Virus record (IMG/VR): IMGVR_UViG_3300024261_000110
Location: 1 to 30,898 of that record
DNA: 30,898 nt
From: a virus
Reading direction: 5' to 3' (one strand)
Shown here: positions 1 through 30,898 of the stretch, piece by piece
Position numbering within the stretch: position 1 is the stretch's first letter
How the letters are laid out: each line of letters starts with the position of its first letter
Notes under the pieces: generated by a model
The model's input: the letters and a program-made list of their open reading frames with translations, nothing else
Told to the model about the DNA's origin: nothing
Database searches by the model: none
Made by a program: the position numbers and the translations under genes

Positions 1-171
1 GATATCGCGGCATGCGTACAAATCATTGATATTGTGACTAAACGAGGTGCTTTTGAAGGTGCTGAATTAGCCGATGTTGGTACTGTACGTAATCGTTTAA
101 CAGCATTCCTTGATGCTAATAAGCCAGCAGAACCAGATGCTGATGAAGATGCTGATAAAGAAGGCATGTAG
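1..171 (+). CDS. 3' end of a small conserved phage protein (5' end outside window)
   Basis: The reading frame is open from base 1 and ends at TAG 169-171, leaving 56 visible residues. The visible part holds an amphipathic stretch with 'TKRGAFEGAEL' and 'VGTVRNRLTAFLDA', then an acidic, Asp/Glu/Ala-rich tail. This RGAF...VG..y..l..FL pattern recalls small conserved proteins of unknown role in marine T4-like phages; that is memory of a pattern, not a database match. It sits just upstream of a tRNA and a DsbA-like gene. The start codon and full length cannot be seen, and no function is assigned. Confidence 0.75.
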   Translation, partial: DIAACVQIIDIVTKRGAFEGAELADVGTVRNRLTAFLDANKPAEPDADEDADKEGM

Positions 172-179
172 TAAGACCC

Positions 180-256
180 GCCCCTTTAGCTCAGTTGGTT
201 AGAGCATCCGACTCATAATCGGCAGGTCCACTGTTCAAGTCAGTGCAGGGGCACCA
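180..256 (+). tRNA. tRNA with CAU anticodon (Ile2 or elongator Met)
   Basis: The 77 bases fold as a cloverleaf. The acceptor strands GCCCCTT/CAGGGGC pair except at 7:66. The D-stem is GCTC/GAGC, and the anticodon loop CTCATAA reads CAU. The T-arm is CACTG-TTCAAGT-CAGTG, and the CCA end is encoded (discriminator A, then CCA). The anticodon stem pairs four of five positions (27:43 mismatched). The C-rich acceptor and the TTCAAGT T-loop resemble bacterial tRNA-Ile2, whose C34 becomes lysidine and decodes AUA, but elongator Met cannot be excluded. An AUA-reading tRNA would suit this AT-rich genome. Confidence 0.9.
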
Positions 257-279
257 AATTATATTATAGGAATTATATT

Positions 280-519
280 ATGTTAGATAGTGATAAGCAA
301 GACGTGAAGAAAGTGATGCAAGATGTTATTGACTCAATGATTCGTATCGAAGGTGAACGTGAATTCATTAAAGAGACAGTGAACGTACTATCTGAGAAAC
401 ATGACATCAATAAAGCAGTACTTAAAAAGGTTGCTAATATTATGCATAAAGCCAACATGGCAGAAGTGCAAGCAACTAACAATGACATTGAAGATTTGTT
501 CGAAGATTTGTCCAAATAA
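280..519 (+). CDS. dsbA: DsbA-like double-stranded DNA-binding protein
   Basis: 79 residues, small, helical and charged. The segment 'IRIEGEREFIKETVNVLSEK' followed by 'KKVANIMHKAN' and an acidic C-terminus resembles phage T4 DsbA, a small dsDNA-binding protein that assists late transcription. The length is near the family's (about 90). The start is an ATG 24 bases after the tRNA, with AGGAATT upstream as a modest Shine-Dalgarno site. Its stop lies just before the promoter at 521, so it belongs to the preceding transcription unit with the tRNA. The family assignment rests on the pattern of the middle third; a different small DNA-binding protein is possible. Confidence 0.55.
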   Translation: MLDSDKQDVKKVMQDVIDSMIRIEGEREFIKETVNVLSEKHDINKAVLKKVANIMHKANMAEVQATNNDIEDLFEDLSK

Positions 520-520
520 C

Positions 521-556
521 GGTGTACTTTTAGTACGCATTATGTTATAATAGATA
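521..556 (+). promoter_or_regulatory. Early/middle promoter P1 (TGTACT-17-TATAAT)
   Basis: TGTACT at 523-528 and TATAAT at 546-551 are separated by 17 bp, with TG two bases before TATAAT (extended -10). It belongs to a family of eight near-identical promoters in the window sharing GGTGTAC[A/T]TTT and TATAATAGAT. It overlaps the end of the DsbA-like gene and would start a roughly 100-base leader before gene 44. Confidence 0.85.
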
Positions 557-567
557 TAAGTTAACGC

Positions 568-635
568 AAAGGTTTTTGAGCTCAATAGCTCCTTTCCTTG
601 TTTCCATTTTGGTTGTAATGGGCGTGAAACAACCA
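568..635 (+). promoter_or_regulatory. Two hairpins in the leader of gene 44
   Basis: The first hairpin is GAGCT (578-582) / AGCTC (587-591) with a CAAT loop, extended by AAAG/CTTT across a bulge. The second is TGGTTGT (610-616) / ACAACCA (629-635), a 7-bp stem with a 12-base loop. Both lie in the untranslated leader between promoter P1 and the GGAG ribosome-binding site at 650-653. Leader control of clamp-loader translation is known in T4 through RegA, but no RegA site is claimed here. The function is unknown. Confidence 0.45.
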
Positions 636-659
636 CCTAATTATACTATGGAGATGTGA

Positions 660-1592
660 ATGAGAAATGATTTTTTATGGGTTGAGAAATATCGCCCAGC
701 CACTATTGATGAATGTATTTTAGATGAATCTTTAAAGACTACATTTAAACAAATAATTAAGAGTGGTGAGCTTCCAAACATGATGTTTACTGGTTCAGCG
801 GGTGTAGGTAAGACTACTGTAGCCAGAGCACTTTGTAATGAAATGGGGCTTGATCATATAATCATTAACGGTTCGGAAGATGGAAACATCGATACTCTTC
901 GTGGTAAAATCAAACAGTTCGCTTCAACTGTTTCATTACAGGGAGGATATAAAGTAGTCATTTTAGATGAGGCTGATTACCTAAACCCCCAATCTACTCA
1001 ACCGGCTCTTCGTGGATTCATTGAAGAGTTCTCTAACAACTGTCGATTCATTCTAACTTGTAACTTCAAGAATAGAATTATTGAACCATTGCACTCACGG
1101 TGTTCTGTGTATGAATTCAATACTGGTTCAAAGGCTATCATGGCCGGTCAATTCATGGAACGTCTTAAGACTATCTTAACAACTGAACATATCAAGTTTG
1201 AAGATAGAGTTGTTGCTGAACTAATCATGAAACATATGCCTGACTGGAGGCGTGTCCTGAATGAATGTCAACGGTACAGTGTTGGTGGTACTATTGATGC
1301 AGGCATTCTAGTGACATTATCAGAAACGTCTATTAAAGAACTTATGGTTGACCTTAAGAAAAAGAACTTTAAAGGTATGCGTAAATGGGTTGTGGATAAC
1401 ATTGATATGGAGAGTGCTAAGTTATTCAGAATGATATATGATAACATGCTAGAGTATGTTGATCCTTCTTATATACCTCAATTGGTTATGACACTTGCCG
1501 ACTACTCATATAAAGATGCATTCGTTGCAGATCATGAATTGAATACTGTTGCTTGTCTCACCGAGATCATGTCACAAGGTCAATTTAAATGA
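660..1592 (+). CDS. 44: Sliding clamp loader ATPase subunit (gp44)
   Basis: 310 residues; T4 gp44 has 319. AAA+ ATPase that, with gp62, loads the gp45 clamp at primer-template junctions. The N-terminus 'LWVEKYRP' is the classic clamp-loader opening. Walker A is GSAGVGKT near residues 45-52, Walker B is VVILDEAD near 99-106, and the SRC arginine-finger motif is near 146-148. GGAG at 650-653 sets the ATG start at 660. It overlaps gene 62 by 4 bases (ATGA), matching the T4 44-62-regA-43 order and implying translational coupling. Transcription is from P1 through a structured leader. Identity is secure. Confidence 0.97.
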   Translation: MRNDFLWVEKYRPATIDECILDESLKTTFKQIIKSGELPNMMFTGSAGVGKTTVARALCNEMGLDHIIINGSEDGNIDTLRGKIKQFASTVSLQGGYKVVILDEADYLNPQSTQPALRGFIEEFSNNCRFILTCNFKNRIIEPLHSRCSVYEFNTGSKAIMAGQFMERLKTILTTEHIKFEDRVVAELIMKHMPDWRRVLNECQRYSVGGTIDAGILVTLSETSIKELMVDLKKKNFKGMRKWVVDNIDMESAKLFRMIYDNMLEYVDPSYIPQLVMTLADYSYKDAFVADHELNTVACLTEIMSQGQFK

Positions 1593-2002
1593 CACTAAAT
1601 CGTAACACCAATGCCTTAGATAAGAATCCGTTCTCTTATTTAAATGCTATTAATAAAAATGTATGGTATCATTTTAAAGATACTGTAATAGATAACAAAG
1701 ACTATCCGGCCTTTATGGTTAACCGCGGTCTTTCTTATTTTCCTGACACTGTGTTATACGCTAATGAGATGAATATGAAAGCACATGTCGATGGACAATT
1801 ACAATTCGCGTTTTATATAAATATTATCAGGAAACGTAAACGTTTCTCGAAGTGGAATAAAGCTTCTGAGTCTGATGATATAAAATCTATTAAAGAATAC
1901 TACGGGTATTCGAATGAAAAGGCCAGAGACGTTCTTCCGCTTTTAACTAATAATCAGTTGAAAATTATAAAGGAACGTATAGATCATGGTGGAACTAAAT
2001 GA
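1589..2002 (+). CDS. 62: Clamp loader small subunit (gp62)
   Basis: 137 residues, shorter than T4 gp62 (187). Accessory subunit that holds the gp44 tetramer in the clamp-loading complex. Seen: 'NPFSYLNAIN' at the N-terminus, 'YPAFMVNRGLSYFPDTVLY' and a basic 'YINIIRKRKRFSKW', matching the gp62 pattern including the conserved NR.LSYF.D segment. The start ATG overlaps the gp44 stop by 4 bases, and its 3' end overlaps the regA reading frame by 17 bases if RegA starts at 1986. Position between 44 and regA is strong supporting context. Confidence 0.93.
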   Translation: MTLNRNTNALDKNPFSYLNAINKNVWYHFKDTVIDNKDYPAFMVNRGLSYFPDTVLYANEMNMKAHVDGQLQFAFYINIIRKRKRFSKWNKASESDDIKSIKEYYGYSNEKARDVLPLLTNNQLKIIKERIDHGGTK

Positions 2003-2396
2003 TGAGATAGCAAATTGGAATCCCGATATGATGTTGGAAGTGACACTAGCACAACCAGATGACTTCTTAAAAATAAGAGAGACCCTAACTAGAATGGGAG
2101 TTGCTTCAAAGAAGGACTCAAAATTATATCAGTCATGTCACATCCTTCATAAGCAAGGACGATATTTCATTACCCACTTTAAAGAGTTATTCTTACTAGA
2201 TGGTAAGCCATCTAACCTAACAGAAAATGACATTGGTCGACGTAATACCATTGTTACCTTAATGTCTGATTGGGGTTTATTAGAAACAGTAGAGGTTATT
2301 GGTGCCACCGCCCCTCTTAACCAAATTAAAATTATTTCCCATAAGGATAAGTCCGAATGGGAATTATGCCCTAAGTACAACATAGGCATAAAATAG
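1986..2396 (+). CDS. regA: RegA translational repressor
   Basis: RNA-binding protein that represses translation of early phage mRNAs by binding near their start codons. The segments 'DFLKIRETLTRMG', 'LYQSCHILHKQGRYFI' and 'HFKEL', the 'DWGLLE' turn and the C-terminal 'PKYNIG' align along the whole of T4 RegA (122 residues). Two starts are possible. The ATG at 1986 gives 136 residues, has AGGA 11 bases upstream and overlaps gene 62. The ATG pair at 2028/2031 gives about 121-122 residues and matches the T4 N-terminus exactly, with GGAA upstream. The longer form is given because it has no competing stop; the shorter is equally plausible. Confidence 0.95.
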   Translation: MVELNDEIANWNPDMMLEVTLAQPDDFLKIRETLTRMGVASKKDSKLYQSCHILHKQGRYFITHFKELFLLDGKPSNLTENDIGRRNTIVTLMSDWGLLETVEVIGATAPLNQIKIISHKDKSEWELCPKYNIGIK

Positions 2397-2399
2397 AAT

Positions 2400-2450
2400 T
2401 TAAGGCATGCTTCGGGTGCCTTAATGTAGCAGTGATCCAAGAGGGTCACT
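2400..2450 (+). terminator. Two tandem hairpins after regA
   Basis: The first pairs TTAAGGCA (2400-2407) with TGCCTTAA (2417-2424) over an inner TTCG turn. The second pairs AGTGATCC (2431-2438) with GGGTCACT (2443-2450) around an AAGA loop. They fill the gap between regA and the Hsp20 gene. There is no long T-run, so termination may be partial; mRNA stabilisation or processing is an alternative. Confidence 0.45.
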
Positions 2451-2481
2451 ATAATTAAAACTCGCTTAACAGGAGAAATGT

Positions 2482-2913
2482 ATGACAAACTATCAAAGAG
2501 ATCTATTCTTTGGATTCGACGACTTATTCAATTCGTTGAACAACCCTAAACAACAACAATCGTACCCGCCATATAATGTGGTAAAGAAAGATGATAATCA
2601 TTACTTGATTGAAATCGCAGTGGCTGGATTCAAATTAAATGAAATCGATGTGGTCTTAAAGAAGGGAATCTTAACCGTTACAGGTACTAAAGATAAATTC
2701 GCAAATGGCGATGAATATATCCATAAGGGTATTTCAACGAGAGACTTTACAAGATCATTTACTTTAGCTGAGACTATTAAAGTGGTTGGTGCTGATATTG
2801 TTGATGGGGTGTTACTAATTGGATTAGAGAACACAACCCCAGAGGAAGACAAACCCCAAACTATTAAGTTAGGTGAATTCACCGCTAAAGCTAAAGAATT
2901 GCTTTTAGGCTAA
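2482..2913 (+). CDS. Small heat-shock protein, Hsp20/alpha-crystallin family
   Basis: 143 residues, typical for IbpA-like small chaperones, which hold unfolding proteins for refolding and act in the cytoplasm as oligomers. The N-terminal 'FFGFDDLFNSL' is the short oligomerisation arm. 'YPPYNVVKKDDNHYLIEIAV' opens the alpha-crystallin domain, 'LTVTGTKD' matches the L.V.G strand, and 'GISTRDFTRSFTL' matches the conserved (G)I..R.F.R.F.L motif. AGGAG upstream supports the ATG. Hsp20 genes are frequent in marine T4-like phages, where capsid or replisome folding is the usual guess. It lies between two hairpin elements and has no recognisable promoter of its own. Confidence 0.93.
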   Translation: MTNYQRDLFFGFDDLFNSLNNPKQQQSYPPYNVVKKDDNHYLIEIAVAGFKLNEIDVVLKKGILTVTGTKDKFANGDEYIHKGISTRDFTRSFTLAETIKVVGADIVDGVLLIGLENTTPEEDKPQTIKLGEFTAKAKELLLG

Positions 2914-2921
2914 TAGTACAT

Positions 2922-2949
2922 TACAGTATACATTAAGCTGTATACTGTA
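2922..2949 (+). repeat. Perfect 11-bp inverted repeat (hairpin)
   Basis: TACAGTATACA (2922-2932) and TGTATACTGTA (2939-2949) form a perfect 11-bp stem with a 6-base loop, just after the Hsp20 stop. No T-run follows. It could be an RNA hairpin that stabilises or ends the Hsp20 mRNA, or a DNA operator; the sequence does not decide. Confidence 0.6.
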
Positions 2950-2979
2950 TACTATATTATACATAATGGAGAAACACTA

Positions 2980-3264
2980 ATGAGTGACCCAAAAATCGTA
3001 AGACTAGTAACAGGCGAAGAGCTTTTATGCAAGATAACAGACTCTAACGAAAACCATGTAACTATCGAAAACCCTCTAATTATTATCCCTACAGCCGATG
3101 CCAAGATTCAGTTCTTGCCTTATATGGCCTATGCGGATTTTAAAACTCTGCCACTGAGAACACAGGATATCATGTTTGTGGTTAATCCTTCATCTCGAAT
3201 GGCTGATAAATTCTTAGAAGCTACTTCAGGTATTATAACAAATGATACAAAAATAGTTACATAA
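2980..3264 (+). CDS. Small beta-rich protein of unknown function upstream of DNA polymerase
   Basis: 94 residues. GGAG precedes the ATG. The opening 'KIVRLVTGEELLCKI', followed by 'NHVTIENPLII' and 'FLPYMAY', resembles a family found beside gene 43 in marine T4-like phages. Its alternating hydrophobic strands with a conserved G-E turn look like an Sm/LSm-type beta-barrel. The fold is a guess from pattern only. It ends three bases before the promoter of the polymerase gene. An RNA-binding role would follow if the Sm-like idea held, but nothing visible proves it. Confidence 0.7.
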   Translation: MSDPKIVRLVTGEELLCKITDSNENHVTIENPLIIIPTADAKIQFLPYMAYADFKTLPLRTQDIMFVVNPSSRMADKFLEATSGIITNDTKIVT

Positions 3265-3266
3265 AA

Positions 3267-3302
3267 GGTGTACATTTGCTGTTAATTGTGTTATAATAGA
3301 TA
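3267..3302 (+). promoter_or_regulatory. Promoter P2 of gene 43 (TGTACA-17-TATAAT)
   Basis: TGTACA at 3269-3274 and TATAAT at 3292-3297, 17 bp apart, with the shared TTTGCTG element and extended TG. The last T of the -10 box lies only 6 bases before the DNA polymerase ATG at 3304, so the predicted +1 falls on or within a base of the start codon. Confidence 0.85.
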
Positions 3303-3303
3303 C

Positions 3304-5811
3304 ATGATTAACAAAAAACTATATACTAACGCATATCGATATGGCAGTAAAATTCGCTATATCGGCTATGAAGACGGAAAGCGTGTCCAACGCGCTGTCC
3401 CTTTCAAACCTACTCTTTACGTAACATCACAAGATACTTCTTCTAAATGGAAATCTCTTGACGGGAGTAACATTGAACCTATCAACTTTAGTTCAATGAG
3501 AGAAGCTTCAGACTTTGTCAAGCAATATTCTGGAGTCGACAAGTTTAACATATATGGTAATACCAATTATGCTATTCAATATCTGAATCAAGAATTCCCT
3601 GGCCAGATCGAATGGGATCCTAAACATATCAACATAACCTCTATCGATATTGAAACAAAATTCGAAGACGGTTTCCCTCACCCTGATATAGCAGATCAAG
3701 AAGTGACTGCAATCACATGCAAGAATAACATTGATGATATCTATTATGTCTTTGGTTGTGGTGAATATGATGTTGAGAAGTCATATATGCAAACCAACCA
3801 AGTGATATACACTAAATGTAATGATGAGAAAGAATTGCTTATGCGATATGTTATTCATATGCAAGATGTAGATATCATCACCGGTTGGAATGTACGTTTC
3901 TTTGATATACCATATCTTGTAAATAGAATTGCATCGGTATGTGGTGAAACTATAATGAAGAAGTTATCGCCTTGGGGTGATATTGCAGAACGAAAGATTG
4001 AAACCTTTGGTCATGCACGACAAACCTTTGAGTTAAAGGGTGTAACTATTCTTGACTATCTTGAAATATATAAGAAGTTTACGCATGTACCAAGAGAATC
4101 GTATAAACTAGATCATATTGCTCATGTTGAATTAGGTGAGAAGAAGTTATCCTATGAAGAGTTCGGTGATCTTAACATACTATATGCAAAGAACTATCAA
4201 AAGTTTATTGACTATAATATTAAAGACGTTGAGTTGATCGATCGCCTTGAGGATAAGCTAGGTCTTATTACGCTTGCAATGACAATGGCATACAAAGGTG
4301 GTGTTAACTATAACGATGTTATGGGTACTGTTGCTATTTGGGATTCAATTATTTATCGTGATCTAGACATGATCGGTATAGCTATTCCTCAACCAAAATC
4401 TCATAAGAAAGAATCTTATCCGGGTGGATATGTTAAAGATCCTATAGTTGGCAAGCATGACTGGGTTGTATCGTTTGACTTGAACTCACTTTATCCTTCG
4501 ATCATTATGCAGTATAACATGAGTCCTGAAACTATCATTGTGGGTAAAGACTTGCAAGTGACAGTGGATAGTATATTAGATAATAAAGTTAAGAACTCAA
4601 GGCCTGATACGGCACTAGCCGCTAATGGTGTACGATTCGATACTTCTAAGCAAGGTGTACTCCCTCGTATTATTGAAGAGATGTACGAAGAGCGTGTATT
4701 AATTAAACAAAAAATGTTAAAAGCACAACAGGATTTAGAGAATTGTGATAAGTCAAATAAGACTGCAATTTATGAAGCTGAGAAAAGAATTGCTATTGCT
4801 AAGAATAATCAGTTAGCGATCAAGCTTCTTTTAAACTCGTTGTATGGTGCTATGGGTAATATATGGTTCAGATACTTTGATATACGTATTGCTACTGCCG
4901 TAACATTATCTGGACAAGCCACGATCAAATGGGCAGAGAAACATCTTAATGAATATTTAAACAAACTAATGGAGACAAATGGAAACACTGATTATGTTAT
5001 TGCTATTGACACTGATAGTGTTTACGTCAACCTGGGTCCTCTTGTACATAAGCTTAACCCTCCTAACCCTGTTGACTTCCTTGATCAAGTTTGTGGCGGT
5101 AAATTGGAGAATGTCCTTGTTAACGCTTATAATGATTTATACTCTAGGTTGGGTGGTATCACTAATAAAATGGTCATGGGTCGAGAAGTTATTGCTGATC
5201 GAGGTATTTGGACAGCTAAGAAACGTTACATCTTAAATGTACATGATAACGAAGGTGTTCGATATACTAAGCCCAAGTTAAAGATTATGGGTATTGAAGC
5301 TATTAAGAGTTCTACCCCTGAGATATGTCGTGATGAATTAAAGAGTTTATTCACGACGATTATGACTAAGGACGAAGAAAGTGTTCAAAAACAAATTGCA
5401 GACTTTAAACAAGTATTCGTGTCAGCATCACCAGAGCAAGTAGCATTCCCTCGTGGTGTTAACGAGCTTGATAAATGGAAGGATAGCGAAACTGTATATT
5501 CGAAAGGTACACCTATTCATGTTCGTGGTGCACTCCTTCATAACAATTTTATTACAGAGAATAGACTTAAACGTCGTGTGAATCTAATTACACCAGGCGA
5601 CAAGATTAAATTCACATATCTTAAGAAGCCTAATCCAATAAAGGAGAATGTAATCTCTTTCATTGATTATCTACCAAAGCAACTTAAGTTAGAATCATAT
5701 ATAGATTATGATATGCAATTTGATAAGACATATATGAGTGTGATAACACCGATTTTAGATTCGATCGGATGGAAAGCAGAACCAGAATTCACTTTAGAAA
5801 ACTTTTTTTAA
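3304..5811 (+). CDS. 43: DNA polymerase, family B (gp43)
   Basis: 836 residues; T4 gp43 has 898. Replicative polymerase with proofreading. Exonuclease motifs: DIET near 116-119, NVRFFD near 196-201 and YNIKD near 304-308. Polymerase motifs: A DLNSLYPSII near 392, B KLLLNSLYGAMGN near 507, C DTDS near 569. All catalytic aspartates are present. The C-terminal 'LENFF' fits a clamp-binding tail. The start at 3304 (MINKK) matches the family N-terminus. An in-frame TTG at 3286 would lie inside the promoter and is rejected. No Shine-Dalgarno sequence precedes 3304, suggesting leaderless translation. The gene is intact, without intein or intron. Confidence 0.98.
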   Translation: MINKKLYTNAYRYGSKIRYIGYEDGKRVQRAVPFKPTLYVTSQDTSSKWKSLDGSNIEPINFSSMREASDFVKQYSGVDKFNIYGNTNYAIQYLNQEFPGQIEWDPKHINITSIDIETKFEDGFPHPDIADQEVTAITCKNNIDDIYYVFGCGEYDVEKSYMQTNQVIYTKCNDEKELLMRYVIHMQDVDIITGWNVRFFDIPYLVNRIASVCGETIMKKLSPWGDIAERKIETFGHARQTFELKGVTILDYLEIYKKFTHVPRESYKLDHIAHVELGEKKLSYEEFGDLNILYAKNYQKFIDYNIKDVELIDRLEDKLGLITLAMTMAYKGGVNYNDVMGTVAIWDSIIYRDLDMIGIAIPQPKSHKKESYPGGYVKDPIVGKHDWVVSFDLNSLYPSIIMQYNMSPETIIVGKDLQVTVDSILDNKVKNSRPDTALAANGVRFDTSKQGVLPRIIEEMYEERVLIKQKMLKAQQDLENCDKSNKTAIYEAEKRIAIAKNNQLAIKLLLNSLYGAMGNIWFRYFDIRIATAVTLSGQATIKWAEKHLNEYLNKLMETNGNTDYVIAIDTDSVYVNLGPLVHKLNPPNPVDFLDQVCGGKLENVLVNAYNDLYSRLGGITNKMVMGREVIADRGIWTAKKRYILNVHDNEGVRYTKPKLKIMGIEAIKSSTPEICRDELKSLFTTIMTKDEESVQKQIADFKQVFVSASPEQVAFPRGVNELDKWKDSETVYSKGTPIHVRGALLHNNFITENRLKRRVNLITPGDKIKFTYLKKPNPIKENVISFIDYLPKQLKLESYIDYDMQFDKTYMSVITPILDSIGWKAEPEFTLENFF

Positions 5812-5812
5812 G

Positions 5813-5848
5813 GGTGTACTTTTACTGAGAACTATGGTATAATAGATA
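5813..5848 (+). promoter_or_regulatory. Promoter P3 (TGTACT-17-TATAAT)
   Basis: TGTACT 5815-5820 and TATAAT 5838-5843, 17 bp apart, with TTTACTG after the -35 box. It starts immediately after the gene 43 stop and precedes a GGAG ribosome-binding site and the gene at 5867. Confidence 0.85.
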
Positions 5849-5866
5849 TATAACGGAGAAAATATA

Positions 5867-6274
5867 ATGAGTATAAATTGGCCACTAGACATGCACAAGA
5901 TGCATGACAAATATGGAATTAACACACTAGTAAAGGGGATGGATGTAAGTACACTATCATCGTTTATTAGATTTAGAGCTGAATGCGTCCAAGAAGAAGT
6001 GGATGAGTTTAAAGATGCTATTAAAGCAAATGATGCTGAGGAGATGGTAGATGCACTAATCGATATGTGTGTATTTGCTATTGGAACATTAGACTTAATG
6101 GAAGTTGATGCTAACGAAGCATGGAATAAAGTTCTTAAAGCTAACATGGATAAGAGCGTTGGTATTAAAGAAGGAAGACCCAATCCTTTAGGACTACCAG
6201 ATCTTATTAAACCTGAAGACTGGACAGCGCCGGATCATTTAGGCAATCATGGTGGATTCATTTACGTAGTATAA
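5867..6274 (+). CDS. MazG/HisE-like nucleoside triphosphate pyrophosphohydrolase
   Basis: 135 residues of the all-alpha NTP pyrophosphatase superfamily, which splits (d)NTPs to NMP and pyrophosphate. The metal-binding pattern is visible: EEVDE near residues 43-47, then EMVDALID near 63-70 (EExxE...ExxD). The tail 'KPEDWTAPDH' is typical of phage members. It is first in the unit that also carries gp42 and alpha-glucosyltransferase. In T4 the dCTPase gp56, of the same superfamily, removes dCTP so that hydroxymethyl-dCTP is used; this protein is a candidate for that role by inference. GGAG precedes the ATG. It overlaps the next gene by one base (TAATG). Confidence 0.82.
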   Translation: MSINWPLDMHKMHDKYGINTLVKGMDVSTLSSFIRFRAECVQEEVDEFKDAIKANDAEEMVDALIDMCVFAIGTLDLMEVDANEAWNKVLKANMDKSVGIKEGRPNPLGLPDLIKPEDWTAPDHLGNHGGFIYVV

Positions 6275-7203
6275 TGACCGAGTTAACTCTTTACAAATCG
6301 ATATACGATAATAAAACCCATAAGCGAATGAGCTTCGATTCATTTGCAAAGTTTGAAGACATGTTATATACACTGTCTAAGAAACCATTGCCCGACAAGC
6401 AATCAGCAATGTTAATGACACCTGCTATCTATTTACCTGACACGACCAGAGCAAATGATAACGTTGTATCGTGGGCTGGTTGGGCCGCGGTAGATGTTGA
6501 TGTTGATGCTGAACAGATTTTAAAGGAGTTAACTAAAGAGTATTATTATGTATGTTATTCGACGGCATCGTCTACTAAAGAGAAACCTAAGTTTAGATTG
6601 GTATTCCCCTTAAGTAATGATGTTCCAGCTGATAAGATCAAACACTTTTGGTATGCTCTCAATAAAGAATTAAATGATATTGGTGATCCCCAAACAAAGG
6701 ATCTATCGCGCATGTACTACATACCCGCTACGTACGCAGGCGCAGACAACTTCATCTTTACAAATAAAGGTGATGTAATGAACCCTAATGCTATTATGCT
6801 AAAGCACGATTATGTAGAGAAGACCGGTGGCAGCTTCATAGATAAGTTACCACCTGCGATCAGGGAACAAATGTTAGCACATCGTAGGAGCGTACTAACA
6901 AACACAAACATACACTGGACAAGTTATCATGATTGCCCATTTGTAAATAAAAAACTGGTAAATGAATATAGACTTATCAGTGAAACTGGATGGTATTCTA
7001 AGATGTATGGCATTATGCTAAACATTGCCGGGAATGCACTTCGCAAAAAATATCCAATAACGGCGTTGGAGATAACAACACTATGTAAGGAGATCGACAA
7101 TGAGACAGGACAATGGTACAAAAATCGAGCATTTGTCAAAGAAGCTGAACGGGCTATTGAGTATGCCACAGCAGACAGTCCCGCTAGCGTTTATTCATTT
7201 TAG
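6274..7203 (+). CDS. Primase-polymerase (AEP)-like protein
   Basis: 309 residues. Residues about 70-155 carry the pattern of archaeo-eukaryotic-type primase-polymerase and RepB-like domains: 'AAVDVDVD' (acidic catalytic pair), 'STASSTKEKPKFRLVFPLS' and 'DPQTKDLSRMYYIP', the last matching the D...dpsR..flP signature. The position usually held by a catalytic His in the second motif reads Ser (STASS rather than STASH), so it may be inactive or use another residue. Residues about 220-309 are helical and could be a PriCT-like accessory domain. No helicase domain is fused. It starts at TAATG on the stop of the pyrophosphohydrolase, and its last 104 bases overlap the next gene. Confidence 0.55.
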   Translation: MTELTLYKSIYDNKTHKRMSFDSFAKFEDMLYTLSKKPLPDKQSAMLMTPAIYLPDTTRANDNVVSWAGWAAVDVDVDAEQILKELTKEYYYVCYSTASSTKEKPKFRLVFPLSNDVPADKIKHFWYALNKELNDIGDPQTKDLSRMYYIPATYAGADNFIFTNKGDVMNPNAIMLKHDYVEKTGGSFIDKLPPAIREQMLAHRRSVLTNTNIHWTSYHDCPFVNKKLVNEYRLISETGWYSKMYGIMLNIAGNALRKKYPITALEITTLCKEIDNETGQWYKNRAFVKEAERAIEYATADSPASVYSF

Positions 7204-7642
7204 AAATAGAGAATGGGCAAAGGGAACATATAAGAATGAACTGGGAATGGATTCACTATTCCTTGAATGGTTATTACTTAAGCATGACCAGATTGAAGAT
7301 GCTACAAGCTTAGGTCAAGGCTGGGAAAGTGATGGGATATTAGATGGATTTAAATTAGATTTTAAAGAAATTCAAAATCAGCATAGAACCTTTGGCATTC
7401 ATACAAAAGAGAAATTTGATCAATACAAAAACAATTATGATAATGAATTGCTAGACCTCGTAGTGTTTTACTCAACACGCCGTAATTATAAAAATCCTAG
7501 ATTATTAAAGGCTGGTGATAACGTTAAATTTTATTACCGAGGTCTTATTGATGTACAGGATATGCTTAATGAATCTAAGCCTAGTCAATACCCTAGGGGT
7601 TATAAATTCATTTCTTTAAACAATCAATTAATCACTAAATAG
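7100..7642 (+). CDS. Unknown protein, possible PD-(D/E)XK-type nuclease
   Basis: 180 residues from the ATG at 7100, which has an ideal AAGGAG seven bases upstream. This implies a 104-base out-of-frame overlap with the preceding gene. A shorter form from the ATG at 7163 lacks a ribosome-binding site. The centre reads 'WESDGILDGFKLDFKEI', with an Asp followed by a hydrophobic hairpin and D-F-K, which resembles the metal-binding core of PD-(D/E)XK nucleases. Later 'NELLDLVVFYS' could be the helical part. The nuclease reading is tentative, and no family is recognised with certainty. It ends just before promoter P4. Confidence 0.6.
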   Translation: MRQDNGTKIEHLSKKLNGLLSMPQQTVPLAFIHFRNREWAKGTYKNELGMDSLFLEWLLLKHDQIEDATSLGQGWESDGILDGFKLDFKEIQNQHRTFGIHTKEKFDQYKNNYDNELLDLVVFYSTRRNYKNPRLLKAGDNVKFYYRGLIDVQDMLNESKPSQYPRGYKFISLNNQLITK

Positions 7643-7643
7643 C

Positions 7644-7679
7644 TATGTACTTTTACCGAGAACTATGGTATAATAGATC
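7644..7679 (+). promoter_or_regulatory. Promoter P4 (TGTACT-17-TATAAT)
   Basis: TGTACT 7646-7651 and TATAAT 7669-7674, 17 bp apart. It is almost identical to P3 over the whole spacer (TTTACCGAGAACTATGG against TTTACTGAGAACTATGG). It drives the pyrophosphohydrolase, gp42, glucosyltransferase and methyltransferase unit. Confidence 0.87.
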
Positions 7680-7696
7680 TATAGACAGGAGTAAAA

Positions 7697-8005
7697 ATGA
7701 AATTAGATAATGGTAAACCAAACATAGCACTTATCCCGCCAGAAGTGTTATTACAAATGGCTGAAGTCTTTGGCTTTGGTGCAGAGAAATATGGTATGAA
7801 CGATTGGCGGAAAGATTATAGTGAATGGTCAAGAACATATTCATCTATTCAACGACACCTCAATGCATTTTGGATGGGAGAAGATCTTGATCCTGAATCA
7901 GGCAAACCCCACTTAACACATGCATTAACACAAATGGCAATACTATTAATGTATTACCATGAACATAAAGATATGGATGACAGATATAAAGGAGAAGAAA
8001 AATAA
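7697..8005 (+). CDS. dATP/dGTP diphosphohydrolase-like protein (DUF5664 type)
   Basis: 102 residues. 'FGAEKYGMNDWRK', 'SSIQRHLNAFWMGEDLDPESG' and 'HLTHALTQMAILLMYY' match the phage family annotated as dATP/dGTP pyrophosphohydrolase N-terminal domain (DUF5664). Its members are thought to hydrolyse purine dNTPs and sometimes accompany modified-base genomes. A strong AGGAG lies 8 bases before the ATG. It is the first gene after P4 and overlaps the next by one base. It is a different family from the two MazG/HisE proteins in this window. The substrate is not shown by the sequence. Confidence 0.8.
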   Translation: MKLDNGKPNIALIPPEVLLQMAEVFGFGAEKYGMNDWRKDYSEWSRTYSSIQRHLNAFWMGEDLDPESGKPHLTHALTQMAILLMYYHEHKDMDDRYKGEEK

Positions 8006-8289
8006 TGTTTGTAGTACAAAATATAAAGTTTCCAACAGTCTATACACATGTAGACAGCACACAAAAGATTGCTATTTATCATAATAATAAAGATGGCAAA
8101 TACACCACCCGGTTTTATGTTGACAATTATCAACCTAAAGATAAGCGATATCCACAACGAAGCTTCGGCAAGTCTTTCAAAACAATGGGTGAATCTTTAG
8201 ATTTTGGTGAAAAGATATGTAGTCACTTATCTAAATTTGACGCGAATGATGAACGTGCACTTAAACGAATTTATGAGGAAACAAAATGA
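8005..8289 (+). CDS. Hypothetical protein
   Basis: 94 residues, preceded by GGAG and starting at TAATG on the stop of the previous gene. Not recognised. It is basic and beta-rich in the middle ('KIAIYHNNKDGKYTTRFYV') with a helical acidic end. The stretch 'DGKYTTRFYVDNYQ' could be a small DNA- or RNA-binding sheet, but no motif supports that. It overlaps gene 42 by 4 bases, so it is translated with the hydroxymethylase unit. Confidence 0.7.
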   Translation: MFVVQNIKFPTVYTHVDSTQKIAIYHNNKDGKYTTRFYVDNYQPKDKRYPQRSFGKSFKTMGESLDFGEKICSHLSKFDANDERALKRIYEETK

Positions 8290-8972
8290 AGAAAATGAAC
8301 GTAAGTGATATAAGAGAACATTTCAAACAGGCCTTAGCTAAAGAGGAATTCACCATTGATAAGACTGGAGCTAAGACTATTGAATTAATCGGAGCTTCTT
8401 TTATTGCTGATGAGAATGCTATCTTCGGCAAACCAGTTGATGGTTATATTGCTAAAGAGATTGAATGGTATGAGAGTATGTCAACTAATATCAATGACAT
8501 TTATGGTGACGAACGTGATGCTCCTGCAGCTTGGAAATATGCTGCGGATAAGCATGGCAATATCAATTCAAACTATGGTAAGTTAATATTCTCTAAAGAA
8601 TATCATAACCAATATTTTAATGTTAGAAATGAATTAGTTAACAACCCTGATGGACGAAGAGCTGAAATGGTTTACAATCGCCCATCGGTTTGGACCGAAT
8701 TTGATAAAGGTGGTATGTCAGACTTCATCTGTACTAATGCAGTTACATATTATATCAGAAACAAGCAAATCCACTGTGTTGTTCAAATGAGATCTAATGA
8801 TGTAGTCTTTGGATATAAGAATGATTACGCTTGGCAAAAGTATGTATTAGACTCTTTAGTTAAATACATTAACTTACATGAAGATCATCCAGATGAACTA
8901 TCAACTGGTGATATCCATTGGCAAGTACAGAATCTCCACGTATATGAAAAACATTTTGATTTGGTGGTATAA
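8286..8972 (+). CDS. 42: dCMP hydroxymethylase (gp42)
   Basis: 228 residues; T4 gp42 has 246. Thymidylate-synthase fold enzyme converting dCMP and methylene-tetrahydrofolate to 5-hydroxymethyl-dCMP, so that hydroxymethylcytosine replaces cytosine in phage DNA. It matches T4 gp42 closely: 'DKTGAKTIELIGASFIADE', 'IEWYES', 'INSNYG' and 'MRSNDVVFGYKNDYAWQKYV'. The catalytic Cys is in 'DFICTNAV' (about residue 149; T4 Cys148). The C-terminus stops after 'LHVYEKHFDLVV', about 20 residues short of T4. GAGGAA precedes the ATG. It overlaps the glucosyltransferase by one base, so base synthesis and decoration are encoded together. Confidence 0.96.
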   Translation: MKKMNVSDIREHFKQALAKEEFTIDKTGAKTIELIGASFIADENAIFGKPVDGYIAKEIEWYESMSTNINDIYGDERDAPAAWKYAADKHGNINSNYGKLIFSKEYHNQYFNVRNELVNNPDGRRAEMVYNRPSVWTEFDKGGMSDFICTNAVTYYIRNKQIHCVVQMRSNDVVFGYKNDYAWQKYVLDSLVKYINLHEDHPDELSTGDIHWQVQNLHVYEKHFDLVV

Positions 8973-10144
8973 TGAAAAAGATAATACATTTAATGGGAAG
9001 AGGTATTGAAGGATGTGGTGTAACAAAGTTCACGATTGAATTTGATAATTGGTTAAACAATAATGGGTATGATTCACAGATCATAGCACTCACCGACAAA
9101 AAGTGGAGTCGCAACAAGTCACATGTATTCAATGTTTCTGAAGTTAAATTCAAAAAGGATGATGAAGCTGCAGTAGTACTGAATCGTTGCAATGATGCCG
9201 ATCTTGTTATTATTGAATCACTTCCATCTATAGCACATGATGAAAATGCAATCCTGAACTTTAAACGAGTTATTAATAGTACTACCACTGATATTATGTT
9301 AATACAACATGATCATTCAGCATTGTCTATTAGACGTAACGCTTGTCAGGAAGATGCTATCGACGCTTCTAAATATATTTACGCTCATGCATTAAGCAAT
9401 GACTTTGCTAAGATCGTAGATGAATATACTAATACGTTGTGGAGTGACTCTAAAGAAGTAAGAACATTCCAACCTGCGATGGACTTTGATTTGGTGCGTG
9501 CTAAGTATTGGAAAGATATTGAAGAACAAGATCCACTTCACCATAAATGGATTGGTAGAACTACATCTTGGAAAGGATACAAAGAGATGTTTAAGTTTAC
9601 AGAGTTACTTAAGAAAGAAGGTCATTTAGTTACTATGGAAGGCATTGAAAGATCACCTGCATTTATTGACTTTAAGAATTTAGGTGAGTTTCATTCACAT
9701 GTAGCAGAAAATATTGAAGACATTGATTTAAAATATGGCTCAGATGCTTATGTATTTGGTCCTTATATCAATGATGACTTGTTACATCGTATGTCAAGAG
9801 TAGGTTTTGGTTATCAATTGTCTAGAATGAAAGAGAAATATATCTATCGTTCTATTGAATATACACATTGTGAGGTTGTATGTACCGGAACTATTCCAGT
9901 GTTTAACGCTGAGTACGGTAGATTAGTCACCCATAGATCTACTGATAACCGCATGATTAATGACAAGAACACCGGAACAATCTGGTTTGATCAACATAAT
10001 ATGGATGAATCACTAGCGTTAATAAATAAACTAGCCAGTGATAATGTAATGAGAAATGAGTGGAGAGAAATGGCCTTTGAATATTACAAAGATCACCAAG
10101 ACTCAAATAATGTATTTAAGGAGATTATGAATGAAGTATGCTAG
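8972..10144 (+). CDS. agt: DNA alpha-glucosyltransferase
   Basis: 390 residues; T4 AGT has about 400. GT-B fold enzyme that transfers glucose from UDP-glucose to 5-hydroxymethylcytosine in DNA with alpha linkage, protecting phage DNA from restriction. Strong T4-like segments: 'GRGIEGCGVTKF' at the N-terminus, 'IQHDHSALSIRRN', 'WIGRTTSWKGYKEMF', 'MEGIERSPAFI', 'GFGYQLSRMKEKY', 'RSIEYTHCE' and the C-terminal 'HQDS'. The start overlaps gene 42 by one base (TAATG), and its 3' end overlaps the methyltransferase by 14 bases. No beta-glucosyltransferase is in the window. Alpha rather than beta specificity follows from the homologue it resembles. Confidence 0.95.
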   Translation: MKKIIHLMGRGIEGCGVTKFTIEFDNWLNNNGYDSQIIALTDKKWSRNKSHVFNVSEVKFKKDDEAAVVLNRCNDADLVIIESLPSIAHDENAILNFKRVINSTTTDIMLIQHDHSALSIRRNACQEDAIDASKYIYAHALSNDFAKIVDEYTNTLWSDSKEVRTFQPAMDFDLVRAKYWKDIEEQDPLHHKWIGRTTSWKGYKEMFKFTELLKKEGHLVTMEGIERSPAFIDFKNLGEFHSHVAENIEDIDLKYGSDAYVFGPYINDDLLHRMSRVGFGYQLSRMKEKYIYRSIEYTHCEVVCTGTIPVFNAEYGRLVTHRSTDNRMINDKNTGTIWFDQHNMDESLALINKLASDNVMRNEWREMAFEYYKDHQDSNNVFKEIMNEVC

Positions 10145-11333
10145 TATTGTCCCATTGATCGGCGGTGAAACTCTCGGAATGGAAAGCGCTTTTGGTAAAC
10201 GACCAGAGTATATTTTATCTTATGATGTGTTTGCTAGTAACGATAAACACTTATTAGAATATTATAATTATGAAGTACCGTATCATGTTTTAGATAAAGA
10301 TGATATGTCAAAGGTTAACCTTGAACAGGTGGACGTAGTTAATACTGTATGTCCTTGTGCTGGGTTAAGTTCGTTGAGTGTTTCTGCTAGTGCTGACTCA
10401 TCTGTTAATGATTGGATGATTAATACTACTAAACATGTATTAGAGAATATGCAACCAAAGGTTTTTTGGGGTGAGAATGCGCCACGTCTTGCAACTAAAT
10501 TGGGTTCACCGGTTGTCGAGAAGATACGTAAGATTGGAAAGGAGTATGGTTATACCTTTTCGATATACAAAACAAAGAGTCTATTGCATGGCTTAAGTCA
10601 GGTAAGAGATAGAACTTTCTACTTCTTTTGGAAAGGTGATGAAATCCCATTGTTTGAATATTATAATAGACCTAATCAAAACATGTGTGAAATGATTAGA
10701 TCAGTGCCGAGTGATCCAGCTGATCCAATGAATGTTCTTACATCTAATAAAGTTCCTTCACAAGATGATCATTACTATAAATTTATTCTTGAAGAGATTT
10801 GTGGTGGTATTACCCATAAAGAATTTGTGGCCAGTCTTGAGCCAGGTCGAAGTGTTAATGCCCAATGGTATATAGAGAAACACAGTGATTATACTAAAGT
10901 TGCTGATTGGTTAAGGAAGAATGGTAATCCAAAGGCTGCAGATAAAGCATTGAGAAATGCAGAGAAAATTGCTGGTGGTGGTAACCTTATGAGACGTACT
11001 AGTGAAATCCCATCTGATTATACAGGTGCCTTTGTTGGACATCTTCCTATGAACGTAACACACCCTGATGAAGATCGATACTTAACATATCGTGAAGCTA
11101 TGGAGTTTATGAAGTTGCCTAGAGACTTTAATATTATTAGCCCTAAAAAGAACCTTAATCATATCTGTCAGAATGTACCTCTCACGACAGCAGCTGATAT
11201 GGCAACTAATATTAAACGGTATTTAGAAGGGACATGTGAAATGATTAGAGATGATTATCTTATTCAAGACAATAAATCTAAGAAGCTAGTTATGACAAAT
11301 AGGTCAAGTTCTTTAGAAGAATTTTTAAAATAA
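10131..11333 (+). CDS. C5-cytosine DNA methyltransferase family protein
   Basis: 400 residues with the main motifs of the C5-methyltransferase family. Motif I-like 'PLIGGETLG' is near residues 8-16. The catalytic Pro-Cys loop is 'CPCAGLSSLS' (Cys76; the usual PCQ is PCA). Motif VI is 'GENAPRL' (Glu115) and motif VIII is 'QVRDR' (157-161). A target-recognition stretch covers about 170-315, followed by 'LTYREAMEFMKLPRDF' and the motif X-like 'ICQNVPLTTAADMA'. AAGGAG lies 7 bases before the ATG. It overlaps the alpha-glucosyltransferase by 14 bases. Since phage cytosines would carry a hydroxymethyl group already, the target is unclear: host DNA, unmodified phage cytosine or a non-methyl chemistry. 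Confidence 0.9.
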   Translation: MKYASIVPLIGGETLGMESAFGKRPEYILSYDVFASNDKHLLEYYNYEVPYHVLDKDDMSKVNLEQVDVVNTVCPCAGLSSLSVSASADSSVNDWMINTTKHVLENMQPKVFWGENAPRLATKLGSPVVEKIRKIGKEYGYTFSIYKTKSLLHGLSQVRDRTFYFFWKGDEIPLFEYYNRPNQNMCEMIRSVPSDPADPMNVLTSNKVPSQDDHYYKFILEEICGGITHKEFVASLEPGRSVNAQWYIEKHSDYTKVADWLRKNGNPKAADKALRNAEKIAGGGNLMRRTSEIPSDYTGAFVGHLPMNVTHPDEDRYLTYREAMEFMKLPRDFNIISPKKNLNHICQNVPLTTAADMATNIKRYLEGTCEMIRDDYLIQDNKSKKLVMTNRSSSLEEFLK

Positions 11334-11335
11334 CG

Positions 11336-11371
11336 GTGTACATTTACCGCGTTTTGTGTTATAATAGATCT
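11336..11371 (+). promoter_or_regulatory. Promoter P5 of uvsX (TGTACA-17-TATAAT)
   Basis: TGTACA 11338-11343 and TATAAT 11361-11366, 17 bp apart, with TTTACCG after the -35 box. It begins right after the methyltransferase stop and precedes an AAAGGAG ribosome-binding site. Confidence 0.87.
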
Positions 11372-11396
11372 ATCAAGTAGAAAAAAGGAGAAATAT

Positions 11397-12434
11397 ATGA
11401 GTATAATGGATAAACTCAAGAAGAATAGTAGAATTAAGGAATCGGCAATCCTTAACAAATCTAAGCTATTCACTAATCAGGATATGGTACCTACATCAGT
11501 TCCGATGATTAACGTAGCATTGTCCGGTGATCCCGATGGTGGATTAACATCAGGCCTAACTGTACTTGCCGGACCATCGAAGCACTTCAAAACTTCGTTT
11601 GGTTTGTTAATGGCTGCAGCTTATCTTAAGAAACATGATGATGCTATTATGTTATTCTATGATTCAGAGTTCGGCTCACCACAATCATACTTTGAAAGTT
11701 TCGGTATTGACACTAGTAGAGTATTACATACACCAATCACTGACGTTGAAGAGCTAAAGTTTGATGTGGTAAATCAGTTAGAAGCTATCGAGAAAGAAGA
11801 TAAAGTTATTATTGTTATTGACTCTATTGGTAACCTTGCATCTAAGAAAGAAATGGAAGATGCTAAGAATGAGAAGAGTGTTGCTGACATGTCACGTGCT
11901 AAAGCCTTGAAAGGTTTGTTTAGAATGTGTACACCATATCTTTCAATGAGAGATATTCCAATGCTTGCAATCAATCATACCTACCAAACAATGGAGATGT
12001 TCTCTAAAGCTGTTGTGTCTGGTGGAACTGGAATTTACTATAGTGCTGATAACATTTGGATCATTGGTAGACAACAAGAGAAAGAAGGTAAGGACATTAA
12101 AGGTTATAACTTTATTGTTAATATTGAAAAGTCTCGTTTCGTTAAAGAGAAGAGCAAGATTCCTATTGGTGTAACTTGGGAAGGTGGTATTGATCGATAC
12201 ACTGGTTTATTAGATGCTGCTATTGAAGGTGGATTTGTTGTTAAGCCTACGATGGGTTGGTATTCAAAAGTGAACACCGCAACCGGTGAAGTCTCCGAAG
12301 ATAAGTTAAGAGCTAAAGCATTAGATGGCGAGTTCTGGGAACCTATCCTTAAAGATCAAGCCTTCAAAGACTTCTTAAAGAATAAGTATGAAATCGGTCA
12401 TGCCACTATGATTAAAGGTGATATCTCTGAATGA
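11397..12434 (+). CDS. uvsX: UvsX RecA-like recombinase
   Basis: 345 residues; T4 UvsX has 391. ATP-dependent strand-exchange protein for recombination-dependent replication and repair. Walker A is the UvsX-type 'GPSKHFKTS' near residues 59-67, and 'LFYDSEFG' follows the first ATPase strands. Walker B is 'VIIVIDSIG' near 138-146, and 'AINHTYQT' is the DNA-binding/allosteric loop. The AGGAG site and P5 fix the start. It overlaps gene 41 by 4 bases. The T4 order uvsX-40-41 is kept without a gene 40. Confidence 0.96.
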   Translation: MSIMDKLKKNSRIKESAILNKSKLFTNQDMVPTSVPMINVALSGDPDGGLTSGLTVLAGPSKHFKTSFGLLMAAAYLKKHDDAIMLFYDSEFGSPQSYFESFGIDTSRVLHTPITDVEELKFDVVNQLEAIEKEDKVIIVIDSIGNLASKKEMEDAKNEKSVADMSRAKALKGLFRMCTPYLSMRDIPMLAINHTYQTMEMFSKAVVSGGTGIYYSADNIWIIGRQQEKEGKDIKGYNFIVNIEKSRFVKEKSKIPIGVTWEGGIDRYTGLLDAAIEGGFVVKPTMGWYSKVNTATGEVSEDKLRAKALDGEFWEPILKDQAFKDFLKNKYEIGHATMIKGDISE

Positions 12435-13786
12435 ATTTAGAAACATTAATATTACGTAACTTAATTCAAGATGAAAATTATACTAGAACAGTAATACCTC
12501 ATATCAAGCCAAAATACTTTAATGGTCCTCATAAGATTTTATTCAATGAGATTGTTAAGTTTGTTACTGAATATGGTAAAATGCCTAACGTTGAAGCACT
12601 TAATGTTGAGCTTCAGAAGAATGGTAATATCCATCAAGATGAAATCGGTGAAGTGTTTGCTATCGCTAATGATTTGGATAAAGTGATTGAAGATACTAAT
12701 GCAGAATGGTTAACGAAACAAACTGAGAAGTGGTGTCAAGATAGATCTATTTACCTTGCCATTATGGAATCTATTGATATTATTGATGGTAAGCATGACA
12801 CACTTCAAAACAATGCATTGCCTGAATTATTAAGTGATGCATTAGGTGTTTCATTTGATACTAACATTGGCCATGACTATATTGATAACTCCGATGATCG
12901 CTATGAGTTTTATCATAGAGAGGAAGAACATTTACCGTTTGACTTAGAGATGTTTAACAAGATCACTAAAGGTGGACTTGTTAACAAGAGTTTGAATATT
13001 GCCCTTGCAGGCACAGGTGTAGGTAAGTCTTTGTTTATGTGTCATGTAGCTGCAGGTGCTTTAACACAGATGAAAAATGTGTTATACATATCTATGGAAA
13101 TGTCCGAAGAAAGAGTTGCTGAACGTATTGATGCTAATCTGATGAATGTACCTATTGACCAGTTAGAGAACTTAAGTAAAGATATGTTCGATAAGAAGTT
13201 ACATAAGATTGCTAACGGTGGTATTGGTAAGTTGATTGTTAAAGAATATCCTACAGGTGCTGCTAATGCTTCTCACTTCAGAGCCTTACTTAATGAGTTG
13301 AAGTTAAAGAAGGACTTCATACCAGATTTGATTTGTGTTGATTATCTAAACATTTGTTCTAGTAGTAGAATGAAAGCTGACGGTGCTGGTGGGTCATATC
13401 AATATGTTAAAGCCATTGCTGAAGAGCTACGTGGCTTGGCTATTGAGAATAACCTACCTATACTATCCGCGACTCAAACAACACGCGGTGGTTATGGTAA
13501 TTCAGATGTAGGACTTGAAGATACTTCGGAATCATTTGGTCTACCAGCAACGGCAGATCTAATGTTTGCTTTAATCTCTACTGAAGAGTTGGAGAATCTA
13601 AATCAAATAATGGTGAAGCAATTAAAGAATAGATATAACGATCCAACAGGAGCTACAAAGAAATTTGTCGTTGGAATTGATCGAGCTAAGATGAGATTGT
13701 ATGATGTCGAAGACTCTGCACAATCGTTAAATTTGGGTACTGTTCAAGCAAGTACCACTAACAACTTTGAAGGATTTACAGTATAA
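12431..13786 (+). CDS. 41: Replicative DNA helicase (gp41, DnaB-like)
   Basis: 451 residues; T4 gp41 has 475. Hexameric 5'-3' helicase that unwinds the fork and stimulates the primase. The N-terminal helical domain covers about 1-150. 'GTGVGKS' is Walker A near residue 195, 'YISMEMSEERVAERI' is the DnaB-type H1a region, 'DLICVDYLNI' is Walker B near 300 and 'LSATQTTR' is the sensor strand. The C-terminal 'KNRYND' matches the arginine-finger region. It overlaps uvsX by 4 bases and thyX by one, so it is translated in a coupled series. Confidence 0.95.
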   Translation: MNLETLILRNLIQDENYTRTVIPHIKPKYFNGPHKILFNEIVKFVTEYGKMPNVEALNVELQKNGNIHQDEIGEVFAIANDLDKVIEDTNAEWLTKQTEKWCQDRSIYLAIMESIDIIDGKHDTLQNNALPELLSDALGVSFDTNIGHDYIDNSDDRYEFYHREEEHLPFDLEMFNKITKGGLVNKSLNIALAGTGVGKSLFMCHVAAGALTQMKNVLYISMEMSEERVAERIDANLMNVPIDQLENLSKDMFDKKLHKIANGGIGKLIVKEYPTGAANASHFRALLNELKLKKDFIPDLICVDYLNICSSSRMKADGAGGSYQYVKAIAEELRGLAIENNLPILSATQTTRGGYGNSDVGLEDTSESFGLPATADLMFALISTEELENLNQIMVKQLKNRYNDPTGATKKFVVGIDRAKMRLYDVEDSAQSLNLGTVQASTTNNFEGFTV

Positions 13787-14499
13787 TGAAAAGAACAAAT
13801 AATATAAAAACAGTAGATAAGGTAGCAACACCAGTAACACACACCACAAGAACAAAAGCAACGTTAGTGAGTTATTCAACACCGTCAGAAGAGTTTAAAG
13901 AAGAAGGTTTGGATGATGTAAAAGACTTAGTTGCATACTGTGCTAGAGTAAGTAATCCATCCAACCAGCTTAATAAAGAGACCGCTGATAAGTTAATTGG
14001 GTACTTGATTAAACACCAACATTGGTCTCCATTAGAGATGGTAAGTGCTTGTATTGAAATTGAAACTACAAGAGATATTGCACGTCAAATCCTAAGACAT
14101 AGATCATTTTCTTTCCAAGAGTTCTCTCAACGATATGCCGATCCTACTAAAGACCTATCATTTATGTTAAGAGAAGCTAGGTTACAAGATACTAAGAATA
14201 GACAGAACTCTATTGAAAATAACAATGAAGTATTAAGTGCTATGTGGAGAATCAAACAAGAGAACGTTATTAAAAATGCACTTAGCGCTTATAATTGGGC
14301 TATTGAGAATGGTATTGCTAAAGAACAAGCCAGAGCAGTATTGCCTGAAGGTAACACTATGAGTAGGATGTATATGAATGGAACTATTAGAAGTTGGATT
14401 CATTACATCGACCTACGATCTAAGAATGGAACTCAAAAAGAACATATTGAAGTTGCATTAGCGTGTGCTCAAGCTATTGATAAAATCTTTAAATTATGA
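13786..14499 (+). CDS. thyX: Flavin-dependent thymidylate synthase ThyX
   Basis: 237 residues. Makes dTMP from dUMP with FAD, NADPH and methylene-tetrahydrofolate, without consuming the folate ring's reducing power as ThyA does. The signature RHRxxSxxExSxRY is present as 'RHRSFSFQEFSQRY' near residues 104-117. 'LIKHQHWSPLEM' earlier and 'ARAVLPEG' later are other family segments. An N-terminal extension of about 25 residues rich in Thr/Lys precedes the domain. It replaces the td gene of T4 and lies directly before dCMP deaminase, which supplies dUMP. It overlaps both neighbours. Confidence 0.96.
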   Translation: MKRTNNIKTVDKVATPVTHTTRTKATLVSYSTPSEEFKEEGLDDVKDLVAYCARVSNPSNQLNKETADKLIGYLIKHQHWSPLEMVSACIEIETTRDIARQILRHRSFSFQEFSQRYADPTKDLSFMLREARLQDTKNRQNSIENNNEVLSAMWRIKQENVIKNALSAYNWAIENGIAKEQARAVLPEGNTMSRMYMNGTIRSWIHYIDLRSKNGTQKEHIEVALACAQAIDKIFKL

Positions 14500-14948
14500 T
14501 ACATACTAAGAAATGGGCTGATCGATACTTAAGCATTTGTAATGAAGTTGCTAGTTGGAGTAGAGACCCATCAACTCAGGTCGGTGCGGTAGTTGTAGGT
14601 GATAAAGGACAAATATTATCACAAGGTTATAACGGCTTTCCGCGAAACATCAGAGATAACGCTAATAGATATAATGATAAAAAGCGTAAGTATGAGTTAA
14701 TAGTTCATGCTGAAATGAATGCTATTTACAATGCTACATTAAATGGCCAATCATTGCAAGGATCTACAATGTATATATCTGGTTTAGGTGTATGTCATGA
14801 ATGTGCTAAAGCAATTATTCAAGTTGGTATTACACAAGTGGTTGCCCAATGTAAAGAGATAAAACCAGGTTGGGAAGATAGTTGTAATTTAACTAAAAAA
14901 TTATTTGAAGAAGCTGGTATTGATTATTTATTAGAGGAGAAAAAATGA
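14496..14948 (+). CDS. cd: dCMP deaminase
   Basis: 150 residues. Zinc enzyme that turns dCMP into dUMP for dTMP synthesis. The catalytic 'HAEMNAI' is near residues 71-77 (His ligand, Glu proton shuttle), and 'CHEC' at about 100-103 supplies the two Cys ligands; the Pro usually before the first Cys is Val. 'STQVGAVVV' and 'SQGYNGFP' in the N-terminal half are typical of the family. The ATG overlaps the thyX stop by 4 bases with no clear ribosome-binding site, suggesting translational coupling. It competes with gp42 for dCMP. Confidence 0.95.
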   Translation: MIHTKKWADRYLSICNEVASWSRDPSTQVGAVVVGDKGQILSQGYNGFPRNIRDNANRYNDKKRKYELIVHAEMNAIYNATLNGQSLQGSTMYISGLGVCHECAKAIIQVGITQVVAQCKEIKPGWEDSCNLTKKLFEEAGIDYLLEEKK

Positions 14949-15106
14949 TAGCAAATTATAAAGAAAGGGTAAAGAACTTATTTACTAAAAAGCCTAACTA
15001 CAAAGAGCTGTATGAAGAAGAAAGAAAAACGGCAGAAGTCTTTGAATTTAAATACAATAAGTTAAGAAGACAGTTAAAGTCTATTATAAAAGAGTGTGAT
15101 CAATAA
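14945..15106 (+). CDS. Small charged protein, 53 residues
   Basis: The ATG overlaps the dCMP deaminase stop (ATGA), with GGAGAAAAA just upstream. It translates to 53 residues rich in Lys and Glu ('YKELYEEERKTAEVFEFKY'), likely one or two long helices, possibly a short coiled coil. Not recognised. Coupled overlaps on both sides (ATGA before, TAATG after) and a good Shine-Dalgarno site support a real gene. Confidence 0.65.
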   Translation: MIANYKERVKNLFTKKPNYKELYEEERKTAEVFEFKYNKLRRQLKSIIKECDQ

Positions 15107-15258
15107 TGCCTGTAATGACAAAATGGGCGGTGATATTCCATAATGGTGTTCATAAATCATTATTGGGATTTGACAAAGCCCATATTAGACAAAAATACCC
15201 TAATGTAAAATCAGTATTTAAAATGGGAATTAAACACAACACAGGAGAAATAAAATGA
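15106..15258 (+). CDS. Small protein, 50 residues
   Basis: Starts at TAATG on the stop of the preceding small gene and ends in an ATGA overlap with the next. 50 residues beginning 'MPVMTKWAVIFHNG', weakly basic, with a possible beta-hairpin at the N-terminus followed by a helix. The Shine-Dalgarno site is weak. An internal ATG at residue 4 could also serve. Not recognised; support comes from tight packing in the series. Confidence 0.55.
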   Translation: MPVMTKWAVIFHNGVHKSLLGFDKAHIRQKYPNVKSVFKMGIKHNTGEIK

Positions 15259-15386
15259 GTAAGACAGCAATTGATGGCGTAAAGATACGCAAAGATAACA
15301 ACGGCAATAGACTAAGTAAGAAGACTTATAGCCACGGCAGCTATAGATGCAAACGTAAGCCACAGTCAAAGAGATGCAAGAAGTAG
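15255..15386 (+). CDS. Small basic protein, 43 residues
   Basis: The ATG overlaps the previous stop by 4 bases and has an excellent AGGAG 8 bases upstream. The 43-residue product is strongly basic and glycine/serine-bearing, ending 'RCKRKPQSKRCKK', with two Cys nine residues apart. It could bind nucleic acid. No family is recognised. Confidence 0.6.
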   Translation: MSKTAIDGVKIRKDNNGNRLSKKTYSHGSYRCKRKPQSKRCKK

Positions 15387-15529
15387 TTGATTGGTTGAAC
15401 ATAGCGATAATCCTAATATTAGCTGGTATAGTAATGGGGATTGCGTTAATATCAGCATTGATATGGACACCGTTTTTATTATTAGGGATAGCATTAGATT
15501 ATTATGAAAGCAGAAAAAGATTACGATAA
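15374..15529 (+). CDS. Small membrane protein, 51 residues
   Basis: The ATG lies inside the end of the preceding basic-protein gene (13-base overlap). Residues about 9-31 ('NIAIILILAGIVMGIALISA' and on) form one clear hydrophobic helix. A Trp-Thr-Pro turn and a second, shorter hydrophobic segment follow ('FLLLGIALDYY'), then a basic tail 'ESRKRLR' (positive side probably cytoplasmic). The ribosome-binding site is weak, so coupling is likely. It could act at the host membrane, for example in exclusion, lysis timing or signalling; nothing specific is visible. Its end overlaps the next gene by 26 bases. Confidence 0.6.
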   Translation: MQEVVDWLNIAIILILAGIVMGIALISALIWTPFLLLGIALDYYESRKRLR

Positions 15530-15821
15530 GTGGTCCTTCGTTGAGAAGGATTTAGATCAAGAGCAATGGTTTATTAAGTTAGAAGGTGGGTTATATCATG
15601 GTGTTGTATATAGTTACGATGCTATTAAGTTGAATGAAGATGATGAATCCATTTCATTTGATTATGAGGTGGTTGATTATTTAGATGAAGATCCTCATGG
15701 CACTCCAAGATTCAACGAATGTGTTGGTGAAATTCTAAAGCTTGTGTTAGATGATGCTATGAAAGCAGGTGATTATGTTATAGGTAAGAAAGATGAACGA
15801 AGCCCTAATAATCCTAGCTGA
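15504..15821 (+). CDS. Conserved-looking acidic hypothetical protein
   Basis: 105 residues, acidic. 'WSFVEKDLDQEQWFIKLEGG' and 'YSYDAIKLNEDDESISFDYEVV' suggest a small beta-sheet domain, followed by a helix ('CVGEILKLVLDDAMKAG'). The pattern recalls short uncharacterised proteins of marine myoviruses, but I cannot name a family. There is no clear ribosome-binding site; it overlaps the membrane peptide before it and the MazG gene after it (29 bases). Confidence 0.7.
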   Translation: MKAEKDYDKWSFVEKDLDQEQWFIKLEGGLYHGVVYSYDAIKLNEDDESISFDYEVVDYLDEDPHGTPRFNECVGEILKLVLDDAMKAGDYVIGKKDERSPNNPS

Positions 15822-16056
15822 AGAATGTGCCGAGGTCCAAGTTGAGGTGTCCAAGATACTTCGTTTTGGTGCTGAAGAAGGTAATTTAAAGAACCTTGAA
15901 AAAGAGATAGGTGATGTTATTGCAATGATGGCTATCTTAGCACATCAAGGTATTATTAATGAAGACGTGATAATGCGTAGAGTCCCATCTAAACTACGAA
16001 AGTTAAAGAAGTATAGCGATATTAAAGATTTAGATATTATTATTAAAAGTTTATAA
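15793..16056 (+). CDS. MazG-like NTP pyrophosphohydrolase
   Basis: 87 residues, a minimal all-alpha NTP pyrophosphatase. 'EECAEVQVEVSKILRFG' followed by 'LEKEIGDVIAMMAIL' gives the EExxE...ExxD metal site. Such phage proteins hydrolyse dNTPs or have been proposed to act on alarmone pools; the substrate cannot be read here. AGGT seven bases before the ATG supports the start. It overlaps the previous gene by 29 bases. Its stop overlaps the TATAAATA late promoter of the next gene, so it ends the middle-type unit. Confidence 0.88.
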   Translation: MNEALIILAEECAEVQVEVSKILRFGAEEGNLKNLEKEIGDVIAMMAILAHQGIINEDVIMRRVPSKLRKLKKYSDIKDLDIIIKSL

Positions 16057-16059
16057 ATA
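16052..16059 (+). promoter_or_regulatory. Late promoter TATAAATA before the RimK-like gene
   Basis: An exact copy of the T4 late promoter box, TATAAATA, followed by GACTT and the ATG at 16065. T4 late transcripts start about 6-7 bases after this box, which is the start codon itself. The arrangement TTATAAATA-N-ACTTATG recurs at 17362. No Shine-Dalgarno sequence lies between box and ATG. Confidence 0.72.
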
Positions 16060-16064
16060 GACTT

Positions 16065-17366
16065 ATGAAACTAGTAATACTAACCAAAGACGTTAAGTCT
16101 GAAACTGTTGAGCGTCTATCCGCTGAAATGACTAAAACCGGTGGTGAAGTTTATGCGGTAAACCTTGAAGGTGCCTACCTTAAAGACAATAAGATATTCA
16201 ACATCGATGATAAGAAGGGATTTGAAATATCCCCTCAAGATACAGTCGTTGCTGTTCGCGGGTCAATCACCCTTAAAGACTCTTATTTAGACCTACTATC
16301 TCAAATAGAAAAACGAAAAATCATGACGGTCAACAACCGCTTGTGTAATGAGATATGTGCTGATAAATTCAGAACTTCAATTATCCTCGATGAGGCTGGT
16401 ATAGCTCAACCTAAGACCGCCTTAATTGCTATTGGTGATAATATCAAAACCAATTACCCTGAGCAAGCATTTAACAAACTAGATACTAAATTCCCAGTTA
16501 TTCTTAAAACCCTACGTGGTGCTAAAGGTGTCGGTGTATTGCTTATTGAGAGTATGCAAGCTTTAGAATCTATTACCCAATTATTATATAAGCTTGATGA
16601 AAGCTCTGATTTGTTATTACAAGAATATATTAAATCAGACTTTGATATTAGAGTGCATGTATTAAATGGTGAAATCATTGGGGTTATGCAACGCAACGTG
16701 CCAGATGATGATTTTAGATCAAATTACGCGCAAGGTGCAACCACTGAAAAATATAAGCTATCTAAGAAAGAAGAGGAAGTTGCACTAGCAGCTGCTAACG
16801 CCGTTAGTGGTTATTGGGTTGGGGTAGATTTTATTCCTAATAAGGGTAATCCATTAGTACTTGAAGTGAATTCATCAGCAGGCACTGAGGGCATCGAGCA
16901 GACTATTGGATCATCTATTAATAGAAAAGTAATTAAAACCATAACTAACTCAGATAATTGGATTAAAGCTAAAACTGCGATTGGTGTTAGAGAAATATTT
17001 GAATTTGATTTGTTTGGTAAGATGAAGGCCAAATTAGATACTGGCAATTCTGTTAAGACTCTTGTTATGCATGCCGACGATCTTGTAGTTAAAAATGATA
17101 AAGTAACCTTTACATCCCACGGCCGTGAATATACAATGAAGCTGTATGGTATTAAAAAGATTAGATTAAATGGCGACAATGGATTAGAAGAGAGGCCTAT
17201 GGTTATGTTAGACTTTACCTTTAATGGTGTTATTCATAAGAATGTAACCTTTACTTTAGATGATAGATCGACAAAAACAACTGAGGTATTAGTGAATAAA
17301 GATTGGATGATTGATAACTCATTCATCATCGATCCTAGTCTGATGTACACTTTAGGAGAATTATAA
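16065..17366 (+). CDS. RimK-like ATP-grasp ligase fused to RimB-like retropepsin domain
   Basis: 433 residues in two parts. Residues about 1-300 are a RimK-type ATP-grasp amino-acid ligase: N-terminal Rossmann-like domain, ATP-binding 'LKTLRGAKGVGV' near 145-156, 'LLQEYIKSDFDIRVHVLNGE' and metal-binding 'LEVNSSAGTEGIE' near 265-278. Residues about 310-433 resemble the RimB / 'ATP-dependent zinc protease' aspartic-protease-like domain: 'KLDTGNSVKTLVMHA' near 325 with the D-T-G triad, then 'ERPMVMLDF' and 'DRSTKTTEVLVNKDWM'. RimK adds glutamates to ribosomal protein S6, and RimB-type proteases trim or regulate. One chain could both write and remove a peptide tag. Driven by a TATAAATA late promoter; apparently leaderless. 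Confidence 0.85.
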   Translation: MKLVILTKDVKSETVERLSAEMTKTGGEVYAVNLEGAYLKDNKIFNIDDKKGFEISPQDTVVAVRGSITLKDSYLDLLSQIEKRKIMTVNNRLCNEICADKFRTSIILDEAGIAQPKTALIAIGDNIKTNYPEQAFNKLDTKFPVILKTLRGAKGVGVLLIESMQALESITQLLYKLDESSDLLLQEYIKSDFDIRVHVLNGEIIGVMQRNVPDDDFRSNYAQGATTEKYKLSKKEEEVALAAANAVSGYWVGVDFIPNKGNPLVLEVNSSAGTEGIEQTIGSSINRKVIKTITNSDNWIKAKTAIGVREIFEFDLFGKMKAKLDTGNSVKTLVMHADDLVVKNDKVTFTSHGREYTMKLYGIKKIRLNGDNGLEERPMVMLDFTFNGVIHKNVTFTLDDRSTKTTEVLVNKDWMIDNSFIIDPSLMYTLGEL

Positions 17367-17369
17367 ATA
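17362..17369 (+). promoter_or_regulatory. Late promoter TATAAATA before the putative head-protein cassette
   Basis: An exact TATAAATA box overlapping the stop of the RimK fusion, followed by TACTT and the ATG at 17375. It has the same geometry as the box at 16052. Placement directly on an intergenic boundary, twice, is unlikely to be chance even in AT-rich DNA. Confidence 0.72.
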
Positions 17370-17374
17370 TACTT

Positions 17375-18247
17375 ATGCATAATTTTAAAAGCTTTTTAGG
17401 CGAAGGTAAATCTGAGATGTTATCAGAGAAACTTATCATGTTGAATAATGGTCGTAAAGACGGCCAAATCGTATTCCTCGCGGGTGGTGCTGGTTCTGGT
17501 AAGGGATTTGCTGCTACAAACTTCATGGAGAAGGAAAAGTTTAAGGTAAGAGATGTTGATGAGTGGAAGAAAGTGTTTCAAAAGATTGCTGATACTCAAG
17601 CAAAGTATCCAGAAATAAAAGGATTACACTTGAAGAAACCTGCTGATGTTGCTAAGCTTCATATGTTCATTAAGAAACTTGGTCTTAAAGATAAGACACT
17701 TGACTTAATGTTAGGGCAACTTAAAGATAGAAAGAAGTTACCTAATATCATGTTTGATATTACGGCTAAAGACACTAAAGATGTATCTCAATTCCTTCCA
17801 AGATTATTAGCAGCTGGTTATAACCCTGCCAACATTCATTTAGTATGGGTGTTAACCGATTATAAAATTGCGATTAAGCAGAATGCAGATAGAGATAGAG
17901 TTGTGCCTTCTGACATTATGTTGCAAACACATAAAGGCGCATCTGAAACTGTGTACTCATATGTCACAGGAGAAGGTAAGAAGATGCAAATTAATGGTGA
18001 GATACATGTAATTTTAAATAACAAAGAAAACACCGTTATGTTTACTCCTTCAGGCAATGATAGAACTTCTAAGATAAGTGGTAAGAAGAATGGCGTAGTT
18101 GTTAAAGACTTTACATACTTAACATTAAAGAAACGCGGCAAAGCACTGATCAAAATAGATAAGGTAATGAAACAACTATACCATTGGGTAATGGATAATA
18201 TACCAAAGTCTGATTTTCAAAAAGCATTAACGGATACAATTAAGTAA
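17375..18247 (+). CDS. P-loop kinase-like protein with putative capsid-targeting N-terminus
   Basis: 290 residues. 'IVFLAGGAGSGKGFAA' near residues 33-48 is a Walker A loop of the zeta-toxin/polynucleotide-kinase kind, followed by 'FKVRDVDEWKK', where such kinases place a catalytic Asp. 'VWVLTDYKIAIKQNADRDR' resembles the lid/arginine region. The N-terminus 'MHNFKSFLGEG' has the form of T4 internal-protein capsid-targeting sequences (MKTYQEFIAEA), with an L-x-E|G site after residue 10 for the gp21 prohead protease. If so, the enzyme is packaged and injected. The substrate is unknown. Leaderless start behind a late promoter. Confidence 0.75.
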   Translation: MHNFKSFLGEGKSEMLSEKLIMLNNGRKDGQIVFLAGGAGSGKGFAATNFMEKEKFKVRDVDEWKKVFQKIADTQAKYPEIKGLHLKKPADVAKLHMFIKKLGLKDKTLDLMLGQLKDRKKLPNIMFDITAKDTKDVSQFLPRLLAAGYNPANIHLVWVLTDYKIAIKQNADRDRVVPSDIMLQTHKGASETVYSYVTGEGKKMQINGEIHVILNNKENTVMFTPSGNDRTSKISGKKNGVVVKDFTYLTLKKRGKALIKIDKVMKQLYHWVMDNIPKSDFQKALTDTIK

Positions 18248-18258
18248 TGCTAAAATTT

Positions 18259-18276
18259 AATAATAACAGCAGGAAA
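18259..18276 (+). repeat. Leader repeat copy 1 (AATAATAACAGCAGGAAAA)
   Basis: The bases before the 18288 gene are nearly the same as those before the 19680 gene (AATAATAACAACAGGAAAA, from about 19656), one mismatch in 19. Each holds the AGGA ribosome-binding site. This suggests duplication of a translation-start region or selection for the same initiation element. Confidence 0.5.
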
Positions 18277-18287
18277 AATTAAATAAG

Positions 18288-19658
18288 ATGAAGTCATTTA
18301 AGTCTTTTGATCTGGTTGAAGCTACAAACTTAACAGCTTCTGAATTAGAAAAACCCAATTCAATTACAAAGAAATCAAGAGTAGGTATATTAATTAGCCT
18401 TATTAAAGCGGGTACACCTCTTGAAATGGTTAAAGGTAAACCGTTCGTGGTTACCGATAAAGAATTAGCCTTAGCTGGCATAGAACAATTTAAGAAAGAT
18501 GGTAAGAACTTCGCTTTAGGTGTTGACGCGGCTGGTAAACCTATAATGAATAACCACCTTAAGAAATCAAAAGCTTTTGGCGGTGATGTAGCAGGTGCTG
18601 GTGGTGGTGCCGCAGCTACGGCAATCACAGAGTCTGCTCAATGTTTATGGTGTGCGGCCCTATTAGGTGAAGGACATACTAATCCTATTGAACATTTCAC
18701 TGATGATGTCCTTAAAAAATATAAGTCATCTATTGATGTTGGCGGCACAAAGATGGTTGATATGCTAGGTATTGATGATGGTTGGAAAGAGTCTTCATAC
18801 TTATCAGCACAATACTTAATTGCAAAGGGTTATATTAATAAGAATCAAGTGTTCCATAGAGATTCAAAGAAGATGAACACCATATACGCGGCTAAGTCAT
18901 TAGCGTTTACTAATAATAATCTTGGTAAGTTTAATAATGATAAGTGGAACCCGGGAGATATCTGGGCTATCGATAAATCATTTGATATGAAATCATTAGA
19001 CACTACTACCGTAAGACAATTGAATACCTCTATATTAGTAGCATTTAATAATAGAAGTTGTGTTGGTATTTCCCTTAAGAAAGTTGTTAAGAAAGCACAG
19101 AGTAATGAATATAACATTAAATTACCACCTGATGTTGCTGACTTTAAAATGGTTAAATGCGAATTGTCCTCAAATAAAGGAACATTTTGGTCAGCCAAAT
19201 CTGGTAAAGTAACATATGATGGTGGTGAAATGAGTATAGCACCTAATTCATCAATGGGTACTAATAAAATGGAACTAAGAAATAAAAATGCTAAAGGCGG
19301 CGGTATTGGTTGGGGTGTTATTATTGATTCTGCTAAAATGGTATTTGGTCGTAAGATGAGAACCCATAAACAAATTCGAAAATTAGCAATTGCAATTGCT
19401 AAGAAAAAAGATAAGAGAGCTATTAGCGTATTCTATAAAGCCATTAATGACACCTCAACTAAAATGTCAAGGGCGGAGTTTGAAGAGAATATAAGTAAAA
19501 AGGATGCTCCTTGGCTTTCTGGTAAATTGGGTGCAGTATTTGTTTGTAGAATACTGGAATTGAATAAAGGACCTAAGGCTGATAGATTCATCACTAAAAT
19601 TGTTAACTATGCTGGTTCTAAATCAGAAGATGCATCAGCATATGTTAAGATACATTAA
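18288..19658 (+). CDS. Large putative head-packaged protein, possible nuclease
   Basis: 456 residues, function not certain. The N-terminus 'MKSFKSFDLVEA' resembles a capsid-targeting sequence with an L-V-E|A cleavage site. Residues about 100-125 are Gly/Ala-rich, then 'ESAQCLWCAALLG'. The middle holds 'KWNPGDIWAID' near 220-230 and, about 45 residues later, 'NNRSCVGISLKKV'. This D...(S)xK spacing recalls PD-(D/E)XK nucleases of the restriction type, but it is tentative. The C-terminal half is basic and could bind DNA. Follows the kinase gene after a 40-base gap with a repeated leader element. A packaged nuclease would meet host DNA on injection; that is inference. Confidence 0.7.
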   Translation: MKSFKSFDLVEATNLTASELEKPNSITKKSRVGILISLIKAGTPLEMVKGKPFVVTDKELALAGIEQFKKDGKNFALGVDAAGKPIMNNHLKKSKAFGGDVAGAGGGAAATAITESAQCLWCAALLGEGHTNPIEHFTDDVLKKYKSSIDVGGTKMVDMLGIDDGWKESSYLSAQYLIAKGYINKNQVFHRDSKKMNTIYAAKSLAFTNNNLGKFNNDKWNPGDIWAIDKSFDMKSLDTTTVRQLNTSILVAFNNRSCVGISLKKVVKKAQSNEYNIKLPPDVADFKMVKCELSSNKGTFWSAKSGKVTYDGGEMSIAPNSSMGTNKMELRNKNAKGGGIGWGVIIDSAKMVFGRKMRTHKQIRKLAIAIAKKKDKRAISVFYKAINDTSTKMSRAEFEENISKKDAPWLSGKLGAVFVCRILELNKGPKADRFITKIVNYAGSKSEDASAYVKIH

Positions 19659-19674
19659 TAATAACAACAGGAAA
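19656..19674 (+). repeat. Leader repeat copy 2 (AATAATAACAACAGGAAAA)
   Basis: Second copy of the leader element seen at 18259, overlapping the stop of the 18288 gene and supplying the ribosome-binding site of the 19680 gene. Confidence 0.5.
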
Positions 19675-19679
19675 ATAAA

Positions 19680-19949
19680 ATGAAAAATTTAAACGAAGCT
19701 GCACAGAGTGTGCTTAACGAAAGAGTTACTGAACGTGACGGCGCGTCAATTAATAAGATGTTTGAACTATACATGAAAACTATTGGTAGTGATAAATTCC
19801 AAAGTGCTGTATTAAAGCAATATAAAGATAATGATGAAATTGGTGCAGTTAAAGATGTATTCAAAAAATTCGACAGCAAGGTTACTAAAGTGATGAGAGA
19901 TGATGCTGAGTGGTTAGGTTACTTCCTTGAAAACGACGGTGACGTATAA
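19680..19949 (+). CDS. Small hypothetical protein of the putative head cassette
   Basis: 89 residues, helical and charged. It opens 'MKNLNEAAQSVLNE', in which 'LNE|A' (after residue 6) or 'LNE|R' (after residue 14) could be prohead-protease sites, though this is the weakest of the series. 'MFELYMKTIGSDKF' and 'VFKKFDSKVTKVMRDD' look like amphipathic helices. AGGAAAA precedes the ATG in a leader nearly identical to that of the preceding gene. No family is recognised. Confidence 0.65.
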   Translation: MKNLNEAAQSVLNERVTERDGASINKMFELYMKTIGSDKFQSAVLKQYKDNDEIGAVKDVFKKFDSKVTKVMRDDAEWLGYFLENDGDV

Positions 19950-19997
19950 TGAATGATTTAATAGAATCAGATTAAGCTTTAACGAATAGGAAACCCA

Positions 19998-21227
19998 ATG
20001 ATTAAGTTTAAGTCACATCTAACAGAAGCTAAGAACACACATATGATCCATATCGAGGATATGGTTATTGATGGTGGAGTTGATGGTACACGTGCAGCAA
20101 TCAATGCTCTCCGTGATTTAAGGAATATGTTAGTGGGTCATACCAATGATACTAAAGCTGTTACGGTTAAATGGGATGGAGCACCTGCAGTATTTGCTGG
20201 CATTGATCCTACTGACGGAGAGTTCTTCGTTGCTAAAAAGGGTATCTTTAATAAAAACCCAAAGGTATATAAAAGTCATGATGACATTAACGCTGATACT
20301 TCAGGTGATCTGGCTGCTAAGCTTCGTATAGCATATACTGAATTAAAGAAAGTAGTTACTAAAGGTGTATTTCAAGGTGATATCATGTTCACTAAAGATG
20401 ACCTTAAAGGTGAGACTATTGATGGACAAAGGTATATAACCTTCCACCCCAACACTATTGTTTATGCTATCCCAGTACAAAATGCTAAAGAAGTATTAGC
20501 CGCTAAGATAGGTGTTGTGTGGCATACTAAATATACAGGCTCTTCATTTGCCGGTATGAGTGCTTCATTCAATGTTAAAGATAGTGACTTTATTAAAACA
20601 TCTAAGGTGTGGCAGAAGACTGCGGATTTGCCTGAAGATCATAGTGCAACGTTAAGTGAAAAGGATTCAAATACAATCTATCAACATTTATCTATTGCTG
20701 GTAAATTGTTTAATAAGATTAAATCGTCTACGCTTAAAGAGGTTTCAACAAATAAAGAGATTAATTTATATATTAATACTTTTAGAAACACTAAGGTTAG
20801 AGCTCAATCTGATATCACTAACACTAAGAAGCATGCAGAAGAATTAGTACAGTGGATCCATAACCGCTTTGACAAAGAGATTGATAAGCTTAAATCTGAT
20901 AAGGGTAAGGCTAAGAAGAATGCTAAGAAGATTGAAGCATTGGCTTGGTTTAATAAAGATAATACTAAGAACCTTATATTAATGTTTGACATGCAAAATC
21001 ATTTAGTCATCGTTAAGAGAATGTTACTCACCCATTTAGATTCTATAAAAAGTATAAATACCTTTGTAAAGACTAAAAACGGTTTTAAAGTGACAGGCTC
21101 AGAAGGTTATGTTGCTATAGACCATTTAACAAATGGTGCGTATAAGATCGTTAACCGTATGGAATTTAGTTATAACAATTTTAGTAAAGACATAATCAAA
21201 GGATGGGAATCTGATGGAAGAGGTTGA
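19998..21227 (+). CDS. ATP-dependent ligase-like nucleotidyltransferase (DUF6267-like)
   Basis: 409 residues. It carries the motif series of covalent nucleotidyltransferases (DNA/RNA ligases). Motif I is 'KWDGAPAVFAG' near residues 54-64, with the Lys that would be adenylated. 'FFVAKKGIFNKNPKVY' follows. Motif III-like 'FQGDIMFTKDD' is near 129-139. Motif IV-like 'EGYVAID' is near 372, and motif V-like 'KIVNRMEFS' near 385. A long charged helical insertion (about 260-330) separates III from IV. Related proteins are common in marine T4-like phages. The N-terminus 'MIKFKSHLTEA' fits a capsid-targeting sequence with L-T-E|A cleavage after residue 10. AGGAAA precedes the ATG. Overlaps the next gene by 14 bases. 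The substrate nucleic acid is unknown. Confidence 0.78.
   Translation: MIKFKSHLTEAKNTHMIHIEDMVIDGGVDGTRAAINALRDLRNMLVGHTNDTKAVTVKWDGAPAVFAGIDPTDGEFFVAKKGIFNKNPKVYKSHDDINADTSGDLAAKLRIAYTELKKVVTKGVFQGDIMFTKDDLKGETIDGQRYITFHPNTIVYAIPVQNAKEVLAAKIGVVWHTKYTGSSFAGMSASFNVKDSDFIKTSKVWQKTADLPEDHSATLSEKDSNTIYQHLSIAGKLFNKIKSSTLKEVSTNKEINLYINTFRNTKVRAQSDITNTKKHAEELVQWIHNRFDKEIDKLKSDKGKAKKNAKKIEALAWFNKDNTKNLILMFDMQNHLVIVKRMLLTHLDSIKSINTFVKTKNGFKVTGSEGYVAIDHLTNGAYKIVNRMEFSYNNFSKDIIKGWESDGRG
21053..21060 (+). promoter_or_regulatory. Possible internal late promoter TATAAATA
   Basis: An exact late-promoter box within the ligase-like gene, 153 bases before the start of the lysine-rich protein. Chance occurrence is possible in AT-rich coding DNA. 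Confidence 0.3.
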
Positions 21228-21558
21228 CGAAAAAGTAAGTGCTCAAACCCGTATGAAGATGAAGCAGGCTTTTAAGAAGTCTGCATCTAAGCGTAAGATA
21301 GGTATGAAGAAAGCTTTGAATAAGCCGGCTTCTCCAGAGAAACTTAAGGGTATGGCAATGAAAAAGGCTAGAGATATGATTGCTGCTAAGATTCTTAAAA
21401 ACAAAGATAAAAGTGACTTAGGTTTCGCTGCTAAAGATAAATTGGAAAAGCAACTTAATAAGAAGAAAGCAGTTATTGCTAAATTGGCTAAGAAGATCTT
21501 ACCCAAAGTTAAAAGTGATAATAAAGAGAAAGTTGCTAAACACAAGGCCAGCAAATGA
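21214..21558 (+). CDS. Lysine-rich basic protein, possibly DNA-binding
   Basis: 114 residues with very many lysines, arranged in amphipathic helices ('RMKMKQAFKKSASKRK', 'EKLKGMAMKKARDMI', 'KKAVIAKLAKKILPKV'). Similar short basic proteins are conserved beside the ligase-like gene in marine T4-like phages; I know no tested function. The charge suggests DNA condensation in the head or RNA binding. It starts inside the ligase-like gene (14-base overlap) with GGGA upstream, and overlaps the nucleotidyltransferase gene by 4 bases. Confidence 0.8.
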   Translation: MEEVDEKVSAQTRMKMKQAFKKSASKRKIGMKKALNKPASPEKLKGMAMKKARDMIAAKILKNKDKSDLGFAAKDKLEKQLNKKKAVIAKLAKKILPKVKSDNKEKVAKHKASK

Positions 21559-22376
21559 TACATGGTTTTAAGGAACACTACTTAACAGAGAAAGCCTCTG
21601 AAGAGATTGTTATCTCTTTTGGTAGATTTAATCCACCAACAAATGGCCACGGTAAACTATTAACAGCAATTGCAAAGGCTGCTGGTAAGTCTACATATAA
21701 GGTATATCCATCACAAAGCGTTGATGCTAAAAAGAATCCATTGACCTTCACTGATAAAGTAAAGTTCATGCGTAAGATGTTCCCTAAGCACGCTCGATCT
21801 ATTATTATGGATAAGAGTGTTAGAAACTTCTTTGATGCATTATCAGTAGCTTATGCTGATGGTTTTAAGAAATGTACTATCGTTGTTGGTTCGGACCGAG
21901 TTAAAGAATTTGATACGGTTTTAAATAAGTATAATGGTACTAAAGGTAAGCATGGTTTTTATGACTTTACTGATGGTGTTAAAGTAGTATCGGCTGGTGA
22001 AAGAGATCCAGACTCTGACGATGTATCAGGTATGTCAGCTTCTAAACTTAGAGCAGCTGCTGAAGATAACGATCTTATTACCTTCACTAAGGGTATGCCA
22101 AAAGGATTTAAAGGTGCAGAAGCCCTGATGAATGCTGTTCGATCTGGTATGGGTCTTAAGGAATCAAGATTATTTAAACAAGACACAAAGCTCAAGCGCT
22201 TGTCGATGTTAAGAGAGAAGTATGTAAAAGGTAACCTATTCGAAGTTGGTGATGAAGTATACATTGTTGAATCCCGCGAGAAGGTCACTATAAATAAACT
22301 ATGTAGCAATTACGTAGAAGTTAATTTAAATGGAGAATCCAAGAACGTTTGGATCTCTGATATATGCAAGGAATAA
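21555..22376 (+). CDS. HxGH-type nucleotidyltransferase (cytidylyltransferase/NMNAT-like) with putative capsid-targeting N-terminus
   Basis: 273 residues. 'FGRFNPPTNGHGKLL' near residues 22-36 holds the (H/T)xGH nucleotide-binding motif. 'CTIVVGSDRVKEF' is the central strand and 'VSGMSASKLR' is the ISSTxxR-like second motif. The core is the fold of nicotinamide-mononucleotide adenylyltransferases and cytidylyltransferases; the substrate is not readable. The last 60 residues ('GDEVYIVESREKVTINKL') look like a small added beta domain. The N-terminus 'MIHGFKEHYLTEKASEE' gives an L-T-E|K site. If NAD-directed, it would fit phage NAD metabolism, an inference only. Confidence 0.82.
   Translation: MIHGFKEHYLTEKASEEIVISFGRFNPPTNGHGKLLTAIAKAAGKSTYKVYPSQSVDAKKNPLTFTDKVKFMRKMFPKHARSIIMDKSVRNFFDALSVAYADGFKKCTIVVGSDRVKEFDTVLNKYNGTKGKHGFYDFTDGVKVVSAGERDPDSDDVSGMSASKLRAAAEDNDLITFTKGMPKGFKGAEALMNAVRSGMGLKESRLFKQDTKLKRLSMLREKYVKGNLFEVGDEVYIVESREKVTINKLCSNYVEVNLNGESKNVWISDICKE
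22289..22296 (+). promoter_or_regulatory. Possible late promoter TATAAATA
   Basis: An exact box near the 3' end of the nucleotidyltransferase gene, 85 bases before the ATG of the next gene at 22381. Its coding location lowers confidence. Confidence 0.35.
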
Positions 22377-22380
22377 GAAT

Positions 22381-22602
22381 ATGAGTTATAAAAAAGAAGG
22401 CGTTTTAGCCAACAGCACAATGACAGTAGAGCAAGGTATTGTTGACAATGGCACGGGACATGTATGGATTGGTGCTAAGGGCACATTTAGTAAAGCTGAT
22501 TGCGAGGCTTTTAATGGCAAGAAGAAAGTTGAAGCTGTCAAACCTACTAAAAAGAAAGCAGATGGCCTTATGAATAAAATGAAAAAGAAATTGAAGAAAT
22601 AA
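22381..22602 (+). CDS. Small basic hypothetical protein
   Basis: 73 residues from the ATG at 22381, which has AAGGAA about 9 bases upstream; an in-frame ATG at 22330 lies within the previous gene and lacks support. 'YKKEGVLANSTMTVEQGIVDNG' suggests a small beta unit. The tail is a lysine run ('KKKADGLMNKMKKKLKK') with amphipathic helix character. Not recognised. It lies at the end of the putative head-protein cassette. Confidence 0.65.
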   Translation: MSYKKEGVLANSTMTVEQGIVDNGTGHVWIGAKGTFSKADCEAFNGKKKVEAVKPTKKKADGLMNKMKKKLKK

Positions 22603-22620
22603 ACCCCTCTTCATTATATT

Positions 22621-22980
22621 ATGCTAAAATTGACTAAAGATAACTTCGAACTATATGCGTCGAAACATTACCAGACTAAAAAATGGGCAACCACTGAAGA
22701 GTTTAAGAACGATTTAGCGCGGTTCAAATACATCAATAGACTAGTCAATCGTTATTATCGCGATGATGATTTGAAAGAGCGTTTAATACTCAACCATATT
22801 ATTACATTAGGCAATGTCTTCGGACCTAAAGTCACTAGTGAATTACTCATGGTGAAAACCGAGTGTCCATTGAAGAGTGTGATTAAAACCTTTCTGGTGT
22901 ATTTGAACTATATGCCTGAAGAAGACTATGTTGATATCGTATTAGATTCAACTATAATAAACGCATTAAGAGAATTATAA
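22621..22980 (+). CDS. Conserved hypothetical protein of marine T4-like phages
   Basis: 119 residues. The opening 'LTKDNFELYASKHYQTKKW', then 'EFKNDLARFKYINRLVNRYY' and 'LKERLILNHIITLGNVFG', closely recalls a family seen repeatedly in cyanophage and other marine T4-like genomes, with no known function. All-helical, soluble. The ATG at 22621 has no Shine-Dalgarno site, yet the N-terminus fits the family. It ends directly against the next gene (TAA-ATG), suggesting the pair works together. Confidence 0.82.
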   Translation: MLKLTKDNFELYASKHYQTKKWATTEEFKNDLARFKYINRLVNRYYRDDDLKERLILNHIITLGNVFGPKVTSELLMVKTECPLKSVIKTFLVYLNYMPEEDYVDIVLDSTIINALREL

Positions 22981-23508
22981 ATGGGAATATCAAGAGCAGC
23001 AGATTTATACTATACATACCGGTTTCTAAAAACATTAGTTACTGAGTGGAAAGATATGGATGCCTATAAAGAAGGTATCATTGATGGTGAGGGTAAGAAT
23101 CTTATTAAGGCCCGTAAGCTACTAACCACTGACCAGAAGGATGCTTATACCACCTTCCATCGTTTAGTGTTTAACATCAAACGTATCTTAGAAAAGATCC
23201 CCTTTGGTAAATCAAGAATCGCTTCGTATGCAGCAGCACTTTATCTATTAAGAGAAGAGACTGGCATGAGTGAAGAACAACTAAACAGCGCTTTAGATGA
23301 GTTGGGTGTTGATATAACACCTGATTTAAATGAAGACAATCACAATCTCCTTCCTGGAGATTATATCTTAAATGAAACTTTAACCGATCGCATGGTTAAA
23401 GGCTCAGTGATATCATTAAGTAACACTATCCCAGCGGGTTCTTTTTCTGGAATTGATATATATAAGTCTACCACCGGTATTTTATTTACTGCATATAATG
23501 TAAAATAG
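22981..23508 (+). CDS. Conserved hypothetical protein of marine T4-like phages
   Basis: 175 residues. 'DLYYTYRFLKTLVTEW', 'AYKEGIIDGEGK' and 'DAYTTFHRLVFNIKRILEKIPFGKSRIASYAAALYLLRE' match a conserved phage family of unknown role. The first 105 residues are helical and conserved; the last 60 ('GDYILNETLTDRMVKGSVI') look like a separate small beta domain. It starts immediately after the previous stop. It closes the late block; a nrd promoter follows. Confidence 0.82.
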   Translation: MGISRAADLYYTYRFLKTLVTEWKDMDAYKEGIIDGEGKNLIKARKLLTTDQKDAYTTFHRLVFNIKRILEKIPFGKSRIASYAAALYLLREETGMSEEQLNSALDELGVDITPDLNEDNHNLLPGDYILNETLTDRMVKGSVISLSNTIPAGSFSGIDIYKSTTGILFTAYNVK

Positions 23509-23544
23509 GGTTTACTTTTGCGGTAAACTATGTTATAATATAAC
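23509..23544 (+). promoter_or_regulatory. Promoter P6 of nrdA (TTTACT-17-TATAAT)
   Basis: TTTACT 23511-23516 and TATAAT 23534-23539, 17 bp apart, with TTTGCGG after the -35 box. It is the only member with TTTACT instead of TGTAC[A/T], and with TATAATATAAC downstream instead of TATAATAGAT. GGAG then precedes the nrdA ATG. Confidence 0.82.
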
Positions 23545-23580
23545 TATATTAAGTTATTTTTGAATTGAATTGGAGAAAGA

Positions 23581-25866
23581 ATGTCAGACATACATGTCAA
23601 GAAGAGAGATGGTTCTCTAGAACCTTTAGACTATGATAAAATCCACGAAGTACTAGAAGTATGTGCTGATGGATTAAATGTATCGGTATCAGATACTGCG
23701 TTAAATGCACATATCAAATTAGTTAACAAAATATCAACAGTTAACATCCATCAAACATTAGTTAAATCAGCCGCAGAAAAAATCAGTCCACAAGAACCTG
23801 ACTACGACGTGTATGCGGGCAGACTTCTTATTACACATATGAGAAAAGAAGTATATGGATCAAATGATCCTATTGACTTTTTATCGTATATTGAAAATAA
23901 TGTAAAGAACAAATTATACTCGCCTGAGATTTTAGACTTCTATTCAGACGAGGTGATCGAAGAACTTGGGTCATTCCTTGATAGAGAGAACGACTTCAAT
24001 AGAGGTTATGCTTCGATTGTTCAGATGGAAAGCAAGTACCTTATTAAAGATGTTAAGAGTGGCAAATCATTAGAGATGCCACAAGAAACATTCATGATTA
24101 TTCCAATGGTTATCTTTGCTCATGAGAAGAATAGAAAGAAACTTATTATAGATTTTTATACAGCATTGAAAGACGATGAGATCTCATTACCTACACCGAT
24201 TATATCAGGCGTAAGAACTCAGCTTAAGATGTTTAGTAGTTGTTGTAAGATTAAGATGGGTGATTCATCAGAGTCTATCTTATCTTCTGAGTATGCATTA
24301 TCGCTTATGACATCTAAGAGAGCCGGTATTGGTATTGACATGGGACCGGTTAGAGGTATTATGGCTCCGGTCAAGAACAACACCGTTAAGCATACAGGAG
24401 CACTTCCTTTATTAAAAACTGTTGAGGCTGCTTCAAAACAATTCACTCAAAATTCATTACGTACTGGCGCTACAGTAGTAAACTATCCAATCTTCAATTG
24501 GGAGATAATGGATATTCTAGAATATAAAAACAATCAAGGTTCTAATACTACTAGGGCTAGGTTCATTGATTATACAATCGGCATTCCATCAATTTTTATT
24601 GAGAGGTTAATGAAGAAGCAAGACTTTACATTGTTCTCATCAGAAGAAGTACCTGAGTTATTTGAGCATTATGGCGATACTGAAAAGTTCAATGAAGCAT
24701 ACGAGATGTATGAGAATAAGCGTGGTATTAGAAAGAACAAAATCCCGGCATCTGAAATCTTTAATAAGTTAATTAAAGAACGTGTTGGTACTGGTAGAAT
24801 CTATTTACATTTCTTAGATAACATTAATAAGCAAGGCTTGTTCTCAGAGCCAGTAACACAAACAAACTTGTGCTCAGAAATCTTCTTGCCAACTAAAGCA
24901 GTTAAGTTCGATGGGTTGAAACACACTAAATTTGATAATATCAGAGACTATGATTTAGATGATGGTATGATCTCATTATGTATTCTCGGCTGTGTTAACT
25001 TTGGCAAGCTATCTTCTATTACACGTATAGATAACTTAACTAAACTGATGGTTAGATTCTTAGATAACCTTATTGATATTCAAGAGTATCCGTTAGATGC
25101 TGCTGAGTGGCCAACGAAAGGATACAGATTCTTAGGTATTGGTATATCAGACTTTGCTCATTTCTTAGCTAAGTCAGAGGCAAGATTAGGAACAGTTAAA
25201 GCGAAAGAGTTAACACATAAGTGGGCTGAACGTTTCCAATACGGATTAATTAAAGCCTCTATGGAATTAGCTAAAGAACGTGGAGCATGTGAATACTTTG
25301 ATAGATCAGAGTATTCTAAAGGTAAGTTGCCTATTGATACCTATAATAAGAATGTAGATCAAATTGTTGATAATAAGTTATTATGCGATTGGGAAAGTTT
25401 AAGAGAAGATATTGCTAAACATGGTATGCGCAATATGTCTCTTTCTGCTATTCCTCCAACGGCGAGTTCATCATTGGTTAGTAATAGTACACAAGGTATT
25501 GATCCTATTCAAAGTGTGACAGATACATTTGAATCTGCAGCTTATACCGTTAAGAGTTTAGTTCCAGATCATGACAAAGAAAAGTACTATATGAAAGCTT
25601 GGGATATGCCAAACAATGATAGTTCTGAATACATTAAGCTTATGGCTATCCTCCAGAAGTTTATTGACCAAGGTATGAGTGTTAATCAATGGTATGACCT
25701 AACCAAAATCGAAGGAAAGATTCTAGATTCAAATAGAGTTAAAAGAGATATTATTACTGCATACAAATATGGGCTGAAGAGTTTATATTATATCAGAAGT
25801 AAAGATAAAGAAAATACTAGTGAAGTGATCCTTGAGGGTTGTGAATCTGGTGCATGTTCAATTTAA
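23581..25866 (+). CDS. nrdA: Ribonucleoside-diphosphate reductase, class I large subunit
   Basis: 761 residues, full length. Reduces NDPs to dNDPs with NrdB. An ATP-cone opens the protein ('HVKKRDGSLEPLDYDKI'). 'SSCCKI' near 218-223 holds one redox Cys. 'NLCSEI' near 429-434 holds the catalytic Asn, radical Cys and Glu. 'LCILGCVNFGK' near 463-473 supplies the partner Cys. 'NMSLSAIPPTAS' is the substrate loop, and the C-terminal 'EGCESGAC' pair accepts electrons from thioredoxin or glutaredoxin; a glutaredoxin gene lies downstream at 28093. Transcribed from P6. No intein or intron. Confidence 0.98.
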   Translation: MSDIHVKKRDGSLEPLDYDKIHEVLEVCADGLNVSVSDTALNAHIKLVNKISTVNIHQTLVKSAAEKISPQEPDYDVYAGRLLITHMRKEVYGSNDPIDFLSYIENNVKNKLYSPEILDFYSDEVIEELGSFLDRENDFNRGYASIVQMESKYLIKDVKSGKSLEMPQETFMIIPMVIFAHEKNRKKLIIDFYTALKDDEISLPTPIISGVRTQLKMFSSCCKIKMGDSSESILSSEYALSLMTSKRAGIGIDMGPVRGIMAPVKNNTVKHTGALPLLKTVEAASKQFTQNSLRTGATVVNYPIFNWEIMDILEYKNNQGSNTTRARFIDYTIGIPSIFIERLMKKQDFTLFSSEEVPELFEHYGDTEKFNEAYEMYENKRGIRKNKIPASEIFNKLIKERVGTGRIYLHFLDNINKQGLFSEPVTQTNLCSEIFLPTKAVKFDGLKHTKFDNIRDYDLDDGMISLCILGCVNFGKLSSITRIDNLTKLMVRFLDNLIDIQEYPLDAAEWPTKGYRFLGIGISDFAHFLAKSEARLGTVKAKELTHKWAERFQYGLIKASMELAKERGACEYFDRSEYSKGKLPIDTYNKNVDQIVDNKLLCDWESLREDIAKHGMRNMSLSAIPPTASSSLVSNSTQGIDPIQSVTDTFESAAYTVKSLVPDHDKEKYYMKAWDMPNNDSSEYIKLMAILQKFIDQGMSVNQWYDLTKIEGKILDSNRVKRDIITAYKYGLKSLYYIRSKDKENTSEVILEGCESGACSI

Positions 25867-25882
25867 AGAAGGAGTATATATC

Positions 25883-27046
25883 ATGAGTTGTAAAATATTT
25901 TCACTAGGTGAGACAGTACATAGTAAAGGCACAAGGTTATTTTTAGGTGAGAATTCATGTCATAGAAACATTCAGACATATCATGATCCGAAGTATCCTT
26001 GGATTCTGGACTTTGCAGAAGAGATGAGAAGTATTGGTAATTGGAGTAAGAATGAGATTGACTTATCAAAGGAGAAGAAAGACTTTGAATCACTAGATGA
26101 AGCCGGTAAGCATATCTATGAAGCAGGTTTAAAGTTTGCTATTACATTAGATAGTTGTGCTGGTCGTGCCCCTCTTCAGTTGTTTAATAATGGTGGTATA
26201 TCTAATAACCCTGAATGGGAATTATATATTACAAATCACCAGAACAATGAGTTACTGCATTCAGAGTCTTATACGGAAATGGTTCGTGCAATCTATAATG
26301 ATGTAGACCTATTCGTTGATTCTATCACATCGGATCCAGAAGTACAGAAAAGAGCTACTTCTATTTTAGGCGCATTCGATTGGGCAACAGGTGTATTTGA
26401 TAGAATGGATGCTAACTCAACCGCTGTTAATCATGGTATGGCAAAACCTTTCCCTGAAGTTGATGAAAAGATGATTAAGACTGCAATTTACAAAGCTGCA
26501 CTTGTTCTTAATATGTTTGAAGGTATTAGATTCTTCTGTACATTCGTTACTAACTGGAGTTTCTCTGAGCAACCAACTAAACTTATGGCTGGCTCAAGTA
26601 ATATCTTTAAGCTAATTGCAAGAGATGAGATGATCCATTTAGATATTGTTCAACGTGTACTTAAAATGCTACGAACAGATGAGAGTGAAGGATTCGTTGA
26701 GATTGCACAAGAGCTTGAAGATGAAACATATGAAATGTTTGAAGTAGCATATAAAGAAGAGATGGATTGGGTTGAATATCTATTCTCTAAAGGCACTCCC
26801 CTGATTGGTATGAATGAACATATCTTGAAAGAGTACATGGATTATATCTTTGTGGTACGGATGACCAACATTGGTTTAAATCCATCTAAGCTAGGTCTTG
26901 CTATTGGACATAATCCATTACCGTGGGTAGATAATTACCTTGATTCAACTAATGTTAAGAGTGCACCGCAAGAGATTGAGAGTGTTAACTACATCGCTGC
27001 TATTGATTCAAGTAAAGATGAAGACTTTGATATGGAGGATTTATAA
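25883..27046 (+). CDS. nrdB: Ribonucleoside-diphosphate reductase, class I small subunit
   Basis: 387 residues from the ATG at 25883, which has AGGAG nine bases upstream; an upstream in-frame ATG at 25832 lies within nrdA. Di-iron, tyrosyl-radical subunit. Iron ligands are visible: Glu123 and His126 in 'ELLHSESY', Glu213 in 'FEGIRFF', and Glu249 and His252 in 'RDEMIH'. Tyr130 sits four residues after His126, as the radical Tyr122 does in the E. coli enzyme. The acidic C-terminal end 'DEDFDMEDL' is the tail that docks into NrdA. It is followed after one base by the TusE/DsrC gene. Confidence 0.97.
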   Translation: MSCKIFSLGETVHSKGTRLFLGENSCHRNIQTYHDPKYPWILDFAEEMRSIGNWSKNEIDLSKEKKDFESLDEAGKHIYEAGLKFAITLDSCAGRAPLQLFNNGGISNNPEWELYITNHQNNELLHSESYTEMVRAIYNDVDLFVDSITSDPEVQKRATSILGAFDWATGVFDRMDANSTAVNHGMAKPFPEVDEKMIKTAIYKAALVLNMFEGIRFFCTFVTNWSFSEQPTKLMAGSSNIFKLIARDEMIHLDIVQRVLKMLRTDESEGFVEIAQELEDETYEMFEVAYKEEMDWVEYLFSKGTPLIGMNEHILKEYMDYIFVVRMTNIGLNPSKLGLAIGHNPLPWVDNYLDSTNVKSAPQEIESVNYIAAIDSSKDEDFDMEDL

Positions 27047-27047
27047 T

Positions 27048-27335
27048 ATGTTAGATAGAACAGGAAATGGGTACCTTGAGGATCCAACAATTTGGTCGGA
27101 AGAAATAATGTTTGAAATGGCCAAGGAAGATGACATTGTATTAACAGAGTCTATGGTAAAGCAAATTATGCAAGCAAGAGAATACTTTGAAGAGAATCAA
27201 GCCGTGCCACCAATTAGAACATTCTCTAAGTATGTTGGTATTGATAAGAAGGTGCTATTCAAAGAATGGTTGACAGGTCCAATGAAACCTATTAGTAAGT
27301 ATGGCGGAATGCCACAACCACGAGGTTGCGTGTAA
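27048..27335 (+). CDS. TusE/DsrC-family sulfur-relay protein
   Basis: 95 residues from the ATG at 27048 (GGAGG upstream). 'WSEEIMFEMAKEDDIVLTE' opens the family fold. 'YFEENQAVPPIRTFSKYVG' matches the conserved helix-turn with P-P-I-R, and the end 'GGMPQPRGCV' carries the invariant penultimate Cys (PkPtGCV). DsrC carries sulfur for dissimilatory sulfite reductase and TusE relays sulfur for tRNA 2-thiolation. Only the one conserved C-terminal Cys is visible (the second DsrC Cys, about 10 residues earlier, is absent), which fits TusE better. Placed directly after nrdB. Virus-borne members are known in marine phages; the role here is inferred. Confidence 0.9.
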   Translation: MLDRTGNGYLEDPTIWSEEIMFEMAKEDDIVLTESMVKQIMQAREYFEENQAVPPIRTFSKYVGIDKKVLFKEWLTGPMKPISKYGGMPQPRGCV

Positions 27336-27341
27336 ATAACG

Positions 27342-27376
27342 GTGTACATTTGCTGAGAAATATGTTATAATAGATA
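27342..27376 (+). promoter_or_regulatory. Promoter P7 (TGTACA-16-TATAAT)
   Basis: TGTACA 27344-27349 and TATAAT 27366-27371, with a 16-bp spacer, one shorter than its siblings, and the shared TTTGCTG element. It precedes the small membrane protein and tmRNA region and would transcribe both. Confidence 0.85.
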
Positions 27377-27386
27377 TATTAAAATG

Positions 27387-27394
27387 TATAAATA
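27387..27394 (+). promoter_or_regulatory. Late promoter TATAAATA
   Basis: An exact late box 16 bases after the -10 box of P7, in noncoding DNA. The gene at 27476 and the tmRNA could therefore be made both early and late. Confidence 0.6.
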
Positions 27395-27400
27395 AATTTG

Positions 27401-27442
27401 CTATTCGTCTGAATAGTTAATGTAAGACAACCGGGACGTTGT
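27401..27442 (+). promoter_or_regulatory. Two leader hairpins before the small membrane protein
   Basis: CTATTC (27401-27406) pairs with GAATAG (27411-27416) around GTCT. ACAAC (27427-27431) pairs with GTTGT (27438-27442) around a 6-base loop. Both lie in the leader between the promoters and the AGAGG ribosome-binding site. Role unknown. Confidence 0.45.
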
Positions 27443-27475
27443 GAAACTATTTTAAAACAACAAGAGGTAAGAAAT

Positions 27476-27694
27476 ATGTTAGATAAAATCAATGCTTGGA
27501 TCAAAGCAGGTACAGAAACTGGTGTAGCACTAATTGCATTTGCAATCGTATTACAGGTTATTTTCGGTGGAACGGTTCCATTTGTAGGTGGTGACATCAT
27601 CGCTACAATTACTGGTATCGTATCACAACTTGGTGCTCAAGGCCTAGTAGGTCTAGTAGCAGCTGCTGTACTATACAAGTTATTTAATAAGTAA
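27476..27694 (+). CDS. Small two-helix membrane protein
   Basis: 72 residues. After a short amphipathic start ('MLDKINAWIKAGTETG') come a hydrophobic helix ('VALIAFAIVLQVIFGG'), a glycine-rich turn ('FVGGDIIATITGI') and a second helix ('GLVGLVAAAVLYKLF'), ending in a lysine. Length and shape fit a holin-like or other pore or exclusion protein. Similar two-helix proteins occur in marine T4-like phages without tested function. AGAGGT precedes the ATG. Both early-type and late-type promoters lie upstream, and the tmRNA follows directly. Confidence 0.8.
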   Translation: MLDKINAWIKAGTETGVALIAFAIVLQVIFGGTVPFVGGDIIATITGIVSQLGAQGLVGLVAAAVLYKLFNK

Positions 27695-27739
27695 TAGCTC
27701 AAAGTTTAGTAGAACTTAAAACTACGAACCACTTCATAA

Positions 27740-27858
27740 TGGGAGATAAGGTTAGGCTAAAGTCTATCGAGTGCTTCCACCAAATTTGGTAATTTATTAC
27801 CATTTACTATTGATTGGAGTTATGATACACGGTGGTTCGAACCCACCCATCTCCACCA
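27740..27858 (+). ncRNA. ssrA: Circularly permuted tmRNA, acceptor piece
   Basis: The 3' end is a full tRNA-like acceptor: T-arm GGTGG (27831-27835), loop TTCGAAC, CCACC (27843-27847), acceptor strand CATCTCC (27848-27854), then A-CCA ending at 27858. CATCTCC pairs with GGGGATG at 27889-27895 (one G-U). GTTATGAT (27819-27826) pairs with ATCGTAAC (27909-27916, one G-U) to form helix P2. Both partners lie downstream, so the 3' part precedes the 5' part. A hairpin TGGTAA/TTACCA sits at 27787-27802. The 5' limit is uncertain; ATAAGGTT (27746-27753) complements AACCTTAT in the coding piece and may be the joining helix. Confidence 0.82.
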
Positions 27859-27888
27859 AAAGTGTATTATTAACAGTATGCTTTTGAT
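27859..27888 (+). other. Intervening segment of the permuted tmRNA
   Basis: Thirty bases between the CCA end of the acceptor piece and the GGGG start of the coding piece. In two-piece tmRNAs this loop is removed from the precursor by tRNA-processing enzymes. Confidence 0.65.
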
Positions 27889-28046
27889 GGGGATGACTTG
27901 GAATCGACATCGTAACAGAAGGTTAATAGTTGTAAGACCCAAAGTAAACGCTAACGCAAATACTTACGCAATCGCAGCCTGATAGGCATAGTGTGATTTG
28001 AGGATTTAGGCAGGATGAACCTTATAACCAAATCATCCTCCACCAA
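27889..28046 (+). ncRNA. ssrA: Circularly permuted tmRNA, coding (tag) piece
   Basis: Begins GGGGATGACTTGG-AATCGAC, the tmRNA 5' acceptor strand and D-loop signature. It then has the P2 strand ATCGTAAC (27909-27916). The tag frame runs from about GTA 27944 to stop TGA 27980-27982, reading VNANANTYAIAA; the E. coli tag is AANDENYALAA. The stop lies in the loop of a GCC-TGATA-GGC hairpin, as in bacterial tmRNAs. The resume codon (GTA, or the next) is inferred. After the stop, GGATGA (28013-28018) pairs with TCATCC (28033-28038). The 3' limit is uncertain. It would rescue stalled ribosomes and tag products for ClpXP-type proteases through the AIAA end. Confidence 0.83.
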
Positions 28047-28092
28047 ATTATAGTATATATAGATTGATTGATTAATTTACAGGAATGATTAA

Positions 28093-28347
28093 ATGAACCA
28101 CAATATTATATGGACAACTAACTACTGTCCATTTTGTGACAAAGCAAAGAGGCTTTTAGACAAAGCTAACATTGAATATGAAACACGGCTAGTTGATGAA
28201 GTGCAATGGACTAAAGCTGACTTACTAACATTAGCGCCTAACGCTACAACATACCCGCAAATCTTTTTAAACGATAACCATATTGGTGGTTCTGACGAAT
28301 TAGAAGCATATCTATTTTTAGAGGAGACTTCTTTCGATGATCTGTAG
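28093..28347 (+). CDS. Glutaredoxin
   Basis: 84 residues, the usual size of phage glutaredoxins. The 'CPFC' active site is at residues 12-15, 'YPQIFLNDNHIGGSDEL' carries the cis-Pro and the glutathione-binding GG(S)D, and the fold is otherwise standard. A dithiol glutaredoxin can reduce the C-terminal Cys pair of the NrdA encoded upstream. AGGA lies 10 bases before the ATG. Its 3' end overlaps the zinc-ribbon gene by 11 bases. Confidence 0.93.
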   Translation: MNHNIIWTTNYCPFCDKAKRLLDKANIEYETRLVDEVQWTKADLLTLAPNATTYPQIFLNDNHIGGSDELEAYLFLEETSFDDL

Positions 28348-28495
28348 AGAGTGTAATACAGAATATGAAGTTCTAGTTGATGTTGATGTTAAAGAAATGG
28401 TATCAACTGCTGAAATGGACATGGACACACCCTACTGCCCTTTCTGTGGTGAAGAGCAGGAGTGGCGAGATGGATTCGACGAAGTGGACGTATAA
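28337..28495 (+). CDS. Small zinc-ribbon protein, 52 residues
   Basis: The ATG at 28337 lies within the glutaredoxin end, with AGGAG 11 bases upstream. Two Cys pairs, 'CREC' at residues 3-6 and 'CPFC' at 34-37, frame an acidic middle; such a C-x2-C...C-x2-C layout should bind one zinc. The product is very acidic, so direct DNA binding is unlikely and protein contact (for example with RNA polymerase) more so. No family is named. It overlaps the GIY-YIG gene by 26 bases. Confidence 0.7.
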   Translation: MICRECNTEYEVLVDVDVKEMVSTAEMDMDTPYCPFCGEEQEWRDGFDEVDV

Positions 28496-28916
28496 AGGAG
28501 AAGAGTTTACTTCAGAAGATGTTGGTGAGTACTATGGGTTTATCTACCGCATCACTAATCTTAGTAATGGACACGACTATCTTGGGAGAAAATATTTTAA
28601 AAGTAAGAGAAAACTTAAGCCTCTCAAAGGTAAAAAGAATAAAAGACACCGGATAGTTGAAACTGACTGGAAAGACTACTATGGTTCATCAAAAAGATTG
28701 TTAGAAGACATTGAAGAGTTAGGAAAGGAAAACTTTACAAGAGAAATCATAGAGCTATGTACTACAAGAGGTAATACAAACTATGCGGAATTGGTATGGC
28801 AAGTAAATGAAGAAGTGTTATTGAGAGAAGATTCTTATAATGGTATTATTGCTATTAAGATAGGGGTTGGATCAGTTAAAAATTATATAATGGAGAAAGA
28901 AGATGGTAATAGTTGA
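28470..28916 (+). CDS. GIY-YIG-type endonuclease
   Basis: 148 residues from the ATG at 28470, which has AGGAG seven bases upstream; an earlier in-frame ATG at 28377 lies over the zinc-ribbon gene. 'YYGFIYRITNL' and 'DYLGRKYF' are the two halves of the GIY-YIG motif (GFI...YLG), 'WKDYYGSSKRLLEDI' holds the helix with conserved residues, and 'FTREIIELC' and 'EVLLRED' follow, with the catalytic Glu region. Free-standing phage members may be homing nucleases or act in DNA repair; no intron or invaded gene is visible beside it. Overlaps rnh by 14 bases. Confidence 0.85.
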   Translation: MDSTKWTYKGEEFTSEDVGEYYGFIYRITNLSNGHDYLGRKYFKSKRKLKPLKGKKNKRHRIVETDWKDYYGSSKRLLEDIEELGKENFTREIIELCTTRGNTNYAELVWQVNEEVLLREDSYNGIIAIKIGVGSVKNYIMEKEDGNS

Positions 28917-29763
28917 TTATAATGGTATAGGCATTGGTTCTATAATGGGCCAATTGGGTAGAGGAGAAGAGTTAAGTGAAGAGCTTATTCGTCACGTAAT
29001 TTTAAATAACTTACGCTCATACCGAGTTAAGTATCCTGAACATACCTACGGTCGGATGGTTATTGCATGTGATTCACGATCGTGGCGTAGAGATGTATTC
29101 CCTGAATATAAAGCTGCACGTACTACAAGTAAAATTGATGATGGTAAAGACTGGACGGAGATTTTTAGAATCTTAGATGTAGTTACTAATGATATCCGTG
29201 AGAACTTCCCGTATGCGGTGATTCGAGTAGAGAGTGCTGAAGCTGATGATATCATTGGTGCCTTGGTAGTCCACAAATCTGAGCCTCTTACAGGTGAGAA
29301 GATTGTTATTATTTCTGCTGATAAAGACTTTATTCAATTGCATCACCAAGGTCAAGTAATTCAATATAGTCCTATGCAACAAAAGATGGTTAAACCTGAA
29401 TCTACGTCTCAACGATATGCATTTGAACATCTTATGAAAGGTGATTCGGGTGATGGTGTTCCAAATGTGTTAAGCCCTGATAACTCTTTCACTGATAAGA
29501 TTAGACAAACCCCAATGAGAAAGAAACTACTAGACGAATGGTGGAATCATAAAGATGATCTTAAAGCTATTATGCCTGAAGAAGCATTTAGAAATTATAT
29601 GAGAAATAGAGAAGTGATTGATCTAGATAGAACACCACAAAAGATTAAAGATGAATCGATTAAACAATACGAAACGTATAAATACCCTAAAGCAGGAAGT
29701 GTTTTAAACTTCTTGATTGAAAAACGAATGAATTTATTAATTGAATGTGCCGGAGAGTTTTAG
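28903..29763 (+). CDS. rnh: RNase H / 5'-3' exonuclease (FEN-like)
   Basis: 286 residues; T4 RNase H has 305. Removes RNA primers from Okazaki fragments. Acidic metal ligands are seen in 'VDYNGIG' (Asp5), 'CDSRSWRRDVFPEYKAAR', 'EADDIIG' near 113-119 and 'SADKDFIQL' near 137-145; 'MKGDSGDGVPNV' gives the helix-hairpin region. 'YSPMQQKMV' parallels 'WSPMHKKWV' of T4. GGAG precedes the ATG. Only one base separates it from the next gene. Confidence 0.95.
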   Translation: MVIVDYNGIGIGSIMGQLGRGEELSEELIRHVILNNLRSYRVKYPEHTYGRMVIACDSRSWRRDVFPEYKAARTTSKIDDGKDWTEIFRILDVVTNDIRENFPYAVIRVESAEADDIIGALVVHKSEPLTGEKIVIISADKDFIQLHHQGQVIQYSPMQQKMVKPESTSQRYAFEHLMKGDSGDGVPNVLSPDNSFTDKIRQTPMRKKLLDEWWNHKDDLKAIMPEEAFRNYMRNREVIDLDRTPQKIKDESIKQYETYKYPKAGSVLNFLIEKRMNLLIECAGEF

Positions 29764-29764
29764 G

Positions 29765-30160
29765 ATGGAAATATACGAAGTATTAGAAGCAGTAGAAGCA
29801 GCTTTAACAAGAGAAGATAAAATGAAAGTGATTGCTAATAACGATAGTCTTGGTTTGCGCGATATATTAAAAGTTAACTTTAATAAAAAAATTAAGTTAA
29901 ACATTGATAAAGGTGTTAATTGGACTCCATCAGAAACACATACTCAATCGTTAAAGGATATTACAAAACATTTACCAGCGTTAACCAACACTGAACTTGA
30001 TAAAGCTAGAGCAACTAAATCATTTAAAGCTATGCTTGAACAAATCCACCCAATGGACGCTCAAGTATTACAAAATGCTGCTAAAGGTAAATTAAAATAT
30101 AAAGGATTAACATCAGCATTAGTTGAAGAAGTATATGGAAATAAATTTATCTCTAAATGA
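29765..30160 (+). CDS. Conserved phage protein, DUF6433-like
   Basis: 131 residues from the ATG at 29765, with GGAG upstream. 'IYEVLEAVEAALTREDKMKVIANNDSLGLRDILKVNF' is the opening characteristic of a family present next to rnh in many marine T4-like phages; function unknown. Helical throughout, charged. The C-terminal 'MDAQVLQNAAKGKLKYKGLTSALVEEVYGNKF' carries a pattern seen in the same family. Its 3' end overlaps a possible membrane peptide. Confidence 0.82.
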   Translation: MEIYEVLEAVEAALTREDKMKVIANNDSLGLRDILKVNFNKKIKLNIDKGVNWTPSETHTQSLKDITKHLPALTNTELDKARATKSFKAMLEQIHPMDAQVLQNAAKGKLKYKGLTSALVEEVYGNKFISK

Positions 30161-30233
30161 TTTTGCTATAATCACAGTATTTCTTATAGCAATTTGCTGT
30201 TTTTATTATTGTGCCACACATCTAAATGAATAA
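30135..30233 (+). CDS. Possible single-span membrane peptide, 32 residues
   Basis: The ATG at 30135 lies inside the end of the DUF6433-like gene and its TAA at 30231 overlaps the next start (TAATG). The product has a hydrophobic helix ('FAIITVFLIAICCFYYCA') flanked by short polar ends. A weak GAAG site precedes it. Coupling on both sides and the helix argue for a real gene, and it explains an otherwise empty 72-base gap. Confidence 0.45.
   Translation: MEINLSLNDFAIITVFLIAICCFYYCATHLNE
30163..30192 (+). terminator. 8-bp hairpin followed by T-rich DNA
   Basis: TTGCTATA (30163-30170) and TATAGCAA (30185-30192) form an 8-bp stem, followed by TTTGCTGTTTTT. It could be a weak terminator after the DUF6433-like gene. 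It overlaps the possible membrane peptide, so the two readings compete. Confidence 0.35.
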
Positions 30234-30484
30234 TGCCAGTATATAACTTCGAACATAATAAAACTAAAGAAATTTGGGAAGACACTATGCCTTACGCAGA
30301 TAAAGCTGCTTATATGGAAGAACATAATTGTCGTACAATATTCTTAACAACCCCTACGTTCGCTCGATCTTCGGGTGATCTCTATTCAAACACCAATGAT
30401 GACTTCAAGGCTAAAATGAAAGGCCTTAAGAAACACTATCCAACTAAAGGTCCTAATAGAGCTTCAGGCTTAGATAATTGGTAA
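30233..30484 (+). CDS. Small FmdB-like phage protein lacking zinc cysteines
   Basis: 83 residues. 'MPVYNFEHNKTKEIWEDTM' and 'NCRTIFLTTP' follow the layout of small FmdB-like zinc-ribbon proteins, but the CxxC pairs are missing (a single Cys), as in related marine phage proteins. 'DDFKAKMKGLKKHYPTKG' forms a basic C-terminal helix. Starts by TAATG coupling with no Shine-Dalgarno site. It lies just before promoter P8. Function unknown. Confidence 0.7.
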   Translation: MPVYNFEHNKTKEIWEDTMPYADKAAYMEEHNCRTIFLTTPTFARSSGDLYSNTNDDFKAKMKGLKKHYPTKGPNRASGLDNW

Positions 30485-30499
30485 AATAGTTTAAATAAC

Positions 30500-30535
30500 G
30501 GTGTACTTTTACTGTGTTTTGTGTTATAATAGATA
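30500..30535 (+). promoter_or_regulatory. Promoter P8 (TGTACT-17-TATAAT)
   Basis: TGTACT 30502-30507 and TATAAT 30525-30530, 17 bp apart, with TTTACTG after the -35 box. It would give a leader of about 22 bases for the exonuclease gene. Confidence 0.86.
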
Positions 30536-30558
30536 TATTACAACAACAATAATACACT

Positions 30559-30898
30559 ATGTTTAAACATGAACCGATTGATTTAGGCTATGCTGATCTA
30601 GTATCATGCACAAAGGATACTGGTAGAACCTATACAACCCCACCAAACGAACACGGTAGAAATACATATCCATCCATCACTACTATTTTAGGCGTGCAAT
30701 CTAAAGAAGCAATCACTGCTTGGAAGAAGCGAGTCGGTGAAGATGTTGCTCGCCAAATAGGTTATCGTGCCAGTACCCGCGGGACAGCCGTTCATGAAAT
30801 GGCAGAGAAATATGTTAACAACGATCCTATGTGGGGTGTAGCAATGCCTAATATTCTTGCAGACTTCATGCCTATTAAACCTATCCTTGACGAGAGAC
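30559..30898 (+). CDS. RecB/Cas4-like exonuclease, N-terminal part (runs off window)
   Basis: 113 residues visible, open at the right edge. 'TYPSITTILGVQSKEAITAWKKRVGEDVA' followed by 'ASTRGTAVHEMAEKYV' matches the start of phage PD-(D/E)XK exonucleases of the RecB/Cas4-like group, in which the R-G-T-x-x-H-x-x-x-E segment opens the nuclease fold; the metal-binding core would lie beyond the window. The ATG is the first after P8; no Shine-Dalgarno site is visible in the short leader. Confidence 0.85.
   Translation, partial: MFKHEPIDLGYADLVSCTKDTGRTYTTPPNEHGRNTYPSITTILGVQSKEAITAWKKRVGEDVARQIGYRASTRGTAVHEMAEKYVNNDPMWGVAMPNILADFMPIKPILDER

Follow-up and report, generated by a model that had tools for sequence, protein, structure and literature searches.

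A permuted tmRNA gene with a conserved tag in a T4-like phage known from environmental DNA

Results

The locus and its phage

The window, by which we mean the whole stretch of DNA analysed here, is the complete IMG/VR virus record IMGVR_UViG_3300024261_000110 (30,898 bases). At the locus, nrdA, nrdB, a DsrC/TusE-like gene, a gene for a 72-aa protein, a permuted tmRNA gene, and a thioredoxin/glutaredoxin-like gene follow one another (Table 1). Members of T4-like PHROG families are also present—the clamp loader (two genes), translation repressor, DNA polymerase, UvsX-like recombinase, and DnaB-like helicase—and on these core replication genes we judge the virus, known from environmental DNA alone, to be a T4-like phage. 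Its nearest polymerase among 50,697 phage records is 50.4% identical and belongs to phage C48C1 (filed under Kyanoviridae), in which the Rfam permuted tmRNA model RF04321 has no match.

The DsrC/TusE-like gene (27024-27332) overlaps the end of nrdB and resembles the dsrC_1 type of SUP05 viral contigs. Its product keeps the penultimate cysteine, carries serine in place of the other cysteine of the solved homologue 1yx3, and is seven residues short of that homologue; among 112 phage DsrC sequences, only the second of two cysteine motifs is reported, and most are thought to be TusE-like (PMC8190135). A SUP05-type host is a guess, for which we see the chances as evenly balanced. As separate observations, a SegE-type GIY-YIG domain protein (28377-28916) adjoins the glutaredoxin-like gene downstream of the tmRNA, and a protein at 16065-17366 matches the PHROG 'ribosomal protein S6 glutaminyl transferase' and is perhaps another translation-related gene.

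Table 1. Features of the tmRNA locus, with positions in the window unless a contig is named
Feature	Position	Strand	Basis and remarks
Possible sigma70-like promoter	27343-27371	+	consensus match alone
Possible T4 late-type box TATAAATA	27387-27394	+	consensus match alone
72-aa protein gene	27476-27694	+	two hydrophobic stretches (by eye); usually just upstream of the tmRNA family
Conserved stem-loop, separate from tmRNA	about 27738-27781	+	core pattern in 28 viral contigs
Acceptor piece of two-piece tmRNA	27806-27858	+	sequence, ARAGORN, RF04321, covariation; 5' end approximate
P2b 5' strand	27806-27813	+	acceptor piece
P2 5' strand	27819-27826	+	acceptor piece
T stem	27831-27835/27843-27847	+	acceptor piece; loop TTCGAAC
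Acceptor 3' strand	27848-27854	+	followed by A73 and CCA 27856-27858
Intervening sequence (IVS)	27859-27888	+	30 nt, predicted 10-bp fold; hairpin presumably excised by tRNA-type processing
Coding piece (mRNA-like)	27889-28039	+	begins GGGGATG, ends about the 3' hairpin; 3' end approximate
Acceptor 5' strand GGGGATG	27889-27895	+	G3-U70 wobble is 27891 with 27852
P2 3' strand	27909-27916	+	covariation across the permutation
P2b 3' strand	27923-27930	+	covariation across the permutation
Tag frame ANANTYAIAA, then TGA TAG	27950-27985	+	tag 27950-27979; ARAGORN, resume context
Stop hairpin	27977-27979/27985-27987	+	short hairpin with the stops in its loop
3' hairpin of coding piece	28012-28018/28033-28039	+	7 bp; loop with CCTTATAACCAAA
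ROSE_3 matches under cut-off	L042 5839-5902; L121 4908-4972; L137 2355-2417		

Architecture of the permuted tmRNA

ARAGORN called a permuted tmRNA (tmRNA*) at 27765-28073 with the tag ANANTYAIAA, and made tmRNA calls in 0/200 dinucleotide-preserving shuffles of the window. A covariance-model search had been proposed as a check: RF04321 (tmRNA_permuted) covers 27805-27982 at 75.5 bits against a cut-off of 47 (E 5.6e-13), whereas the best of the older sub-models, RF01850 (beta_tmRNA), spans 27753-28045 at 71.4 bits and stays under its cut-off of 84. Among eight relatives (contigs are given L numbers), L032 (100.1 bits) and L033 (93.2) pass the beta_tmRNA cut-off, L050 (83.7), L121, L036, L137, and L042 fail it, and for L038 the best sub-model is alpha_tmRNA (71.8 bits, cut-off 50).

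On the plus strand, the elements run T-arm, acceptor 3' strand, CCA, IVS, GGGGATG, D-loop (TCGAC), P2, tag, and stops, and the T-arm and P2 helix are present in place of an anticodon arm. The order that had first drawn attention to the locus—a CCA-ending T-arm and acceptor strand (27831-27858) ahead of the GGGGATG segment—is thus seen in the sequence, and both helices described across the permutation can form: CATCTCC pairs with GGGGATG at 7/7 positions in the acceptor stem (P1), and GTTATGAT with ATCGTAAC at 8/8 positions in P2, each with one U-G pair. The 10-bp hairpin that the IVS can form has a z-score of -1.9, with 9/200 shuffles folding equally well; in L004 the IVS is replaced by a 38-nt hairpin with a z-score of -8.4, although the tRNA-like domain of L004 is 100% identical to that of the window.

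The resume codon is GCT at 27950, preceded by U at -5 and A at -4 (27946). These positions resemble the conserved U85 and A86 in the upstream sequence of E. coli tmRNA (PMC2481249), and the RF04321 alignment sets GCT 27950 opposite the consensus GCA; together they point to a tag of ten residues. The original prediction was right to place the stop in a hairpin loop, but the tag is ANANTYAIAA, with small hydrophobic residues at its end, and not VNANANTYAIAA.

A viral tmRNA family sharing one tag

A pattern for the permuted junction found 29 viral contigs, with an ARAGORN tmRNA* call in 29/29 and the tag ANA[N/D]TYAIAA in 15. The tag pattern itself occurs in 36 viral stretches, and a pattern that lies beyond the tag, at the coding piece's 3' end, in 35, all of which (35/35) lie within the 36; many of these stretches, as of the 37 family contigs (window included), are near-identical. 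The tag pattern gave 0 matches in genome contigs (at least 3 kb) of 84,980 bacterial and archaeal species, and a second exact-pattern scan of the same collection also gave 0, which leaves no cellular outgroup for deciding between the origins first suggested, capture from an alphaproteobacterial, betaproteobacterial, or cyanobacterial host and independent evolution. Compared with 50,697 phage records, the window's tmRNA locus had no match at E 1e-5; at E up to 10, partial matches appeared in 105 records, the best 75% identical over 80 nt and none covering 80% of the locus.

The same tag, ANA[N/D]TYAIAA, stands with four different T-loops: TTCGAAC, TTCAATT, TGCGAAT, and GGCAGTA. The GGCAGTA pattern occurs in 117 contigs, 50 of them with an ARAGORN tmRNA call, and 45/50 of these carry other tags. 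Unusually long tags of 22-30 residues are predicted for the permuted phage tmRNAs of L026, L066, L087/L088, and L206/L271.

Tag conservation bears on the possibility that the RNA is mainly a decoy, tying up host SmpB/tmRNA function in the manner of the TLD-only RNA of mycobacteriophage DS6A. A TLD-only RNA from a phage is on record, and tmRNA is reportedly inhibited by a molecule like it (PMC4131195); a decoy, however, would not need the tag, stops, and resume context, and their being intact and conserved here speaks against this explanation, which we regard as highly unlikely.

Covariation across the permutation

The 34 family members that passed filtering represent 13 distinct sequences. Ten sequences from related phages were aligned and scored over 38 named pairs. 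The wider comparison set kept 148/157 permuted calls, among them L050, which ARAGORN misses and Rfam finds and which was added by hand; its filter required full acceptor pairing and G3-U70, so that these features are not independent evidence there. In the ten-sequence alignment, 95.2% of cells are paired over the 38 pairs, and 20 pairs have changed on both sides, with at least three such pairs in 5/6 named helices. The observed percentage paired, the double-change counts, and the covariation score were each reached by 0/500 shuffles, and the weakest measure, the number of further pair types, by 60/500; sliding the partner by 1-3 columns reduced the covariation score from 0.50 to at most 0.13.

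The acceptor stem is paired in 100% of cells, with 3/7 pairs changed on both sides and 4/7 invariant. It occurs as CATCTCC/GGGGATG, CAACTCC/GGGGTTG, CGACTCC/GGGGTTG, CGACTCC/GGGGTCG, and CACCTAC/GTGGGTG, with the U70-G3 wobble in all, and the alanine identity elements G3-U70 and A73, as well as CCA, are kept in 10/10 sequences. Pairing reaches 100% of cells in the T stem, 96.3% in P2, and 90.0% in P2b. Comparison of the sequences thus gives direct evidence, in these paired changes across the permutation, that both halves function together as a single tRNA-like domain.

The same changes weigh against a decaying or inactive tmRNA copy taken from a host and kept by chance. T4-like phages readily gain and lose tRNA genes, and one relative does carry debris of this kind: behind its coding piece, L036 has a decayed second IVS hairpin and coding-piece start (about 1567-1641, minus strand), which shares 84% identity with the IVS region of L042 and 88% with that of L137; the local scores are 67 (L042) and 70 (L137), and 300 single-base shuffles gave no more than 28 and 23. 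Against L036's own IVS it scores 19 versus 18 in shuffles, and it is possibly the scar of a tandem duplication. Compensatory changes in the acceptor stem, T stem, P2, P2b, and 3' hairpin, together with a tag that is intact in 35/35 contigs of the tag-independent search (many of them near-copies), nevertheless argue against decay of the gene itself, and the chance that it is a decayed copy seems remote.

The 3' hairpin of the coding piece is paired in 90.0% of cells, with both-side changes in three pairs and several pairs broken in L050 and L033. The CTCCACCA that follows the coding piece, where the coordinates first given for the gene run out, might suggest a one-piece tmRNA whose 3' end is 28045, but this reading is barely conceivable: no T-arm precedes CTCCACCA, the strand before it pairs into the covarying 3' hairpin, and L032, L033, L036, L038, and L050 lack CCACCA at the equivalent site while keeping the permuted acceptor stem. 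CCACCA behind the coding piece was also considered as a general feature, and we make no such claim for it; it occurs in 14/83 distinct pieces against a background of 0.025 per 105 positions, many of the occurrences being interrelated or parts of stems.

A linked 72-aa gene and other flanking elements

A gene for the 72-aa protein lies within 1.5 kb upstream of the tmRNA in 29/31 assessable family contigs and in 3/3 contigs with the tag ANDDYALLAA, compared with 0/104 other permuted tmRNA loci with room for it. Six of the 37 family contigs were not long enough for assessment, and L005 and L015 had room yet lack the gene; the 104 include L087 and L088, whose contigs also carry the gene, about 3.5 kb upstream. 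Separately, a 43% identical relative of the protein is found in L210, L223, L245, L275, and L297, about 4 kb downstream of the GGCAGTA pattern; these five contigs are without an ARAGORN tmRNA call and were left out of the count.

The gene and the tmRNA form a unit that occupies different genome sites. In the window and L004, it has the DsrC-like gene, itself behind nrdB, on one side and the glutaredoxin-like gene on the other; in L032 its neighbours are the DsrC-like gene and nrdB, and in L036, L042, L137, L160, and L121 they are regA and hsp20. Between the window and L036, the 72-aa protein is 97% identical, as against 62% for regA and 67% for hsp20, while the DNA of the 72-aa gene is about 78-88% identical, so that strong constraint, rather than recent transfer alone, explains the likeness. 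The protein has no match in PHROGs, Pfam, or PADLOC and none in the phage records, where the BLAST low-complexity filter may hide hydrophobic relatives; its two hydrophobic stretches, read by eye, suggest that it may have a holin-like role. Upstream of hsp20 genes, we noted matches to the ROSE_3 RNA thermometer at 36.3-37.5 bits, under the cut-off of 43 (Table 1); the window has none at E up to 0.5.

Between the 72-aa gene and the tmRNA lies a conserved stem-loop that had been included in the gene as originally delimited (27740-28046). In L087, L088, and L089, this element has no tmRNA directly after it—in L087 and L088 a different tmRNA follows about 3.5 kb beyond—and 27740-27781 is therefore not part of the tmRNA. 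The other end of that range also needs correction, since CTCCACCA at 28045 follows the 3' hairpin and is not an acceptor end. We likewise discarded a reading of GGAGATA at 27742 and of 28034-28045 as the remains of two outer acceptors from a tandem duplication, since the former belongs to the separate element and the latter to the 3' hairpin.

Several smaller observations concern the same flanks. The conserved stretch 27698-27785, after the 72-aa gene, contains stems that by eye vary compensatingly (TGGGAG/CTTCCA, TGGAAG/CTTCCA, GGGAG/CTCCC), and we consider it a candidate structured RNA; an Rfam search over 27500-28200 gave no match for it and, at E up to 5, none for a glutamine riboswitch like that of phage Melnitz. 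An 11-nt direct repeat, TCCACCAAATT, flanks the tmRNA at 27776-27786 and 28039-28049, its only two copies in the window, and is kept in some relatives and missing in others. The promoter candidates of Table 1 are weak, because promoter-like sites in the region (6 versus 3.8 expected) and late boxes in the window (7 versus 6.35 expected) are close to expectation.

Probable separate histories of the tRNA-like part and the tag part

The two parts of the gene differ in their pattern of similarity among related phages. The 89-nt tRNA-like domain of L036 is identical at 89/89 positions to that of L137/L160, whereas the tags are ANADTYAIAA and ANDDYALLAA and the coding parts of L036 and L137 are 75% identical (16 substitutions and 16 gap columns). 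Between L036 and the window the situation is reversed: identity is 96% in the coding parts (five substitutions) and 77% in the tRNA-like domains (12 substitutions and 10 gap columns). How the substitutions divide between the parts differs between the L036-L137 and L036-window pairs (Fisher p 2e-5), as it does with L005 replacing the window (p 3e-7) and for L121-L137 versus L036-L137 (p 2e-5); two further comparisons of the five were not significant (p 0.11 and 0.29), and the pairs and clades for these tests were picked after the identities had been seen. A sliding comparison places the switch point in L036 between P2b and the tag. Coding data reject a clade of L036 and L137 (AU p 0.0009), and tRNA-like data do not reject a clade of the window, L005, L036, and L042 (p 0.43) when L137, identical to L036, is left free.

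Over 5-6 kb of DNA, L036-type phages share about 89% identity with L137/L160-type phages (with L040 as reference), whereas L040 matches the window at 65.5-78% identity in the matched stretches outside the tmRNA/72-aa unit. Movement of the tag part between phage lineages is the simplest reading. Six metagenomes with different numbers contain L036-type contigs, and L137 and L160 derive, among the matches listed, from two others, which argues against one assembly error as the cause. In L020, an upstream part of L004 type is joined to a downstream part of L005 type, and this contig may be an assembly chimera. These comparisons support, but do not prove, that in related phages the two parts of the gene have had separate histories.

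Discussion

We conclude that the locus is very probably a working permuted tmRNA gene of a T4-like phage; RF04321, ARAGORN, covariation, and the T4 replication families all bear out the central claim of the original prediction. The steps by which it would act are drawn from general knowledge of tmRNA. A single precursor would be transcribed from the permuted gene, and host tRNA-processing enzymes would remove the IVS hairpin, with RNase P acting before 27889 and 3' processing at CCA 27858. The acceptor stem and P2/P2b would keep the two resulting RNAs joined, and the host alanyl-tRNA synthetase would charge the molecule via G3-U70. Searches of the window and of 14 virus records with permuted tmRNAs (nine of the same family), all possibly fragments, turned up no SmpB, so that host SmpB would be needed to bring the charged RNA to stalled ribosomes. 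Translation would then resume at GCT 27950, append ANANTYAIAA, and stop at TGA/TAG. The likely benefit is that ribosomes stalled on broken mRNA during infection would be recycled and the protein fragments marked for proteolysis.

The permuted order suggests a possible evolutionary use—the tRNA-like domain is one DNA stretch and could be exchanged without touching the tag. A fuller proposal, which as a whole we hold to be an even call, is that this order makes the tmRNA a set of exchangeable blocks swapped among T4-like phages. The blocks would be the tRNA-like domain with P2 around the IVS, the tag-bearing part, and the IVS; ANA[N/D]TYAIAA would thereby have come to stand on several tRNA-like classes, and one tRNA-like domain to carry two tags. 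The same proposal would have the unit, together with its small membrane-type protein, sit at two genome sites (the nrd region and regA-hsp20) and let the phage tag proteins its own way. Phage tmRNAs are known but little studied, and a family with a conserved tag that is absent from the genome collection, apparently traded block by block among phages and linked to a small membrane-type protein gene, makes phage rewriting of host protein tagging testable.

That a permuted tmRNA should be a surprise in a phage is not supported. The two-piece form is reported to be common in marine phages: of 133 unique phage tmRNAs counted, 53 are two-piece, 50 of them marine or aquatic (PMC9004378, 2022), and the many more permuted tmRNAs that turned up in viral contigs here likewise indicate that the kind is not rare. 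In the tmRNA database of 2025, bacteriophages contribute 79 sequences, all forms included (PMC11915505). We did not find the tag string ANANTYAIAA in the open-licence papers searched, nor, in the portions of those papers covered by searches not aimed at the 72-aa protein, block exchange of tmRNA parts or the linked protein.

The window's tmRNA shares with RF04321 and RF01850 the acceptor-first order, IVS, acceptor stem, P2, T-arm, and resume region, and has TGGAATCGAC where the RF04321 consensus has UGGUUUCGAC. The tmRNAs of Bacillus phage G and of mycobacteriophages such as Bxz1 and DS6A are known as standard one-piece genes, unlike that of the window. Phage-borne ssrA is listed for Bacillus phage G and for mycobacteriophages such as Bxz1 and DS6A (2014 list, PMC4131195). 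Methylophilales phage Melnitz is described as a marine myophage that, like the window, has T4-like genes and a permuted ssrA (PMC9004378); going by that description, it is set apart by a glutamine riboswitch, for which 27500-28200 of the window has no match, and by different neighbour genes. The phage two-piece tmRNA is therefore already known as a kind, and what looks new is a family with its own tag, the 72-aa gene that usually lies close upstream, and the apparent swapping of parts.
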